Assembly: GCF_003574655.1 (NCBI RefSeq)
Contig: NZ_QNUM01000007.1
Coordinates: forward strand, 62,001-126,000
Direction: 5' to 3'
DNA from: Cohaesibacter haloalkalitolerans
GTDB taxonomy: Bacteria; Pseudomonadota; Alphaproteobacteria; Rhizobiales; Cohaesibacteraceae
Length of the DNA: 64,000 bases
Position numbers and translations under genes: made by a program. This document shows positions 1-64,000 of the stretch, in pieces. Each line of letters starts with the position of its first letter. Position 1 is the stretch's first letter. Under the pieces are notes generated by a model that saw only the letters and a list, made by a program, of their open reading frames with translations, searched no databases and was not told the origin of the DNA.

Positions 1-74
1 TTTTCGCCAGCCTTGCTTGCACAAGACGTGGCGGCAATCTTTTTAATAGCCTTTTTATCCGACTTTTCTGTCAT
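1..74 (-). CDS. possible 5' end of a CDS running off the left edge
   Basis: On the minus strand an ATG at 74 opens a frame that stays open to the window edge: 24 codons starting MTEKSDKKAIKK, lysine-rich. AGGGA lies just upstream. A second in-frame ATG at 92 is also possible. The lysine-rich start looks like the N-terminus of a soluble protein, but there is far too little to name it, and a chance frame of 24 codons is not rare. No function is proposed. Confidence 0.3.
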   Translation of the reverse strand, partial: MTEKSDKKAIKKIAATSCASKAGE

Positions 75-171
75 GTCCCTGACCAAGGTCATTTTGGGCA
101 GGTGTTTCGCGGCAAAAAGCTGTGATTTTGACAGGAAAAGTCAACGAAACTGCATTTCGAAGGCCTGTTCA

Positions 172-203
172 GGCAAGGCAGCGTCACAGGTCGCCGCCTT
201 GCC
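172..203. other. inverted repeat downstream of tctA
   Basis: GGCAAGGC (172-179) pairs with GCCTTGCC (196-203), and GCG/CGC continues the stem inside after one mismatch, leaving an 8-nt loop. It lies about 70 bp past the tctA stop codon. There is no T-run on either side, so it is better read as an mRNA 3'-end stabilising hairpin than as an intrinsic terminator. The rest of 75-272 shows nothing else. Confidence 0.4.
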
Positions 204-272
204 CGGTTTCATGGTCTTTGTCCCGTCGGTCGTCTGGTCACGCAGGTTTGTCCGGATCGACCGGAAGGCCCA

Positions 273-1814
273 TCAGTTGGAGACTTCCTCCTCAACGGTT
301 TCAGGCAGTTTCTTGGCCTTCTTCGGAATGAAGCGGCCAACGAAGATCGGCAGAACAAATCCGATGATGGAGATCGCCCACAGCGTCATGGACAGCGGGC
401 TGCTGAACAGCACCGACCAGTCGCCATCGGAAATGGTGATGGCACGACGCAGGTTGCTCTCCATGTTGTTGCCGAGAAGCACCCCGAGAATGATCGGCAC
501 CAGAGGCACGTCCATCTTGCGGAACAGCCAACCAAGAGCACCGAAGCCAACCATCACGACAAGGTCAAACGTAGAGCCCGCGATGCCGTAGATACCCACG
601 AAGCTGACCATGGCAACGATCGGCATCAGGATGCGCGGCGGAACAAGCAGAACGCGGATGAAGATACCGACGAACGGAATGTTGAGCAGCAGCAGGATGA
701 AGTTGCCGATGAACAGGGCAGCAATCAGGCCCCAGACCACATCCGGGTTGTTGGCAAAGAGCAACGGACCGGGCGTGATGTTGAGGGCCAGAAGCACGGC
801 GAGCAGAACGGCGGTCGTGCCCGAACCGGGAACGCCGAGGGCCAGCATCGGCACCAGAGCACCACCGGCGGCAGCGTTGTTGCCCGCTTCAGGAGCAGCC
901 ACACCGCGGGGATCGCCCTTGCCGAAAGTGCCTTCCTTGTCGAGCAGACGCTTTTCCATGGAATAGGAAATGAACGAGCCGAGAGAGGCACCGGCACCGG
1001 GCAGAACACCAGCCAGGAAGCCGACCAGACTGGTCCTGATGATCGTCGGGAAGCTGCCCCAGAAGGTTTTCCACGATGGTGTCAGGCGACCAAGCTCGAC
1101 CTTCTTGCCTTCTGCGTCGGCGCTGCCATGGCGGTTCTCGATGAAGATGAAGACTTCCGAGATGGCGAACAGGCCAACGATCGCGACGAGGAAGTCGATA
1201 CCGTCGTAGAAATGCACGATGCCAAAGGTAAAGCGCGGCACACCGGTCTGGGTATCAACGCCGACCATGGCAAGGCCGAGGCCGATCATCGCCGCAAAGG
1301 CCGATTTTGCCTGATTGGTGGATGACACGCCACCCAATGTGGCAAAGGCCAGCGCAAACAGGGCAAAATACTCCGCCGGACCAAAGGCCAGCGCGATTTT
1401 CACCAGCTGCGGAGCCAGCAGCACCAGCCCCCAGGTCGCCAGGAACGAACCGATGAAGGATGCAAAGCCCGACAGTGCCAGGGCTTCGCCGCCTCGCCCG
1501 TTCTGGGCCATCGGATAGCCATCGATACAGGTCATCAGGGCCGGTGCGTCACCGGGGATGTTGAGCAGGATCGAGGAGATACGACCGCCATACATGGCGC
1601 CGTAGTAGACCGATGTCAGCAGGATGAGGGATGGCGTTGCGCCAAGGCCCAGCGAGAAGGCCAGCGGAATGAGGATGGCAACCCCGTTTGATGGGCCGAG
1701 GCCGGGCAATGCGCCCATGATGGTTCCCAGAAAACACCCGAGCAAGGCAAGGATGAGATTCTGAAAGGTCATCGCGATCACGAAGCCGTCCGCGAGAGAC
1801 GAAAGAGTGTCCAT
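273..1814 (-). CDS. tctA: tripartite tricarboxylate transporter, large permease subunit TctA
   Basis: Large inner-membrane subunit of a TctABC-type secondary transporter, which imports di- or tricarboxylates or other small acids delivered by a periplasmic TctC protein. The 513 residues match the family length. Family motifs are present: GALPGLGPSNG near residues 34-44, GYPMAQNGRGGEAL near 99-112 and the second-half repeat GVLPGAGASLGSF near 269. About 11-12 hydrophobic segments are visible. The ATG at 1814 has AAGGAG nine bases upstream. It is the last gene of tctC-tctB-tctA and starts 12 bp after tctB. The substrate cannot be read from the sequence; citrate is only the textbook example. The family call is firm. 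Confidence 0.95.
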   Translation of the reverse strand: MDTLSSLADGFVIAMTFQNLILALLGCFLGTIMGALPGLGPSNGVAILIPLAFSLGLGATPSLILLTSVYYGAMYGGRISSILLNIPGDAPALMTCIDGYPMAQNGRGGEALALSGFASFIGSFLATWGLVLLAPQLVKIALAFGPAEYFALFALAFATLGGVSSTNQAKSAFAAMIGLGLAMVGVDTQTGVPRFTFGIVHFYDGIDFLVAIVGLFAISEVFIFIENRHGSADAEGKKVELGRLTPSWKTFWGSFPTIIRTSLVGFLAGVLPGAGASLGSFISYSMEKRLLDKEGTFGKGDPRGVAAPEAGNNAAAGGALVPMLALGVPGSGTTAVLLAVLLALNITPGPLLFANNPDVVWGLIAALFIGNFILLLLNIPFVGIFIRVLLVPPRILMPIVAMVSFVGIYGIAGSTFDLVVMVGFGALGWLFRKMDVPLVPIILGVLLGNNMESNLRRAITISDGDWSVLFSSPLSMTLWAISIIGFVLPIFVGRFIPKKAKKLPETVEEEVSN

Positions 1815-1826
1815 AATCCGAGCTCC

Positions 1827-2258
1827 TTAGAAACCAAGAGGGCCCTTGGCCAGAGACAGGCCAAAGAGAAGGTGGAAAATGATGTAGATGCCGACGGCGA
1901 TGGATATGCCGACCACGACGGACTGGATGGCGGATGTGCCGAGGCGCCAGGTCAGATAGGCGGAGGCCAGCGCAGTCGCAATCACGAACCCGACGATCGG
2001 CAGGAACTCGGCATACAGCACCATCACGACGATCGAGGCGACCAGTTCAACGAACCGGGGCAGCGTCGGCCATTTCGGGGCAGCATCCGGCTTCAACAGG
2101 ATGGTCAGAGAGCAGACGGCAAGGATGGCCGCGATAATCAGCGGGAAGGCCTTGGGGCCGACGGCATCGGAGAGGAAACTCTCCTCGATTATCATGGCAG
2201 AATAGGCAAAGAGAGCGGCCAGAAGGAGCCCAACAGCTCCGAAGATACGATCACTCAT
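1827..2258 (-). CDS. tctB: tripartite tricarboxylate transporter, small permease subunit TctB
   Basis: Small membrane subunit that pairs with TctA. The 143-residue product has four hydrophobic segments (about residues 7-25, 35-55, 70-105 and 115-140) and little else, as usual for TctB, which is poorly conserved and recognised mostly by size and position. GAGGGA abuts a first ATG (2264); the second ATG at 2258 has proper spacing and is preferred. It lies between tctC (69 bp upstream) and tctA (12 bp downstream) on the same strand, so the three genes are probably one transcript. Confidence 0.9.
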   Translation of the reverse strand: MSDRIFGAVGLLLAALFAYSAMIIEESFLSDAVGPKAFPLIIAAILAVCSLTILLKPDAAPKWPTLPRFVELVASIVVMVLYAEFLPIVGFVIATALASAYLTWRLGTSAIQSVVVGISIAVGIYIIFHLLFGLSLAKGPLGF

Positions 2259-2327
2259 GATCATTCCCTCGTTAGACGGAGTGTGCGGCGACCATCAAAA
2301 GTCGCCGCAACGGGAACCTGTTTATCG

Positions 2328-3311
2328 TTATTTGATGATCCCGATATTGCGGGAGATCTGCTGGATCTTGGCAACGGATTCCGATACGAATTTCTCGAAT
2401 TCTGCACCCTGCAGATCAAGCGGAGCCAAGCCGTTGTTCTTCATGACGTTTTTCCATTCCGGCGTAGCATAGAGCTCGTCGATCTTGGATACCCAGAAGT
2501 TATAGGCATCGTCGGTCATGTTCTTGGGAGCGTAGAAGCCGCGCCAGTTGGCACCGATTGCGTCGATCCCCTGTTCCTTGGCGGTCGGGAATGCAGCATA
2601 GTCGCCTTCCAGACGTTCCGGAGACAGAACGGCAACCACACGGATATCGCCTGAGTCCACGAAGCCCTTGGCTTCAGAAATGTCGCCGGAGAAAGCCTGA
2701 ACGGAACCGGCCAGCAGCTGGGTCACAGCTTCGCCACCACCGTTGAAGGCGATGTATTTGACTTTGCGCACGTCCTCAATGCCAGCAGCGTTGGCAGCGA
2801 TCAGCACCTTGAGATGGTCCCAGCCCCCGACTGCGGAGCCACCTGCGATGGCGATGGAAGACGGTTTGTCCTTCATCTGATCCATCAGTTCCGTGAGGTT
2901 CTGGATCGGGCTCTTGGCAGCAACGGCGATCACGCCATAGTCAGCGCCGACAGCACCAACCCAGCGGACCTGGTCCATGGTGTTGCCCGGATAGGCACCC
3001 TGAGCAAGGCGGGTAGCGGTTGCCGAAGACGCAGCAACAATCAGGTCGTTGTCATCGCCGCGCTTGTTGACCACTGCAGCATAGGCAACGCCACCACCAC
3101 CACCGGCGAGGTTGGTAACCTGCATGGTGGAACCGATAAGACCAAGATCCTGAAGGGTCTTGCCGACCTGACGGCAAGTGAAGTCCCAGCCACCACCCGG
3201 GTTGGCAGGAGCAATACATTCTGGGTTTTCAGGTTCAAAAGCCTGTGCGGCAACAGGGGCGAGCGACATTGCTGCGACAGCGAGGGCTGCGCGGACCACT
3301 TTGGAAATCAT
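2328..3311 (-). CDS. tctC: periplasmic substrate-binding protein, TctC/Bug family
   Basis: Captures the substrate in the periplasm for TctAB. The 327-residue protein has a signal peptide (residues 1-24, basic start, hydrophobic core, cleavage after AQA). The mature part begins FEPENPECIAPANPGGGWD, the usual Bug-family opening in which the PANPGGGWD loop binds the substrate carboxylate. GGAGGAG lies just ahead of the ATG. It is first in tctCBA, as expected for the most abundant component. Ligands of Bug proteins range from citrate to aromatic and amino acids, and nothing here decides between them. Confidence 0.93.
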   Translation of the reverse strand: MISKVVRAALAVAAMSLAPVAAQAFEPENPECIAPANPGGGWDFTCRQVGKTLQDLGLIGSTMQVTNLAGGGGGVAYAAVVNKRGDDNDLIVAASSATATRLAQGAYPGNTMDQVRWVGAVGADYGVIAVAAKSPIQNLTELMDQMKDKPSSIAIAGGSAVGGWDHLKVLIAANAAGIEDVRKVKYIAFNGGGEAVTQLLAGSVQAFSGDISEAKGFVDSGDIRVVAVLSPERLEGDYAAFPTAKEQGIDAIGANWRGFYAPKNMTDDAYNFWVSKIDELYATPEWKNVMKNNGLAPLDLQGAEFEKFVSESVAKIQQISRNIGIIK

Positions 3312-3629
3312 GTTTTCTCCTCCACAAAAAAGCCAGCCTTATCTGTTTTCGGCGGGCCATCGGAGGCGATACTAGTCTGCTAGTCTGACATGAAGCTGTC
3401 ACCGGACAAACTATTGTTGCGGATCTGGCGATATTCTAGCAAACATCCTTAGAACTTAAGTCTAGTTTCAACGCAAAGGCAGCAATTCTTTCAGTCTTCT
3501 TCGCTGTTCCTTGCCCCAACCGAACAGCATCGACTCAGCAGGATGATTCCCGCACGAAAGAGACAAGAGCAAGCCAGCCCCAAGAAACTTGCCCTTGGGC
3601 ACAGGCAATCGGGCAAGGGAGGCGCCAAT
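3312..3629. promoter_or_regulatory. tctC upstream region with a tandem 8-bp repeat
   Basis: No gene is seen. The stretch holds the promoter side of tctC. At 3372-3387 the octamer CTAGTCTG occurs twice head to tail, about 60 bp before the tctC start, a position suited to a regulator site. The left part (3588-3617) carries the hairpin listed separately for rpiR. Confidence 0.4.
3578..3617 (-). terminator. probable terminator of the rpiR-type gene
   Basis: Reading the minus strand, CTTGCCC (3617-3611) pairs with GGGCAAG (3594-3588) and is followed by TTTCTTGGGG. It lies 12 bp past the regulator's stop codon. The T-run is short and the loop is 16 nt, so strength is doubtful. Confidence 0.45.
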
Positions 3630-4511
3630 CTACTGGAAGCTGTTGCCGAGATCGGAGCGCAGGCTCTTGAAATCAGCAAGCGCCTGCATGGTGTGATCAT
3701 CATCAATAGAGGCCAGATCGAGGATGACGGCATTGGCAATGGTCATTGGCACGACAAGGGTCTGTGGCTGCCCGGCCTCGCCGCGGGAGACGGCAATCTG
3801 CACATCGGGGGCAGGATCGATGCGCGCACCGGAGAGGTCCGTCAAGGCAAGGGTCCGGGCACCGCGGGCCGCTGCCACGCGCCGGATGTCCTGCAACACG
3901 CTCGATGGCTTGCGGAAACAGTTGAGCCAGACCACATCCTGCGGTGACAGTTGCGCCAGTTTTTCCGGCAGCAGATGGATCTGGCTGGACAGATCCTCGG
4001 CATCATAGCCCGAACGCATCAGACGCCGGGCGACAAGATGGGAAAGCGCCTCTGCGTGTCCGGTGCCAAATATGAAGATGCGGCGTGCCTTGCAAAGGTT
4101 GAGTGAGAATTGCCTGATGTCGGCGTCCGACACGCTGGTGCGCAGTTGTTCAAGCGCAGCAATCTCGCCATCCAGTATCGACGCCAACAGGCCGCTCTCT
4201 TCGGCCCGCACCAGACGGGCAGCCATGCGTGCCGAGGCATGCTGGAAGTCGTCACCGCGCTCGATGAGGTTGGTCTGCAGAAAAGCGCGAAATTCCGGAT
4301 AGCCCTTGAAACCCAACCGTCTGGCCAGCCGGACTGCGGACGTGGGGTGAACGCCGGCACGCGAGGAGACCTCCTTGCCGTTTTCTATGGCCGCCCTCAC
4401 GGGATCGCGCACCAGAACATCGAGAATGCGCGTATCCGCTTCGGTCAGTTTGGCCGAGTTCTGTTTGATGAGGTCGCCCAGAAACAAGGGCAACACGGTT
4501 TGCTTGCTCAT
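3630..4511 (-). CDS. RpiR/MurR-family transcriptional regulator (HTH + SIS)
   Basis: DNA-binding regulator that senses a phosphorylated ligand through a C-terminal SIS domain. The 293 residues show an N-terminal RpiR helix-turn-helix (about residues 25-85; VSSRAGVHPTSAVRLARRLGFKGYPEFR is typical) and a SIS domain from about 130 to 265, starting RRIFIFGTGHAEALS. GAGAGAAG precedes the ATG at 4511. It follows ugpC on the same strand after 176 bp, which makes it the likely local regulator of the glycerol-3-phosphate operon. A phosphosugar-type ligand such as glycerol-3-phosphate would suit an RpiR protein, but that is inference. It could instead control tctCBA. Confidence 0.88.
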   Translation of the reverse strand: MSKQTVLPLFLGDLIKQNSAKLTEADTRILDVLVRDPVRAAIENGKEVSSRAGVHPTSAVRLARRLGFKGYPEFRAFLQTNLIERGDDFQHASARMAARLVRAEESGLLASILDGEIAALEQLRTSVSDADIRQFSLNLCKARRIFIFGTGHAEALSHLVARRLMRSGYDAEDLSSQIHLLPEKLAQLSPQDVVWLNCFRKPSSVLQDIRRVAAARGARTLALTDLSGARIDPAPDVQIAVSRGEAGQPQTLVVPMTIANAVILDLASIDDDHTMQALADFKSLRSDLGNSFQ

Positions 4512-4687
4512 AGACTTCTCTCAGATACTCGGTCTGCTGCGCCATTGGCGGCGATGGCCATTTCAACACTGGGTCACACACCTCTATCTGCCACCGATTC
4601 CCTGTTGCAGGAAAGGACAGATCCAACAGATTTATCCAATCCGGCAGCAGATAGCATCGCTTTTCCGCAAGGTCATCGCTTCAGCCC

Positions 4688-5716
4688 TCAGGCCAGATCA
4701 AGGCGGGCGCCGCTGTCACCGTGGAAGAAATGCGCCCGGTCCAGATCCACATGGATAAGAACATCGCCGCTGCCTCCTGACAATCGGTTGCGCTCTTCGA
4801 TCAGGGTGAGACGTCCAGCCTCTGTTTCACAATGGAGAATGACGTCCGAACCGGTCATCTCCGAAAGCACAATCCGGCCGGGCAGACTGCTCATTCCGCT
4901 GCCATCGCGGTTGATCGACAGGGCTTCCGGTCTGAGGCCGATTTCGATCCCCAGCTCCCCCTGCCAGAACGGCACCTTGTCGACGGGCAAGAAATTCATC
5001 GGCGGCATGCCGAGGAAGCTGGCGACAAACTGGTTGGCGGGCCGGTCATAAATGGCTTCCGGCGTGTCGAACTGCTGCAGATATCCGCCTTTCATCACGG
5101 CAATCCGGTCGGCCAGTGACAAGGCTTCTGTCTGGTCGTGGGTGACATAGATGATAGTCGCGCCTAGCTGGCGGTGCAACGCCTTGATCTCGGTGCGCAT
5201 GGCCACGCGCAGGGCGTTGTCGAGGTTGGAGAGCGGCTCATCCATCAGGAAGGTCGAGGTATTGCGGGCAATGGCGCGGCCCATGGCGACACGCTGGCGC
5301 TGACCACCTGAAAGTGCCCCCGGCTTGCGATCAAGATAGGGCTCCAGTTGTAGGGTACGAGCCACTTCCAGAGCACGCTGATTGCGCTCCCGCTTCGGCA
5401 CTTTGCGCAGTTCCAGCCCGAAGGCGATGTTCTCGCGCACGGTGAGATGAGGATAGAGCGCATAATTCTGAAAGATCATGGCAATGTCGCGGTGCTGGGG
5501 CAACTGTTCGTTGGCCCGTTGGCCCGCAATGACAATCTCCCCGTCCTGGCAGGCCTCAAGCCCGGCGATGAGACGCAACAGGGTCGACTTGCCACAGCCG
5601 GAGGGACCGACGATGACGATGAATTCGCCATCCTCTATTTCCATCGAGACGTCATGCAAAACCTGTGTTGCGCCGTCATAGGACTTGTTGATGGAGCGAA
5701 GCAAAATCTGGCTCAT
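4688..5716 (-). CDS. ugpC: ABC transporter ATPase, UgpC type
   Basis: Cytoplasmic ATPase that drives import through UgpA/UgpE. The 342 residues carry Walker A GPSGCGKST at 37-45, the signature LSGGQRQRVAMGRA, Walker B with TFLMDEPLSNLD, the switch VTHDQTEAL, and a C-terminal MalK-like regulatory (TOBE) domain from about residue 235. The ATG at 5716 overlaps the stop codon of the upstream phosphodiesterase gene as ATGA, so translation is probably coupled. A longer frame reaches upstream but overlaps that gene and is not native. The family is promiscuous (UgpC/MalK/MsmK); the Ugp call rests on the adjoining phosphodiesterase and UgpB-like protein. Confidence 0.93.
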   Translation of the reverse strand: MSQILLRSINKSYDGATQVLHDVSMEIEDGEFIVIVGPSGCGKSTLLRLIAGLEACQDGEIVIAGQRANEQLPQHRDIAMIFQNYALYPHLTVRENIAFGLELRKVPKRERNQRALEVARTLQLEPYLDRKPGALSGGQRQRVAMGRAIARNTSTFLMDEPLSNLDNALRVAMRTEIKALHRQLGATIIYVTHDQTEALSLADRIAVMKGGYLQQFDTPEAIYDRPANQFVASFLGMPPMNFLPVDKVPFWQGELGIEIGLRPEALSINRDGSGMSSLPGRIVLSEMTGSDVILHCETEAGRLTLIEERNRLSGGSGDVLIHVDLDRAHFFHGDSGARLDLA

Positions 5717-6462
5717 GATCCTTTTCCTTCCCGCATCTGGTTGCGTATCGCAATGGCAAGGCTCGGGCGATCGGAGGTGAAGACCTTGACGCCCAGTTGA
5801 AGTGCCTTCTGGATCTGCGGCACCGTGTGGGCGGCCCAACAGCCGAAATCGAGCCCTGCGTCCAGTGTGGCCGCCATCAGCTCCGGTGTCGCCTTGTCGA
5901 TATGGACGCCAATCTCGGGAATGGACCGGGACCGCGCCATCGCCAGCACCCCCTTGGTACCCAGTTGCGTGAGAACGGCGGGGCTGACCAGCCACAGCCG
6001 GGGCCGTGTCGTGTGGGCGGCGATTTCATCGAGATAGTCGATCAGGAAAGACGAGAAATTGGCCGTCGGCAGCATGTCCTGCTGTTCCAGCAGAGCCATC
6101 ACGCGAGGCACGAAATTGGCATAGGGAACACCGTCGGCACCGGGTTTGAATTCGCAGCGGAAGACCACGTCGCTGTCATCGAAAATCTCGCACAATTCTT
6201 CAAGCAGGATCGGATGGCTGTTGTGGCCAAAGTTGATGACGGCGGAGCGCACCTCATCGGTGCTCTTTTCCGAGATGGCGCCGATGGTGTCCGTTGTGCG
6301 GTCGAGCGTGGCATCATGATGCACGATGATGCTGCCATCCCGTGTCGGATGGACATCGAATTCAACCTCTTCCAGCGCCATCCGTGCGGTGGCGGCAAAC
6401 CCCATGGGCGTGCTGTCGCCAAATTCCAGCGTTCCGCCACGATGAGATGCAATACGCGTCAT
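5713..6462 (-). CDS. glycerophosphodiester phosphodiesterase
   Basis: Hydrolyses glycerophosphodiesters to sn-glycerol-3-phosphate and an alcohol. The 249-residue protein is a cytoplasmic GDPD of UgpQ size with no signal peptide. Expected catalytic and metal residues are visible: HRGG at 7-10, EFD near 31-33, HHD near 45-47 and E near 104. The usual ENT tripeptide after HRG is replaced by GDST (15-18), a variation whose effect is unknown. The ATG at 6462 has AAGGA ten bases upstream and is preferred over an ATG at 6489. It sits between ugpE and ugpC, whereas E. coli has ugpQ last. Placement inside the uptake operon implies that imported diesters are cleaved on arrival. Confidence 0.9.
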   Translation of the reverse strand: MTRIASHRGGTLEFGDSTPMGFAATARMALEEVEFDVHPTRDGSIIVHHDATLDRTTDTIGAISEKSTDEVRSAVINFGHNSHPILLEELCEIFDDSDVVFRCEFKPGADGVPYANFVPRVMALLEQQDMLPTANFSSFLIDYLDEIAAHTTRPRLWLVSPAVLTQLGTKGVLAMARSRSIPEIGVHIDKATPELMAATLDAGLDFGCWAAHTVPQIQKALQLGVKVFTSDRPSLAIAIRNQMREGKGS

Positions 6463-6503
6463 GTCTTTGTTTCCTTGTCTTGATTGCATTGGCCCGGTCT
6501 TCC

Positions 6504-7313
6504 CTATTTAACGGCGCCCATGGTGATTCCACGGACCAGATGGCGCTCCACGAGGGCAAAGCCGAGCAGAACCGGCAGGATGGAGATGGTCGAAGCGGCC
6601 ATCACCAACGGCCAGTCGATGAGATCCTCGCCGGGATTGATCTTGTAGAGCCGCGCCAGACCGACCTGCAGGGTGTAGAGATCGCTCTTGCCAATGGCGA
6701 CGAGCGGCCAGATGTAGCTGTTCCATTCGTTGATGAAGATGTAGAGCGCCATGGACAGGATAGCCGGACGGGCCAGCGGCACAATCACCCGCGTCAGCAC
6801 CTGAAGGGATGAGGCGCCGTCCATATAGGCCGCCTCATCCAGCGAGCGCGGAATGCCACGGATATATTGCCTCAGGAAAAAGGTGGCAAAGGCGCTGGCC
6901 ATCGGCGGCAGGATCAGCCCGGCATAGCTGTCGAGCAGGCCGACGCGGGCCAGCGTCAGGTAGTTCGGGATGAGGCTGATGTGGCTGGGGATCATCAGCG
7001 TGGCAATCGTCAGGCCAAACAGCAGGTCACTGCCCCGGAAGGTGAAGCGTGCAAAGGCATAGGCGGCGAGCGTCGCCATGGCAATGCCGCCCAGTGTCAC
7101 GATGCCCGAGACGAAGACGCTGTTGAAGAGATAGCGGGCGAAATGATACTGGCCCACTGCCCGACCATAATTGTCGAGCGTGAACTCTAGCCCGCCAGCG
7201 TAATAGGCATCGGCCGTCTGGAACGATAGCCAGATGGAATAGAGCGCTGGCGACAGGAACACCAGTCCAACGATCAGCGCGGCAGCGGAGCGGAGCGGAT
7301 TTTCAAGCTTCAT
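6504..7313 (-). CDS. ugpE: glycerol-3-phosphate ABC transporter permease UgpE
   Basis: Second inner-membrane permease of the importer. The 269 residues fit the MalG/UgpE class: six hydrophobic segments, and the EAA loop DEAAYMDGASSLQVLTRVIVPLARP near residues 158-183 that contacts the ATPase. GGAAGG precedes the ATG at 7313, and the gene overlaps the end of ugpA by 11 bp. It is followed after 41 bp by the phosphodiesterase. The class alone does not fix the substrate; glycerol-3-phosphate or its diesters is inferred from the operon. Confidence 0.9.
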   Translation of the reverse strand: MKLENPLRSAAALIVGLVFLSPALYSIWLSFQTADAYYAGGLEFTLDNYGRAVGQYHFARYLFNSVFVSGIVTLGGIAMATLAAYAFARFTFRGSDLLFGLTIATLMIPSHISLIPNYLTLARVGLLDSYAGLILPPMASAFATFFLRQYIRGIPRSLDEAAYMDGASSLQVLTRVIVPLARPAILSMALYIFINEWNSYIWPLVAIGKSDLYTLQVGLARLYKINPGEDLIDWPLVMAASTISILPVLLGFALVERHLVRGITMGAVK

Positions 7314-8172
7314 AATGCACCTTCCGTCCGATCACGCGGGACTTGATGAGAGCGAGGGCAATGAGAATGATGAACAGCAGCACCGCCAGCGCCGAACCGG
7401 TGCCGATATCGAACAGCACGAAGCCGACGCGGTAGAGCATGTTCACCAGCATGTCGGTTGCACTGGCCGGTCCACCGTGCGTCATGACACTGACGATGGT
7501 GAAGACCTGAAAGGCCTCGATGACAGAGATCACCAGAAGGAAATAGGTGGTCGGCATGACCAGCGGCAGGGTGATCCGGCGGAAGACATGGAAGCGCCCG
7601 CCGCCATCGACCGAGGCTGCATCATAGAGTTCATCGGGAATGGCCTGAAGCCCGGCAATATAGATGACGATATCGTAGCCAATCTGCTTCCAGGTGTTGA
7701 CGAGGATCAGCACCCAAAGCGCAATCCGGGGATCCTGCAGCCATGGGATCTTGTCCACGCCGATGCGCTTGAGCAATTCATTGGCGACACCATAGTCGGT
7801 CGCAAACACCCACGAGAAGACCACGGCGATGGAAACCGTCGACGTGACCGACGGCAGGAAGAAGGCTCCGCGCAACAGCCGCGTTTCAAAGCGATCACTG
7901 GTCAGCCAACTGGCGATCAGCAAAGCGAGCCCAAGACGCAGCGGCACGGAAAAGGCCGCAAACAGCGCCGTCACGCGCAGGGAATTCCAGAATTCGGTCG
8001 ATGACAGCAGCAGCTTGTAATTCTCCAGCCCGACAAAGGGCATGGTCGGGGACAGGAAATCCCATTCGCGAAAGCTCAGATTGATGCTGGTAACAATCGG
8101 AATATAGGTAAAGACCGCAATGAAGGCCATCAGCGGCACGATATAGAGATAAGGCAAAAGCTTGCGGACCAT
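7303..8172 (-). CDS. ugpA: glycerol-3-phosphate ABC transporter permease UgpA
   Basis: First inner-membrane permease. From the ATG at 8172 the protein is 289 residues and begins MVRKLLPYLYIVPLMAFIAVF, which places the first membrane helix normally. An in-frame ATG at 8247 would add 25 Pro/Gly-rich residues and is unlikely. Six hydrophobic segments and the loop DELYDAASVDGGGRFHVFRRI (about 190-210) mark the MalF/UgpA class. It lies 114 bp after ugpB and overlaps ugpE. Confidence 0.9.
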   Translation of the reverse strand: MVRKLLPYLYIVPLMAFIAVFTYIPIVTSINLSFREWDFLSPTMPFVGLENYKLLLSSTEFWNSLRVTALFAAFSVPLRLGLALLIASWLTSDRFETRLLRGAFFLPSVTSTVSIAVVFSWVFATDYGVANELLKRIGVDKIPWLQDPRIALWVLILVNTWKQIGYDIVIYIAGLQAIPDELYDAASVDGGGRFHVFRRITLPLVMPTTYFLLVISVIEAFQVFTIVSVMTHGGPASATDMLVNMLYRVGFVLFDIGTGSALAVLLFIILIALALIKSRVIGRKVHYEA

Positions 8173-8286
8173 CGGGCAACCTGTTGGGGAGCAGCCAGAG
8201 GAAGTCTGGCCGGGCGGGTTCTGCATGAGGGTGGGGGCAGGAGCCATGATGCCCCCTGCCCTTATGGCATCTGAGGGATGGAAGCC

Positions 8287-9552
8287 CTATTTGGCCAGGC
8301 GTTCCGCTTCGGCACGGGTCTTGGCGGCGAATTCGGTGAGCACTTCCTTGACGTCACGCTGACCAAGCGCCATGGCCTGCCAGAGGTCATATTCGCTGGC
8401 GCGCATCCAGGTCACGACCGGTGGGCGCGGACGACCGCGAGCAAAGTCGAGCTGGCTGATGGCCACATCGATGCCGGGCTGTTTGGCCAGAGCATCCTTG
8501 GCTTTCTGCTGGTCTGCTGTGTGCTTGTTGATCGGCATGTAGCCGGTGCCTGCGAACCAGATGGCGTTGGATTCCGGATTGGCCGCAAAGCTGATGAACT
8601 TGTAGGCAGCGTCCTTGACGTCCTGTTCAGCGGTGGAGAGAATGCCGATACCGGCACCACCGATGGGCACGGAGCAAACCTTGTTGCACGGCATCGGGCG
8701 CACGGCCAGATTTTCGCCAATGGCCTTTTTGGAGCGCACATAGGTGCCGGTGGAGTTCAACATGATGCCGACCTTGCCCTGAAGGAAAGCATCGCGGCCC
8801 ATGTCTTCATCGGTTACACCATCGGCAGAGGCGACCTTGTGCTCATGCACCAGAGAGGCCATCCACTGATAGGCTTCGATGGTGTTGGCAGAATCGAGCA
8901 GGATGTCGCCGGTCTTGGAATCGATGAGATCGCTGTCGTTGTCCATGACCAGACCCCAGCGGGCAAACTGGCCCGGCGCTGCGATGCCGGTGATGCCTTC
9001 GACACCAAGCTTTTCGGTGATCTGTTTTGAGACCTTGAGAATGTCATCATAGGTCTTCAGGGCAGGCTCTTCAGCAAAACCGGCGCGGGCGAAAATGTCC
9101 TTGTTATAATAGAGGACCGGCGTGGAGGAGTTGAACGGCACGATGTAATTCTTGCCTTTGAACATCCCCACTTCGCGGGCGAAGTCGAAAAGATCATTCT
9201 TCAGCGGATCCTTCTCGACATAGTCCGACAGGTCGGTCAGAACGCCACGGTCGGCAAACAGACCATAGCGGGTGACTTCCATGATGACGGCATCGGGTTC
9301 GCGATGGGCCGGAATGGCTGCCTGAAGCTTGGCAACGATGTCGTTGTAGTTGCCGATGAATTCAGACTGGATGTCGATGCCGGGATTGGCGGCTTCAAAA
9401 TTGCCGATAATCTCTGCGAGGGCTTTGCCGTTCGGCTTTTCCGGGTCGAAGCTGTGCCAAAAAGTGATGGTGGTGGCAGCCATGGAAATGGATGTGGCAC
9501 CGACCAGAGCGATCAGGCTTGCTCCGGCCAGTTTGAGAAAATTGCGGGTCAA
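8287..9552 (-). CDS. ugpB: periplasmic glycerol-3-phosphate-binding protein UgpB
   Basis: Binds the substrate in the periplasm for UgpAEC. The best start is a TTG at 9552, preceded by AAGGAG at six bases; an ATG at 9597 lacks such a site and would put 15 extra residues before the signal peptide. From TTG the product is 421 residues with a signal peptide (about 1-25, ending SISMA) and a family 1 solute-binding fold. TITFWHSF, then PFNSSTPVLYYNKDIF near 125, agree with UgpB-type proteins. It heads the operon, as expected. Confidence 0.9.
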   Translation of the reverse strand: MTRNFLKLAGASLIALVGATSISMAATTITFWHSFDPEKPNGKALAEIIGNFEAANPGIDIQSEFIGNYNDIVAKLQAAIPAHREPDAVIMEVTRYGLFADRGVLTDLSDYVEKDPLKNDLFDFAREVGMFKGKNYIVPFNSSTPVLYYNKDIFARAGFAEEPALKTYDDILKVSKQITEKLGVEGITGIAAPGQFARWGLVMDNDSDLIDSKTGDILLDSANTIEAYQWMASLVHEHKVASADGVTDEDMGRDAFLQGKVGIMLNSTGTYVRSKKAIGENLAVRPMPCNKVCSVPIGGAGIGILSTAEQDVKDAAYKFISFAANPESNAIWFAGTGYMPINKHTADQQKAKDALAKQPGIDVAISQLDFARGRPRPPVVTWMRASEYDLWQAMALGQRDVKEVLTEFAAKTRAEAERLAK

Positions 9553-9932
9553 TGGGCTCTCCTTGCAACTGAAATTGCATAAATTTACTATTTGCAATTA
9601 TCGTAGCAATGTAACGGCTTTTGTACGCTGCCATGAAATTTTGATGACGAAGCCCGCCACAAGCAGCGCAGCTTTCCGGCAAAAACCCAGCCTTTTCCGA
9701 GACTTGAATGCGCCTGCACCAGCTTGCCCCCGCACCCTCGGCACAAAAAGATAGCCCTCTCGCCCACCAGGCAGAGTATCCTCACTGTTTGACAGTTTGA
9801 GAACAGGGAGAGGTGTTTGCGCAGCAACAAGGCCGACACAATGGCGCAACGAAAGGCCGCGACTTCTTGAAATCCCGGAGCATTTCCGCTTTCAGCACTC
9901 AGATTTTGACCGAAACCTAAGGGCTATTTGGC
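9553..9932. promoter_or_regulatory. ugpB upstream region with a long inverted repeat
   Basis: No gene is seen in these 380 bp. AATTGCA (9573-9579) and TGCAATT (9593-9599) form a perfect inverted repeat separated by 13 bp, 21-47 bp ahead of the ugpB start, where a bound repressor would block initiation or translation. This is the best candidate operator for the linked RpiR-type regulator. I do not see a clear Pho box. Confidence 0.45.
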
Positions 9933-10154
9933 TCAGGCGTTCTTGTCGGGATTGGTCGTGCGCGATGATCCGTCGTCGCCGCCGCCAAGGACATGGCAGC
10001 TGGAACAGCCGACCCCATTGCTCGGGCAGGCATGGCAACTTTTCCGCCCCTTCCAGAGCCGGATATAGAGATAGCCAATGGCCACGGCAATCACCAGTCC
10101 AAGGCCGAGAGAATCCCAACTTCCCTGAAAGATCGTTGCCGTATATGAGTCCAT
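9933..10154 (-). CDS. small Cys-rich single-span membrane protein (FeoB-associated type)
   Basis: A 73-residue protein from the ATG at 10154, which has GAGGGA six bases upstream (earlier in-frame ATGs lack a site). After a short N-terminus a hydrophobic span (about residues 15-31, LGLGLVIAVAIGYLYI) is followed by the basic stretch RLWKGRKS and two Cys pairs, CHAC and CSSC. This layout matches the small FeoB-associated Cys-rich membrane proteins that accompany the ferrous iron transporter, but no feoA or feoB is present in this window. The four cysteines could bind a metal. The call is by resemblance of layout, so the role is uncertain. Confidence 0.65.
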   Translation of the reverse strand: MDSYTATIFQGSWDSLGLGLVIAVAIGYLYIRLWKGRKSCHACPSNGVGCSSCHVLGGGDDGSSRTTNPDKNA

Positions 10155-10469
10155 GTCCATTCCCTCGAATTTCATATTCGATCCCGGTCCACAAGCCAGC
10201 AGCAACGGTCAAGCGTCGAACGTTCGGCCTGCGCAGTTTCTGGTGTGTTCCGTGGAGCAATCCGGCTTTACACTGAAAGCTTACGCCTAGATCGCGACCC
10301 TGTCAGTCCGTAAAGTAACGGAACAGCCATGCATGAGATGCCCTTCAGATGCGCGTCAGGCCGCAGGCTTCAGAGCCACAGAAAACCTGTTGAGAACAGC
10401 CCGGACGAACCATCAGAAAGAAAATCATTTGCCCGACAGGGGTCGAATTAGCCCGCAATCAGGCTCACA

Positions 10470-11369
10470 CTAGTCGTTATAATGATAGATATCCCCTGTC
10501 GTCAGGAACTTTCGGCGATCAGCCGAGACGCGATAGTAGGAGGGGCTGACGCCCAGATATTGCTTGAACATGCGCGAGAAGAAATAGACGTCATTATAGC
10601 CCACGGCGACAGCTGTCGCATTGACGCTCTTGCCGGTCAGGAGAATGTTCATGGCTTTCTCCATCCGCTTGAATTCCATGAATTTTCTCGGCGTGTAGCC
10701 GATCTTGGCCTTGAACGCCCGACGGAAGTAATCATCATTGTAGGGCACCGAAGCGATGAGGCGCTCGGCCTCGTCCTTGTCCAGCGGGTCGCGCGAGATC
10801 TGGGCGGCGATCAGCATGACATGGAGTGAAAGTGCATCCTGTCCACCGAGGTTCTGCAGGGAATCCTCGCTCCAGCGCACGAAGGCACAGTCGAGATAGG
10901 CCAGCAGGATGACCATGAACAGATGCACCTGCTGCAATGTCGTGGAAGAAGCCGGAGCGATGGAACGGTAGTAGCGCACCAGAGATTCCAGCTGCTCCCA
11001 GTTGGGCAACTGGACCACGGGCTTGAGCTCCATCTGCTGGATGAGATCGACATTGTCGAACAGGGTCAACGTAAAATGCTGAGCAACTCCAGTATATTGA
11101 TCGCCGTGATCAAGCCGTCCCTCGAAGCGCGAACCAGCAGGAATGAGCATCGCTTCGCCGCGCTGCTGACGGACCTCGACCCCATCGAGAAAATACTGCG
11201 CCCCACCAGTCAGGCAGACCACAAGGTCATGAACGTCGTTAGATTTGTGGACACTCCAGGTCGAGGAATGACGCATCTTGATGGTCGATCTGGAGAGATT
11301 CAGATTGAGAGAGTTTGCAGGAATTCCCTCCAAAATCGAATGTTCATTTTTATCCATGATTTTGTTCAT
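10470..11369 (-). CDS. AraC-family regulator of the pectin-oligomer operon
   Basis: A 299-residue activator-type regulator. The N-terminal half (about 20-110) is a cupin-like sensor: HDLVVCLTGGAQYFLDG, then RGEAMLIPAGSRF. The C-terminal 100 residues are the double AraC helix-turn-helix, with YFRRAFKAKIGYTPRKFMEFKR and AVAVGYNDVYFFSRMFKQYLGVSPSYYR. AAGGA precedes the ATG at 11369. It is transcribed away from the transporter/glycosidase operon starting at 11736, the usual arrangement for a sugar-responsive AraC protein controlling its divergent neighbour. The inducer is presumably an unsaturated (rhamno)galacturonide, by inference. Confidence 0.9.
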   Translation of the reverse strand: MNKIMDKNEHSILEGIPANSLNLNLSRSTIKMRHSSTWSVHKSNDVHDLVVCLTGGAQYFLDGVEVRQQRGEAMLIPAGSRFEGRLDHGDQYTGVAQHFTLTLFDNVDLIQQMELKPVVQLPNWEQLESLVRYYRSIAPASSTTLQQVHLFMVILLAYLDCAFVRWSEDSLQNLGGQDALSLHVMLIAAQISRDPLDKDEAERLIASVPYNDDYFRRAFKAKIGYTPRKFMEFKRMEKAMNILLTGKSVNATAVAVGYNDVYFFSRMFKQYLGVSPSYYRVSADRRKFLTTGDIYHYND

Positions 11370-11588
11370 AATCCTTCATTCCATTCGCATTCACGTCATG
11401 ATCATATGCGCGAAACAAGAATACTGGCGGAAATCAGAAGAGGTCCCCTGCCTCTGGTCGTAAAATCGAAAGGGTTGGCGTCAATCTCGCCCCGACGATG
11501 TGCACTAAAATGAACATCCTACATATACATGTCAATATGCAGATGTTCTTTCGTGCCTTGACCTTTGGTGAAGCTTCTCGGATTTCGG
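11370..11588. promoter_or_regulatory. divergent AraC/pectin-operon control region
   Basis: AT-rich spacer between the regulator and the structured leader. It contains the palindrome ATGATCAT near 11398 and repeated CATATACATG/CAATATGCAG-like stretches near 11520-11540, suitable for AraC half-sites. I cannot fix a promoter with confidence. No reading frame here resembles any part of a binding protein. Confidence 0.4.
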
Positions 11589-11697
11589 CGAAACGCCCGG
11601 ACCTGTCCGGGTGTTTCGAGCAGACTGGCTGTCGGGAGGAGTGTTGGACTCCGTTTCGGGACAGCTCACTTCACGGTGATGAGCCGCACACGCGGCT
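11589..11697 (+). ncRNA. structured leader: three consecutive hairpins ahead of the transporter operon
   Basis: Three inverted repeats follow each other directly. First, 11589-11618 folds back on itself along almost its whole length (CGAAAC/GTTTCG outside, CCCGG/CCGGG inside, one G-T pair). Second, CTGTC (11629-11633) pairs with GACAG (11660-11664) around an inner GGAGT/ACTCC hairpin (11638-11652). Third, AGCCGC (11682-11687) pairs with GCGGCT (11692-11697) across a four-base loop. The last ends 38 bp before the first permease start, and none is followed by a T-run. A cis-acting RNA or an mRNA processing/stability element is the natural reading; no known riboswitch class is recognised. Confidence 0.5.
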
Positions 11698-11735
11698 GTC
11701 ATCCTTGGTTAAACCACTAATGGGAGGATAGAGCC

Positions 11736-12620
11736 TTGGGCGGCGAAAATCGCTATCTCGGTCTTGCCTACCTGTCGCCCTACATCATAGGGCTGCTGGT
11801 CTTTACGGCTTTTCCCTTTGCCTACTCATTCTATCTGAGTTTCACGGACTATTCACTGATGAGCTCGCCGGAATGGGTTGGTCTGGACAACTACACCAAG
11901 TTGTTCACCCGGGACCGAACCTTTGACAAGTCACTGAAAGTGACCTTGATCTATGTGTTCTCTACGGTTCCGCTCAAACTGGTCTTCGCGCTGTTTATCG
12001 CAGTGATCCTGAACTACAAGCTGAAGGCCATCAACTTCTTCCGCACCGCCTATTATGTGCCGTCCATCCTTGGTGGCTCGATCGCCATTGCCGTTCTGTG
12101 GCGCTATGTCTTTGCCGACACGGGCTTGGTCAACATGGCACTGGAAGCCATTGGCCTTGAGGGGGTCAACTGGTTCGGCGATCCGACCAACGCACTGTTC
12201 ACCATCACGCTATTGCGCTGCTGGCAGTTCGGCTCGGCGATGGTGATCTTCCTTGCCGCCCTGCAAGGCGTCGACAAGTCGCTTTATGAGGCTGCCGCCG
12301 TGGACAATGCCAACCCGTGGCAGGTGTTCCGCCATATCACGTTGCCGCTGATCACTCCGGTGATCTTCTTCAACCTGATCATGCAGAGCGTTCAGGCCTT
12401 TCAGGAGTTCAACGGCCCCTACATCATCACCAACGGTGGCCCGCTGAAATCCACCTACCTGTTGCCACTCTACATCTATGACAAGGCCTTCAAGAACTTC
12501 GAGATGGGCTACGCCTCGGCGATCGCCTGGATCCTGTTCACCATGATCATGATCCTGACCGTTGTCGCTTTTTGGTCTTCCAAGAAGTGGGTCTATTACG
12601 CTGGCGACAAAAGGAGCTGA
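11736..12620 (+). CDS. ABC sugar transporter permease, MalF/UgpA class
   Basis: Inner-membrane permease, 294 residues, six hydrophobic segments. It begins MGGENRYLGLAYLSPYIIGLLVF from a TTG at 11736 with GGGAGGA eight bases upstream. The EAA loop reads DKSLYEAAAVDNANPWQVFRHITLP near 185-210. It opens the operon that continues with a MalG-type permease, an ATPase and two intracellular pectin-oligomer enzymes, so an unsaturated (rhamno)galacturonide is the probable cargo (compare TogMNAB-type systems). A binding-protein gene normally precedes this gene but is absent here. Confidence 0.92.
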   Translation: MGGENRYLGLAYLSPYIIGLLVFTAFPFAYSFYLSFTDYSLMSSPEWVGLDNYTKLFTRDRTFDKSLKVTLIYVFSTVPLKLVFALFIAVILNYKLKAINFFRTAYYVPSILGGSIAIAVLWRYVFADTGLVNMALEAIGLEGVNWFGDPTNALFTITLLRCWQFGSAMVIFLAALQGVDKSLYEAAAVDNANPWQVFRHITLPLITPVIFFNLIMQSVQAFQEFNGPYIITNGGPLKSTYLLPLYIYDKAFKNFEMGYASAIAWILFTMIMILTVVAFWSSKKWVYYAGDKRS

Positions 12621-12625
12621 TCCCA

Positions 12626-13528
12626 ATGACCATTGCAACGACAAATGTTTCGACTGTCGAGGAGATGGAACGCGTCAACCAGATGATTGCGCGCCGCCAC
12701 AAGATCAACTCCGTGATCCGCTATGTGCTGCTGATCGTCGTCGGGTTCGTGATGCTCTATCCGCTGATCTGGCTGATCGGGGCCTCGTTCAAGACAAACT
12801 CGGAGATCTTCTCCAACCCCGGTTTCTGGCCGAAAGAGCCAACCATCAGCGGCTATGTCAAGGGATGGCAGACGTCCACGCCCTACACCTTCGGACATTT
12901 CTTCTGGAACACCTTTCTGATCATCCTGCCCAAGACAGTCGGCACCTGCATCAGCGCCACGCTGGTGGCCTATGGCTTCGCGCGTTTCGAGTTTCCGATG
13001 AAGAAGGTCTTCTTCTCACTGCTCATCGCCACTCTGCTGCTGCCAAACGTGGTAACCCGCATTCCGCAGTATCTGCTGTTCCGCGACATGGGCTGGCTTG
13101 ATACCTTCCTGCCACTTTGGGTGCCTTCGGCGCTTGCCGGGGATGCATTCTTCACCTTCATGCTGGTGCAGTTCCTGCGCGGTATTCCCCGCGACATGGA
13201 GGAAGCTGCCCGGGTAGATGGCGCCAACAGCCTGCAGACTCTGTGGTACATCGTGACTCCCCTGCTGGCTCCGGCGCTGATCTCGGTCGCCCTGTTCCAG
13301 TTCATGTGGACCATGAACGACTTCCTTGGCCCGCTCATCTATCTGTCCTCGGTAGACAAGTTCCCTGTCTCCCTGGCACTGAAACTATCAATCGACACGA
13401 CGGAAGCCTTTGACTGGAACCAGATCCTGGCAATGTCCGTGCTCGCAATCACACCTGCGTTGGTCGTCTTCTTTGTGGCGCAGAAATACTTCATCGAAGG
13501 CATCTCATCCGGCGGGGTTAAAGGGTAA
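12626..13528 (+). CDS. ABC sugar transporter permease, MalG/UgpE class
   Basis: Second permease, 300 residues from the ATG at 12626, which has AAGGAG nine bases upstream and lies 5 bp after the previous stop. An upstream in-frame ATG at 12572 lies inside the preceding gene and is rejected. There is a soluble N-terminal tail of about 30 residues, then six hydrophobic segments. The EAA loop reads DMEEAARVDGANSLQTLWYIVTPL near 190-213. It ends 3 bp before the ATPase gene, so the three transporter genes are translationally close-coupled. Confidence 0.92.
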   Translation: MTIATTNVSTVEEMERVNQMIARRHKINSVIRYVLLIVVGFVMLYPLIWLIGASFKTNSEIFSNPGFWPKEPTISGYVKGWQTSTPYTFGHFFWNTFLIILPKTVGTCISATLVAYGFARFEFPMKKVFFSLLIATLLLPNVVTRIPQYLLFRDMGWLDTFLPLWVPSALAGDAFFTFMLVQFLRGIPRDMEEAARVDGANSLQTLWYIVTPLLAPALISVALFQFMWTMNDFLGPLIYLSSVDKFPVSLALKLSIDTTEAFDWNQILAMSVLAITPALVVFFVAQKYFIEGISSGGVKG

Positions 13529-13531
13529 ATC

Positions 13532-14653
13532 ATGGCACACCTTCAACTTAAGAAACTCGTAAAACGCTATCCCAACGGCTTCGAGGCTGTCCACGGCATT
13601 GACCTAGATGTTCAGGACGGTGAGTTCATGGTGCTGGTCGGCCCGTCCGGCTGTGCGAAATCCACCACCCTGCGCATGGTTGCCGGGCTCGAGACGGTCA
13701 CCGGCGGCGAGATCCGTATCGGCAATCAGGTGGTCAACACGCTGGCTCCGGGTCGCCGCGGCATTGCCATGGTGTTCCAGAACTACGCGCTCTACCCGCA
13801 CATGAAGGTCAAGAACAACCTGTCCTTTGGCCTGCGACTAGCCGGTCGTCCGAAAGACGAGATCGAGGCTGCAACGGCAGAAGTGGCCGACATCCTTGAA
13901 ATCGGTCAGCTGCTGGAACGCCTGCCCAAGGAACTGTCCGGTGGTCAGGCCCAGCGCGTGGCCCTTGGCCGTGCGCTCATCAAGAAGCCGGAAGTCTTCC
14001 TGTTCGATGAACCGCTTTCGAACCTTGATGCCAAGCTGCGCGCCTCGATGCGTGTCCGCATCACCGATCTGCACCGTCGCCTCAAGGAAGAAGGCCGCCC
14101 GGCAACCGTCATCTATGTGACCCATGACCAGACCGAAGCCATGACCATGGGCGATCGCATCTGCGTCATGAAGGAAGGCCACATCATGCAGGTTGCCGAT
14201 CCGGTTACCCTCTACGACAAGCCCGACAATGCCTTCGTGGCCGGCTTCATCGGCACGCCGGAAATGAACCTGATGCCGGCAGAGTTGTCGATCGCAGGCG
14301 CCCACACCTTGAAGGTTGGTTCCCAGACCATCAGTCTGGACGCAAGTCTTTCTGCCCGCATCAAGAGCACGGGCGATGTCAGCAAAGTGACCTTCGGCAT
14401 TCGCCCGCAGCACTTCCATCTGGTCGAGAACGGCACACCCGACACCTTGACTGGCGAAGTGTCTGCCCTCGAGTTCATGGGGCACGAGGTCTATCTGCAC
14501 GTCAATGTGGAAGGCAATTCCCTCATCGTGGTGGTTCCGGGCGAAGAGTATGACCCCTCCAAGGTCCGTGGCTCCAAGGTGACGCTGAAGGTCAACGAGG
14601 CCCGCGCCCATGTCTTCGACCGGGAAAGCGGCAAGAACATTTCGCTGACCTGA
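13532..14653 (+). CDS. ABC sugar transporter ATPase, MalK/UgpC class
   Basis: Energises the two preceding permeases. The 373 residues have Walker A GPSGCAKST at 37-45, the signature LSGGQAQRVALGRA, Walker B VFLFDEPLSNLD, the switch VTHDQTEAMTMG and a C-terminal regulatory domain from about 240. Walker A has Ala in place of the common third Gly; this form occurs in related rhizobial-type ATPases as I recall and keeps the essential Lys-Ser/Thr, so activity is expected. AAAGGG precedes the ATG. A 10-bp hairpin follows the stop codon. Confidence 0.93.
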   Translation: MAHLQLKKLVKRYPNGFEAVHGIDLDVQDGEFMVLVGPSGCAKSTTLRMVAGLETVTGGEIRIGNQVVNTLAPGRRGIAMVFQNYALYPHMKVKNNLSFGLRLAGRPKDEIEAATAEVADILEIGQLLERLPKELSGGQAQRVALGRALIKKPEVFLFDEPLSNLDAKLRASMRVRITDLHRRLKEEGRPATVIYVTHDQTEAMTMGDRICVMKEGHIMQVADPVTLYDKPDNAFVAGFIGTPEMNLMPAELSIAGAHTLKVGSQTISLDASLSARIKSTGDVSKVTFGIRPQHFHLVENGTPDTLTGEVSALEFMGHEVYLHVNVEGNSLIVVVPGEEYDPSKVRGSKVTLKVNEARAHVFDRESGKNISLT

Positions 14654-14661
14654 GCCACTCC

Positions 14662-14687
14662 CCGCTGGCGAGCCCAGTCGCCAGCGG
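14662..14687 (+). other. intercistronic hairpin between transporter and glycosidase genes
   Basis: CCGCTGGCGA (14662-14671) and TCGCCAGCGG (14678-14687) form a perfect 10-bp stem with a six-base loop, eight bases after the ATPase stop. No T-run follows. Such hairpins typically protect upstream mRNA or reduce read-through, so transporter and enzyme genes may be expressed at different levels. Nothing else is seen in the rest of this 199-bp gap. Confidence 0.6.
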
Positions 14688-14852
14688 TGTCCGGTTGCCC
14701 TGCCCGGTCCAATTTCCTCCTCCTACCGGGCGGGGTTCTCCGGCATCCCAAGGGTCTTTGGACCTTAGAGGAACAACACGGCCCAGCCGCACATGACCGC
14801 ATTGGACGGTGCCTCTCGCCCGATGCCCCTTTTGCAAGATGAGCGAGAATTC

Positions 14853-16385
14853 ATGATGACTATCACCGCGTCGGCAATCACCGCGCGAACAGTTGCGCTA
14901 TGCCTCAATCCGGATGGGAAATCGCGTTTTTTCCTGTCAAAGGCTTGCGCCTGGACGCTTTACAGGAATGGAGAGATCGTTCGCTCCGGTGAAACGGACC
15001 GGGTGATCACGTTTCTCGACTGCCTCGAGCCGTCAACACGCTATGTCTTCAAAACAGAAGAGGGAGAGCAGTTTGCCTTCACGACGGCGGACTGTGCCGG
15101 GCGCGTCGACATCTCGGACTTTGGCGCGCGCCCTGATGCTGCCAACAATGCCCTTGCCATCGCCGCAGCGCTTGCTGCCGTTCCCGTCGGAGGAACGCTG
15201 GCGATCCCCAAGGGCTGCTGGCACACCGGCCCGCTATTCCTCAAGAGTGACATGACTTTGCATCTGGAACCGGGGGCAACACTGAAATTCATCACCGACC
15301 GTGACCAGATTCCCATTCTGCCGCCGCATCTGAGCGACGGCAAGATGCTCGGTTCCTGGGAAGGGCTACCTGACGCAAGCTATGCCTCCATCATAACGGC
15401 CATTGGCTGCGCCAATCTCGACATTACCGGCTCGGGTACGCTGGATGGCTCCGGTGCCGAGGGTGACTGGTGGAGTTGGCCGAAGGAGAGCCGCAACGGT
15501 GCAAGGCGTGCCCGGACCCTGTTCCTGCACCAGTGTGAATCCGTCACGGTGTCCGGTATCACCGTACAGAATTCGCCATCCTGGACCATCCATCCGCTCT
15601 ATTGCCGTGACATCGAATTTGTCGGGCTGGCCGTCAAGAACCCACCCAACTCGCCCAACACCGACGGCCTTGATCCGGAATGTTGCGACGGTGTTCTGCT
15701 GGAAGGTATTCACTTCACTGTCGGCGACGACTGTATTGCCATCAAGGCCTGCAAGCGCGCCGATGACGGCTCGGCGGACCATCTCAAGCCATGCGAGAAT
15801 ATCACCGTGCGCCATTGTTACATGGAACGCGGCCATGGCGCCGTGGTGATCGGCTCGGAAATGAGCGGCTCGGTGCGCCATGTCACTATCGAGCATTGCG
15901 AATTTCTCGGCACCGACCGTGGTTTGCGCCTCAAGACCCGGCGTGGGCGCGGCGGCGAGATCGCGCATGTCCGCTGCCACAATATCGTGATGCGGGGAGT
16001 CCATTCGGCGATCGTGGCCAACTGCTTCTATTTCTGTGACCATGATGGCCGCTCGGAATGGGTGCAGTCGCGGCAGCCCTTTCCGATCGATGCCTCCACC
16101 CCCTCAATCCATGACATCGATATCAGCGATCTCTTCATCCACGACGTGCGTGTTGCCATCGGGGCCTTCTATGGCCTGCCGGAAATGCCCATTCGCGCCA
16201 TCTCCATCAAAAATGTTCATGCCAGCTTCGATGACAGTCTCGAGGGGGATGTGCCGGTCATGGCGCTCCATGTCCCGGTTTGCCATCACGTCGGGTTTAC
16301 GACGGAATTCGCCGAATTGCATTTCCATGACGAGCATGAGTATTTCCCACTTTCCTCTGAACAAGAACAGGCAGAGACATGTTGA
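14853..16385 (+). CDS. GH28 polygalacturonase/rhamnogalacturonase-like hydrolase, intracellular
   Basis: A right-handed beta-helix glycoside hydrolase acting on galacturonan-type oligomers. From the ATG at 14853 (preceded by GAGCGAG) it is 510 residues; an ATG at 14793 would add 20. All GH28 signatures are present: NTDG at 269-272, GDD at 291-293, GHG at 327-329 and R-L-K at 359-361, giving the three catalytic Asp, His and the Arg/Lys pair. The first 85 residues look like a fibronectin-type beta-domain, as in some exo-acting GH28 enzymes. No signal peptide is visible, so it probably trims imported oligomers in the cytoplasm. Exo-mode and exact bond specificity are inferred. Confidence 0.92.
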   Translation: MMTITASAITARTVALCLNPDGKSRFFLSKACAWTLYRNGEIVRSGETDRVITFLDCLEPSTRYVFKTEEGEQFAFTTADCAGRVDISDFGARPDAANNALAIAAALAAVPVGGTLAIPKGCWHTGPLFLKSDMTLHLEPGATLKFITDRDQIPILPPHLSDGKMLGSWEGLPDASYASIITAIGCANLDITGSGTLDGSGAEGDWWSWPKESRNGARRARTLFLHQCESVTVSGITVQNSPSWTIHPLYCRDIEFVGLAVKNPPNSPNTDGLDPECCDGVLLEGIHFTVGDDCIAIKACKRADDGSADHLKPCENITVRHCYMERGHGAVVIGSEMSGSVRHVTIEHCEFLGTDRGLRLKTRRGRGGEIAHVRCHNIVMRGVHSAIVANCFYFCDHDGRSEWVQSRQPFPIDASTPSIHDIDISDLFIHDVRVAIGAFYGLPEMPIRAISIKNVHASFDDSLEGDVPVMALHVPVCHHVGFTTEFAELHFHDEHEYFPLSSEQEQAETC

Positions 16386-17464
16386 CTTCCTATTTCCGCC
16401 ATTACGCAGAGAGCTATAGCGCCTACAAGAGCGGTCCCGTCTGTTATGAAGACGGTTGCCTGTATCGGGGGCTGATCACGCTTTATGAGGCCACCGGCGA
16501 AAAAAGCTGGCTCGACATCCTGATCTCCTTTGCGCAGAAGCAGGTTGCCCCGGACGGGTCGATGACAGGCTATGTGCTTGAAGAATACAATATCGACAAC
16601 ATCCTCTCAGGCCGTGCCTTCCTCTTCCTCTACAAGGAGACCGGTGACGAGCGCTATCTGAAAGCCAGCCAGACCCTTGCCAGCCAGCTGGAAACACACC
16701 CCAAGACCAAGGCTGGCAACTACTGGCACAAGCAGCGGTATCCGCATCAGGTCTGGCTCGATGGCCTCTATATGGGACTGCCGTTCCAGATCGAATATGG
16801 CCAAATGACCGACAACGCCGCCATGGTCGACAATGCGCTGGCCCAGATGGAACAGGCGCTGACGCTGATGAGCGTTGGACAGAACGGCCTTTATGCCCAT
16901 GGCTACGATGAATCCCGCGAGCAGGCTTGGTCCGACAAGGAAACCGGCCTTTCTCCGGCTCACTGGGCCCGGGCCATCGGCTGGCTGTCCGTCGCCCTCG
17001 TCGACATCTGCGAGCTAGTGGGCAAGGAGACAATGGGCCCGCTGGCCGAACGCACCGTCAAGTTGCTTGCAGAGATCGTCAAACTGCAACAGGACAAGGG
17101 CGCATGGCTGCAGGTAATCGACCAACCGGATCTGGAAGGCAACTATCTGGAAAGCTCTGCAAGTGCCATGTTCTGCTACGCGCTGCTGAAAGCATCGCGC
17201 CTCGGGCTTGCGGCTGATCTCAGTGACCAGTTTGTCAGTGTCGGCCTCAAGGGCCTTGCCTATCTGGAACAGCTGGTCATCGACAGTGATCCGCAGGTTC
17301 TGCCGCATATCGTCTGTGTGGCAGGGCTTGGCGGCTTTGACGGCAACTACCGCACAGGCACGCCGTCCTATTATGTCGGCGAGATGATCAAGCCTGACGA
17401 CGTCAAGGGCGTTGGCCCGTTCATGATGGCCTCTGCGGAGAAGCTGCTCAGAGAGAGAAAATAG
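16379..17464 (+). CDS. GH105-type unsaturated (rhamno)galacturonyl hydrolase
   Basis: Removes the 4,5-unsaturated galacturonyl residue from the non-reducing end of pectin-lyase products. The 361-residue (alpha/alpha)6-barrel protein of YteR/RhiN type shows WLDGLYMG with the likely catalytic Asp128, and HWARAIGW at 195-202, the substrate-binding His/Trp/Arg/Gly block of GH88/GH105. No signal peptide is seen. It overlaps the GH28 gene by seven bases (ATGTTGA), so the two enzymes are co-translated. Together they would degrade unsaturated oligogalacturonides inside the cell. GH88 is the alternative family, but length and motifs favour GH105. Confidence 0.9.
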   Translation: MLTSYFRHYAESYSAYKSGPVCYEDGCLYRGLITLYEATGEKSWLDILISFAQKQVAPDGSMTGYVLEEYNIDNILSGRAFLFLYKETGDERYLKASQTLASQLETHPKTKAGNYWHKQRYPHQVWLDGLYMGLPFQIEYGQMTDNAAMVDNALAQMEQALTLMSVGQNGLYAHGYDESREQAWSDKETGLSPAHWARAIGWLSVALVDICELVGKETMGPLAERTVKLLAEIVKLQQDKGAWLQVIDQPDLEGNYLESSASAMFCYALLKASRLGLAADLSDQFVSVGLKGLAYLEQLVIDSDPQVLPHIVCVAGLGGFDGNYRTGTPSYYVGEMIKPDDVKGVGPFMMASAEKLLRERK

Positions 17465-17544
17465 CCCCCTTCAAGCCCTGCAGTTAGCCCCTTCATGGCT
17501 TGCACCAAAAACAATATTTGCTGGTCTTGTGCCAGTCGACTGCG

Positions 17545-17573
17545 AACCCGGGTCTTGTGATCCGGGTTTTCCT
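17545..17573 (+). terminator. terminator of the pectin operon
   Basis: AACCCGG (17545-17551) pairs with CCGGGTT (17562-17568), followed by TTCCTTTG, 80 bp after the last stop codon. The T-rich tail is interrupted, so strength is moderate. The remaining 17465-17872 spacer holds only this and the adhE terminator. Confidence 0.6.
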
Positions 17574-17650
17574 TTGTCAGCACCCGCCCGGTGCGCGCGA
17601 AATTCGGCTCCCTCCTCCCGCCTTGGCGTCAACGTCGTGCAGATAAAAAA

Positions 17651-17674
17651 AGCCCCGTCATGACCTACGGGGCT
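17651..17674 (-). terminator. adhE terminator
   Basis: AGCCCCGT (17651-17658) pairs with ACGGGGCT (17667-17674). On the minus strand the stem is followed by a long uninterrupted T-run (the A-run at 17644-17650 plus stem A), the classic intrinsic terminator form, about 200 bp beyond the adhE stop. On the plus strand only three Ts follow. Confidence 0.75.
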
Positions 17675-17872
17675 TTCAGTTTGATATCAGCTTTTGCTTG
17701 TGGCCCAAATGCCTGACCCGTTCACTCTGACCATATACCGACCATGACCTGTCGGTGAGTTACTTGGGGCAGGCTTCCTTGAACCTGGCGGACCGAAAAT
17801 CCCCTCGCCCATGCGGGTGGAAGTGACAAGCACGAGAGGCTTATCCGGTCGTCACCATTCTTCTTATTCTTA

Positions 17873-20578
17873 TTATGCGGGTCTCTTTTTCTCCGTCTTG
17901 AGGGGAACAACGCTGGCGCCTTGCGGCTTGGCGGTCTGTTCCGGTTTGACAACTGCGTCGGCCTTTGCCTGTTCGCGCTCATAGGCTTCGATGAACGGAC
18001 GGCCATAGTAGCTGTCCATCATGATCTGCTTGAGCTCGGAGATCAGCGGGAAGCGCGGGTTGGCGCCGGTGCACTGATCATCGAAGGCAGCCACGGCGAC
18101 TTCGTCGATCTTGGCAAGGAAATCTGCCTCGGCAACACCGGCGGCCTGAATGCTGGCCGGGATTTCAAGATCGGCTTTCAGTTCCTCGATCCAGGCAATC
18201 AGATTCTCGACCTTGTGCTGCGTGCGTTCACCGCCCAACCCCAGATGATGGGCAATCTCGGCATAACGGGCCCGTGCCTTGGGCCGGTCATACTGGGAGA
18301 AAGCCGTCTGCTTGGTCGGGTTGTTGGTGGCGTTGTAGCGAATGACATTGCAAATCAGCAATGCATTGGCCAAACCATGCGGCAGGTGGAAGGCCGCGCC
18401 CAACTTGTGCGCCATGGAATGGCAGACACCGAGAAAGGCGTTGGCAAAGGCGATCCCGGCAATGGTTGCGCCGCTGTGAACATGTTCGCGGGCAACCGGA
18501 TCATTGGCGCCATTCTCATAGGCCGACGGCAGGTTTTCCTTGAGCAGTTTGAGAGCCATCAGAGCCTGACCATCGGAGAATTCGTTGGCCATGACCGAGA
18601 CATAGGCTTCAAGGGCGTGGGTGACCGCATCAATCCCGCCGAAGGCTGTAAGAGACTTCGGCATGTTCATGACGAGGTTGGCATCCACGATCGCCATGTC
18701 GGGCGTCAGCTCATAGTCGGCCAGCGGGTATTTCTGGCCACTGACGTCATCCGTCACCACGGCAAACGGGGTGGCTTCCGAGCCGGTACCGGAGGTGGTC
18801 GGGATGGCAATCATCATTGCCTTTTCGCCCATCTTTGGGAATTTGTAGATGCGCTTGCGAATGTCCATGAAGCGCAGGGCCAGATCCTTGAAGCTGACAT
18901 TCGGATGCTCATACATCACCCACATGATCTTTGCGGCATCCATCGGCGAACCGCCACCGATGGCGATGATCAGGTCGGGATTGAAGGCATGGCATTTCTC
19001 GGTGCCCTTGCGGACAATCGAGAGGGTCGGATCGGCCTCGACATCGGCAAAGATATCGACATCGATCCCCTGTCCCTTGAGCAGGCGAACAGCCTCATCA
19101 ACATAACCGTTGGTGAACAGGAAGCGGTCGGTGACGATCATCGCCCGTTTCTTGCCCTTGAGGTCCTTGAAGGCCTCGGCCAGACAGCCGCGACGGAAGT
19201 AGATGGACTTCGGAACCTTGTGCCAAAGCATGTTTTCCTCGCGCTTCGCTACGATCTTCTTGTTGATGAGATGCTTCGGTCCCACGTTTTCAGAGATCGA
19301 GTTACCACCCCATGAGCCGCACCCGAGTGTGAGGGATGGCGCGACATTGAAGTTGTAGAGGTCGCCGATGCCGCCCTGCGAGGATGGCATGTTGACCAGA
19401 ATGCGAGCGGTCTTCATTCTCTTGCCGAAATCTTCGACACGATCGGAACAGCGGTCCTGATCTGTATAGAGAACGGAGGTGTGCCCAATGCCACCAAGAG
19501 CGACCAGCCGGGCTGCAGTGTCGGCGGCTTCGTTGTAGTCCTTGCGGCGATAGAGGGCGATGGTTGGAGAGAGCTTTTCGTGTGCGAAAGGCTCGTCTTC
19601 GACCCCGTCCACCTCGGCCATCAGGACCTTGGTTTCGGGGGACACACTGAAGCCTGCCAGTTCGGCAATTCTGGCGGCAGACTGGCCGACGATCTCGCTG
19701 TTGAGGCGACCATCCGGGAAGACGGTCTTGCGCAGTGCGTCGGTCTGTTTTGGCGACAGGATACAGCCGCCATATTTGGAAAAACGTTCAAGAACCGCAT
19801 CGTAGACGGCATCGACGATTACCACTGCCTGTTCGGAGGCGCAGATCATGCCGTTGTCAAAGGTCTTGGACATCAGGATCGAAGAGACGGCGCGCTTGAT
19901 GTCAGCATGCTCGTCAATCACAACGGGGGCATTGCCCGCACCGACGCCGATGGCTGGCTTGCCGGACGAATACGCGGCCTTGACCATGCCCGGACCACCG
20001 GTGGCCAGGATGAGATTGATGGCGGGATGGCGCATCAGGGCGTTGGACAGCTCAAGGGTCGGTTCATCGATCCAGCCGATGATGTCCTGGGGGGCGCCCG
20101 CAGCAACAGCGGCTTCCAGAACCAGTCGGGCAGCCTCGCATGTCGCCTTCTTGGCGCGCGGATGCGGGCTGAAAATGATGCCATTGCGGGTCTTGAGAGA
20201 AATCAGGGCCTTGAAGATGGCCGTAGAGGTCGGGTTGGTCGTCGGCACGATGCCGCAAATGACGCCAACGGGTTCGGCAATGGTGATCGTGCCGCCCAGT
20301 TCGTCCTCTTCAAGGATACCGCAAGTCTTGGTGTCCTTGTATTTGTTGTAGATATATTCGGAGGCAAAGTGGTTCTTGATCACCTTGTCTTCAACGACGC
20401 CCATGCCGGTTTCCTCGGCAGCCATCATCGCGAGCGGAATGCGCGCATTGGCGGCAGCGAAAGCGGCCTGACGGAAAATACGGTCGACTTGTTCCTGGGA
20501 GAAGCTTGCGAACTTCAATTGCGCGGCCTTGACGCGGGCAATCTGGCGATCAAGCTCTTCGGCATTGGTAACAGACAT
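17873..20578 (-). CDS. adhE: bifunctional acetaldehyde/alcohol dehydrogenase
   Basis: Reduces acetyl-CoA to acetaldehyde and then ethanol, regenerating NAD+ in fermentation. The 901 residues comprise an N-terminal CoA-acylating aldehyde dehydrogenase (about 1-440; catalytic Cys246 in GMICASEQ) and a C-terminal iron alcohol dehydrogenase (about 450-870; AIGGGSPMDAAK, TTSGTGSEATPF, and metal-binding His in CHSMAHKLGAAFHLPHG). The start has ACGGAG about eight bases upstream. The last ~30 residues are Ala/Lys/Pro-rich and variable. Full-length and intact; such proteins normally polymerise into spirosomes. It stands alone between its terminator and an AT-rich promoter region, and functionally pairs with pflB 18 kb away. 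Confidence 0.97.
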   Translation of the reverse strand: MSVTNAEELDRQIARVKAAQLKFASFSQEQVDRIFRQAAFAAANARIPLAMMAAEETGMGVVEDKVIKNHFASEYIYNKYKDTKTCGILEEDELGGTITIAEPVGVICGIVPTTNPTSTAIFKALISLKTRNGIIFSPHPRAKKATCEAARLVLEAAVAAGAPQDIIGWIDEPTLELSNALMRHPAINLILATGGPGMVKAAYSSGKPAIGVGAGNAPVVIDEHADIKRAVSSILMSKTFDNGMICASEQAVVIVDAVYDAVLERFSKYGGCILSPKQTDALRKTVFPDGRLNSEIVGQSAARIAELAGFSVSPETKVLMAEVDGVEDEPFAHEKLSPTIALYRRKDYNEAADTAARLVALGGIGHTSVLYTDQDRCSDRVEDFGKRMKTARILVNMPSSQGGIGDLYNFNVAPSLTLGCGSWGGNSISENVGPKHLINKKIVAKREENMLWHKVPKSIYFRRGCLAEAFKDLKGKKRAMIVTDRFLFTNGYVDEAVRLLKGQGIDVDIFADVEADPTLSIVRKGTEKCHAFNPDLIIAIGGGSPMDAAKIMWVMYEHPNVSFKDLALRFMDIRKRIYKFPKMGEKAMMIAIPTTSGTGSEATPFAVVTDDVSGQKYPLADYELTPDMAIVDANLVMNMPKSLTAFGGIDAVTHALEAYVSVMANEFSDGQALMALKLLKENLPSAYENGANDPVAREHVHSGATIAGIAFANAFLGVCHSMAHKLGAAFHLPHGLANALLICNVIRYNATNNPTKQTAFSQYDRPKARARYAEIAHHLGLGGERTQHKVENLIAWIEELKADLEIPASIQAAGVAEADFLAKIDEVAVAAFDDQCTGANPRFPLISELKQIMMDSYYGRPFIEAYEREQAKADAVVKPEQTAKPQGASVVPLKTEKKRPA

Positions 20579-21075
20579 TTTGTTACTCCGTTTTCAAGGC
20601 GCACAAACCCGTTCCGAGGCTTCAGGGCTCCCGGTGAAGGACGAACGCCAAAAGATGATTTTCGCGTGCCCTTACGGGTGCCACGCGCCCTGCTCCGGCG
20701 AGAAGGTCCTGAATGCCACACAGGTCTTCCTTCGGCTGTCGGGTTCTCTTCGTTACCCTTTGCGTTTAACGATCCAGACCGCCTTGACAGTGATGCCAGT
20801 CTAGCGCGTTCCTGCACCTGACGAATTAAGGAGGTCTACGTAAGAGCTCATTTTGGACAGCGAGGGCGCAGTAACACCACTCATGGGGCATGAATAATAT
20901 GTGCAATTCCAATAAGTAAACAAATTTTTCCTAATTTCAAAAATCTGTGACTCATTTTCCCAATCAGTTAATTTCCTGAATTTTCCTGCATTTACCTAGT
21001 CCAAACTTATTTGAACGCATATCTAATATGCATTTTTCGCATACATAATAGACGAAATCGAAGCTGTTTGGCGCT
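20579..21075. promoter_or_regulatory. adhE control region
   Basis: AT-rich spacer. On the minus strand AAACAA/ATAATA (20918-20923 and 20894-20899) read as TTGTTT-N18-TATTAT, a plausible adhE promoter with a leader of about 300 nt. The leader contains a hairpin, CGCGTG (20663-20668) with CACGCG (20682-20687) enclosing CCC/GGG. At 21027-21042 lies a TATGC-N7-GCATA inverted repeat, a 12-of-16 match to the motif shared by pflB and the 51-residue gene. No Rex or canonical FNR site is seen. Confidence 0.45.
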
Positions 21076-23541
21076 CTAACCTTTCAAATAGTCCACCTCC
21101 GCCACAATAGGCGGCAAATGGGAACGGCGCTGGCGCAAAATGGCAAGGTGCTTCGGGCGCCCCGGTAAAAGGGTGAAGCAATTGTCCGAGTAGAGTCGAT
21201 CGCCACCATGATGATAGGTGACGAAAAAGGCTGGCTTGTCCGTCCTCAGCTCGATCTCCGTGTCGCCATTTGCAGTCGCCCGCTCGGTCGCCTCAATGAC
21301 CGGCGTTGCAAGCCGATAGTCCTTGGGCCGCTTGGGCCAATAGTCATTCTCGCCAGTGATGGCCCCGTTGGCGCTGCGCCAGGAGAAATGCAGGATCGCG
21401 TCCGCACCGATTTCCTCCAGTGTCAGACTGGCCAGTTCGACAGAGCGGTCCGTTGGCACATCGATGGCAAATTCGCCCAGCGAGCGGATGGCACCGGACA
21501 TTCCAACCGCTTCAAGGCGGACGGTCAAACCGACCGGCTCCGGCGTGTCATTGACTGCGTGAATGATCACCTGTCCCTCATCCGGCTCAGGCTGGGCGGA
21601 GACAAGGACCGAAGCATTGAAACGCCGGGCAAGATAGTGGACCAGCTTCCAACCGCCGCCATATTCAAGGCTCGACCAGCTCGCCACCGGCCATGTGTCA
21701 TTGAGCTGCCAATAGAGCGTTCCCATGGTGCGTGGCTTGTTGGTCCGCCAGAATTCGATGGCAGTTTTCATTGCCAGCCCCTGGCCGATCTGGCTGAGAT
21801 AGACCATCTCCGCGAAGCTGTCGGGAAAACGGAAATAGCGGGCGATGGTTTCTACAATGCGGCTGTTTCCGCCCTCATTGCGCTGATGCACATCCATGAC
21901 CGGCGACGATACATTGCGGTCCTCCGGTTCGGTGAAACTCTCGATCACGCGCATCGAGGGGAAGGACTGGAAGCCGAATTCGGAGCAGAAGCGCGGTCGT
22001 ACTGTCCGATAGTGCTCGAAGTCCTTGGCCGAGTGCCAGACATCCCAGAAATGCATGTCGCCAGCGGTGTCATCGTGCCAGCCATCGCCGAAGTTGAACG
22101 GCCCGACCGATGGTGAGGATGGCCAGAACGGAATGCCCGGCGCTTCTTCCAATAGGCACTCCTCAAGCACAAAATTGAGGCGTTCATACATGGCAAGATA
22201 GCGATCTCGATCCTTCTTGCTTTCCTCGAACCAGCTGATGGCACCGACCAGTTCGTTGTCGCCACACCACAGCGTCATGCAGGGATAGCCAGACAGTCGC
22301 CGAACCTGTTGCCGGGCTTCCCGACGCACCAGATCGAGCCAGTGGTGATCGGCGGCAGGGTAGAGATTGCAGGCGAACATGAAGTCGTGCCAGACCATCA
22401 GTCCCAGTTCCGAGCACAGCTCGTAGAACCAGTCTTCCTCATACTGGCCGCCGCCCCAGACACGGATCATGTTCATGTTGGCCTCTACAGCCGAGGTCAG
22501 CAGATCGCGCACCGCTTCAGGCGTGGCGCGGGCAGGCATGGCATCGGCAGGGATCCAGTTGGCGCCGCGCGCAAAGATCTCGCGTCCGTTGATGCGGAAG
22601 GCAAAGCGCGCACCGATGGTGTCCCTGTCCGTGACAAGCTCGACCTCCCTGAGCCCCACCCGCCGACTGATGCTCTGGCCATCGATCATCACCGTCAGAT
22701 CATAAAGGGGCTGATCGCCATGCCCCCTCGGCCACCAGAGGCGTGGCTCGGCCACCTCGATTTGCAGCGCGGCCGAGCCCTTTCCGGGCCAGACGGTAAC
22801 AAGATCGGAAATCACACGGCCATCGAAATTGGCAGCCAGTGTCAGCTCTGCCGGCTCGAAGGCCTCATAATGGATGGTCAGATCGACAAACACCCGCCCT
22901 TCTTCATGGCGCTGGCGCACAAGCAGATCGTCAAGGCGCAGCTTGTTGATCCGCCTCAGCGAGACACCGCCATAGATGCCCAGCGGCGAGAGCGCGACAT
23001 TCCAGTCCCAGCCCGCATGACACTGGGCCTTGCGCAGGAAATTGTAATGTGGCAGACGGCAATTCCAGAAGATATAAGGCACCGCAAAAGGGAAGGCCTT
23101 GCTGGCGGAAAGAGCAGCCCTGCTATTGGAGAGAAAGCGGACAACGAGGCGGTTCTCGCCCTTCTTCAACGCCGCACCCAACGGAAAGTCATAGCGCAGA
23201 AACTGGCTTTCGCAGCGACCGATTTCCACCTCGTTGAGCGAGACGATGGCATGGCAGTCGACATGGGTGAAGGTCAGCACGTGCGGATCAGCCGCGTCGC
23301 CATCAAAGGTGAACCGGGTTTCGGCGCACCATTCATTCTCGTGAATCCAGTCAAGGCTGGTTTCCGTGTCACGCCAATAGGGATCGGCAATGATCTCCTC
23401 GGCCAGAAGTGCCGAGTGCAGGTCGCCGGGAATCGGGAAGGGAACACTCACCTTGCCGTCTGGTGCGCTGGCAACAGAACTGATGGCCCACCCCTCATTG
23501 AGAGGTTGCTCGGTGGTAAGCGGGGAGACTTGCGTTATCAT
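21076..23541 (-). CDS. GH2 beta-mannosidase
   Basis: Exo-enzyme releasing beta-linked mannose from manno-oligosaccharides. From the ATG at 23541 (AAGGAAG upstream) it is 821 residues. An upstream in-frame ATG at 23712 gives an implausible Arg/Ser-rich extension. GH2 architecture is clear: N-terminal sugar-binding beta-domain (about 15-190), immunoglobulin-like domain (about 200-290), then the TIM barrel with acid/base Glu in WCGDNELVGA and the nucleophile in RFCSEFGFQSFPSM. WHDFMFACNLYP is the beta-mannosidase-specific block. No signal peptide is visible, so it is cytoplasmic. No mannan transporter or regulator adjoins it. Confidence 0.93.
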   Translation of the reverse strand: MITQVSPLTTEQPLNEGWAISSVASAPDGKVSVPFPIPGDLHSALLAEEIIADPYWRDTETSLDWIHENEWCAETRFTFDGDAADPHVLTFTHVDCHAIVSLNEVEIGRCESQFLRYDFPLGAALKKGENRLVVRFLSNSRAALSASKAFPFAVPYIFWNCRLPHYNFLRKAQCHAGWDWNVALSPLGIYGGVSLRRINKLRLDDLLVRQRHEEGRVFVDLTIHYEAFEPAELTLAANFDGRVISDLVTVWPGKGSAALQIEVAEPRLWWPRGHGDQPLYDLTVMIDGQSISRRVGLREVELVTDRDTIGARFAFRINGREIFARGANWIPADAMPARATPEAVRDLLTSAVEANMNMIRVWGGGQYEEDWFYELCSELGLMVWHDFMFACNLYPAADHHWLDLVRREARQQVRRLSGYPCMTLWCGDNELVGAISWFEESKKDRDRYLAMYERLNFVLEECLLEEAPGIPFWPSSPSVGPFNFGDGWHDDTAGDMHFWDVWHSAKDFEHYRTVRPRFCSEFGFQSFPSMRVIESFTEPEDRNVSSPVMDVHQRNEGGNSRIVETIARYFRFPDSFAEMVYLSQIGQGLAMKTAIEFWRTNKPRTMGTLYWQLNDTWPVASWSSLEYGGGWKLVHYLARRFNASVLVSAQPEPDEGQVIIHAVNDTPEPVGLTVRLEAVGMSGAIRSLGEFAIDVPTDRSVELASLTLEEIGADAILHFSWRSANGAITGENDYWPKRPKDYRLATPVIEATERATANGDTEIELRTDKPAFFVTYHHGGDRLYSDNCFTLLPGRPKHLAILRQRRSHLPPIVAEVDYLKG

Positions 23542-23966
23542 CGGGCTTCCTTCTTGCTGGATTCCGGTCATCTTCCTGATTTGACGGCCGCTTGCGAGAC
23601 TCGCTCGCTTGCGCGGACTTTCAGCCAGAATAGGACGGAAACAGCCGATTGGCCACCTCGCTCGGATGACACTCGACAAAAGAAGAAAGCAGCAAAATCG
23701 CGCCTGAAGCACCCGTCACAGACTCAGCCGGATGGGTTTCAAGGCTCGATCGGGAAGAAAAGAGAAGGTGGATCGGAAGCGGACCAGCCTGAAGCCGGTC
23801 AAGGCTCTTGGGGCGAGCCTGTGCCCTGAGCGGGCTTTCCTGATATCGTGATCCGTAATCGGGCGTCAGATCGTCAGCCCAGTTGGCTGATCGTGCCGCG
23901 ATGCCTTCTGTCCGATCCAGATGACCGGGCAGTCTCGTTTGGGTGCGCTCGTGAAAGCGCCAGAGC
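23542..23966. other. beta-mannosidase upstream spacer
   Basis: About 425 bp without a recognisable gene. It must hold the beta-mannosidase promoter, but I see no clear promoter hexamers, operator or terminator. Open frames here on both strands have no family look. Confidence 0.4.
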
Positions 23967-24122
23967 TTACTGGTTGAAGCTGTCACGCAGACCGAGAATG
24001 AGCAGGTCCTGTTCGTTTGGCTGACGACCGTTCTGTACGTCGTTGCTGATGCGAGCTGCTGCTGGAAGAGACATGAACACGCTACCTACTGCGCCTGCTA
24101 CACCTTTGATGCTGTCAAACAT
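23967..24122 (-). CDS. unrecognised 51-residue protein
   Basis: A short gene with strong expression signals. From the ATG at 24122 it encodes 51 residues, starting MFDSIKGVAGAVGSVFMSLP and ending LLILGLRDSFNQ, with a TAA stop. GAGAGGA lies eight bases upstream; TTGGGA-N16-TAAAAT (minus strand; 24180-24175 and 24158-24153) is a good promoter, and a 13-bp palindrome lies at 24220-24232. The N-terminal 25 residues are Gly/Ala/Val-rich and could form an amphipathic helix; the rest is polar, with no Cys. The C-terminus faintly recalls DUF1127 endings but lacks that family's Arg/Tyr-rich core. I do not recognise the family. Confidence 0.7.
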   Translation of the reverse strand: MFDSIKGVAGAVGSVFMSLPAAARISNDVQNGRQPNEQDLLILGLRDSFNQ

Positions 24123-24152
24123 GATTTTGATCCTCTCTTTGTTTGGGTAAGC

Positions 24153-24180
24153 ATTTTAACTGAGACCAGAATAGTCCCAA
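24153..24180 (-). promoter_or_regulatory. promoter of the 51-residue gene
   Basis: Reading the minus strand, TTGGGA (24180-24175), a 16-bp spacer and TAAAAT (24158-24153). It lies 31-58 bp before the start codon, giving a leader of roughly 25 nt. Confidence 0.5.
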
Positions 24181-24218
24181 ACCAGCCAAGCAAAAAGAGC
24201 TTATCTAAAACTGCTGCA

Positions 24219-24234
24219 TTGCATTAAATGCATA
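24219..24234. promoter_or_regulatory. palindromic motif shared with pflB
   Basis: TTGCATTAAATGCATA; its core TGCATT-A-AATGCA (24220-24232) is a perfect odd-length palindrome. The same 16 bases occur on the opposite strand at 37788-37803 upstream of pflB. It is centred about 80 bp upstream of the predicted start of transcription of the 51-residue gene. Probably a regulator site. Confidence 0.55.
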
Positions 24235-24241
24235 ACAAACA

Positions 24242-24268
24242 AAAAGGCGTTGTTGTTCAACGCCTTTT
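24242..24268. terminator. bidirectional terminator after the BisC-type gene
   Basis: AAAAGGCGTTG (24242-24252) pairs perfectly with CAACGCCTTTT (24258-24268) across a five-base loop, with A- and T-runs on the two sides. It lies 34 bp past the stop of the minus-strand molybdoenzyme gene and insulates the 51-residue gene downstream. Confidence 0.85.
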
Positions 24269-24301
24269 GTCTCATTTCAGTTTAGAACAGCAATAAGCTT
24301 A

Positions 24302-26557
24302 TCACCGTTCGACGAAGTCCGGTGCATTTGAAACCTTGAGTGGCGGCAGGGGCTTTGTCCATGGCTCAACGAAAACCAGCGCCGTGTGGCCGATGTTACC
24401 CTGCGCCAGCGAGGACGTACCCTTGTCGATGGTCAGGGCATTCGGGTTGCCATGGATATCCATGCGCATGCCGTCAACCTCGGCTGCATCGAACCAGGCC
24501 CCCGTTTGCAGGGCGATGCAATCCCGACGCAGGTCACCATCAAACGCGACCCCGGCCAGCGTGGCGCCGCGACTGTTGAACAGTCGGACGATGGACCCTT
24601 CGGCAATGCCCCGTTCGGCGGCACTGTCGGGGTGGAGGCGACAGACCTCCCTGCCCTCGATCTTGCTGCCCAGGGATTCCGAGCCCTGATCATTCTGGCT
24701 GTGCAGGCGCGTGTCCGACTGGGCCGAGATCATGTGTAGCGCGCCTTGCGGCGCATCCAGCGTGCTTTCGACCGGCTGCAGCCAAGCCGGATGCCCCGGA
24801 CAGTCATCAAGACCGAAGGCGGCGATTTTCTCATTGAAAAGCGTGATCCTGCCACTCTCGGTGCCAAGGGGATGAGCCACCGGGTCGGCGACGAAGTCGG
24901 CTAGCGCAATGCGGGTTTCCACGTCCCGGTCCAGATTGAACCGACCCAGCTGGCGGAAGCTGTCGAAATCGGGCAGTTCCATGCCCTGCCCGGCAACGAG
25001 AGTTGCGGACTGGTCCCAGAGCCAGCGGAGCCAGTCTTCCTGCGACCGGCCTTCGGTAAAGGCCTCTTCCAGCCCCATCTTGGCGGCGATCAGCTTGAGG
25101 ATTTCATGATCGTCCTTTGCCTCGCCCACCGGGGCATGTACCGGCGACATATAGATGAGGGTCGGTTCTGTCTTGCTTAGCATGATGTCAGTGCGTTCAA
25201 GCGGCGTGGTCGCCGGCAAAACGATATCGGCGCGGCGAGCGGTTGCCGTCCAGCCCTGTTCGAACACCACCACGGTTTCCGGCTTCTGCCAGCCTTTCTC
25301 GAGCCGCAAAAGGTCCTGATGGTGATGGTAGGGGTTGCCCCCTGACCACAGCACCATGCGGATATCGGGATAGGTGCGCGTCGTGCCGTTGTAGGCATAG
25401 CGCTCGCCGGGATGCAGCAGCATGTCGGTGACGCGAGCGACGGGGATGAAATCGTCAACCGCATTCCTGCCCTGCGGGATCGAGGGCCAATAGACATTCT
25501 TGGTCGAGCGCCCGATGGATGCAACACAGCCATAGCCAAAGCCATAGCCCGTGCCCGGCTTGCCGATCTGCCCGAGCATGGAGGCAAGCGCCAGACCCGC
25601 CCATATCGGCTGTTCGCCATGGTCGGTACGCTGCACGCCCCAGGCAACGTTGATCATGGTGTGACTGGAGGCCATGTCCCGCGCCAACTGGCGGATAGCC
25701 TCGGCATCAACGTCACAGATGGGGGCAGCCCAGTCCGCGCTCCGCGCCTGCCCGTCGCTCTCGCCGAGCAGATAGGCGCACAGTTTTGGCCAGCCGGAGG
25801 TATAGCGTGTCAGGAAGGCTTCATCATGCAGCCCTTCAACGAGCAGCGTATGGCAAAGCGCCAGCATCAGCGCCGCGTCAGTTCCCGGGCGGATGGAAAC
25901 CCACTCGGCATTCGGCATGTCGCTTTTCTGCGGCGAGACATTGATCATCCGGCCCTTCATCTGCCTGAGCCAGTTTTCGGTGTGGTGTTTGGCGGTGCCG
26001 GAAGAGGCAACCTGTGCCGGACGACCGGAAATGCCACCGAAGGCAACCAGCAGGGTGCAATGTTCGGTGATATGCTCCCAACTGGTCATCTGATCCTGAA
26101 AATCCCCCTGCGGCATGCCCAGAATATGGGGGATGAGCACTTCGCCCGCCGCATGGGAATAGGTTTCCCGTGCCCGCACGAAGCCGCCCGCCAGATTGAG
26201 GAAGCGCTTGAGCTGGCTCTGGGCATGATGGAAACGCCCGGCACTGGCCCAGCCGTAGGAGCCGCCATAGATGGCACCATTTCCATGCTCCTTACAGATC
26301 CGGGTCAGCTCTTCTGCAACGCGGGTTGCCGCCTCGTCCCAACTGACTTCGACAAACACGTCATCCAGACGATTCTTGCCACCGTCGCCTTCCAGCCAGC
26401 CCTTGCGGATGGCGGGGCGCAGAATGCGGCTGTCGAGGTTGCGCGACGCACTCAGCCAACCTTTGCCGATACGCGACGGGGCCGGATCGTCGCCAACGGG
26501 CTTGAGATCATTGTCATGGATTTCATAGGTACCCCAGTGCGCGGCGGTGTATTTCAT
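24302..26557 (-). CDS. bisC: molybdopterin-dependent S/N-oxide reductase, BisC type
   Basis: Reduces sulfoxides or N-oxides such as biotin sulfoxide, using a bis-MGD molybdenum centre. The 751 residues start MKYTAAHWGTYEIHDND, with no twin-arginine signal and no N-terminal Cys cluster for an Fe-S centre, which fits the cytoplasmic BisC branch of the DMSO-reductase family rather than periplasmic TorA/DorA. YGGSYGWASAGRFHHAQSQ (about 96-115) carries the Ser that ligates Mo. The C-terminal MGD-binding domain (HSQNDQGSESLG...) is intact. It stands alone and is followed by a strong terminator. The exact oxide substrate is not decided by the sequence. Confidence 0.88.
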   Translation of the reverse strand: MKYTAAHWGTYEIHDNDLKPVGDDPAPSRIGKGWLSASRNLDSRILRPAIRKGWLEGDGGKNRLDDVFVEVSWDEAATRVAEELTRICKEHGNGAIYGGSYGWASAGRFHHAQSQLKRFLNLAGGFVRARETYSHAAGEVLIPHILGMPQGDFQDQMTSWEHITEHCTLLVAFGGISGRPAQVASSGTAKHHTENWLRQMKGRMINVSPQKSDMPNAEWVSIRPGTDAALMLALCHTLLVEGLHDEAFLTRYTSGWPKLCAYLLGESDGQARSADWAAPICDVDAEAIRQLARDMASSHTMINVAWGVQRTDHGEQPIWAGLALASMLGQIGKPGTGYGFGYGCVASIGRSTKNVYWPSIPQGRNAVDDFIPVARVTDMLLHPGERYAYNGTTRTYPDIRMVLWSGGNPYHHHQDLLRLEKGWQKPETVVVFEQGWTATARRADIVLPATTPLERTDIMLSKTEPTLIYMSPVHAPVGEAKDDHEILKLIAAKMGLEEAFTEGRSQEDWLRWLWDQSATLVAGQGMELPDFDSFRQLGRFNLDRDVETRIALADFVADPVAHPLGTESGRITLFNEKIAAFGLDDCPGHPAWLQPVESTLDAPQGALHMISAQSDTRLHSQNDQGSESLGSKIEGREVCRLHPDSAAERGIAEGSIVRLFNSRGATLAGVAFDGDLRRDCIALQTGAWFDAAEVDGMRMDIHGNPNALTIDKGTSSLAQGNIGHTALVFVEPWTKPLPPLKVSNAPDFVER

Positions 26558-26699
26558 GGCGGCTTGTCCTTGGCGGCAGGATGGAATTCAGGGATCGACG
26601 GACTGTCTCACCACCGCTAGCATTTTGGAGCATTGCTGTGCAAGAGATTGGATTACTTCGCGAAACACCCTATATGTTAGAAATTAGATAAAAACCCGT

Positions 26700-28223
26700 A
26701 TGAGGGGAGCAGACCGGATCGCCATGGTTGAACCAATCAGGATACCCACACGCGCCTTTTCCTTTGACAACAGCTTTGCGCGTTCGCTTGAAGGCTTCTA
26801 TGTGACCTGGCAGGGCGCCGAGGCGCCACAGCCACGGATTGTCCTGTTCAATGATGCGCTGGCCGACAAGCTCGGGCTGTCACTGGACACGCAAGATGTG
26901 GTGTTGGCTGAGATTCTTGCGGGCAGCCGGGTGGCGGAAGGCTCGGAGCCGATCGCCATGGCCTATGCGGGCCACCAGTTCGGCGGCTTCTCCCCACAGC
27001 TTGGTGACGGACGGGCGCTGCTGCTTGGCGAGGTGCTCGACAAGGACGGCAACCGCTTCGACATCCACCTCAAGGGATCGGGGCCGACACCCTTCTCGCG
27101 CGGAGGCGACGGCAAGGCGGTGCTCGGCCCGGTGCTGAGGGAATATATCATGGGCGAAGCGATGCATGCGCTCGGCATTCCGACCACCCGGGCGCTGGCG
27201 GCAGTGACAACCGGTGAGCAGATCCGGCGACAGGGGCTGAAACCCGGCGCCGTGCTTGCAAGGGTGGCCTCCAGCCATATCCGCGTCGGAACTTTCCAGT
27301 TTTTTGCCGCCCGTGGAGCTTGGGACAGCCTGACAAAACTGGCCGACTATACCATTACCCGTCACTACCCCGATTTGATGGACAAGGAAAACCGCTATCT
27401 GGCCTTCTTTCAGGCCGTTGCAGACCGTCAGGCCAGATTGATCGCCCAGTGGATGCAGGTGGGCTTCATCCATGGCGTGATGAACACCGACAACATGGCC
27501 ATTTCCGGCGAGACCATCGATTACGGCCCCTGTGCCTTCATGGATCAGTATGATCCGCAGACCGTCTTCAGTTCGATTGATCGGCAGGGACGCTATGCCT
27601 ATGCCAATCAGCCGCAGGCGGGGCAGTGGAACCTGGCCCGGTTTGCCGAAACACTGGTGCCACTGATTGCGCCCGATGATCATAACCGGGCAGCCGAGAT
27701 GCTGACCGATGCCCTTTCCGACTATATGGCCACCTACAAGCAGGCATGGCTGTCCGGTATGGGCAGGAAAATCGGGCTGTTTGCGGCGAGTGGCAGGGAT
27801 ACGGCGCTGATCCAGATCCTGCTTGGCACATTGCAGGGTGAGAAGGTCGATTTCACCCAGTTCTTCCGCCGCCTTGGTAACAGCCTCTCGGGCGAGGAAG
27901 GCAAGGCCGGCCTGCTGGCGTTGTTTGAGGATCCGGAGTCCATCGCCAGCTGGCTTGCGGAATGGCATACCCGTCTTGCTGACGAGACACGCCCCTTGGA
28001 AACCATCGCGCGCGACATGGCACAGGTGAACCCGCTCTATATTCCACGCAACCACATGGTCGAGCAGGCCTTGCAGGAAGCCGAGGACTTTGGCGACTTC
28101 AGAGCGGTGCGGCGTTTGCTTGAGGTGGTGTCACACCCATATGACGAGCGGGAAGGGCTGGAAGCATTCGCCCGCCCTGCCCCGAGCGATTTCGGGCCGT
28201 TTGTCACCTATTGCGGCACCTAG
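26700..28223 (+). CDS. selO: protein adenylyltransferase SelO (YdiU)
   Basis: Pseudokinase that transfers AMP to Ser/Thr/Tyr of target proteins; in other bacteria it is linked to redox stress. The 507 residues include AYAGHQFGGFSPQLGDGRALLLGE, the glycine-rich LKGSGPTPFSRGGDGKAVL and the active-site block HGVMNTDNMAISGETIDYGPCAFMD. The C-terminus ends YCGT, the Cys counterpart of the redox pair found in SelO proteins. The start is either ATG 26700 or 26724; neither has a strong ribosome site, and the family core begins with the PTRAFSFDNSFARSL block after both. It converges with the GntR gene, leaving 10 bp between stops. Confidence 0.93.
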   Translation: MRGADRIAMVEPIRIPTRAFSFDNSFARSLEGFYVTWQGAEAPQPRIVLFNDALADKLGLSLDTQDVVLAEILAGSRVAEGSEPIAMAYAGHQFGGFSPQLGDGRALLLGEVLDKDGNRFDIHLKGSGPTPFSRGGDGKAVLGPVLREYIMGEAMHALGIPTTRALAAVTTGEQIRRQGLKPGAVLARVASSHIRVGTFQFFAARGAWDSLTKLADYTITRHYPDLMDKENRYLAFFQAVADRQARLIAQWMQVGFIHGVMNTDNMAISGETIDYGPCAFMDQYDPQTVFSSIDRQGRYAYANQPQAGQWNLARFAETLVPLIAPDDHNRAAEMLTDALSDYMATYKQAWLSGMGRKIGLFAASGRDTALIQILLGTLQGEKVDFTQFFRRLGNSLSGEEGKAGLLALFEDPESIASWLAEWHTRLADETRPLETIARDMAQVNPLYIPRNHMVEQALQEAEDFGDFRAVRRLLEVVSHPYDEREGLEAFARPAPSDFGPFVTYCGT

Positions 28224-28233
28224 CCGGGACCGA

Positions 28234-28947
28234 TTACGACAGCGGTCCTTCGAAGATGCGGCGGCGTGCGTTGCGGATATGCTCCTGCATGCGCATTCTG
28301 GCGGCATCCATGTCGCGGGCGCGGATGGCGTTGAAAATCCGGTGATGCTCTTCCTGCACGATGACGCGGCGGGCCTGCTTGCTGCGGGAAGAGAGATTGC
28401 GGGAAATGTCCATTGCCTGCAGGGAAACCTCTGTGAGGGCCTGAAAGGAGCTGACGAAAAAGTGGTTGTCGGCCGCTTCGCAGATCGCCAGATGGAAGCG
28501 ATAGTCCTCTCCGGTTCCCATGTCTCCTGTCTCGATGGCATCATCCATGCGCTTGAGCTCGATGGCCATTCGGTCGAGGTGATCGACACCAGCCCGCTCG
28601 GCGGCAAAATAGGCAGCCTCACCTTCCAGCATGATTCGATATTCATACGACCGCTGGATATCGGCAATGGACTCGATGGGCGCAAATTGCAGAAAGCTGT
28701 CATCAGGGCGCTTGAGCACAAAGCTGCCCGAACCACGCCGAGAAGCGACAAGCCCGCTTTCCCTCAACCGTGCGATGGCAGCACGCACCGTGGGCCGGGA
28801 GGCACCAAGGTCCTCGGCCAGTTCCGCTTCGGTCGGCAGCTTGCTGTTCTCTGGGTAGACACCGGTCACGATCCGGCTCAGCAGCGCCTCATATACTGCG
28901 TCTGCAAGACTGGGAGCTTTGGGTGTGGTGCTGCTGATGTTCGTCAC
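28234..28947 (-). CDS. GntR-family regulator, FCD (FadR-like) subfamily
   Basis: A 237-residue regulator. The winged helix-turn-helix spans about residues 12-80 (YEALLSRIVTGVYPENSKLPTEAELAEDLGASRPTVRAAIARLRESGLV), followed by the all-helical FCD ligand domain (about 95-230) with the metal-binding Asp/His pattern (EDYRFHLAICEAADNHFF). Such proteins usually sense small organic or sugar acids. It lies next to selO and opposite to pirin; neither is an obvious target, so the ligand and regulon are unknown. Two overlapping palindromes upstream may be its operator. Confidence 0.9.
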   Translation of the reverse strand: MTNISSTTPKAPSLADAVYEALLSRIVTGVYPENSKLPTEAELAEDLGASRPTVRAAIARLRESGLVASRRGSGSFVLKRPDDSFLQFAPIESIADIQRSYEYRIMLEGEAAYFAAERAGVDHLDRMAIELKRMDDAIETGDMGTGEDYRFHLAICEAADNHFFVSSFQALTEVSLQAMDISRNLSSRSKQARRVIVQEEHHRIFNAIRARDMDAARMRMQEHIRNARRRIFEGPLS

Positions 28948-29417
28948 GGATATCTTACCATTTTTCGTTGGCCGACTTCATGAGCTGTGCGTATTGGCCA
29001 TGCGTACGCACCATGGGTGCGGGCCATTTTAGCCAGCGCCGGAGAGGCTCTGGATGACCCGCATGGAATGTCAGTGTGTTTGAATCGGATGATGTTTCGA
29101 TTTCTTGGCGGACGGTAGCACCTATTTTGCGACGGATCAATCTTGTGCCCTCATACACAATTATGCCAATCATGCATTCAAAATCTCCAATTGATGAGCT
29201 TCAGATCATGACATCGATGAAATCTTTGAGCTTCCAAATTCCGTTAAGGGCTACTACCTAAGAGGACAAGACAAGACGGGATACCGCCCCGAACCGCAAC
29301 CGGCATCGCCAAACAGACAATGCCTACCAGGTGCGACAGGGCCAGGGGTCCACCGTCTGACCAGTAGTATCCACCCAAGGACCGGGAGCGCAGTGCTACC
29401 CGGGATGGAGAAAAGAA
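28948..29417. promoter_or_regulatory. gntR/pirin divergent spacer with overlapping palindromes
   Basis: No gene is seen in 470 bp. At 29001-29010 TGCGTACGCA and at 29008-29020 GCACC-ATG-GGTGC are two perfect palindromes that overlap by three bases, 54-73 bp upstream of the GntR-family start: a likely operator. The right part is the promoter side of pirin, with no clear hexamers. Confidence 0.4.
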
Positions 29418-30329
29418 ATGTCGATCAGACCAGTTCTTTCTACCACCCATGCCCAGGAAACCATGGAAGGGGCCGGTGTCCGTTTGCACCGTGCCTTCGG
29501 ATTCCATGATCCCAAAATGTGCGACCCCTTCCTGCTGTTCGATGACTTCCGTGGCGACCGTCCGGATGACTATATTCGCGGCTTCCCATGGCATCCGCAT
29601 CGGGGCATCGAGACCATCACCTATGTTCTCAACGGAACGGTTGAGCATGGCGACAGTCTGGGCAACCACGGCAGCCTTGGTGCAGGCGATATCCAGTGGA
29701 TGACCGCCGGGTCGGGCATCATGCATCAGGAAATGCCCAAGGGCAACGAGAGGGGCCAGATGCATGGCTTCCAGCTCTGGGCCAACCTGCCCGCCAGCAT
29801 GAAAATGACCGCGCCGCGCTATCAGGATGTTGAAGCCAAGGAAATCCCGCAGGTGATCGATGATGACGGCACCTCCGTCAAGATCGTCGTCGGCGAATTC
29901 TGGGGCAAGAAAGGCCCGGTGGACGGCATCGCCGCCGACCCGCTCTATCTCGACATCTTCGTGCCGGCAGGCGTACGCAAGCGCTTCAAGATCGACACCT
30001 ACCGCAACGCCTTTGCCTATGTCTTTGAAGGCGCTGGCAAGTTCGACAATTCCTCCAAGCCGCGCGGCATCCTTCTGGAGAAGGAAGTCTTGGGTGAAGA
30101 GGTCAATATACGTGACATGTCGGGCAACCGGACACTGATCAACTTTGGCACAGGCGACGAGGTTGAAGTCATCGCCGGACCCAAGGGAGTCCGCTTCCTG
30201 CTGGTCTCGGGCGCTCCGCTTCAGGAGCCCGTCGCCTGGCACGGCCCGATCGTGATGAACACGAAAGAAGAAATCCATCAGGCCATCCGCGAATTGCGCA
30301 ATGGCACCTTTATCAAACCAGCCCACTAA
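29418..30329 (+). CDS. pirin family protein
   Basis: Bicupin of the pirin family; bacterial relatives act as quercetinase-like dioxygenases or bind metabolic enzymes. The 303 residues contain the metal-site motif FPWHPHRGIETITYVLNGTVEHGDSLG (about 55-82), giving His and His/Glu ligands, and AGDIQWMTAGSGIMHQE near 91-108. GGAGAAAAG directly precedes the ATG. It is followed after 60 bp by wrbA and then by a hydroquinone reductase, so a role in handling quinones or electrophiles is likely by context. Confidence 0.93.
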   Translation: MSIRPVLSTTHAQETMEGAGVRLHRAFGFHDPKMCDPFLLFDDFRGDRPDDYIRGFPWHPHRGIETITYVLNGTVEHGDSLGNHGSLGAGDIQWMTAGSGIMHQEMPKGNERGQMHGFQLWANLPASMKMTAPRYQDVEAKEIPQVIDDDGTSVKIVVGEFWGKKGPVDGIAADPLYLDIFVPAGVRKRFKIDTYRNAFAYVFEGAGKFDNSSKPRGILLEKEVLGEEVNIRDMSGNRTLINFGTGDEVEVIAGPKGVRFLLVSGAPLQEPVAWHGPIVMNTKEEIHQAIRELRNGTFIKPAH

Positions 30330-30389
30330 ACAACCGGGCTGGAAAACAACCAAACCAACTCCAAACCAACTCAAGGCAGAGATTTTCAA

Positions 30390-30989
30390 ATGGCAAAAGT
30401 ACTCGTTCTTTACTACTCCTCTTATGGTCACATCGAAACCATGGCCAAGGCCGTCGCTGAGGGCGCTGCGGCTGAAGGCGCAGAGGTCACCATCAAGCGC
30501 GTTCCGGAGCTGGTTCCGGATGAGGTTGCCAAGGCTTCCTACTTCAAGATGGATCAGGAAGCTCCAATCGCTTCTCCGAACGAGCTTGACCAGTATGACG
30601 CCATCATCGTTGGCTCTGGCACCCGCTTCGGCTCCATTGCCTCCCAGATGCGCAACTTCTGGGACCAGACAGGTGGTCTGTGGGCTGCTGGCAAGCTGAC
30701 TGGCAAGGTTGGCTCGATCTTCACCTCCTCGGCAACTCAGCACGGCGGTCAGGAATCCACCCTTCTCGGCTTCGTCCCAACCCTCATGCACCACGGCATG
30801 GTCGTTGTTGGCCTGCCTTACACCTTCCAGGGTCAGATGGGCCTTGACGAAATCAAGGGTGGCTCTCCTTATGGTGCAACCACCCTCACCGATGGCGACG
30901 GCTCCCGTCAGCCTTCCGCTGTTGAGCTGGAAGGTGCCCGTTTCCAAGGTGCGCATGTTGCCAAGATTGCAGCAAAGCTGACGGCCTGA
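30390..30989 (+). CDS. wrbA: NAD(P)H:quinone oxidoreductase WrbA
   Basis: FMN-dependent two-electron quinone reductase that avoids semiquinone formation. The 199 residues match the family: flavodoxin-like FMN loop [21 protein letters not shown] (6-26), [24 protein letters not shown] (about 75-98) and [15 protein letters not shown] (110-124). Codons are strongly skewed to a small set (GCT, GGT, AAG), unlike neighbouring genes, suggesting high expression. It lies between pirin and the glutathionyl-hydroquinone reductase gene on the same strand. Confidence 0.96.
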
Positions 30990-31040
30990 TCTGACGGAAA
31001 CGTCAGACGAATACGCATAATAAAAAGAACAACAATGAAA

Positions 31041-31078
31041 AAGCCGGTCTGGAGAAAAACCAGCCTTCAGACCGGTTT
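31041..31078 (+). terminator. hairpin between wrbA and the hydroquinone reductase gene
   Basis: AAGCCGGTCTG (31041-31051) pairs with CAGACCGGTTT (31068-31078) with one G-T pair and a 16-base loop, 50 bp after wrbA. Only a weak T-run follows, so it is either a leaky terminator or a 3' stabiliser of the pirin-wrbA message. Confidence 0.5.
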
Positions 31079-31111
31079 ATCCGCAAACTGAACAAGAAGG
31101 AAGGAAACACT

Positions 31112-32098
31112 ATGGGACTGCTCGTCGACGGCAAATGGCATGATCAATGGTATGACACCAAATCAACCGGCGGGCGTTTTGTACGCAAGGATGCAGCCTT
31201 CCGCAACTGGATTACCGCCGACGGTTCTGCGGGCCCGACCGGCTCAGGTGGCTTCAAGGCCGAAACCGGGCGCTATCATCTCTATGTTTCTTTCGCATGC
31301 CCATGGGCACACCGCACCCTTATCTTTCGCGCTCTCAAGGGGCTTACCGACAAGATCTCCGTATCTGTGGTCAACAGCTTCATGGGAGAGCATGGCTGGA
31401 CCTTCGAGGAAGCAGACGGCGTCATCCCCGACCCCTTCTTCGGAGCGTCCTACCTGCACGAGATCTACACCCGCGCAGACCCGACCTATACCGGCCGCGT
31501 GACGGTTCCAGTGTTGTGGGACACCAAGACCGGAACGATCGTCTCCAACGAGTCGTCGGAAATCATCCGCATGCTGAATTCCGCCTTTGATGGCATCGGA
31601 GCACGGCCCGGGAACTATTGGCCCGAGGCGCACCGCGCCGAAATCGAAGCCCTCAACGAGCGCATCTATCACACGGTCAACAACGGGGTCTACAAGGCAG
31701 GCTTTGCCACGACCCAGGCGGCCTATGAAGAAGCAGTCGTGCCGCTGTTTGAAACGCTGGACTGGCTCGAAGAACGCCTGTCAAAATCACGGTTCCTCCT
31801 GGACTATGGTCAGACCGAAGCCGACTGGCGCCTGTTCACGACCCTTGTCCGCTTCGACTCGGTCTACTACAGCCATTTCAAATGCAATCTGCGGTCGATC
31901 GAGTCCTATCCGAACCTGTCGAACTATCTCCGCGATCTCTACCAGCAGCCGGGCGTTGCCGCGACCGTGCGCATGGGTCACATCAAGAACCACTATTACG
32001 CCAGCCACGACATGATCAACCCAACCCGCATTGTACCGATGGGGCCGAATATCGATTATGCCCGCCCGCACAACAGAGCACAGCTTAAGGCAGCCTGA
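31112..32098 (+). CDS. glutathionyl-hydroquinone reductase (Xi-class glutathione transferase)
   Basis: Reduces glutathionyl-hydroquinones, releasing glutathione. The 328-residue length and the motif FACPWAHRTL with catalytic Cys63 in C-P-W-A place it in the YqjG/ECM4/PcpF group rather than with ordinary 200-residue GSTs. The C-terminal GST helical domain (about 175-300) follows. AAGGAAGGAAACACT precedes the ATG. It is grouped with pirin and wrbA on the same strand. WrbA makes hydroquinones, which react with glutathione after re-oxidation; this enzyme reverses that adduct, so the trio makes chemical sense. Strong call on family. Confidence 0.94.
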   Translation: MGLLVDGKWHDQWYDTKSTGGRFVRKDAAFRNWITADGSAGPTGSGGFKAETGRYHLYVSFACPWAHRTLIFRALKGLTDKISVSVVNSFMGEHGWTFEEADGVIPDPFFGASYLHEIYTRADPTYTGRVTVPVLWDTKTGTIVSNESSEIIRMLNSAFDGIGARPGNYWPEAHRAEIEALNERIYHTVNNGVYKAGFATTQAAYEEAVVPLFETLDWLEERLSKSRFLLDYGQTEADWRLFTTLVRFDSVYYSHFKCNLRSIESYPNLSNYLRDLYQQPGVAATVRMGHIKNHYYASHDMINPTRIVPMGPNIDYARPHNRAQLKAA

Positions 32099-32155
32099 AG
32101 AAGAAGGGTGACGGAAGCAGACCGACTGGGGCAAAAGCCTCTTTCATGAAGAAAC

Positions 32156-32190
32156 AAAGGCAAGGATGGTCCGCACCCTTGCCTTTCCAT
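32156..32190 (+). terminator. terminator after the hydroquinone reductase gene
   Basis: AAAGGCAAGG (32156-32165) pairs with CCTTGCCTTT (32177-32186), a perfect 10-bp stem with an 11-base loop, followed by CCATTTGACTT. It also faces the end of the LacI gene. The tail is only moderately T-rich. Confidence 0.6.
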
Positions 32191-32233
32191 TTGACTTCTC
32201 ATTTTGCTTCGTGCTCAAGCCCCCCCCGTCCGG

Positions 32234-33250
32234 TTAGAACGGATGGGGTGCACAGGAGTTTCGCCGGATCAGCTCGCAACGGATGAGGCTGACGAAGCTC
32301 GCCTCGCTTTCACCCTGCACGATCTCCGACACGGCACGGCGCCCCATTTCATAATAGGGCAGACGCACGGTTGTCAGTTGCGGCCGGACATGCTCGGAGA
32401 TGGTCTTGAAATCGTCGAATCCGATGATGGAAAGATCATCGGGTATGCGCAATCCAAGATCCAGAGCCGCATTCATCACCATCATCGCAACGCGATCATT
32501 GCCGCAAATAATGGCGCTTGGCCTTTCGGGGGCGGATAGAACTTCCTTCGCCTTGTCATAGGCGATGTAGGTTTCCCCCACATCGAAATACCCCGAGACA
32601 CCCAAGTGGCACATATCGGAACTCAAGGACAGGCCCTGTTTGGCCATGGCCTTTGAAATCCCCTTCAGCCGCAGCGAGGTTGCCGGATCCTCGTGCGGCA
32701 GGGATATGACTGCGATCTTCCTGTGCCCAAGTTCAAGCAGATGTGAGGCCTGCAAGAAGCCCCCTTCTTCATCGTCGGGCAGAATGATCTTGCCTCTGGC
32801 ATTGACTGGAGTGCAGTTCATATAGACCACACTTTCCTGCCCTAATGCATCAGAATGGTTGATATATTGCCGGTATCGAGACGCATAGATATATCCCGCC
32901 GCCTTGTAGGCACGAAACATTCGGCAAATGCCGACCAGATTCTGCGTATCGGTTTCAAGAGAACCAACAAGAAGAATCCGCCCATGTTCAAGGGCTTCAG
33001 CTTGCGCACCACGCAACAACTCCACCGAATAGGGCGACGTTGCCACATGATCTGCTATGAAACCGATAAACGCGAATTGCTCCAGATTGCTGGTTCTGGT
33101 CGCATATTTTTGCAGGTAGCCGGTTCGTTCGGCGACCTCGTATATACGCTTTGCCGTCTCTTCACTCGAACACCGCTTGCCACGCAATGTAAGAGACACA
33201 GTTTTATTAGAAACGCCAACTTCTCTAGCAATATCTGCTAGTGTTGCCAT
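32234..33250 (-). CDS. LacI-family transcriptional regulator
   Basis: Sugar-responsive repressor of 338 residues. The N-terminal helix-turn-helix and hinge are canonical: MATLADIAREVGVSNKTVSLTLRGKRCSSEETAKRIYE, then the periplasmic-binding-like ligand domain (about 60-335) with DLSIIGFDDF near 280. The ATG at 33250 is chosen over a GTG at 33262. No sugar transporter or glycosidase lies next to it; the divergent neighbour is a DMT exporter 560 bp away. Two perfect palindromes in the spacer are candidate operators. Regulon and ligand are unknown. Confidence 0.92.
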   Translation of the reverse strand: MATLADIAREVGVSNKTVSLTLRGKRCSSEETAKRIYEVAERTGYLQKYATRTSNLEQFAFIGFIADHVATSPYSVELLRGAQAEALEHGRILLVGSLETDTQNLVGICRMFRAYKAAGYIYASRYRQYINHSDALGQESVVYMNCTPVNARGKIILPDDEEGGFLQASHLLELGHRKIAVISLPHEDPATSLRLKGISKAMAKQGLSLSSDMCHLGVSGYFDVGETYIAYDKAKEVLSAPERPSAIICGNDRVAMMVMNAALDLGLRIPDDLSIIGFDDFKTISEHVRPQLTTVRLPYYEMGRRAVSEIVQGESEASFVSLIRCELIRRNSCAPHPF

Positions 33251-33814
33251 TGCCCACCCCACGGAAATATTAAGAACGCTCTATTGTACTGACCCCAAAT
33301 ACAGACAAAAGAGCGTGGTCATCTTTTCAGCATATCTGATATGATCACCCGAATATCTCAATGAAAAAAACGGGAGGGTATAAGCAGATACGCTGACCCC
33401 AGACAAGAATCAACGCGCAATGGTTGAACCATTCATTTATTGTCAAAATTATGCTGTGTTTGCAAATAAAAATTTTGCAAAGCCATTGTTTTTAAATCAG
33501 ATATATTGATACGGTCTCGGATCTCCCCCTCGAACCGCTCAAATTATTAGCACACCCCGAACCGCCCCCCCAAAAATTCACAATCGCGTTATTTGAATTC
33601 CTGATAGATTTATTATTCCTCCATATTTACACATCTCAAGATGTAACCACAGACATCAACACGCGCAAAATACAACGGCCTTGTTCCGGGAGGCGGGGTC
33701 GTTTATGGATGAGGCAGACAAGGTCAGTCTTTTTCTGATTTGCAGGGTCCCAATCCCCGGCTCCCCTCATTTCTCGCCTGCATCACAAAGCCCTAAACGC
33801 GAAAGCGCTCTCGC
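33251..33814. promoter_or_regulatory. LacI/DMT divergent spacer with two perfect palindromes
   Basis: No gene is seen in 564 AT-rich bp. CATATC-T-GATATG (33331-33343) and AATGGTT-G-AACCATT (33419-33433) are perfect odd-length palindromes of 13 and 15 bp, each a plausible regulator site. The DMT gene has no good ribosome-binding site in this spacer. Confidence 0.45.
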
Positions 33815-34681
33815 ATGTCTTTACTTAGCTCGCCCCGGAACCTTGGCATTTTCTTCGCGATCATGGCATCGATCATCTTTTCGATGCATGATGCTGTATC
33901 GAAATTGTTGGTGGTCAACCATTCCGTCTGGTTCATCATGATGTTCCGTTACTGGTTTCATCTGATCGTTGCCATCATCTGGGCGCTTGTGAGCAAGGAA
34001 GGGTTCCGTGCAGCGATCACAACCCCTCGTCCGGTTCTGCAGATCATCCGCGGCATCCTGCTGGTTACCGAAATCGCCCTGATCATCTATGCCTACAGCA
34101 TGCTGGGTCTGGCAGAGGTCACCACCATCATCATGGTTCACCCCCTGATCGTAACGGGCCTTGCCGCCGTGTTCCTTGGCGAGGTTGTCGGCTGGCATCG
34201 GATTGGCGCGTTGCTGGTGGGCCTTCTCGGCCTCGGGGTCATCATGCAGCCAACCGGCAACATCTGGGGCTATGGCGGCTTTGTGGCGCTGGCAGCAACG
34301 ACGGCCTTTGCGCTTTATCAGCTATTCACCCGACTGGCGAGCCGCCATGACAGCACCCTCACTTCGTTCTTCTATGCCGGGCTTATCGGTGTCGTCCTGA
34401 CGACCGTTCCGGGCCTCAAGATGGCTCCGGCGTTGGCTGACATGAACTGGCTGCTTCTCGCTGGCGCTTGCATCTTCAGCACCGCAGCCCATTTCTGCGT
34501 CATGAAGGCCCTGTCGCTCACAGAGGCAAGCGCCATTCAGCCCTTCACCTACATGCAACTGGTCTGGTCCATTCCGATCGGCTTTCTGGTGTTTGGGGAT
34601 TTGCCAATCTGGTCGACCATTCTGGGGGCCACGATGATTGTCGGCGCCGGTCTTTACACCATCCACCGTGGCAATCGCTGA
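33815..34681 (+). CDS. DMT-superfamily transporter (EamA type)
   Basis: Inner-membrane carrier of 288 residues with ten hydrophobic segments arranged as two EamA repeats (about 8-140 and 150-285). The second repeat ends SAIQPFTYMQLVWSIPIGFLVFGDLP, a typical EamA stretch. Family members export amino acids, metabolites or toxic compounds; the substrate cannot be inferred. The ATG at 33815 lacks a good ribosome site, and an ATG at 33863 would cut into the first helix. A hairpin terminator follows. Confidence 0.87.
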   Translation: MSLLSSPRNLGIFFAIMASIIFSMHDAVSKLLVVNHSVWFIMMFRYWFHLIVAIIWALVSKEGFRAAITTPRPVLQIIRGILLVTEIALIIYAYSMLGLAEVTTIIMVHPLIVTGLAAVFLGEVVGWHRIGALLVGLLGLGVIMQPTGNIWGYGGFVALAATTAFALYQLFTRLASRHDSTLTSFFYAGLIGVVLTTVPGLKMAPALADMNWLLLAGACIFSTAAHFCVMKALSLTEASAIQPFTYMQLVWSIPIGFLVFGDLPIWSTILGATMIVGAGLYTIHRGNR

Positions 34682-34706
34682 TCGCCTCAACACAGGCTTA
34701 GAGGTG

Positions 34707-34727
34707 AACGCTGGCCAGCAGCGTTTT
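34707..34727 (+). terminator. terminator of the DMT gene
   Basis: AACGCTG (34707-34713) pairs with CAGCGTT (34719-34725), five-base loop, then TT; it starts 25 bp after the stop codon. A short stem and a short T-run make it moderate at best. Confidence 0.5.
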
Positions 34728-35148
34728 ACGGCCATCATCCATGAAGCCCCGGCCAGGCTGGCAGAGCAAGGTCAACTTGCCCCATCCTTGAGAATTATGA
34801 CTATATTCCATATTGTTAGAGCTTCCCCCCTTGCCTACAATGGAAACAAGGGTTCGATGGTGGATTGGCATCGTGCGGTAATCGACCCGTTGCGTGTAGT
34901 CCCGGTCCGGACTTCGTCATGAGCTGTTCGCCACGGCGCACAGGCCTGAGCCAATTTCAAGCACGCCCATCGTCACCTCAGGTCATTGTCACGGGTCCAG
35001 CCGCTTAAAACGAGTGCCGCCTGCAGTGCTCCGGCAAGCATCTGCGTGTCCCCGCAAGGTCCCTTTCAGAATTGCCACACGCGGCAGCTCTGTGCCCTCT
35101 TTCACAGGCATGAGCGGCCACCTCGGCAAAACAAGAAGGAGAAAGCGC
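34728..35148. other. spacer before the universal stress gene
   Basis: About 420 bp. It must contain the promoter of the universal stress gene. I see no clear operator, no terminator beyond the DMT hairpin and no convincing small gene. Confidence 0.35.
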
Positions 35149-35979
35149 ATGACCATCAAGAGCATTCTCTACGCCTACTGCGGCGAACAGGACGAGGGAA
35201 GCGGTCTCGATTTTGCGATCAGGCTCGCTCATCACTATGATGCATGGCTTACCGGCATCATCCGGCACGGCTTTTCCAAGATGGAAAAACGCATCGCCAC
35301 CATTGTCTCCGAGGAGGTTCATCTCGCGGTTCAGCAAGCCGAGAACAAACGCATCGCCGACATCATCAGCCGGTTCCATGAAACAGTTAAGGCCGCAGGC
35401 CTTGAAGCCCAGTCTAGCTTCATCGATATCGAACCCCAGATGGTGACTTCCATTTCGGAAGTGGCGCGCTGCTACGATATCGTGATCACCGGCAATCATC
35501 CCGAGGACGAACAGTTCGAGTTCCTTGCAGCCTATCCCGACCGGATTGCCCTGCAAAGCGGCCGGCCGGTGGTTGTTGTGCCTGACGGGTATAAATCCAA
35601 GGGGCCGCCGAGAAAGGTCCTGATCGCCTGGGATGGCAAACGCACCATTGCAAGAGCGGTTGGCGACGCCATGCCGTTGCTCGAACAGGGGGCACAGGTA
35701 ACGTTGCTCACCGTTGGCCCGTCCCATACCGTCGATCAGCATCCGGATGGCGGCATCATGGGGCTTTTGGCGCGGCACAATATCGAAGCTGAGCACATTC
35801 ATGATCGCGGTGTCGGACGCTCCGTTGCCGAAACCATTGTTCAGACAGCCGACGAACTGGGGTCGTCACTGATCATCATGGGGGCCTATGAGCATTCGAA
35901 ATTCTCTCAGGACATCTTCGGCGGCGTAACCACCGAGATGCTACAGAGCGTTCGGGTGCCCGTCTTCATGGCGCATTGA
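35149..35979 (+). CDS. universal stress protein with two tandem Usp domains
   Basis: A 276-residue cytoplasmic protein made of two UspA-like folds. The first (about 1-145) starts SILYAYCGEQDEGSGLDFAIRLA. The second (about 158-276) starts KVLIAWDGKRTIARAVGDAMPLLEQ and ends with the nucleotide-loop-like stretch MGAYEHSKFSQDIFGGVTTEMLQ followed by VPVFMAH. The start at 35149 has AGAAGGAGA upstream; the longer frame from 35014 is rejected. Tandem Usp proteins often respond to oxygen limitation or stasis, which would match the fermentation genes nearby, but that is inference. Confidence 0.9.
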   Translation: MTIKSILYAYCGEQDEGSGLDFAIRLAHHYDAWLTGIIRHGFSKMEKRIATIVSEEVHLAVQQAENKRIADIISRFHETVKAAGLEAQSSFIDIEPQMVTSISEVARCYDIVITGNHPEDEQFEFLAAYPDRIALQSGRPVVVVPDGYKSKGPPRKVLIAWDGKRTIARAVGDAMPLLEQGAQVTLLTVGPSHTVDQHPDGGIMGLLARHNIEAEHIHDRGVGRSVAETIVQTADELGSSLIIMGAYEHSKFSQDIFGGVTTEMLQSVRVPVFMAH

Positions 35980-36049
35980 TGTTTGATGCTGGCCATCAGA
36001 CGCCGAGCCGGGTCGAGATATCGCTTGCACAATTTGATCCATCCGACCT

Positions 36050-37231
36050 TCAACCGGCCGCGTGAAGGATTGCTTCCAGTGCCTCCAGAGACAGCGGCAC
36101 CGGGTTACCCTTCATAGAAGATGACGCCGCAGACGCTTTGGCGACAGACGGCACAAGGGCGTTCTCCACCCCTTGAGCCTGCAACCCCGGCAAAGCGTTG
36201 GCGCCAGACCAGATTGCCAGTTCATCAAGCGCCTGATCGGCGGGGCATCCCAAGGCTCCGCCGATCCAGCCTCTTACCTCGGCAAACCGTTCAAGCAGTC
36301 GGATGCGTTCACCCTCATCAAGGGCGTCAGACACCCGTACCTCTTGTTCGTTGGCCGTCAGCACGTGGGGCAGCAGAGCGCCACACAGAGCGCCATGGGC
36401 CGCCCCCGTTTCGCCACCAAGCACACCGGCAAGACCGTGGACAGCACCAAGACCGGCATTGGCCAGCGCCAGCCCGCCGCAAAGGCTCGTCCAGGCGAGG
36501 GCATCGCGTGCGCCCTTGTCCTCGGCCTTCATCAACGTTGTCAGAGCTTTGAGGCCCTGGGGAATCGCATCGCGGCAGAGAAGATCCGTCAGTATGTTCG
36601 CCTTGCAGGACAGATAGGGTTCAATGACCTGTGTCACAGCATCCAGACCGCTTGCCAGCGTGATGGCGCGGGGCAGATAGTCAGTGAGTTCAGGATCGAC
36701 GATCGCCAGTGTCGGCAGCATCCGCGGGTCTCTCAGTGAAACCTTGCGCGCAGCTTCCGGTACGGTCAGCACGGCATTTTTGGTCACCTCGGCGCCGGTT
36801 CCAGCGGTGGTTGGCAGGGCAGCAAACGGAAGCGGCGCCTGTTCAAGTGGCAACCCTTTGCCGACGACCTCCAGATGATCCATGACCGGACGCTTGGCGG
36901 GCACAAGCGCCGCCAGCGCCTTGCCCGTATCAATCACGGCCCCGCCACCGATAGCGACAATGGCCTTCACCTGCGTTGCGCGGGCGCGTGCCACCCCTTC
37001 CTCGATCAGTGCAACATCCGGTTCGCTTGGCGCAGAGAAAGCCACCACCTCGACACCCTGCCCGATCAACGCTTCCAGCAGCCATTCGACGCGTGTGCCA
37101 TCCCGACCATGAACCAGCAGCAGGGGTGAGCCCAGCTTACCCAGCGCCGCGACATTGCGCGCCGCTTCCTTGCGACCAAAATGAATGGTGGTGGCTGTCA
37201 TGAACTGGAAAGCTGGGATAGAAGATGTCAT
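36050..37231 (-). CDS. iron-containing alcohol dehydrogenase
   Basis: Group III NAD(P)-dependent dehydrogenase of 393 residues from the ATG at 37231 (GGAG seven bases upstream). A longer frame to 37420 is not favoured. The nucleotide-binding motif AIGGGAVIDTGKA is at 93-105 with Asp101, TTAGTGAEVTKNAVLT at about 145-160, and metal-binding residues include the His of GAVHGLAGVLGGETGAAHG. Substrates of this group include ethanol, butanol, propanediol, lactaldehyde and maleylacetate, and the sequence does not choose. Its position beside pflBA suggests a fermentative reductase supplementing AdhE. Confidence 0.9.
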   Translation of the reverse strand: MTSSIPAFQFMTATTIHFGRKEAARNVAALGKLGSPLLLVHGRDGTRVEWLLEALIGQGVEVVAFSAPSEPDVALIEEGVARARATQVKAIVAIGGGAVIDTGKALAALVPAKRPVMDHLEVVGKGLPLEQAPLPFAALPTTAGTGAEVTKNAVLTVPEAARKVSLRDPRMLPTLAIVDPELTDYLPRAITLASGLDAVTQVIEPYLSCKANILTDLLCRDAIPQGLKALTTLMKAEDKGARDALAWTSLCGGLALANAGLGAVHGLAGVLGGETGAAHGALCGALLPHVLTANEQEVRVSDALDEGERIRLLERFAEVRGWIGGALGCPADQALDELAIWSGANALPGLQAQGVENALVPSVAKASAASSSMKGNPVPLSLEALEAILHAAG

Positions 37232-37787
37232 TGGATGGCTCCGATTAAGGAATGGACGTGGAAGACCGGCAACCAAGGTCCGGTCATGCTGCACAAGCTG
37301 CTGGCGCTCTCGCGTGACGATAATGGCCCAGCCTGACAGGACCTTCATGCAGCGAGCGCCATTATATAGAGAGTGCTCCAGAGCAGGTTTCATGGTGAGG
37401 AAACACCGTTCGGATTGCAAATGCCATCAAAGGCTCCCTCTTCATCCGCGTCAAGCTGCTTCCTGATCGACAAGGCATGCAAATTCGCTGCGCTGCAGCA
37501 AAAAATTATACGTATAACTATTTATTAGTCATCAGTTTTTCCCATTTTAGCTATCCAGATACCTCATGCGACTCCGCAGGGACTCACGCACTCATCGCAT
37601 GGCTGAAAGTCGTCCTAAAAAAACTATCTAAAACCAAAGAACTAAAACCAAATAATTAGGCAACTGCAGTTACCTGCATTTGCGTTGCAGTGCAAAAACA
37701 CCCTGCGCATACGTGTTTATACGGAATTTTTTCCCAAATTTCAGCAAATTCGAGCACATCTTTTTCCGCAGACTGTATGGCCAGAGC

Positions 37788-37803
37788 TATGCATTTAATG
37801 CAA
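37788..37803. promoter_or_regulatory. palindromic motif shared with the 51-residue gene
   Basis: On the minus strand this reads TTGCATTAAATGCATA, identical over 16 bases to 24219-24234. The core TGCATT-T-AATGCA (37790-37802, plus strand) is a perfect odd palindrome. It is centred roughly 113 bp upstream of the predicted pflB transcription start. The half-site recalls NsrR/Rrf2-type ATGCATTT half-sites, but the spacing is two bases shorter. Confidence 0.55.
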
Positions 37804-37844
37804 ATCGCGCATTCCAGCTATTATCATATTGTTTTTATTGATTT

Positions 37845-37863
37845 TTTCAAATCGATTTTGAAA
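37845..37863. promoter_or_regulatory. inverted repeat next to the pflB promoter
   Basis: TTTCAAATCGATTTTGAAA: perfect 7-bp arms around a five-base centre. It ends nine bases before the -35 hexamer, centred near -55, a position fitting an activator. Confidence 0.5.
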
Positions 37864-37872
37864 CCATTCAGT

Positions 37873-37902
37873 TTGCGTCGATGCCGGGCTTTGATATATA
37901 AT
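37873..37902 (+). promoter_or_regulatory. probable pflB promoter
   Basis: TTGCGT (37873-37878), an 18-bp spacer and a perfect TATAAT (37897-37902), downstream of the two palindromes. This would give a leader of about 210 nt before the ATG at 38122. Confidence 0.5.
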
Positions 37903-38121
37903 GCCTACGAAAGTCAAGGAGGGAGTTCGTACTAGAACAAGGCTGCAAATACCAACGCTCTCCCCTTGCGGAAAAACCCTGGCTAACTCCCCTTTACAAT
38001 CGAGCGGTCGGCACTGCTCGTATTGGGTGAGCTATGCCCAAATGGTGGCTAAATGGTGGTTTGTGAGGCCACGCCACCTGACTGAACCGAATTTGCTCGT
38101 TTAACAGTGAGGATACCAACA

Positions 38122-40377
38122 ATGAATTATATGAGTGATAAACCCGTTGTCGCCGATCCATGGCAGGGGTTCTCGGATGGCGAATGGCGCAACAAGATCG
38201 ACGTGCGCGCGTTCATCCAGGAAAACTACACTCCATATGATGGTGACGACAGCTTCCTCGCTGACGCTACCGAGCGTACCAAACAGCTGTGGGAAGAACT
38301 TGGCGTCCTGCTGAAAAAAGAACGCGAAGCTGGTGTCCTCGACGTTTCGACCATTCCTACTTCCATCGCAGCTCACGACGCTGGCTACATCAACAAGGAC
38401 CTCGAAGTCATCGTTGGCCTGCAGACGGACGCTCCCCTGAAGCGCGCCATCATGCCAAACGGTGGCCTTCGCATGGTTGAAGGCGGCATGGAAGCATTCG
38501 GCTTCAAGCCAGACCCGCAGGTTCATGAAATCTGGACGAAATACCGCAAGGACCATAACCAGGGCGTTTTCGACGTATACAGCCCTGACATTCTGGCTTG
38601 CCGCAAATCCGGCGTCATCACCGGTCTGCCTGATGCCTATGGCCGTGGCCGCATCATCGGCGACTATCGCCGCGTTGCCCTCTATGGTATCGACTTCCTG
38701 AAAGCCCAGAAGCTGGCCGACTTCAACGACACCAATGACGCTGTGTTCGACATGGACACCCTGCGCCTTCGTGAAGAGCTCTCCGAACAGTTCCGCGCTC
38801 TTGAAGAGCTGCGCGAAATGGGCCTGAAATATGGCGTGGACATGTCCAAGCCTGCTACCAATGCTCGCGAAGCCATCCAGTTCACCTACATGGGTTATCT
38901 GGCTGCTGTTAAAGAGCAGAACGGTGCAGCCATGTCCTTCGGCCGTACCTCGACCTTCCTCGATGTCTATATCAAACGTGACATGGACGCTGGCCTGCTG
39001 ACCGAAGAACAGGCTCAGGAAATGATCGACGACATGGTCATCAAGCTCCGCATCGTCCGCTTCCTGCGTACGCCGGAATATGATGAACTGTTCTCTGGCG
39101 ATCCGACCTGGGTTACCGAATCCATCGGTGGTATCGGCCTTGACGGTCGTCCGCTGGTTACCAAGAACTCCTTCCGCATTCTGAACACCCTGTTCAACCT
39201 CGGTCCGGCTCCGGAACCTAACCTCACGGTTCTGTGGTCTTCCAAGCTGCCTCGCGGCTTCAAGGATTTCTGCGCGAAAGTTTCCAAGGAAACCTCTGCC
39301 ATCCAGTATGAGAACGACGACCTGATGCGTCCGAAGTGGGGCGACGACTATGGCATCGCCTGCTGCGTGTCCGCCATGGCCATCGGCAAACAGATGCAGT
39401 TCTTCGGTGCTCGCGCCAACCTCGCAAAATGCATGCTCTATGCAATCAACGGCGGCGTTGACGAAAAATCCGGCAAGAAGATTGCCGAAGGTCTGGAACC
39501 GATCACCGGTGACGTACTCGACTTCGACGAAGTCATGGCAAAATACGACATCGCCATGGAATGGCTGGCCAAAACCTACGTCAAGGCTCTGAACGCCATC
39601 CACTACATGCACGACAAATATGCCTACGAACGCATTGAAATGGCTCTGCATGACCGCGACATCCTGCGCACCATGGCTTGCGGCATCGCCGGCCTGTCCA
39701 TCGCAGCCGACAGTCTGTCTGCCATCAAACATGCCAAGGTTAGCGTTGTCCGTAACGAAGCCGGTCTGGCCGTCGACTACAAGATCGAAGGCGACTACCC
39801 AGCATTCGGCAACAACGACGATCGTGTTGACAGCATCGCATGCTACCTGACCGAAGCCTTCATGAAGAAGGTTGCTGGCCAGCCTTACTTCTACCGCGAT
39901 GCAATGCCGACCCAGTCCATCCTGACCATCACCTCCAACGTGGTCTATGGCAAGAAAACCGGCAACACCCCTGATGGCCGCCGCGCTGGCGAACCATTCG
40001 CTCCGGGTGCCAACCCGATGAACGGCCGCGACAAGAAAGGCTTTGTTGCTGCTGGCGCTTCGGTTGCCAAACTGCCTTACGACTATGCTCAGGACGGCAT
40101 CAGCTGGACTGCTTCTGCTACCCCGACCTCCATGGGTCACACTGACAAAGAGCAGATCCGCAACCTGGCCAACTGCCTCGACGGCTTCTGCGATGCTGGT
40201 GGCTTCCATGTGAACGTCAACATGCTTCGCCGCGAAACCCTGGAAGACGCAATGGAACATCCTGAGAAATATCCTCAGCTGACCGTCCGCGTTTCCGGCT
40301 ACGCCGTAAACTTCATCAAGCTGACCCGCGAACAGCAGCTCGATGTTCTGAGCCGTACCTTCCATGACCACATGTAA
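38122..40377 (+). CDS. pflB: formate C-acetyltransferase (pyruvate formate-lyase)
   Basis: Glycyl-radical enzyme converting pyruvate and CoA to acetyl-CoA and formate without oxygen. The 751 residues show the active-site Cys414-Cys415 in GIACCVSAM and the radical Gly726 in VRVSGYAV, 26 residues from the end. The ATG at 38122 has GTGAGGA eight bases upstream; a GTG at 38107 coincides with that site and is rejected. Codons are heavily restricted (GCT, CGT/CGC, GGT, CTG), in contrast to the neighbours, as expected for a very highly expressed gene. It is followed by a hairpin and by its activase. A true PFL rather than a dehydratase-type homologue, from length and the Cys-Cys pair. Confidence 0.97.
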
Positions 40378-40415
40378 GGTTGAGCGCTCGAAGCTCATCT
40401 GACCTGAAATGAGAC

Positions 40416-40450
40416 GAGCCGGAAAGCCTTTGCTTTTCGGCTCTTCTTTT
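40416..40450 (+). terminator. leaky terminator/attenuating hairpin between pflB and pflA
   Basis: GAGCCG (40416-40421) pairs with CGGCTC (40438-40443), with AAAG/CTTT continuing inside, followed by TTCTTTT. It lies 38 bp after pflB and about 190 bp before pflA. A partial terminator here would keep activase levels far below those of PflB. Confidence 0.65.
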
Positions 40451-40639
40451 GACGACTGTCTCATCGCCACAAAGCCTGCGCCGCTTGGATGGATCGCCCG
40501 GCTGACCACCATTGGCTGGAATACCCCCGGCATTGATGCTATGAAACGGGAAGCGATCCCTGCATTCCGGAGCACGGGCACCCGCGATCAAAAACGAGAC
40601 CAAAACGAGACCCACAGTTCCCCCAAAGGAGGACCGGAC

Positions 40640-41425
40640 TTGAGCACAGCCGAAATCGAAAACGAAACCCTGGCACACGAACGCAAGGATCCGTCGGAAT
40701 ACGGCTTCCTGCACTCCATGGAGTCCGGCGCGGCCGTTGACGGTCCCGGCATGCGCTTTGTCTTTTTCATGTCCGGTTGTCAGTTCAAATGCCTCTATTG
40801 CCACAACCCCGATACCTGGAAGCTGCATAACGGCACCTATATCGACATCGACGGCGTGCTGAAGGAGATCAAGGGCTATGCCCGCTTCCTCAAATTTGCC
40901 GGTGGCGTGACTTTCTCGGGCGGCGAACCGATGATGCAGGCGCCGTTCGTGGGAGCAGCAGCGCGGGCCATCAAGGACAAGTTCGATCTGCATATCGCAC
41001 TCGATACGCAAGGCTTCCTGCATGGCAATGTGGAAGACGACTGGTTTGACCCATTCGACCTCATCATGCTTGACATCAAGCACATCAATCCGGACACCTA
41101 TCTCAAGCTGACCTCCCAGCCGCTACAGCCGACGCTCGACTTTGCCCAGCGCATGGTTCGCCTCAAGAAGGAAATGCGCATCCGCTACGTGCTGGTTCCC
41201 GAGTGGACCGACGCGAAAGAGGATGTCGAGAAGATGGCTGACTATGTCGCCAGCCTTGGCGATCTGATCGAGCTTGTCGAGGTCCTTCCCTTCCATCAGC
41301 TCGGAACCTCCAAATGGGAGAAGCTGGGCATGGAATACAAGCTCAAGGATTTGCGCACGCCAACCCCGGAAGAGGCAGAAGCGGCGCGGGATATCTTCCG
41401 TTCGCGCGGCCTTGTCGCCACCTGA
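40640..41425 (+). CDS. pflA: pyruvate formate-lyase activating enzyme
   Basis: Radical-SAM enzyme that installs the glycyl radical on PflB. From a TTG at 40640 (AAGGAGG seven bases upstream) it is 261 residues, close to the family length. An ATG 231 bases upstream would add an unrelated extension. The [4Fe-4S] motif is Cys47-x3-Cys51-x2-Cys54 (SGCQFKCLYCHNP), followed by SGGEPMMQ, the SAM-contact GGE motif. MESGAAVDGPGMRFVFFMSGC is typical of PflA. A strong terminator follows. The weak TTG start and the upstream hairpin both fit low expression relative to PflB. Confidence 0.95.
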   Translation: MSTAEIENETLAHERKDPSEYGFLHSMESGAAVDGPGMRFVFFMSGCQFKCLYCHNPDTWKLHNGTYIDIDGVLKEIKGYARFLKFAGGVTFSGGEPMMQAPFVGAAARAIKDKFDLHIALDTQGFLHGNVEDDWFDPFDLIMLDIKHINPDTYLKLTSQPLQPTLDFAQRMVRLKKEMRIRYVLVPEWTDAKEDVEKMADYVASLGDLIELVEVLPFHQLGTSKWEKLGMEYKLKDLRTPTPEEAEAARDIFRSRGLVAT

Positions 41426-41470
41426 GTGTGGCCGCACCAAACGCCAGTTACAGCCAAACGCCAGATACAG

Positions 41471-41507
41471 AAAGCCCCTTTGGTGCCAGTCACCAAAGGG
41501 GCTTTTT
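41471..41507 (+). terminator. strong terminator of pflBA
   Basis: AAAGCCCCTTTGGTG (41471-41485) pairs perfectly with CACCAAAGGGGCTTT (41491-41505) across five bases, then TT: a 15-bp stem, 46 bp after the pflA stop. Confidence 0.9.
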
Positions 41508-41590
41508 CATTGTCTGGCTGGTACCCCAGATGGATTGGCGCCCGTCATTCTGGAGCCAAGACGAACGCTACATCCTTGAGCATGTAAGCA

Positions 41591-42616
41591 TCAGAAGGAA
41601 TCGAGGGCAATCCGCAGACCGGCTTCGGCACTTGAGCGTTCCATGGCCTCTATCAGCCGCTGAACCTTCAAGGCATCCCGGCCCGGCGCGATCAGGCTGT
41701 CGGCCCTGCCTTCCACCACATCGACAAAATTCTGGATGATTTCCATGTGCCAGTCATAGGGGAAGGCCATGGGGTCGGCTCCGGCACCGGAGAGCCCCTT
41801 CTCGGCGAACTCCTCCACCTTGCCGTCCCGCATGTGGATGGCCAGGCTGCCGCCTTCCAGCGTTGCAGACCCGAGCGTGCCGTCAACCCGGATGGTCTCG
41901 GACGATCCGGGGAAGCTGGCCGTGGTAGCGCAGATGGAGCCAACGGCACCGGACTCGAACAACACACCGGCGCTGGCAAAATCCTCGGCTTCCATGGCGT
42001 GCAACTGGGTGGTGGTCAGCATGGCCTGCACCGCCTTGACCGGCCCGAGCAGATGCAGCATCAGGTCGAGGACGTGAATGGCCTGTGTGATCAGCACGCC
42101 ACCACCATCCTGTTCGTAGGTGCCGCGCCCCGGCTGGTCGTAATAGTCCTGCGGGCGCCACCAGGGAACATCGACGCGCACCATGGCGACATCGCCAAGC
42201 TGACCGCTATCCAGCAGACCTTTCAATCGCCGAGCCCCCTGACGGGCGCGATGCTGCAGCACAGTGCCAAGAAGAATGCCGCCCTGTTCGGCGATCTCGA
42301 CCAGTTCTGTTGCTGCGGGCAAGGTACGCTCCAGCGGCTTCTCCATCAGGATGTGCTTGCCGGCAGTGGCCATCATAGACACGATCTCCTTGCGGCCGTC
42401 AGGCGGAGTGAGGACCAGAACAGCTTCGGTTTCGGGATCATCGGCTATGGCCTGCAATGAGGGGAAGGCCTTGACCTGCATGGCTTCTGCTGCAGAATCC
42501 CGCCTTGTCTTGTTACGCATGTAGAGCCCCGTGAGCTCCACACTCTCATGCAGGGATTCCAATGCGGCAACATGGGCACGAGCCGCCATTCCCAATCCGA
42601 TTACAGCAAGTTTCAT
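41591..42616 (-). CDS. Gfo/Idh/MocA-family oxidoreductase
   Basis: NAD(P)-dependent dehydrogenase of 341 residues, likely acting on a sugar, inositol or related polyol. From the ATG at 42616 (AAGGAGGG upstream) it starts with a Rossmann motif MKLAVIGLGMAARAH; EKPLERTLPAA near 94-104 carries the conserved catalytic-region Lys-Pro, and the C-terminal alpha/beta domain follows (VPWWRPQDYYDQPGRGTYEQDGGGVL). The longer frame to 42826 is rejected. It stands alone, divergent from a TDT-family carrier, so substrate and pathway remain open. Confidence 0.9.
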   Translation of the reverse strand: MKLAVIGLGMAARAHVAALESLHESVELTGLYMRNKTRRDSAAEAMQVKAFPSLQAIADDPETEAVLVLTPPDGRKEIVSMMATAGKHILMEKPLERTLPAATELVEIAEQGGILLGTVLQHRARQGARRLKGLLDSGQLGDVAMVRVDVPWWRPQDYYDQPGRGTYEQDGGGVLITQAIHVLDLMLHLLGPVKAVQAMLTTTQLHAMEAEDFASAGVLFESGAVGSICATTASFPGSSETIRVDGTLGSATLEGGSLAIHMRDGKVEEFAEKGLSGAGADPMAFPYDWHMEIIQNFVDVVEGRADSLIAPGRDALKVQRLIEAMERSSAEAGLRIALDSF

Positions 42617-42977
42617 GGTCCCTCCTTGGCCTGCCGATCTATTGGACACACATGCATTTTTGACCGGGGCGTCTGTTTTTTCTTGTCTTCTAACGATGAT
42701 CCAAACAATCCTGTTTGACAAGCCATGAGTTGTCATGTCGGGCAGCACATCGCAGCAAAGTCCCCACTCAGCTGCGATATGTCCGGCCTGATCCTCCCTG
42801 TCGCTCCGGCCTGCTCCCAAGGGCATGGCAAGCTGTGCGCATTTGGCGCGGAGGCAAAAGGGGAGAAAGCCGCGAGAAGAAGAGCGCCCCGACCCGTTTG
42901 CCTATATGAGATGGAGTATGAGATGGAACATCGTCATCAGGCCTCACCCAAAACCACGTTCAAAAAGGCAGATCATC
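42617..42977. other. divergent spacer between the oxidoreductase and the TDT carrier
   Basis: 361 bp with no gene and no clear promoter hexamers or operator. Frames reading into the TDT gene from upstream are Arg/Pro-rich and not native. Confidence 0.35.
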
Positions 42978-43937
42978 ATGACCGCACACCTCAACCGCCT
43001 TTTCAGCCTCCCTACCCCGACCGCCGGGCTTGCACTCGGCATCGCCTCGCTGGGGCTGTGCTGGGAAAATAGCGGACTGTTCGCCGGTCAGGCCCGGATG
43101 GCAGGTGCGCTTGTCGCGGCTGCGCTGTTGCTTCTACTGCTGACCGGGTTCATTCTGCGTCCGGGCCAATTGCTCAATGACGTGAAACACCCGGTGGTGG
43201 GCAGCATCCTGCCGACCTTCACCATGGCCACCATGCTGGTGGCGAGCGCTGTGGGTGGACGCCTCGGTCTCGTTCTGTGGCTTCTGGCAGTGGCGATGCA
43301 CGTCCTGTTGCTGCTGCTCTTCTGCGTTTACCGACTGAGAGACTTTCACCTCCATCAGATGGTCCCGAGCTGGTATATTCCGCCTGTCGGGATCATTGTG
43401 GCCAACATCACCCTGCCTGATGGCGCTTTTTCAGGGCTGGCAACTATCCTGTTCTGGTTCGGCCTTGTCTGTTACGGGCTGATGCAGCCAGTGATGATCT
43501 ACCGCTTCCTGTTCGAGCCGGTCGTGCCCGATGCGGCCAAGCCGACCCTTGCGATCATGGCAGCGCCCGCCAGCCTGTCGCTTGCCGGCTATCTGGCCAT
43601 TGCTCCCACCCCATCGATGCTCCTTGTCATGATCCTGCTCGGAGTGGCACTGTTGATGACAACCATCATCTATCTGGCGCTGTTCCGGCTGATGCGTTTG
43701 CCCTTTACGCCCGGCTATTCGGCCTTCACCTTCCCTCTGGTGATCAGCGCGACGGCATTGTTCAAGAGCGCAGCCTTTCTGACGCAATGGCAGGAGACAG
43801 CCTCAGCGGCGACTCAGCTCCTATGGCTGGCGCGGCTGGAACTGGCCGTTGCAACGGTGATGGTGGTCTATGTGGCGATTCGCTATGCCCTCTGGTTTAT
43901 GGCCGCCCCGGCCGCTCAGGCTCACCAAAGGGGGTGA
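42978..43937 (+). CDS. TDT-family carrier (TehA/C4-dicarboxylate type)
   Basis: Inner-membrane protein of the tellurite-resistance/dicarboxylate (TDT, SLAC1-like) family, about ten hydrophobic segments in 319 residues. The conserved stretch MVPSWYIPPVGIIVANITLP near 129-148 is characteristic. The ATG at 42978 is chosen because the upstream extension is polar and Arg-rich; its ribosome site is weak. Members act as anion channels or efflux carriers for C4-dicarboxylates, sulfite or tellurite. The substrate is not decided here; succinate efflux would fit a fermenting cell but is speculative. Confidence 0.83.
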   Translation: MTAHLNRLFSLPTPTAGLALGIASLGLCWENSGLFAGQARMAGALVAAALLLLLLTGFILRPGQLLNDVKHPVVGSILPTFTMATMLVASAVGGRLGLVLWLLAVAMHVLLLLLFCVYRLRDFHLHQMVPSWYIPPVGIIVANITLPDGAFSGLATILFWFGLVCYGLMQPVMIYRFLFEPVVPDAAKPTLAIMAAPASLSLAGYLAIAPTPSMLLVMILLGVALLMTTIIYLALFRLMRLPFTPGYSAFTFPLVISATALFKSAAFLTQWQETASAATQLLWLARLELAVATVMVVYVAIRYALWFMAAPAAQAHQRG

Positions 43938-44038
43938 TTGGCCGCAACAATCAGAAAAACGACGAAACAAGAACGAATAACGACCGGGTCGTGGCAACTG
44001 TCGCCAAGATGACACAATCTGGTTTTACGCAGTTCCGA

Positions 44039-44129
44039 CATGAGCACTAAAACGTAGTTCATGACAGAACAAGATCCAACGCCGTTCTGCCAGAGGTGGA
44101 CCAGACCTCTCCGCGCTTGAGTGCTCATG
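44039..44129. other. nested inverted repeat upstream of the cytochrome b561 gene
   Basis: An outer pair CATGAGCACT (44039-44048) and AGTGCTCATG (44120-44129) encloses two hairpins: CAGAAC/GTTCTG (44065-44070, 44084-44089) and AGAGGT/ACCTCT (44092-44097, 44105-44110). As RNA this would be a three-way junction. It lies 99 bp before the cytochrome gene start, with no T-run. It could be a cis-regulatory RNA or a small non-coding repeat. I match it to no known class. Confidence 0.4.
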
Positions 44130-44227
44130 AGGACTCTTCCGGGCCCATATTCCTTAACACCATGAGAGTTCCGGCTGGCCGACAGACCACATCAGATGAA
44201 GCTGACCGGGCTCATCGGAGATTGTTC

Positions 44228-44758
44228 ATGACCAACTCTGCTCCAGAGAAATATTCCGGTGCCATCATTGTTCTTCATTGGCTTGGCGCACTCTTGATTA
44301 TCGGCCTGCTCATTGTCGGATCCCTTTTGGAGGACATGACGGGCGCGACCAAAATGCAGCTTCTTGCCTATCACTATTATGCAGGCCTCGCAGCCGGCGT
44401 GCTCTTTATGGTGCGGCTGGTGTTTTTCTTCATCAACGCCCGCCCGGCCGCAGATCCGGCCTGGCCGAAGTGGCAGGCAACTGCATCGAAAGCCGTCGAG
44501 GGGCTGCTCTATCTGCTGCCGCTCATCATGGTTGCAAGCGGCATGATCGCCATGCTGGCCTTTGGCCTTGGCGACTATGTGCAGGCGGGCGATTATGAAG
44601 GCTATCAGGCTGCCAACCACGTCTGGCCGATGCTGGTGCACGGCCTCACCGCCAACCTGCTGATAGCCGCTTTGGGACTGCATGTGGTGGCCGCGCTCTA
44701 TCACCATTTTGTGCAAAAAGATCAGGTCTTCAATCGCATCACCTTCCGCAAGGTGTAA
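44228..44758 (+). CDS. cytochrome b561-family membrane protein
   Basis: Four-helix di-heme b-type cytochrome of 176 residues that moves electrons between the quinone pool and periplasmic or membrane partners. Candidate heme ligands are His17 (VLHWLG), His49, His138 and His152, with extra His at 131, 159 and 160. The ATG at 44228 has GGAG seven bases upstream; the longer frame from 44096 runs through the repeat structure and is rejected. Similar small b561 proteins in E. coli (CybB/YceJ type) act as superoxide:ubiquinone oxidoreductases or quinol partners; the partner here is unknown. Confidence 0.9.
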   Translation: MTNSAPEKYSGAIIVLHWLGALLIIGLLIVGSLLEDMTGATKMQLLAYHYYAGLAAGVLFMVRLVFFFINARPAADPAWPKWQATASKAVEGLLYLLPLIMVASGMIAMLAFGLGDYVQAGDYEGYQAANHVWPMLVHGLTANLLIAALGLHVVAALYHHFVQKDQVFNRITFRKV

Positions 44759-44791
44759 GCGCATGGTCCCTTGTCGGGACCGACCCAGTTT

Positions 44792-44828
44792 GCCGGTTCC
44801 GATGGATGCCAACGGAGCCGGCTTTTTT
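44792..44828 (+). terminator. terminator of the cytochrome b561 gene
   Basis: GCCGGTTCC (44792-44800) pairs with GGAGCCGGC (44814-44822) with one T-G pair, followed by six Ts. A good intrinsic terminator 34 bp past the stop. Confidence 0.85.
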
Positions 44829-44840
44829 ATGCCAAATACC

Positions 44841-44873
44841 AAAAGGGCGTTCCCGAATTTGCGGAAACGCCCT
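44841..44873 (-). terminator. terminator of pyc
   Basis: On the minus strand AGGGCGTT...AACGCCCT form a stem (44866-44873 with 44844-44851), ending in TTTT, 34 bp past the pyc stop. It lies back to back with the cytochrome terminator. Confidence 0.8.
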
Positions 44874-44906
44874 CCATTCATCTTGATTGCCCGCAGCAGG
44901 GAAAGA

Positions 44907-47900
44907 CTACTCTTCCAGCTCGATAAGCAGATCCTTGGCGTCGATCTTGCCGCCTGGGGTCACATGCACTTCCTTGATGACGGCATCGCGCTCGGCGTGA
45001 ATGCCGGTTTCCATTTTCATGGCCTCGATGGTCAGCAGAAGATCACCGGCACGGACAGTCTGTCCAGCCTTGACACCAATCGTCGCCACCACACCCGGCA
45101 TCGGAGCGCCGATATGGTTGGGGTTGTTGGTATCGGCTTTCGGGCGCGTTGCAGTGGTCGACTTGACCATGCGGTTCGGCACGGTGACCGAACGCGGCTG
45201 GCCGTTGAGTTCGAAATAGACCTTCACGTCGCCTTCGTCATTGGTCTCGCTGACAGCCTGCATGCGGATTTCCAGCGTCTTGCCCGGAGAGATTTCAGCC
45301 GAGATTTCCTCTCCCTGCGTCATACCATAGAAGAAGGTCTTCGTCGGCAGGGTACGTACAGGACCATAGAGGCGATGGCGTCCCATATAGTCGAGGAACA
45401 CCTTCGGATACATCAGGTAGCCGTTGAGATCCTCGTCATCCACTTCAAAGCCTTCCAGCTCCTCGGTCAGCTTGGCGCGAACGTCTTCCAGATCAACCGG
45501 AGGCAGATGCTTGCCGGGACGCTCGGTATTTGGCTGTTCGCCCTTGAGCACCTTGTCGATGATACCCTTCGGGAACCCGCCTTCCGGCTGGCCGAGATTG
45601 CCTCGCATCATATCGATAACGGAATCCGGGAAGGACAGATCCACTGTCGGGTCTTCCACCTGCTTGCGCGTTAGGCCCTGGGACACCATCATCAGCGCCA
45701 TGTCGCCCACCACCTTTGACGACGGGGTCACCTTCGGAATATCGCCAAACATCAGGTTCACGTCGGCATAGGTCTGGGCGACTTCGTGCCAACGTTCCTC
45801 GAGACCGAGGCTGCGGGCTTGCGCCTTGAGGTTGGTATATTGGCCACCGGGCATTTCATGCAGATAGACCTCGGACGCCGGAGAGCTGGTGCCGCTTTCA
45901 AAGGCCGCATACTGGCCACGGACTGCTTCCCAATATTCAGAGATATCGCGGATTGCTTCGACATCAAGGCCGGAATCCCGCTCGGTGTTGCGCAGGGCTT
46001 CGACGATCGAGCCAAGGCATGGCTGCGAGGTTGAACCGGAGAAGGCATCCATCGCCGCATCAACCACATCGACCCCGGCTTCGCTGGCCGCCAGAATGGT
46101 GGCGGCGGAAATGCCCGACGTATCGTGGGTGTGCAGATGGATCGGCAGACCGACCTCTTCCTTGAGGGCCTTGACGAGAACCCGGGCCTGAGCGGGTTTC
46201 AACAGCCCGGCCATGTCCTTGAGGCCGAGGATATGGGCCCCGGCGTCGCGCAGCTCCTTGCCCATCTTGACATAGTATTTGAGATCATATTTGGCCCGGT
46301 TCGGATCGAAGATGTCGCCGGTGTAGCAAATCGTGCCTTCACAGAGCTTGTTGTTATCCAGAACCGCATCCATGGCGACGCGCATGTTTTCAACCCAGTT
46401 GAGCGAGTCGAAGACACGGAACAGGTCAACACCGCTGATCGCAGCCTGCTTGACGAAGCTCTGAACCACATTGTCCGGATAGTTGGTGTAGCCCACGCCG
46501 TTGGAGCCACGCAGCAGCATCTGGATCATGATGTTGGGCATGGCAGTGCGGATGTCGCGCAGACGCTGCCACGGACATTCCTGCAGGAAACGATAGGCCA
46601 CGTCGAAGGTCGCGCCGCCCCATGCCTCAATGGAGAACAGCTGTGGCAGATTGAGCGCATAGCTCGGAGCCACCTTGATCATGTCGATCGAGCGCATGCG
46701 CGTTGCCAGCAGGGACTGGTGACCGTCGCGCATGGTGGTGTCGGTCAAGAGCAGCTGCTTCTGATCGGCCAGCCAGTCGGCAACCGCCTGTGGCCCCTTG
46801 GCGTCCAGCAGATCACGGGTGCCCGCAGCGGGCTTTTCGGCGCGAGGGGCAGGCAGGACAGGCGCCCGCAGCCCTTCGGCCGGACGCGGACGGTCCTTGA
46901 CTTCCGGATGGCCGTTCACTGTGATGTCGGCGATGTAGGTCAACACCTTGGTGCCACGATCGCGACGCTTCTTGAAGTTGAACAGCTCCGGCGTCGTGTC
47001 GATGAACTTGGTGGTATAGGTGTTGTTGAGGAAGGTCGGGTGCTTGAGCAGGTTCTCGACGAACCGGATGTTGGTAGAGACGCCGCGCACGCGGAACTCG
47101 CGCAGGGCACGGTCCATGCGGGCAATGGCCTGCTCGGGCGTCGGCGCCCATGCGGTGACCTTGGTCAGCAGACTGTCGTAATAGCGGGTGATGACACCGC
47201 CAGTGTAGGCAGTGCCGCCATCAAGACGAATGCCCATGCCGGTGGCCGAGCGATAGGCGTTGAGACGGCCATAGTCCGGAATGAAGTTGTTCTGCGGGTC
47301 TTCCGTGGTCACACGGCACTGCAGGGCATGGCCATGCAACTGGACCTCTTCCTGTCTGGCCACACCGGTGGCCTCTGCAATGGTCTTGCCTTCGGCAATC
47401 TTGATCTGGGCCTGAACGATGTCAATGCCAGTGACTTCCTCGGTGACGGTGTGCTCCACCTGCACGCGCGGGTTCACCTCGATGAAGTAGAAATGGCCAC
47501 TTTCCATGTCCATGAGGAATTCGACGGTACCGGCGCATTCATAGTTCACATGCTTGCAGATCTTGTAGCCAAGTTCGCAGATTTCCTTGCGCTGCTCTTC
47601 ACTGAGATAAGGCGCAGGCGCGCGCTCGACCACCTTCTGGTTCCGGCGCTGCACGGAACAGTCGCGCTCGAACAGATGATACATGCCACCGTGGCTGTCG
47701 CCCAGAATCTGCACCTCGACGTGACGGGCGCGGATGATCATCTTTTCCAGATAGCCTTCCCCGTTGCCAAAGGCATTCTCTGCCTCGCGGCGTCCTTCGC
47801 GGATCTTGTCTTCCAGTTCGGACGGGCCGTAGATCGGGCGCATGCCACGACCGCCGCCGCCCCAGCTGGCCTTCAGCATCAGCGGGTAGCCGATCTTCTC

Positions 47901-48353
47901 GGCTTCCACGGCAATCTCGGCCATGTCGTCGCCCAGCACTTCGGTTGCCGGAATGACCGGAACTCCGGCTTCCATGGCCACCTTGCGCGCCGAAGCCTTG
48001 TCGCCCAGCTTGCGCATGGTCTCGGCCTTCGGACCGATGAAGGTGATCCCAGCCTTGGTGCAGGCGTCGACGAAGTCGGGGTTTTCCGACAGCAGGCCGT
48101 AACCCGGATGAATGGCGTCAGCGCCACATTCCTTGGCAACACGGATGATTTCGGAGATGGACAGATAGGCGGCAACCGGACCCATGCCGGCTCCGACACG
48201 ATAGGCCTCGTCTGCCTTGAACCGGTGCAAGCTTAACTTGTCTTCTTCGGCATAGATGGCAACTGTTCGCTTGCCCAGCTCGTTTGCTGCGCGCATGACA
48301 CGAATGGCGATTTCGCCACGGTTTGCAATCAGGATCTTCTTGAATTCAGCCAT
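44907..48353 (-). CDS. pyc: pyruvate carboxylase
   Basis: Biotin enzyme making oxaloacetate from pyruvate and bicarbonate with ATP. The single 1148-residue chain has all domains: biotin carboxylase (about 1-455; ATP-grasp KASWGGGGRGMR and HVEVQILGD), carboxyltransferase (about 540-830; DTTMRDGHQSLLATRMRS and IHLHTHDTSG), the PYC/OADA tetramerisation region (to about 1060) and a biotinyl domain with the attachment Lys1113 in EAMKME. GGGAA lies upstream of the ATG. It is monocistronic, with its own terminator. As the anaplerotic step it balances PFL and AdhE for pyruvate. Confidence 0.98.
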   Translation of the reverse strand: MAEFKKILIANRGEIAIRVMRAANELGKRTVAIYAEEDKLSLHRFKADEAYRVGAGMGPVAAYLSISEIIRVAKECGADAIHPGYGLLSENPDFVDACTKAGITFIGPKAETMRKLGDKASARKVAMEAGVPVIPATEVLGDDMAEIAVEAEKIGYPLMLKASWGGGGRGMRPIYGPSELEDKIREGRREAENAFGNGEGYLEKMIIRARHVEVQILGDSHGGMYHLFERDCSVQRRNQKVVERAPAPYLSEEQRKEICELGYKICKHVNYECAGTVEFLMDMESGHFYFIEVNPRVQVEHTVTEEVTGIDIVQAQIKIAEGKTIAEATGVARQEEVQLHGHALQCRVTTEDPQNNFIPDYGRLNAYRSATGMGIRLDGGTAYTGGVITRYYDSLLTKVTAWAPTPEQAIARMDRALREFRVRGVSTNIRFVENLLKHPTFLNNTYTTKFIDTTPELFNFKKRRDRGTKVLTYIADITVNGHPEVKDRPRPAEGLRAPVLPAPRAEKPAAGTRDLLDAKGPQAVADWLADQKQLLLTDTTMRDGHQSLLATRMRSIDMIKVAPSYALNLPQLFSIEAWGGATFDVAYRFLQECPWQRLRDIRTAMPNIMIQMLLRGSNGVGYTNYPDNVVQSFVKQAAISGVDLFRVFDSLNWVENMRVAMDAVLDNNKLCEGTICYTGDIFDPNRAKYDLKYYVKMGKELRDAGAHILGLKDMAGLLKPAQARVLVKALKEEVGLPIHLHTHDTSGISAATILAASEAGVDVVDAAMDAFSGSTSQPCLGSIVEALRNTERDSGLDVEAIRDISEYWEAVRGQYAAFESGTSSPASEVYLHEMPGGQYTNLKAQARSLGLEERWHEVAQTYADVNLMFGDIPKVTPSSKVVGDMALMMVSQGLTRKQVEDPTVDLSFPDSVIDMMRGNLGQPEGGFPKGIIDKVLKGEQPNTERPGKHLPPVDLEDVRAKLTEELEGFEVDDEDLNGYLMYPKVFLDYMGRHRLYGPVRTLPTKTFFYGMTQGEEISAEISPGKTLEIRMQAVSETNDEGDVKVYFELNGQPRSVTVPNRMVKSTTATRPKADTNNPNHIGAPMPGVVATIGVKAGQTVRAGDLLLTIEAMKMETGIHAERDAVIKEVHVTPGGKIDAKDLLIELEE

Positions 48354-48684
48354 AACTATTCCCGGTTTTTGCCCTCAGTCGAGACTAAAGTATAATACTC
48401 GTCGTGAGGAAAAAGATGATCGAAAAGGATGGTGGTTGTCCAACCCGTATCTTGTTGCCCTATACTGGCATGCTTGTTAGACAAGGCTTTGCATTATCAC
48501 GCTTTACGCGGAATTCTACCAAGCATTTTTCTCAACAAACCAGCAATTGCTACAACATGGTGCAGATCTTGTGGACAGTTCGATACTTGACTTATATCAA
48601 ATTACACAAATGGGACAATAGTCCATCTCATGCTTTGAAAGACAAGTCCCCAAACCGGATGCGGGCGCTGCAATCGGAAATTGA
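48354..48684. promoter_or_regulatory. pyc upstream spacer with an outward-facing promoter-like pair
   Basis: No convincing gene. On the plus strand TTGCCC (48369-48374), 16 bp, TATAAT (48391-48396) look like a promoter pointing away from pyc into a stretch with no plus-strand gene. The pyc promoter itself is not obvious. Confidence 0.35.
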
Positions 48685-49122
48685 TCAGGCGTCTGCCGAG
48701 ATGCTCTTGAAAAGATTGCGCAAGGTGTCGCCAATCGGCTCGGGCGTCCGACTTGCGGCATTCACATAGACATGCACAAAATGGCCGCGCGCCGAGGCTG
48801 TCTGCTTCTCATTGCGGAACAGACCGATCTCGTAACGGACAGAACTGGTACCGATGCTGGTGATGCGCAAGCCCACGGTGATGACATCGGGGAAGGAGAG
48901 TTCCTCGAAATAGGTGCAGCCATTTTCCACAACGACGCAGATCTGACCGTCGCTGGCCGCATCGAGCGAGGCGTTTTGCATCAGCCAGTTGGCAATCGCA
49001 GAATCAAACAGCGAATAATGGACCGCGTTGTTCAGGTGACCGAAGCTGTCATTGTCGTTCCAGCGGGTGGGAACCACCTGAAAGACCTTGTAGTCCGATC
49101 GGTTGTCGGGTGCCAAGCGCAT
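48685..49122 (-). CDS. acyl-CoA thioesterase, 4HBT/YbgC-like hot-dog fold
   Basis: A 145-residue single hot-dog-fold protein. VVPTRWNDNDSFGHLNNAVHYSLFDSA (16-42) has the Asp and the GH-N-Y pattern of 4-hydroxybenzoyl-CoA thioesterase-like enzymes, in which Asp is catalytic. It hydrolyses some acyl-CoA; the chain is unspecified. It is a single gene on the minus strand, transcribed towards pyc with a 331-bp spacer between. A moderate purine-rich site precedes the ATG. Confidence 0.87.
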   Translation of the reverse strand: MRLAPDNRSDYKVFQVVPTRWNDNDSFGHLNNAVHYSLFDSAIANWLMQNASLDAASDGQICVVVENGCTYFEELSFPDVITVGLRITSIGTSSVRYEIGLFRNEKQTASARGHFVHVYVNAASRTPEPIGDTLRNLFKSISADA

Positions 49123-49245
49123 TGTCGTGTCCTGCCCTGTTGCTGCGGGTCAAAGGATGGAATTCGGAAAAATCCGGCTACGTCATTTTTGGGATACTGA
49201 CGGGTCACTGGCCACGGGTCCTGAACCGCAGCCAGTAACGCGCTC

Positions 49246-50511
49246 CTATTTCTGTGCGTCGCGCTTGAAGAGGATCAGAGCGTTGCGAGTGCCGGAGCCG
49301 AAGTCGGCATCGATCGAGCTCTTGTAAAAGCCCTTGGCTTTCAACTCGGTCTGCACGGCCTTGCGGGTCGCTTCAGACAGAACGCCTGGCACTTCGAAGA
49401 AGATGCGCTGGGTGTCCTTGTCATCTGCAGCAAAAGCCTTCAGCAGCAGGGAGGCAGCCTGCTCCGGGTTGCGCTCAACGCCCTGCCCCCGGTCATAGAA
49501 AATGCCCAGATCGGCCGACGCTTCGGCAACATCAAGATCGCTGGCCTGCTTGTAGAGTTCGGCAGCTCGTTCATAGTTGCGCTCGGTGCCAACGCCATCC
49601 CGATACATGGCTGCGGCAAAGACCATGCCGCCGGGGTTGCCTGCGGCGGCAGCCTTGTCAAACCATGCGAGTGCCTCAGGCTGGCTTTCCGCAACTGAGG
49701 TTCCGTTCTTGTAGAGAACGCCCAGATAGGCCATGGACTGACCACTGCCAAGCTCGGCCCCCTGCTTGCTGGCAGCATAGACAAGGGATGGCTTGCCAGC
49801 CTTGTGCAACCCGCGCGCCAGCTGGGTGAAGAACCGTGCCTCTTGCGGATAGTCGGTAATCGCGGCCTGACAGGCTTCCACGACCTTGGCGGCATCAAGA
49901 TCGGCATAGAAGACACCAGTTGCAACGGCGTCGGGGTCAAAGGGATGAGCCGCCAGACGGTCGCATTCGGTTTCAGGAGCAGGTGCCGCTGGTATGGCTG
50001 CCAGAGCGCTCACGTCCTTGACCTCAGGTTTGGTTTCTGTCTCGACGGTTGGCTTGACCTCCGGTGCATCCGGCATCTTCGGAGCCTCAGTCGCTTCAGG
50101 AGCTGCGGTCGTTTCAGGAGCCTTTACCGCTTCCGGAGCCGCCTCCTTGGCTGGCGCTTCAGCAGCAGCGGGCTCGGATGCCCCACCGGATGCGCTTTCC
50201 GCTGCGGGGTGTTCCGGCATCGTGGTCGCCGCACTGGATGGTGCTGTCGCGGCAGGATCGGCCATGGTAGGCGTTGCGTCGGACGGTTCTACCGCTGGCT
50301 TTTCCGTTGTCTCTGGCGCGGATGTGACAGCCTCGGATGGCGCAGGCGCCACGTCCGTCGCCATTTGCCCGGACACTTCGGTTGCCACGACAGGGTCCTT
50401 GCCCTCAGCCGTCTGAGCCTCAACGGCCAGCGTTGACAACAAGAGCGAGAGCGTACCGACCCCAAGTCCCTTGAGGGCCACCCGGCCCTTCCCATTCCAG
50501 CTGAACGCCAT
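49246..50511 (-). CDS. periplasmic Sel1-repeat protein with peptidoglycan-binding-like C-terminus
   Basis: From the ATG at 50511 (AAGGGG upstream) the product is 421 residues. It has a signal peptide (1-32, ending AVEA), a low-complexity Pro/Ala/Glu/Thr linker of about 145 residues suited to spanning the periplasm or wall, three or four Sel1-like TPR repeats (about 225-365; SMAYLGVLYKNGTSVAESQPEALAWFDKAAAAGN is one unit) and a C-terminal PG-binding-like motif (LKAKGFYKSSIDADFGSGTRNALILFK). Sel1 proteins scaffold signalling or envelope complexes. It diverges from the alpha-2-macroglobulin/pbpC pair, so an envelope role is likely. The precise function is unknown. Confidence 0.83.
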   Translation of the reverse strand: MAFSWNGKGRVALKGLGVGTLSLLLSTLAVEAQTAEGKDPVVATEVSGQMATDVAPAPSEAVTSAPETTEKPAVEPSDATPTMADPAATAPSSAATTMPEHPAAESASGGASEPAAAEAPAKEAAPEAVKAPETTAAPEATEAPKMPDAPEVKPTVETETKPEVKDVSALAAIPAAPAPETECDRLAAHPFDPDAVATGVFYADLDAAKVVEACQAAITDYPQEARFFTQLARGLHKAGKPSLVYAASKQGAELGSGQSMAYLGVLYKNGTSVAESQPEALAWFDKAAAAGNPGGMVFAAAMYRDGVGTERNYERAAELYKQASDLDVAEASADLGIFYDRGQGVERNPEQAASLLLKAFAADDKDTQRIFFEVPGVLSEATRKAVQTELKAKGFYKSSIDADFGSGTRNALILFKRDAQK

Positions 50512-50990
50512 AGACACACCCCTTCTCAAAAATTCCCAAATCAGCGAATCTTTCGCCATGCAATGATTCAAGCGTTACCATCTTCTGCATTTTTATGCAT
50601 CGCAATGGATGGCTCAATCAAGCTCATCTGCTCGTTACGCACCCAGATTGGTCCCTCAAAGGGAACCGGCCGTTGCCGCATATGTACGACGTCGGGACAG
50701 TGTTCCGCACCACCAAACGGCTCCGACGAAGCATCGCTGATCGACTTGCCAGCCCCTCATCACAAGGTCGTATACATGTCATCAAGGTGAGGTAGACAAG
50801 CAAAGCCAAAAGTGCAAATCAAAAACTTTTTATGTCTCCTAGGACATATTTACGCTCACATTCACGGCAAAATTATTTCATAATGTCCGAACGGGATCGT
50901 TGCTGTTCGCTATTTGACTTTCATTGATCAAGATTATTCAGGTCGGCAAGACCTGCCCAAGCAGACAATTTTTGATAACCGGAGGGGACC
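50512..50990. promoter_or_regulatory. divergent spacer between the Sel1 protein and alpha-2-macroglobulin genes
   Basis: No gene in 479 bp. TATGTC-N6-GACATA (50831-50848) is a perfect inverted repeat with CCTAG in its centre, about 145 bp upstream of the macroglobulin start. TGCAT-TTTT-ATGCA near 50587-50600 is another, close to the Sel1 gene start. Both could be operators. Confidence 0.4.
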
Positions 50991-53900
50991 ATGGGCCGGA
51001 TTCTATCTTTAATCGTATCATCTCTTCTGTTCTCGCTGGCTCCCGCTTCAAGCAGCCTCGCACTCGACGGGACATACGGCAGTGAGGTCATCCTCTCCAA
51101 GGACACCGATTATTACGGCTTCGACTTCAAGACCATCAAGAAGGTCACGCTGGATCAATGTCAGGACGCCTGTCTCAAGACAAGCGACTGCAAGGCCTTC
51201 ACCTATAATGTGAAAGCCCAGTTCTGCTTCCTCAAGTCCGATTTTGCCAAGGCAACCTCCTTCAAGGGAGCCATTTCCGGGCGTATCGCCGCCCGCTTTG
51301 AAGAGGAAGATCTCGGCAAGGCCGCCCCGCTTTCCAACCTCACCACCTACCTGCAGGAATCGGCTGTAAAGCTGGCAAGGGCTGTTACCGCTCCGGCCAA
51401 TGCCACCAGCCCTCTCGGCTTTGACGAGCTTGTCGCCCGTGGCAATAGTGCGGTGGATTTCAATGAGGCGGATCAGGCTCTGGGCTATTTCAAGCAGGCC
51501 CTTGCCATGTATCCCGAAGACAGCAATGTCTGGCGCGCCTATTCCGAGGCTGCGGCCCTTCTTGCCCGAACCACTGGCGATGGTCAGGTCGCCCGCACCC
51601 AGCGCGCCAATGCGGTGAGTGCCGCGATCAATGCCTACAACAGTTCCCGCAGCCGCAACAGTCGCGCTGCCGCCCTGTCACAGCTGGCGCGCAGCCTGGA
51701 GGCCACCTCCCGTTTCCGCGAAGCAATCGACAGCTTCAAGATGGCGCTGGACCTGCATGAGAATCCCGCTGACCGGGATGACTATCGCCGCCTTCTGGAA
51801 AGCCACGGCTTCCGGATGATCAACCACAGTATCGACGCGGATCTGCAAAGCCCGCGCATCTGCGTGCAGTTCTCAGAAGATCTGAAAAAGGGTTTCGGCG
51901 ACTTTGCCTCCTATATTCGCATCAACCAGCAGCAGCCGAAGGCGCTGGATGTCAGCAAGAGCCAGATCTGTGTTGAAGGGCTCTCCCATGGCGAGAACTA
52001 CCAGCTGGATGTCCGTGAGGGGCTGCCTGCCGAGAATGGCGAGCAACTGCTGTCCAATCTGCAGCTTGATCTCTATATCCGAGACCGCACGCCGGGCATG
52101 CGATTCAGTGCCAGCAATTACGTTCTGCCAGCCAACAATCGTCGCGGCATTCCGCTGATTTCTGTCAATGCGGATGAAGCGCAACTGGCCCTCTATCGGG
52201 TCAACGACCGCTCGCTCGCCCGCCTCGTGCGCAATTCCGATTTCCTCAACCAGCTCGAAAGCTGGCAGATTTCCGACCTCAAGGATGACATGGGCAATCT
52301 GGTCTGGAAGGGCTCGATGAGTATCGCTCCGGAGAAGAACCGCGAAGTGGTGACCGCCATCCCGATTGACGAAGCCCTGCCCGAGCGCAAGCCGGGGGTC
52401 TATCTGATGACCGCCAGCGCCAAGACCATAGACCTTAATGACTATCCGTCCGTTGCCAGCCAGTGGTTTGTCATTTCCGACATTGGCCTGACGACTTTCT
52501 CAAGTTCCAAGGCGACCGCGCCAAGCGATACTGATGGCAGCAAGGATCTGGGGGGCCTGCAGGTCTTTACCCGCTCGCTCGATACGGCCAAACCGCTTGC
52601 CGGTATCAAGGTCGATCTCATCGCCCGCAACAACGAGGTGCTGGGCAGCGGCACCAGCGATGACAGCGGCATGGTCACCTTCGACGCCGGCCTTGTCCGT
52701 GGCACCGATGGCATGGCGCCAGCCGTGCTCACCGCCAGCAACGCCGGAGAGGATGACTTCGTGTTCCTCGATCTGACCCGCGCCGGATTTGATCTTTCCG
52801 ATCGCGGTGTCACCGGTCGGCCATCACCGGAAGGTGTCGATGTTTATGCATGGACCGAACGCGGGGTCTACCGCCCGGGTGAAGAAGTGCATGTCTCGGC
52901 ACTTGCCCGCGATGACAGCGCCAGCGCCGTTGACGATCTGCCGCTCACCTTCGTGTTCCTGCGCCCGGACGGCGTTGAGGCCCAGCGCCTCATCGGCTCG
53001 GGCAAGGCTCTGGGTGGTTATTCGGTCGATCTGCCGCTTGTCAGCAATGCCAGGCGTGGTAGCTGGAAGGCCCAGATCTTTGCCGATCCGAAAAAGCCGG
53101 CCCTTGGCGAGGTCAGCTTCCTTGTCGAGGATTTCATTCCCGACCGGACAGACATGACCATCAACCCCAATGGCGACACCATTCCTCTGGAAGGTTCGGC
53201 AACGGGCCATATCAAGGGCCGCTATCTCTATGGCGCTCCGGCCGCCGGGCTTTCGCTGTCCGCTGACGTTCTGGTCCGCACGAGCCGCAATCTCAAGGGC
53301 CATGACGGCTATCTCTTCGGCCTTGCCGAGGAAGACAACTCCGGTGTCGAGCGGGTTTCCATAGGTGCCCTGCCGCCGCTCGATGCTAATGGCGAGGGCA
53401 GCTATGAATTCAGCCTTGGCGAGCTGAAGGCCTCGACACGGCCCAAGATCGCCGATCTTGTTGTCAGCATGCAGGAAGGCTCGGGCCGCGCCATCGAGCG
53501 CCGGACACGCTACGCTGTTGTGCCTGAAAACGTCATGTTGGGCATCAAGCCGCAGTTTGAAGGCGATGAGGTCAGCGAGAACAGCGACGCCCAGTTCCAG
53601 CTGATTGCCGTCAATCCGGATGCCAGCCGAGCGAGCATGAGCGCAGTGGACTGGTCGCTGGTCAAGATCGACCGGCAGTATCAATGGTATCGCGAGGGCA
53701 GTACCTGGTATTCAGAGGCCGTGGATCTGGAAAGCAAGGTTGCCGACGGACAGGTCGATCTCGACACATCCGATCCGGCCAAGCTGTCGCTGCCGGTGGA
53801 ATGGGGCCGTTATCGGCTGACCCTCGGCGATACCACAAGCGTCGAATTCAGCGCAGGCTGGTCCAGTGCCAACGGATCGCTTGATACGCCGGACGGGCTC

Positions 53901-56540
53901 GAACTGGCCCTTGACAAGCCATCCTACAAGGCTGGCGAAACCGCCAGATTGAAGGTTTCGCCGCGCTTTGCAGGCACCCTGCTTCTGGCCATCGGTACCG
54001 ACCGCATTTCCGGCACCATGTCCTACGACATCCCGGCGGAAGGGGCGACAATTGACATCCCGGTCGACAAAGACTGGGGAGCCGGAGCCTATCTGCTGGC
54101 CAATCTCTATCGCCCGTCCGACAAGGGCGCTTCCCGCAACCCGATGCGGGCCATCGGCGTCGAGTGGCTTGGCGTGGAGCCTGAAGAGCGGGCATTGTCC
54201 ATCACTCTTGTGGCACCAGAGACCATCCGGCCACATGAACAGATGGTGGTTCCGGTGAAGGTGAACGGCCTCAAGGCCGGAGAGGAAGCCTATGTGACCG
54301 TTGCGCTGGTCGATGAGGGCATTCTCAATCTCACCCGCTACAAGACCCCGGATCCGGTGGGCCGCTATTTCGGCCAGCGTCGTCTCGGCGTCGAGATCCG
54401 TGATCTCTACGGGCGTCTCATCGATGGCTCATCGGGTGCCTTTGGGGCCCTGCGCACCGGTGGTGACGGTGGCGGACCGCAGATGAACTCCAGCGGTGAA
54501 GTGCCGACACAGGAACTGGTGGCCTTCGTATCGGGCATCGTGCGTCTTGACGAAAACGGCGCCGGACAAGTCGCCTTTGACATCCCGCAGTTCAACGGCA
54601 CGGCCCGGCTGATGGCCGCGGCCTGGAGCAAGGAAGCTGTTGGCGGCGGCGAGAAGGATGCCATCATTCGCGACCCGATCGTCGTACATGTGGCCCTGCC
54701 CAAGGTGCTTGCACCCGGCGACAGCTCGCGGGCTCTCATCGAACTGACCAATCTGGAAGCCCCCGAGGGGGATTACCGGATGGAACTGATGACCAATGAC
54801 GCCCTGTCAGCCGACACCGCCAATGCACCGGAAACGGTGGCTCTCAAGAAAGACCAGATGGTCTCCCTTTCCATGCCGCTGACCGCCGCAAGTGAAGGCA
54901 TGGGCGATGTAACCGTCAAACTGACATCGACGGCTGGCGACGGGGTCGGCATCCTCTATGACGCGCAGGTTCCGGTCCGCTCCGGCATCCTGCCCGTGAC
55001 CCACGTCACCCGCGTGCCGCTCGCGGCCAAGGGCGGCGAGTTGAAACTGGATGCTGCCTGGCTCACCGGCCTCAACAAGCAAGGGGCGACCCTGTCGGTT
55101 TCCGTCACACGACCGGGGGCCTATGATGTTGCCTCTCTTCTGATGCAGTTGAACCGCTATCCTTACGGCTGTGCCGAACAGGTGACCAGCGGTGCCCTGC
55201 CGCTACTCTATGCCAAGGATCTGGCGTCCATCCTGCCTCAGGAGCTGGCCGGCCTTTCAGGCAAGGACATGGAAGAGCGCATTCAGAAGGCCATCGACAA
55301 GCTGCTGTCCTACCAGAGCGACATGGGCGGCTTCAGCCTATGGGGCAATAGCTATGTCGATGATCCGTGGCTGACGGCCTATGCCACCGACTTCCTGACC
55401 CGCGCGCGGGAACAGGGCTTCAAGGTGCCGGATGAGGCCATGAAACAGGCGCTCGAGAGCATCAAGAACCAGCTCGCCTATCAGGCCGATCTGGAGAAGG
55501 ATTCTGCCACCGTTGCCTATGGTCTCTATGATCTGGCGCGCAACCGCATGGCTTCGGCTGGCGATCTGCGCTACTATCTGGAGACCAAACTGGAGAGCTT
55601 TGACAGCCCCTTCTCCCGCGCCCAGTTGGGGGCGGCGCTCGCCCTTTATGGCGACCGGACACGGGCCGAGCGGGCCTTCCACTCGGCGCTCTGGCTGGCT
55701 GAAAAACTGGAAGACAACTATGTCCTGTCGTCCCAGTCGGTTTATCACTATTCCAGCCTGCAGCGGGATGTGGCCGGGATGCTGGCGCTTGCCGCAGAAG
55801 TCAGCCCGGACCTGGAGAGCCTCAATGGTATCCGTGAGCTGGCCGGACGGATCTACAATCCGGAACGTCGTCTCAACACCCAGGAACAGGCATGGATGGT
55901 GCTGGCCGCCCGCGCACAGCAGATCAACGCGGGTGATCTGGGCATCTCGGTCAATGGCACAGCCGTAACCGGCACGCTCGTCGAGACCTATCAGGGACAG
56001 GCCATCGATATGGATCCGGTGACCATCACCAACGGTGGCGACAAGCCTCTGGTGGCTCTGGTGACCAGCCTCGCCTCGCCCGAGGAGCCGCTTCCTGCAG
56101 GCGGCAACGGCTTTGCCATTTCGCGCAATTATCATGCGCTCGATGGCAGCCCGATCAGCGTCGCCGACATCAAGCAGAATGAGCGGTTTGTTGTTGTCGT
56201 CAATGCCAGCCAGCTCGAAGATGTGCCCGCACGGCTGATGATCAGCGATCTGTTGCCAGCCGGTCTCGAGGTCGAGAATCCAAGTCTGGTACAAAGTGCC
56301 GATCAGCAGAATTTCAACTGGCTGCCCCAGACCGAGGTTGCCCATGTGGAATTCCGCAAGGATCGGGTTCTGGCCGCGATCAACCGCGAACAGGGCGGCC
56401 CGAAGGACTTCACGATTGCCTATGTGGTGCGTGCCGTCTCTCCGGGCAGCTTCATGCATCCTGCCGCAGTCATTGAAGACATGTATCGCCCCGAGAAATC
56501 GGCCCGTACGGCGAGCGGCTTCATGAATGTGAACCGTTAG
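50991..56540 (+). CDS. bacterial alpha-2-macroglobulin with N-terminal PAN/Apple domain
   Basis: Periplasmic protease trap of 1849 residues. The signal peptide (1-24, ending SSLA) has no lipobox Cys, so it appears soluble, unlike lipoprotein YfhM of E. coli. A PAN/Apple module (about 27-100) carries Cys57, 61, 67 and 79. A helical TPR-like stretch (about 135-255) follows, then the macroglobulin beta-domains with a bait-like region. The thioester motif Cys1394-Ala-Glu-Gln1397 (YGCAEQV) is intact and is followed by the helical complement-like domain. It is followed at 21 bp by pbpC, the conserved partner that repairs the wall after attack. Very secure call; the PAN module suggests extra binding. 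Confidence 0.95.
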   Translation: MGRILSLIVSSLLFSLAPASSSLALDGTYGSEVILSKDTDYYGFDFKTIKKVTLDQCQDACLKTSDCKAFTYNVKAQFCFLKSDFAKATSFKGAISGRIAARFEEEDLGKAAPLSNLTTYLQESAVKLARAVTAPANATSPLGFDELVARGNSAVDFNEADQALGYFKQALAMYPEDSNVWRAYSEAAALLARTTGDGQVARTQRANAVSAAINAYNSSRSRNSRAAALSQLARSLEATSRFREAIDSFKMALDLHENPADRDDYRRLLESHGFRMINHSIDADLQSPRICVQFSEDLKKGFGDFASYIRINQQQPKALDVSKSQICVEGLSHGENYQLDVREGLPAENGEQLLSNLQLDLYIRDRTPGMRFSASNYVLPANNRRGIPLISVNADEAQLALYRVNDRSLARLVRNSDFLNQLESWQISDLKDDMGNLVWKGSMSIAPEKNREVVTAIPIDEALPERKPGVYLMTASAKTIDLNDYPSVASQWFVISDIGLTTFSSSKATAPSDTDGSKDLGGLQVFTRSLDTAKPLAGIKVDLIARNNEVLGSGTSDDSGMVTFDAGLVRGTDGMAPAVLTASNAGEDDFVFLDLTRAGFDLSDRGVTGRPSPEGVDVYAWTERGVYRPGEEVHVSALARDDSASAVDDLPLTFVFLRPDGVEAQRLIGSGKALGGYSVDLPLVSNARRGSWKAQIFADPKKPALGEVSFLVEDFIPDRTDMTINPNGDTIPLEGSATGHIKGRYLYGAPAAGLSLSADVLVRTSRNLKGHDGYLFGLAEEDNSGVERVSIGALPPLDANGEGSYEFSLGELKASTRPKIADLVVSMQEGSGRAIERRTRYAVVPENVMLGIKPQFEGDEVSENSDAQFQLIAVNPDASRASMSAVDWSLVKIDRQYQWYREGSTWYSEAVDLESKVADGQVDLDTSDPAKLSLPVEWGRYRLTLGDTTSVEFSAGWSSANGSLDTPDGLELALDKPSYKAGETARLKVSPRFAGTLLLAIGTDRISGTMSYDIPAEGATIDIPVDKDWGAGAYLLANLYRPSDKGASRNPMRAIGVEWLGVEPEERALSITLVAPETIRPHEQMVVPVKVNGLKAGEEAYVTVALVDEGILNLTRYKTPDPVGRYFGQRRLGVEIRDLYGRLIDGSSGAFGALRTGGDGGGPQMNSSGEVPTQELVAFVSGIVRLDENGAGQVAFDIPQFNGTARLMAAAWSKEAVGGGEKDAIIRDPIVVHVALPKVLAPGDSSRALIELTNLEAPEGDYRMELMTNDALSADTANAPETVALKKDQMVSLSMPLTAASEGMGDVTVKLTSTAGDGVGILYDAQVPVRSGILPVTHVTRVPLAAKGGELKLDAAWLTGLNKQGATLSVSVTRPGAYDVASLLMQLNRYPYGCAEQVTSGALPLLYAKDLASILPQELAGLSGKDMEERIQKAIDKLLSYQSDMGGFSLWGNSYVDDPWLTAYATDFLTRAREQGFKVPDEAMKQALESIKNQLAYQADLEKDSATVAYGLYDLARNRMASAGDLRYYLETKLESFDSPFSRAQLGAALALYGDRTRAERAFHSALWLAEKLEDNYVLSSQSVYHYSSLQRDVAGMLALAAEVSPDLESLNGIRELAGRIYNPERRLNTQEQAWMVLAARAQQINAGDLGISVNGTAVTGTLVETYQGQAIDMDPVTITNGGDKPLVALVTSLASPEEPLPAGGNGFAISRNYHALDGSPISVADIKQNERFVVVVNASQLEDVPARLMISDLLPAGLEVENPSLVQSADQQNFNWLPQTEVAHVEFRKDRVLAAINREQGGPKDFTIAYVVRAVSPGSFMHPAAVIEDMYRPEKSARTASGFMNVNR

Positions 56541-56561
56541 ACCGAAGCGGAAAGATGCGTA

Positions 56562-58697
56562 TTGTCCTTGCGTAACAAGATCAAAACCATGCCGATGCCC
56601 CTCTTCGGCATGGTTCTTTCTCTGGGGATCCTGCTGCTGGTGGCTCTTTGTAGCTGGGGCGGCTTTGCCCTGTTCGACCGGTTCAACCCTCCGCCCCTTG
56701 GCAAGCTCTCCGATCTGTCGGTCGAGGTCGTCGACCACGATGGCGCGTTGCTGCGCGCCTATACCAACGAGGCCGGACAATGGCGGTTTGCCGCGAATCT
56801 CGATGAGCTTGACCCCGAGTTTGTGTCGATCCTTCTTGCCTATGAGGACAAACGCTTCTGGACCCATGGCGGGGTTGACCTTCAGGCCATCCTGCGCGCC
56901 AGCTGGCAGCTCTTGACCAACGGGCGGATCATATCCGGCGCCTCCACCATCAGCATGCAGCTTGCCCGTTTGCTGGAACCGCGCGAGAAACGGACCTTCA
57001 CCGCCAAATTCTGGCAGATGTTGCGCGCCCTGCAACTGGAAGACCGGATGAGCAAGCGGGAAATCCTGACCGCCTATCTGACATTGGCACCCTATGGCGG
57101 CAATCTTGAAGGCATCCGGGCGGCGTCGCTGGCCTATTTCGCCAAAGAACCAAAGGAGCTGAGCCTATCCGAAGCGGCGCTGCTGGTCGCCCTGCCCCAA
57201 TCACCGGAAGCCCGCAGGCCGGACATATCGCCAAGGCGGGCACTTGCCGCCCGCAACACCGTGCTTGAACGCATGGCAACAGCCGGTGTCATGCCGCAGA
57301 GCGAGGTCGACCGGGCCTCGTCAAAGCCGCTGAATGCCCCGCGCCACCCTATGCCGCAACTGGCCGCCCATGCCGCAGACCGTATGCTTGCCGAGGCGCC
57401 GGACCGGCAACGTCACCCGACAACCCTTGATCGCGCATTGCAGGAAAAGATGGAAGCCGTTGTGCGGGATGCCACTGGGGCGCTCGCCCCCAATCTGTCC
57501 GTTGCGCTCGTGCTAGCCGATGGCAGCAATGGCGACATTCTGGCGGAGGTCGGCTCGCCTGACTATCTCAGCGCCGAACGCTCCGGCTGGATTGACATGA
57601 CACGCAAAATGCGCTCTCCCGGCTCGGCGCTCAAACCCTTCATCTATGGACTGGCCTTTGAGGAAGGTCTCGTGCAGGCCGAAACCCTGATCACCGACAG
57701 CCCGGTCAATTTCGGCGGCTACCGGCCAAAGAATTTCGACATGGGTTATCAGGGCGATGTCAGCATCCACGACGCCCTGCTCATGTCGCTCAATGTGCCT
57801 GCGGTCGCCCTGCTCGATGCGGTTGGGCCGGCCCGGTTGATGGAGCGCCTGAAGCGCGGCGATGTGGAGGTTAGCCTACCCAAGGGCAGCGATGTGGGGC
57901 TGGCCATCGGACTTGGCGGTCTCGGCATCACGCTCAAGGATCTCACCCAGCTCTACACGGCCTTTGTCAATGATGGCCGTGTCCAACCGCTCAGAGACAT
58001 CCCACCAAATGGCGATGATGCGCAGGACCCCAGAGCACCCCTGCTGGATCAGACCGCAGTCTGGCATGTGAGCGATATCCTTCAGGATGCCACGCCGCCA
58101 GAAGGATCGGGAAAGCTGGCCATTGCCTACAAGACCGGCACCTCCTATGGCTATCGTGATGCATGGTCGGTCGGATTTGATGGTCGCTATGTCATTGGCG
58201 TCTGGGTAGGCAAGCCGGACAACAGTGCCGTGCCGGGCATAACCGGACGTACGGCGGCTGCCCCGATCCTTTATGATGCCTTTGCCCGCACGGGCCTGAC
58301 AATCGAACCCTTTGCCCCGGCACCGCTTGGTGTCAAACGGCAGAGCTTTGCCGAGCTGCCACCGACGCAGAAACATTTCCGGCTGTCGCCGCTCTGGAGT
58401 GAGGCCTCGTCTGTCCCCGAGCCAGCTCCTCGCATAAGCTATCCACCTGACGGGGCCAAGATCGAGCTCAACGCCACGGCCAACGGTGCCCCCATGCCGC
58501 TGATCGTCAAACTGCAGGATGGGCGACCACCGTTCCGCTGGCTCGGCAACGGGCAGGTCTTCAAGGCCAATGGCCACAAACGTTCCATCAGTTGGCTGCC
58601 AGATGGTCAGGGCCAGTCGACCCTCACCGTCATTGATGCCGCAGGGCGAGCCGACAGCGTCAGCGTGTTCCTTCAGCGACCGGCCCCGGCCCCCTGA
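56562..58697 (+). CDS. pbpC: penicillin-binding protein 1C
   Basis: Bifunctional peptidoglycan synthase anchored by one N-terminal helix (about 12-38). The 711 residues contain the transglycosylase domain (about 60-240; YEDKRFWTHGGVD and SGASTISMQLARLL), the transpeptidase domain with SxxK at Ser355-Lys358, SLN shortly after and KTG at 524-526, and a PBP1C-type C-terminal beta-domain (about 620-705). The start is a TTG at 56562 with GGAAAG eight bases upstream; the nearby ATG at 56554 is out of frame. It lies 21 bp after the alpha-2-macroglobulin gene, the widely conserved YfhM-PbpC pairing. Confidence 0.95.
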   Translation: MSLRNKIKTMPMPLFGMVLSLGILLLVALCSWGGFALFDRFNPPPLGKLSDLSVEVVDHDGALLRAYTNEAGQWRFAANLDELDPEFVSILLAYEDKRFWTHGGVDLQAILRASWQLLTNGRIISGASTISMQLARLLEPREKRTFTAKFWQMLRALQLEDRMSKREILTAYLTLAPYGGNLEGIRAASLAYFAKEPKELSLSEAALLVALPQSPEARRPDISPRRALAARNTVLERMATAGVMPQSEVDRASSKPLNAPRHPMPQLAAHAADRMLAEAPDRQRHPTTLDRALQEKMEAVVRDATGALAPNLSVALVLADGSNGDILAEVGSPDYLSAERSGWIDMTRKMRSPGSALKPFIYGLAFEEGLVQAETLITDSPVNFGGYRPKNFDMGYQGDVSIHDALLMSLNVPAVALLDAVGPARLMERLKRGDVEVSLPKGSDVGLAIGLGGLGITLKDLTQLYTAFVNDGRVQPLRDIPPNGDDAQDPRAPLLDQTAVWHVSDILQDATPPEGSGKLAIAYKTGTSYGYRDAWSVGFDGRYVIGVWVGKPDNSAVPGITGRTAAAPILYDAFARTGLTIEPFAPAPLGVKRQSFAELPPTQKHFRLSPLWSEASSVPEPAPRISYPPDGAKIELNATANGAPMPLIVKLQDGRPPFRWLGNGQVFKANGHKRSISWLPDGQGQSTLTVIDAAGRADSVSVFLQRPAPAP

Positions 58698-58748
58698 AAG
58701 AGGGAGAGGATGAGCGGCGTTCAACGGGAGCGCCTTCAATGGGAACAT

Positions 58749-59399
58749 TCAGAAAAGAGGATCGATCTCGGTGTCGAAGGGCGGGCAGGAAAGCCCCAGT
58801 TGTTTGCGATACCGGTAAACCTGTTTCTCTTCTTCCATGAACTGGATGGATGAACGGATTGGCATGGGATCATCGACAACCCGGGCCAGCATCCAGCCCC
58901 CTTCAACAAGCAGCAACGCCTTGCGCAGGGCCATGAAGGAGTCCCGCTCGGACAGGCCAAATGTTGCCCCTTCCTCGACCGCCTTGCTTTTGAGCCGGGC
59001 ATAGAGAGCCCGGGCCTCGTTGCTGAAGAAGGCGTTTCGCTCTCCCCCCTCCTGCAGCGTTGCCGAAACGGTCAGGAACCGCCAGTTGCCATGCTCTTCA
59101 AAAAGCTGATAGACCCGCTTGCACAACTCGACCATGGCATCGTGAAAATCGCCTCCATTGGTGCGCGCCACTTCGCAGGCTGTCTCGATGTGCTTGACCA
59201 GTTGAGAGCAGGAATAGCGGGCAGCAGCAACCGCAAGGTCGCTTTTGCCACCGGGAAAATGATGATAAAGCGATCCCCGTGTAACATTCGCCTGTGCCAG
59301 GATGTCAGATATACCTGTTGCCGCGTAGCCTTTTTGACGCAGGAGATCAGCCGCAGCGATCATCAACTTCTGATATGTGGAATGTTCCATTAATTTCAC
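58749..59399 (-). CDS. TetR/AcrR-family regulator
   Basis: A 216-residue repressor. Helix-turn-helix at about 10-55: AAADLLRQKGYAATGISDILAQANVTRGSLYHHFPGGKSDL, a textbook TetR start, then a helical ligand domain similar to YbiH/NemR-like C-terminal domains. A perfect TAGACC-N4-GGTCTA operator begins 11 bp upstream of the start, so it almost certainly represses itself. ATG 59399 or 59390 may be used. No divergent target gene is adjacent: the upstream side is gene-free for 470 bp. It converges with pbpC. Confidence 0.92.
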   Translation of the reverse strand: MKLMEHSTYQKLMIAAADLLRQKGYAATGISDILAQANVTRGSLYHHFPGGKSDLAVAAARYSCSQLVKHIETACEVARTNGGDFHDAMVELCKRVYQLFEEHGNWRFLTVSATLQEGGERNAFFSNEARALYARLKSKAVEEGATFGLSERDSFMALRKALLLVEGGWMLARVVDDPMPIRSSIQFMEEEKQVYRYRKQLGLSCPPFDTEIDPLF

Positions 59400-59409
59400 T
59401 TTACAGCGC

Positions 59410-59425
59410 TAGACCATTCGGTCTA
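59410..59425. promoter_or_regulatory. TetR-type operator
   Basis: TAGACC (59410-59415), ATTC, GGTCTA (59420-59425): a perfect inverted repeat immediately upstream of the TetR gene. The form TAGACC-N4-GGTCTA is, from memory, that of the E. coli NemR box, which senses electrophiles. Confidence 0.75.
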
Positions 59426-59869
59426 AACCACTCGTGGTTTGAACCAATGGGTGGGGTATTCTTCCTTTCAAATCGCCCCTTCAAATCGTCCTTGGGATAG
59501 TCAGGTCGGCAGACTGGAGCTATTTCCAAGTTATAACAGGATTCGTCTGGAGTTTTCTCCGCGGAACGGAAATGTTTCCGGTTGCCAGAACGTGTTAGGC
59601 GTCAGTCATCATTTTTTGACCAGCATAGGGGCGATTGACCAGCATTGGCATAATTCCCAATTTAGTCCCCACTAGACCCACGGAAATATGCCAAAGACCA
59701 TACCGCACCTTCCCCCAGATATGGTGCGGTATGGTCGCCCTTTTACCTGTAACGTTACAATTTTAGAAATAATTGAACTTTCAAAAAAAATCGGCCCACA
59801 TTTGACCATGTGAACCGATTGCAATTTTCTATGCCTGATCAGCAATGATGGGCGGTGTTCCTCACCCTG
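59426..59869. other. gene-free stretch between tetR and purU with repeats and a perfect hairpin
   Basis: No gene is recognised. TTGACCAGCAT occurs twice (59616-59626 and 59635-59645). ACCATACCGCACC (59697-59709) and GGTGCGGTATGGT (59723-59735) form a perfect 13-bp stem with a 13-base loop, followed by CGCCCTTTT. Together with the purU terminator this suggests a short transcribed RNA or a remnant element on the plus strand. Confidence 0.45.
59783..59820 (-). terminator. terminator of purU
   Basis: On the minus strand AATCGG...CCGATT enclose CACAT/ATGTG, followed by a run of eight or more Ts (A-run 59783-59790 on plus). A strong intrinsic terminator 50 bp past the purU stop. Confidence 0.85.
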
Positions 59870-60742
59870 TCACTTGCTGAAGACCACTGTGCGGTTGCCG
59901 TCAATGAACACGCGTCCTTCGGAGTGAAGGCGCAACGCGCGGGAGAGCACCCGGGCTTCGATGTCGCGCCCGCGGCTGACCAGTTCGTCCGGGTTGTAGG
60001 CGTGGTTCACCCGTTCGGTGTCCTGCTCGATGATCGGGCCTTCGTCGAGGTCCGGCGTCACATAATGCGCAGTGGCACCGATCAGCTTCACGCCGCGTTC
60101 CCAAGCGCGATGATAAGGCTTGGCACCCTTGAAGGCCGGCAGGAAGGAGTGGTGGATGTTGATGACCTTGCCAAAATGCTTTCTGGACAGGTCGTCCGAC
60201 AGAATCTGCATGTAACGGGCCAGAACAATCAGCTCGGCTCCGGTGCGATCGACCAGTTCATCCATCTTGGCTTCCTGTTCCTTCTTGTTCTCCTTGGTCA
60301 CCGGCCAGAGATAGAAGGGGATGCCCAGACGTTCTACCGTGTTGCGGCTGTCGGCATGGTTTGAGACGACCGCCTTGATGTCGAGAGGCAGGGTGCCCTT
60401 CTGAACGCGATAGAGGATGTCCTGCAGGCAATGGTCAAACTTGGAAACCATCAGCACGGTCGCCACCTTCTTGTCAGCCGGACAGAAGGAGATGACGGCG
60501 TCGAACTTGGCCGCAAACTCGTCAATCGAGGTCTGCAAGGCTACAAAATCGATCCCCTCCGGGGTCGCCAGAACCACACGCATGAAGAAAGAACCGAGAC
60601 CGTCTTCGCGATTGGAATTCGCCGCGGGCTGGAAAAACTGATTGCTCTCCAGAATGTTGCAACCGAAGGCCAGAAGACGCGCGCTGAGGTCGGCGACGAC
60701 ACCGGGCTGATCCGGGCAGGTCATTTTCAAAATCATGCTCAT
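59870..60742 (-). CDS. purU: formyltetrahydrofolate deformylase
   Basis: Hydrolyses 10-formyl-THF to formate and THF, supplying formate or balancing one-carbon pools. From the ATG at 60742 the protein is 290 residues, the family size; the frame extends much further upstream, but that part is not protein-like. An N-terminal ACT domain (about 3-85; LKMTCPDQPGVVADLSARLL) precedes the formyltransferase fold with the catalytic Asn, His and Asp in NIHHSFLPAFKG and HYVTPDLDEGPII. It is monocistronic with its own terminator, divergent from a flavoprotein gene. Confidence 0.95.
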   Translation of the reverse strand: MSMILKMTCPDQPGVVADLSARLLAFGCNILESNQFFQPAANSNREDGLGSFFMRVVLATPEGIDFVALQTSIDEFAAKFDAVISFCPADKKVATVLMVSKFDHCLQDILYRVQKGTLPLDIKAVVSNHADSRNTVERLGIPFYLWPVTKENKKEQEAKMDELVDRTGAELIVLARYMQILSDDLSRKHFGKVINIHHSFLPAFKGAKPYHRAWERGVKLIGATAHYVTPDLDEGPIIEQDTERVNHAYNPDELVSRGRDIEARVLSRALRLHSEGRVFIDGNRTVVFSK

Positions 60743-61109
60743 GGGTCTGTTTCTTTTCATCAAACAAGGAAGGGCCGGGCCTGCCTTGCAAAAACGGCAG
60801 TCGGGCCAACCGGTAAAGATCGAGGGGGACATTAGACAACTGTTGCAGGATAGAAAAGGGTCAGAGCGGGCAAGTTTGTGCTGTTTAAGGTGTTTTTCCG
60901 TGAAAAATTCGTAATTCCGGCTTTTGTTGCCTGCCGACTGTGATTTGCTGCGAACTGAACGCCCCGGCACGGGGGCCAGCGACATTCGGATGCACTTTGA
61001 TACAGGGAATGCGTTGACTTGCCATCCTTGCAAAGGTAGCCAAGCTGAAGCGCACGCAGATGTATCCCACGGGAGCCAAGCGTCAGGCAAAGCAGGACAG
61101 GAAGAAGTA
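60743..61109. other. divergent spacer between purU and the flavoprotein gene
   Basis: 367 bp with no gene. It must hold both promoters; TTGACT at 61015 is a possible -35 for the flavoprotein gene, without a clear -10. I see no glycine-riboswitch-like tandem structure ahead of purU. Confidence 0.35.
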
Positions 61110-62363
61110 ATGAGCAAGACAAAGAGCGTCGTCGTCGTGGGAGCCGGACAGGCCGGAGCCACTCTGGTGCAGAGACTGCGTGAGCTGGGATACGATGGCG
61201 CGTTGACCCTGATCGGCGCAGAGCCTTATCTACCCTATCAGCGCCCGCCCCTCTCCAAGGCCTACCTGCTGGGTAGCATGGATCTGGAAGGCCTGACCTT
61301 GCGTCCGCAGAGTTTTTATGACGACCAGAACATCCAGCTGTTGCTCGGCAAGCCGGTCACCGCCATTGACAGGGACAATCAGACCGTGACCTTGGGCGAC
61401 GAGATCATCGCCTATGACCATCTCGTGCTGGCCACCGGAGGCGATGCCGCCAGCTTGCCTGCAGAGCAAGGCGGTGCGCTTGAGGGCCTCTATTCCATTC
61501 GCGGCATCGCCGATATCAACCGGCTGGAACCGCAGATCATCGCCGGGCGGAAGGTGCTGATCGTTGGCGGCGGGTACATCGGGTTGGAAGCGGCTGCCGT
61601 CTGCGCCAAGCGCGGCCTTGATGTCACGCTCGTGGTTGCCTCCGAGCGTGTCCTGCGGCGGGTTGCTGCTCCCGAAACATCGGACTATTTCCGTGCCCTG
61701 CACAAGGGACACGGGGTACGCGTCATAGAGGGAGCCGGTTCGGTTGCTCTGATCGGGGATACCGAAGAGGGTCGATCCGGACAAGTCTGCGGCGCGACAC
61801 TCGGCAACGGCCTGTCGCTTGAGGCTGATTTCGTCATCATCGGCATCGGCCTTACGCCATCGGTCACTTTGGCGGAGATGGCAGGATTGACGCTGGATAA
61901 CGGCATCTGGACCGATGAACACGGCCGCACTTCCGATGCCCATGTCTGGGCTGCTGGCGACTGCACGAGCTTTCCCTATCGTGGCGGGCGCATCCGGCTT
62001 GAAAGCGTCGGCAATGCCATCGATCAGGCCAAGGCAGTGGCAACCAATATCGTCGCCAGTCTCAACGGCGAAGAGCTGACACCCTATATCGCCAAACCGT
62101 GGTTCTGGTCGGATCAGTATGATGTAAAATTCCAGATCGCAGGCCTCAACACCGGCTATGACCATGTGGTCATTCGGGATGGAGGAGACGGCGCCGTTTC
62201 CCATTGGTACTACCGTGGCGACGAACTGCTGGCGGTCGACGCGATGAACGACGGCCGCGCCTATATGGTCGGCAAGCGACTCATAGAAGCGGGCAAGAGC
62301 GCCGACCCGGCCATCATCACCGACCCCTCGGTCGATCTCAAAGTCTTGATGAAGCGGGGATAA
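61110..62363 (+). CDS. FAD-dependent NAD(P)H:ferredoxin/rubredoxin reductase-like flavoprotein
   Basis: Transfers electrons from NAD(P)H to a small iron-sulfur protein. From the ATG at 61110 (GGAAGAAG upstream) it has 417 residues: FAD motif VVVVGAGQAGATLVQRLRE (7-25), YLPYQRPPLSKAYLLG, NAD motif VLIVGGGYIGLEAAA (about 147-161), and the second FAD motif VWAAGDCTSFPY (about 281-292). It closely follows the rhodocoxin/putidaredoxin-reductase pattern, including the C-terminal PWFWSDQYDVKFQIAG. No ferredoxin or P450 gene is adjacent, so the partner is unknown. It converges with guanine deaminase, with 9 bp between stops. Confidence 0.92.
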   Translation: MSKTKSVVVVGAGQAGATLVQRLRELGYDGALTLIGAEPYLPYQRPPLSKAYLLGSMDLEGLTLRPQSFYDDQNIQLLLGKPVTAIDRDNQTVTLGDEIIAYDHLVLATGGDAASLPAEQGGALEGLYSIRGIADINRLEPQIIAGRKVLIVGGGYIGLEAAAVCAKRGLDVTLVVASERVLRRVAAPETSDYFRALHKGHGVRVIEGAGSVALIGDTEEGRSGQVCGATLGNGLSLEADFVIIGIGLTPSVTLAEMAGLTLDNGIWTDEHGRTSDAHVWAAGDCTSFPYRGGRIRLESVGNAIDQAKAVATNIVASLNGEELTPYIAKPWFWSDQYDVKFQIAGLNTGYDHVVIRDGGDGAVSHWYYRGDELLAVDAMNDGRAYMVGKRLIEAGKSADPAIITDPSVDLKVLMKRG

Positions 62364-62372
62364 TGTCTGCAC

Positions 62373-63677
62373 TTAGTCCTTTTTCTTCATCGGCTCTCCG
62401 GCGACGTAGGTCTCAGCGACCGAGCGGTCATCAGCCATGATCTGCAGGATGAAGAGTTCTTCGGAGAGGCTCTTGCAGGTTTCCATACGCAGGGCCATGG
62501 CGGAGGTGGCGCGGCTGTCGAGCACCACGATGTCTGCTTCCGATCCCTCGTCGAGCGTACCGATCCGGTCTTCCAGACCAAGGGCGATGGCATTACCAAG
62601 GGTCGCCCAGTAGAAGGCCCGCAAGGGGTGCATCTTGGTGCCGTCGCGGGTGGCAAGCGCCTTGTAGCCCTCGTGCAGGGTGCGCAGCATGGAATAGGAC
62701 GTACCGCCGCCGATGTCGGTTGCAATGGCGCTTTTGGCGCCGCGTGCCCGTAGCCCCTCGTAATCGAACAGACCTGAGCCGAGGAAGAGGTTCGACGTCG
62801 GGCAAAAGACCGGCCGGGCCTCCGTCTCAATCAGCATGTCAACTTCCCTTGGCTGCATGTGGATGCAATGGCCGAGCAGCGTGTTGGCCCTCAGCAGGCC
62901 ATAGCGCTCGTAGATGCCAAGATAGTCCGGCGCGTCCGGATAGAGCGCCATGGTCTCAGCGATCTCGTCATGGTTTTCATCGAGATGGGTCTGGATGAAG
63001 CAGTCCGGATGTTCTGTGGCAAGCACCCGGGCGGTGTCCATCTGTTCGGGCGTCGAGGTAATGGCAAAGCGCGGCGTGATGGCGTAATGCGCCCTGCCCT
63101 TGCCATGCCAGCTAGCGATCAGCGCCTTGCTGTCGTCATAGCCGGACTGGGGGGTGTCGCGCACGCCTTCGGGGGCGTTGCGGTCCATCAGCACCTTGCC
63201 GCCGATGACGCGCATGTTGCGGCGGGCCGCTTCCGTGAAGTAGGCAACCGCGGAGGTCTTGTGCGACGAGCAATAGGCAACCGTGGTGGTGGTACCGTTG
63301 GCAATGACCTCGTCAAAGAAGCGCACGGCCATGGCTGCACAATGCCCTGCATCCGCGTAGAGCGCCTCGGCCGGGAAGGTATAGTTCTCCAGCCAGTCGA
63401 GCAATTGAGCGCCCCAACTGGCGACCACCTGCACTTGCGGGAAATGCAGGTGGGTGTCGATGAAGCCCGGCACCAGCAGATGGGGACGATGATCAATGGT
63501 CTTTGTGCCTTCTGCCGCCTTGGACTGCACGTCGCTGAAAGTGCCCCGCGCCTTGATCAGGCCGCCGTCCAGCAGCAGCGCGCCATCCTCGATATAGAGA
63601 TGGGCGGTTTTATCCGCAGGGGTTTGCGGTTCGCCATGAAAGGTCAGCAGTCTTCCGCGCAGGATCGTTTCGGCCAT
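62373..63677 (-). CDS. guaD: guanine deaminase
   Basis: Zinc amidohydrolase converting guanine to xanthine in purine salvage or catabolism. The 434 residues match the GuaD family: metal ligands in PGFIDTHLHFPQ (about 70-81), the following WLENYTFPAE block typical of guanine deaminase, QTHLDENHDEI (about 226-236), HCIHM and the final Asp in ATDIGGGTSYSML. AGGAC lies upstream of the ATG. No xanthine dehydrogenase or purine permease is visible, though the window ends 323 bp upstream. The call over chlorohydrolases is well supported. Confidence 0.94.
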   Translation of the reverse strand: MAETILRGRLLTFHGEPQTPADKTAHLYIEDGALLLDGGLIKARGTFSDVQSKAAEGTKTIDHRPHLLVPGFIDTHLHFPQVQVVASWGAQLLDWLENYTFPAEALYADAGHCAAMAVRFFDEVIANGTTTTVAYCSSHKTSAVAYFTEAARRNMRVIGGKVLMDRNAPEGVRDTPQSGYDDSKALIASWHGKGRAHYAITPRFAITSTPEQMDTARVLATEHPDCFIQTHLDENHDEIAETMALYPDAPDYLGIYERYGLLRANTLLGHCIHMQPREVDMLIETEARPVFCPTSNLFLGSGLFDYEGLRARGAKSAIATDIGGGTSYSMLRTLHEGYKALATRDGTKMHPLRAFYWATLGNAIALGLEDRIGTLDEGSEADIVVLDSRATSAMALRMETCKSLSEELFILQIMADDRSVAETYVAGEPMKKKD

Positions 63678-64000
63678 TGTTTGTCCTATAGTCGTCTATG
63701 ACAGCGGCTGCGCCAAGGGTAGCATATCGGCAGCGCCGCACACTATGCCCCATTGCCCCCGGTGAGGCCAGCCCCAATCTATGAGCAATTTCAATCTGCC
63801 ATTGTTGCGGGTGAGGCCCTTGGGCTGCCGTTTGGTTTTGCTCAAGTTTTGACAATACCACCTTAGTACCACCTGACCAGTAAATGTGACAGGCATCCCA
63901 TTTATCCCAAAAAGCCTCTATAATCCGTAAGGCCAATTGAAATTGGCTCTTATTGGTCTTCTACTCGTTTACGTTGAGTTGGCTTATCTCAAGACTCATC
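63678..64000. promoter_or_regulatory. guaD upstream region with a tandem repeat
   Basis: No gene recognised up to the window edge. TACCACCT occurs twice, at 63856-63863 and 63867-63874, an 11-bp period equal to one helix turn, about 180 bp upstream of guaD. No purine-riboswitch core is seen. Confidence 0.35.

Follow-up and report, generated by a model that had tools for sequence, protein, structure and literature searches.

We identified a 51-codon gene in a 64,000-nucleotide stretch of Cohaesibacter haloalkalitolerans DNA (the window, in which coordinates are given unless stated otherwise) that, on our reading of the whole evidence, probably represents a new family of small proteins controlled by the LysR-type regulator LsrB/VtlR and acting through protein contacts. 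The gene, its family, the operator upstream of it and the register between operator and promoter all emerge from the comparison of sequences. We infer that the redox-sensing activator LsrB/VtlR would bind the dyad TATGC-N7-GCATA, centred near -65, and once bound would switch on the sigma-70 promoter CTTTTT-N17-CTATTC of this small, presumably independently transcribed gene. Its product would be a helical protein of 51 residues, most of it one long helix (residues 2-30), that acts by binding a partner protein. Within the genus, the same predicted operator precedes a paralogue of the gene, pflB, adhE, a DUF1127 gene and an AbcR-like small RNA (sRNA). Since the small gene has this operator in common with fermentation genes, we propose that active LsrB would lead to joint production of the protein and the fermentation enzymes.

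The 51-codon gene and its surroundings

The gene occupies 23967-24122 on the minus strand, with its ATG at 24122-24120 and its TAA at 23969-23967, and its product reads MFDSIKGVAGAVGSVFMSLPAAARISNDVQNGRQPNEQDLLILGLRDSFNQ. Glycine, alanine or valine make up 11 of the 25 N-terminal residues, and the C-terminus is LLILGLRDSFNQ. A first-pass annotation had called it a compact 51-residue gene, real and regulated, leaving the strand unsaid; coding selection, conserved synteny and the conserved operator bear this out well. Nine close Cohaesibacter orthologues, the window locus included, all have 51 codons, an ATG, a TAA and GAGGAT ahead of the start, and the Shine-Dalgarno site that had been claimed is present as AGAGAGGA at 24138-24131 (minus strand), with GAGGAT kept in nine of nine. 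A comparison of dN/dS across orthologues, which had been suggested as a check, gives a median NG86 value of 0.15 (36 pairs among these nine) and finds the frame itself conserved. Variable columns at codon positions 1, 2 and 3 number 15, 9 and 36, each out of 50, with third positions making up 36 of all 60, and in the alternative frames of the region dN mostly exceeds dS. Moreover, an orthologue is found in 12 of 18 genus genomes, its own included, at E<=5.2e-12. Judged by selection and orthology, the frame is a real protein-coding gene.

The order SelO, oxidoreductase, small gene, glycosidase, adhE is conserved in nine genomes; the window gene's own locus in this comparison is short, and its SelO and adhE lie beyond that stretch, yet inside the window. 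The preceding neighbour (24302-26557) is a molybdopterin S/N-oxide-reductase-like gene, which matches TIGR00509 below its cut-off, and the glycosidase-like neighbour (21076-23712) has a weak match to a beta-galactosidase model only. The gene had also been described as insulated by a strong terminator at 24242-24268. A hairpin with a T run is indeed found there (minus strand), but it is kept in only three of nine genomes (G000, G001 and G004), hairpin counts overall are at chance (8 found vs 7.3 expected) and we read it as the terminator that closes the preceding oxidoreductase gene. The Rfam family BASRCI414, a Brucella sRNA, was rejected as a candidate at this place: its plus-strand match at 24147-24270 skips most of the model and reaches 35.1 bits where the gathering score is 270, and, ending at the bidirectional hairpin, it is probably a chance match to a terminator. 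On the other side of the gene, about 35-60 bases past the stop codon (23895-23935, minus strand), the nine close relatives have a conserved block, CTGCCCGGT-N7-ATCGGACAG-like, able to fold into a hairpin or to serve as an operator dyad, and a second conserved block, GCCCGCTCAGGGCA, follows it. Both are possibly parts of a 3' RNA element or of an operator of the glycosidase gene.

An undescribed small-protein family

The same genome contains a paralogue of the gene at C17:354001, with a LacI-like regulator gene on one side and a GntR-like one on the other (named by eye). A 14-sequence profile from the genus yields matches in 66 of 397 genomes of the order at E<=0.01, and a wider profile of 18 sequences does so in 74 of 397 at E<=0.001, the latter count being partly self-matching because the profile includes some of the sequences it finds. 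In a class-level sample, 6 of 385 genomes have a match, the own genome included, and one of these matches is a stretch inside a 788-residue frame. The search of relatives that had been suggested as a check thus recovers the family at the protein level in distant taxonomic families of the order. Its consensus core is AAxRxAxAVExGRxPxxxDLxxLGI, and the conserved tail of the 51-residue protein is RxPxxxDLxxLG. Neither the window protein nor any of 33 family members matches a Pfam-A or NCBIfam model above its curated cut-off, the best stray match being DUF7387 (one of the 33 members, E 0.0037, below cut-off), and the earlier statement that there is no recognised family is correct for these two libraries. 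A structure model predicted from two sequences has helices at residues 2-30, 37-42 and 46-49 (mean pLDDT 78.3, pTM 0.49). With this model a Foldseek search of the PDB returns nothing at E<=0.001, a sequence search of solved structures gives a single weak match (E 0.11), and a PHROGs search with the protein yields nothing convincing. Our best reading of these comparisons is that the protein belongs to an undescribed family of small proteins of the Hyphomicrobiales. A literature search at the level of titles and abstracts, with supplements and most subscription papers outside its scope, found neither a description of the family nor a link between LsrB and pflB; it covered VtlR/LsrB and small proteins, LsrB/AbcR and pyruvate formate lyase, small proteins of S. 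meliloti, and Cohaesibacter.

Among known systems, the VtlR/LsrB-activated DUF1127 proteins (BAB1_0914, BAB2_0512, BAB2_0574 and atu1667) are alike in their length of about 50 residues, their occurrence in Hyphomicrobiales, an operator of the same kind and an LsrB/VtlR-type regulator, which for the present family is a prediction. Profile comparison also detects a weak DLxxLGI-like tail common to both (hhalign probability 15.7). In contrast, none of the 33 family members matches DUF1127 (PF06568) at E<=1, and the family lacks the YRQWR segment of the genus DUF1127 proteins, showing instead RxPxxxDL and a long helix rich in alanine. The autonomous glycyl radical cofactor GrcA/YfiD is likewise small and might be expressed alongside pflB. 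However, the window protein matches no NCBIfam model, those of GrcA included, and the GrcA models match pflB itself.

The shared dyad and its candidate regulator

The palindrome that had been noted upstream of both the 51-codon gene and pflB is real. Allowing up to two mismatches, TTGCATTAAATGCATAA (24219-24235, with a near-copy ahead of pflB at 37787-37803) occurs five times in the 5.0 Mb genome and a control pattern once, and three of the five sites precede the 51-codon gene, its paralogue and pflB. The site is a dyad, TATGC-N7-GCATA, which has the T-N11-A geometry of LysR-type sites and is represented at the 51-codon gene by TATGCATTTAATGCAAT (24218-24234, minus strand), a predicted LsrB/VtlR operator. 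It starts at -100 to -116 in 12 orthologues and at -102 to -113 in nine paralogues. A weight matrix trained on these 21 sites, that of the 51-codon gene among them, has its three top places in the 64-kb window at pflB, the 51-codon gene and adhE. The exact dyad is limited to four genomic sites, two of which are the regulon candidates paralogue and adhE; the third lies within a dehydratase-like coding frame and the fourth ahead of an imuA-like gene with a LexA-like GAAC-N7-GAAC of its own (frame and names by eye). A scan with one mismatch is mostly noise, because it finds 70 sites vs 35 for the control. A good match to the dyad, CATGCATATGGCGCATA, was also seen between uvrA and ssb (L111 3382-3398; names by eye). 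Finally, the alignment, read by eye, contains a second dyad, TAAGC-N7-GCTTG, 31 bp downstream of the first and overlapping the -35 element (24187-24203, minus strand), which is perfect (TAAGC-N7-GCTTA) in the relatives L035-L040.

Three other definitions of the site were discarded. An FNR or anaerobic box does not agree with the odd centre and N7 spacing of the dyad, and an exact FNR-type box stands before one distant homologue (L017) only. TGC-N3-GCA, which we take to be the PhaR-type motif, is confined to the closest species in the alignment. The published VtlR box, taken alone, is too short to take in the window gene, and the dyad was therefore used instead.

The dyad stands in a fixed register to a promoter. 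In an offset scan of the 21 promoters of both paralogues, CTTGAC-N17-CTATAT scores best at offset 37 from the dyad start (116, with a mean of 68.5 over 45 offsets). At this offset the window gene has a predicted -35 element CTTTTT (24192-24197) and a predicted -10 element CTATTC (24169-24174, both on the minus strand), with an expected transcription start near 24161. The alignment favours this pair over the previously claimed promoter TTGGGA-16-TAAAAT, which is at chance (2 found vs 2.7 expected). Offset 37 also fits the promoter of the AbcR-like sRNA, and no good promoter was found at that offset from the pflB, adhE and DUF1127 sites.

Which regulator might bind the dyad is suggested by gene order and by published sites. 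A LysR-type gene lies directly downstream of the only trxB in the genome that scores above cut-off. In Rhizobiales lsrB forms an operon with trxB, and LsrB is described as a redox switch (PMC11975290). On this synteny the gene qualifies as the putative lsrB orthologue. It is followed by an ar15/AbcR-like sRNA (29.9 bits, gathering score 40; such sub-threshold ar15 matches also occur in 3 of 14 control genomes), whose promoter has a dyad, CATGCGGCATCTGCATA, at -73 and a half-site, GCATAGCAGATTT, at -61 to -49. A second ar15/AbcR-like candidate (L240, G000:C22:238181-238317, minus strand; 35.5 bits, below threshold) has TATGCATCATGTGCTTA directly before it. The LsrB box at PabcR1, the AbcR1 sRNA promoter of S. 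meliloti, is likewise positioned at -61 to -49 in the accessible part of PMC8844928. PabcR1 and the promoters studied here are alike in T-N11-A geometry, half-site position, a sigma-70 promoter with a 17-bp spacer and the register between site and promoter (offset 37 from the dyad start, 25 from the box start); they differ in that the product is an sRNA at PabcR1 and a protein in the case of the 51-codon gene.

The LsrB/VtlR box is given as GCAT-N3-TG-N3-T in the sections available of PMC7486931 and PMC8844928, and also as CAATGCAGCCATGCA in those of PMC12595884. The right half-site of the window gene with its extension, GCAATGCAGCAGT (24210-24222, minus strand), matches five of the seven fixed positions of the former, with AG in place of the published TG. 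The paralogue promoters match all seven in four of nine cases, six in four and five in one. Distant homologues beyond the genus allow a test that does not depend on our own matrix, since the box was taken from published work. Among 63 distinct homologues from 69 loci (region -330 to -60 from a conserved codon), the exact box was found in 23 upstream regions (300 shuffles: mean 1.36, maximum 5), ATGC-N7-GCAT in 18 (mean 0.66, maximum 4) and TGC-N7-GCAT in 29 (mean 2.32, maximum 7), counts that are inflated by relatedness because the shuffles do not model kinship. In four control windows at the same loci the box was found in 1, 4, 0 and 0 of 63. Box or half-dyad are present in 43 of the 63, spread over 10 of the 13 taxonomic families scanned, and for the 23 boxes the best promoter offset is 25 (score 119 vs a mean of 66.4, sd 14.6). 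One exact box precedes a homologue on an S. meliloti plasmid, the hypothetical 54-residue HB772_33500 (L121 3911-4075), near a glutamine synthetase gene. We therefore think that the dyad identifies LsrB/VtlR as the candidate regulator.

Further candidates for this regulon are found in the genus. The predicted operator TATGCATTTAATGCAAA (37788-37804, plus strand; weight matrix and pattern match) lies upstream of pflB (38107-40377, plus strand; TIGR01255 above cut-off), a predicted regulon partner. A dyad near -310 is present at all 14 pflB loci of the genus, pflB itself being found in 14 of 18 genomes, and the proposed co-regulation with pflB is to this extent supported by sequence. By simple count, kinship ignored, pflB occurs in 12 of 12 genomes with the 51-codon gene vs 2 of 6 without it; G007 and G012 have pflB but no family member. 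Upstream of adhE (17873-20578, minus strand; NF010378 above cut-off), a second predicted partner, the weight matrix finds TATGCGAAAAATGCATA (21027-21043, minus strand), a dyad that, of the eight loci read, has a strong form only in G000 and G009; at the remaining six it is weaker or decayed. All 18 genomes have an orthologue of the DUF1127 gene L197 (G000:C21:408862-409014). In G000, G001, G004, G007 and G012 a dyad with all eight ATGC/GCAT bases matched lies at -210 to -214 before it, and in the remaining twelve orthologues read the dyad is weaker or the full site absent. In Brucella, DUF1127 genes are activated by LsrB/VtlR, as stated in the accessible text of PMC12595884. The full published box extension is absent at the pflB, adhE and DUF1127 sites. 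An anaerobic-response role had been suggested on the strength of pflB. The regulated part of this idea holds, but the dyad fits the redox-sensing LsrB/VtlR rather than an anaerobic regulator such as FNR, and the pflB link applies within the genus.

Alternative readings and implications

A different LysR-type regulator, dedicated to the fermentation genes of the genus, might bind the dyad, with LsrB uninvolved. The window gene, pflB and adhE have the dyad in common without the full published extension, and T-N11-A dyads are used by many LysR regulators; the extract available of PMC8844928 calls T-N11-A a generic LTTR motif. We nevertheless consider this alternative rather improbable: the same dyad precedes the AbcR-like sRNA next to lsrB, where it would be expected, and also the DUF1127 gene, both of them known kinds of LsrB/VtlR target, and upstream of distant family members the published box is enriched, with its promoter register unchanged.

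The remaining alternatives concern the product. It is unlikely that the protein is a peripheral membrane peptide whose N-terminal helix lies on the inner membrane and whose tail displays a docking motif. Its long N-terminal helix does have a hydrophobic stretch, VAGAVGSVFMSLPAAA, and the helical moment reaches 0.36 in the best 18-residue stretch, but over residues 2-30 the helix is not significantly amphipathic (shuffle fraction 0.07; 0.38 and 0.60 in two relatives) and that of the paralogue contains charges. The idea that the transcript acts as a regulatory RNA, the conserved frame being secondary, draws on the sRNAs among LsrB/VtlR targets and on Agrobacterium atu1667, left open as small protein or RNA in the accessible part of PMC7486931; given the selection on the protein (dN/dS near 0.15, 36 of 60 variable columns at third positions) and a motif recognisable at the protein level in distant families, we regard it as very improbable. 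A chance reading frame within conserved intergenic DNA, as the shortness of the frame and the lack of a family model might suggest, is practically irreconcilable with the codon-position pattern, the dN/dS values, the alternative frames (dN mostly above dS), the paralogue and the order-wide family.

The reading we prefer, an LsrB/VtlR-controlled small protein, includes that it likely acts by binding a partner, an analogy and not a homology drawn from the DUF1127 proteins, which act by binding the kinase PhoR in the portion available of PMC12501420. As a first guess, the partner may belong to fermentative carbon flow, as the protein is predicted to be made along with PflB and AdhE; the enzyme-modulating role proposed in the first-pass annotation stays a guess. 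Tentatively, and with less than even confidence, the order-wide family may be a core product of LsrB/VtlR control, equivalent on the protein side to the AbcR sRNA, with every member binding and tuning a metabolic enzyme or sensor kinase. The Cohaesibacter LsrB would then have taken over pflB and adhE as well, one redox switch setting both enzymes and small modulators.

Several Rhizobiales depend on LsrB/VtlR for symbiosis or virulence, and the known direct targets of the regulator do not account for its phenotypes. Brucella melitensis did not regain virulence when AbcR2 and the three DUF1127 proteins were restored, according to the available text of PMC12595884. The small proteins described here, which the searched domain libraries lack, would add another widespread group to the candidate direct targets. 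With TATGC-N7-GCATA as the fuller form of the site, the short published box could be refined and the regulon predicted throughout the order, and control of pflB and adhE by LsrB, as predicted here, would open a new branch of it. The match of the control sequences to LsrB/VtlR would thus offer a direct route to the role of the protein.
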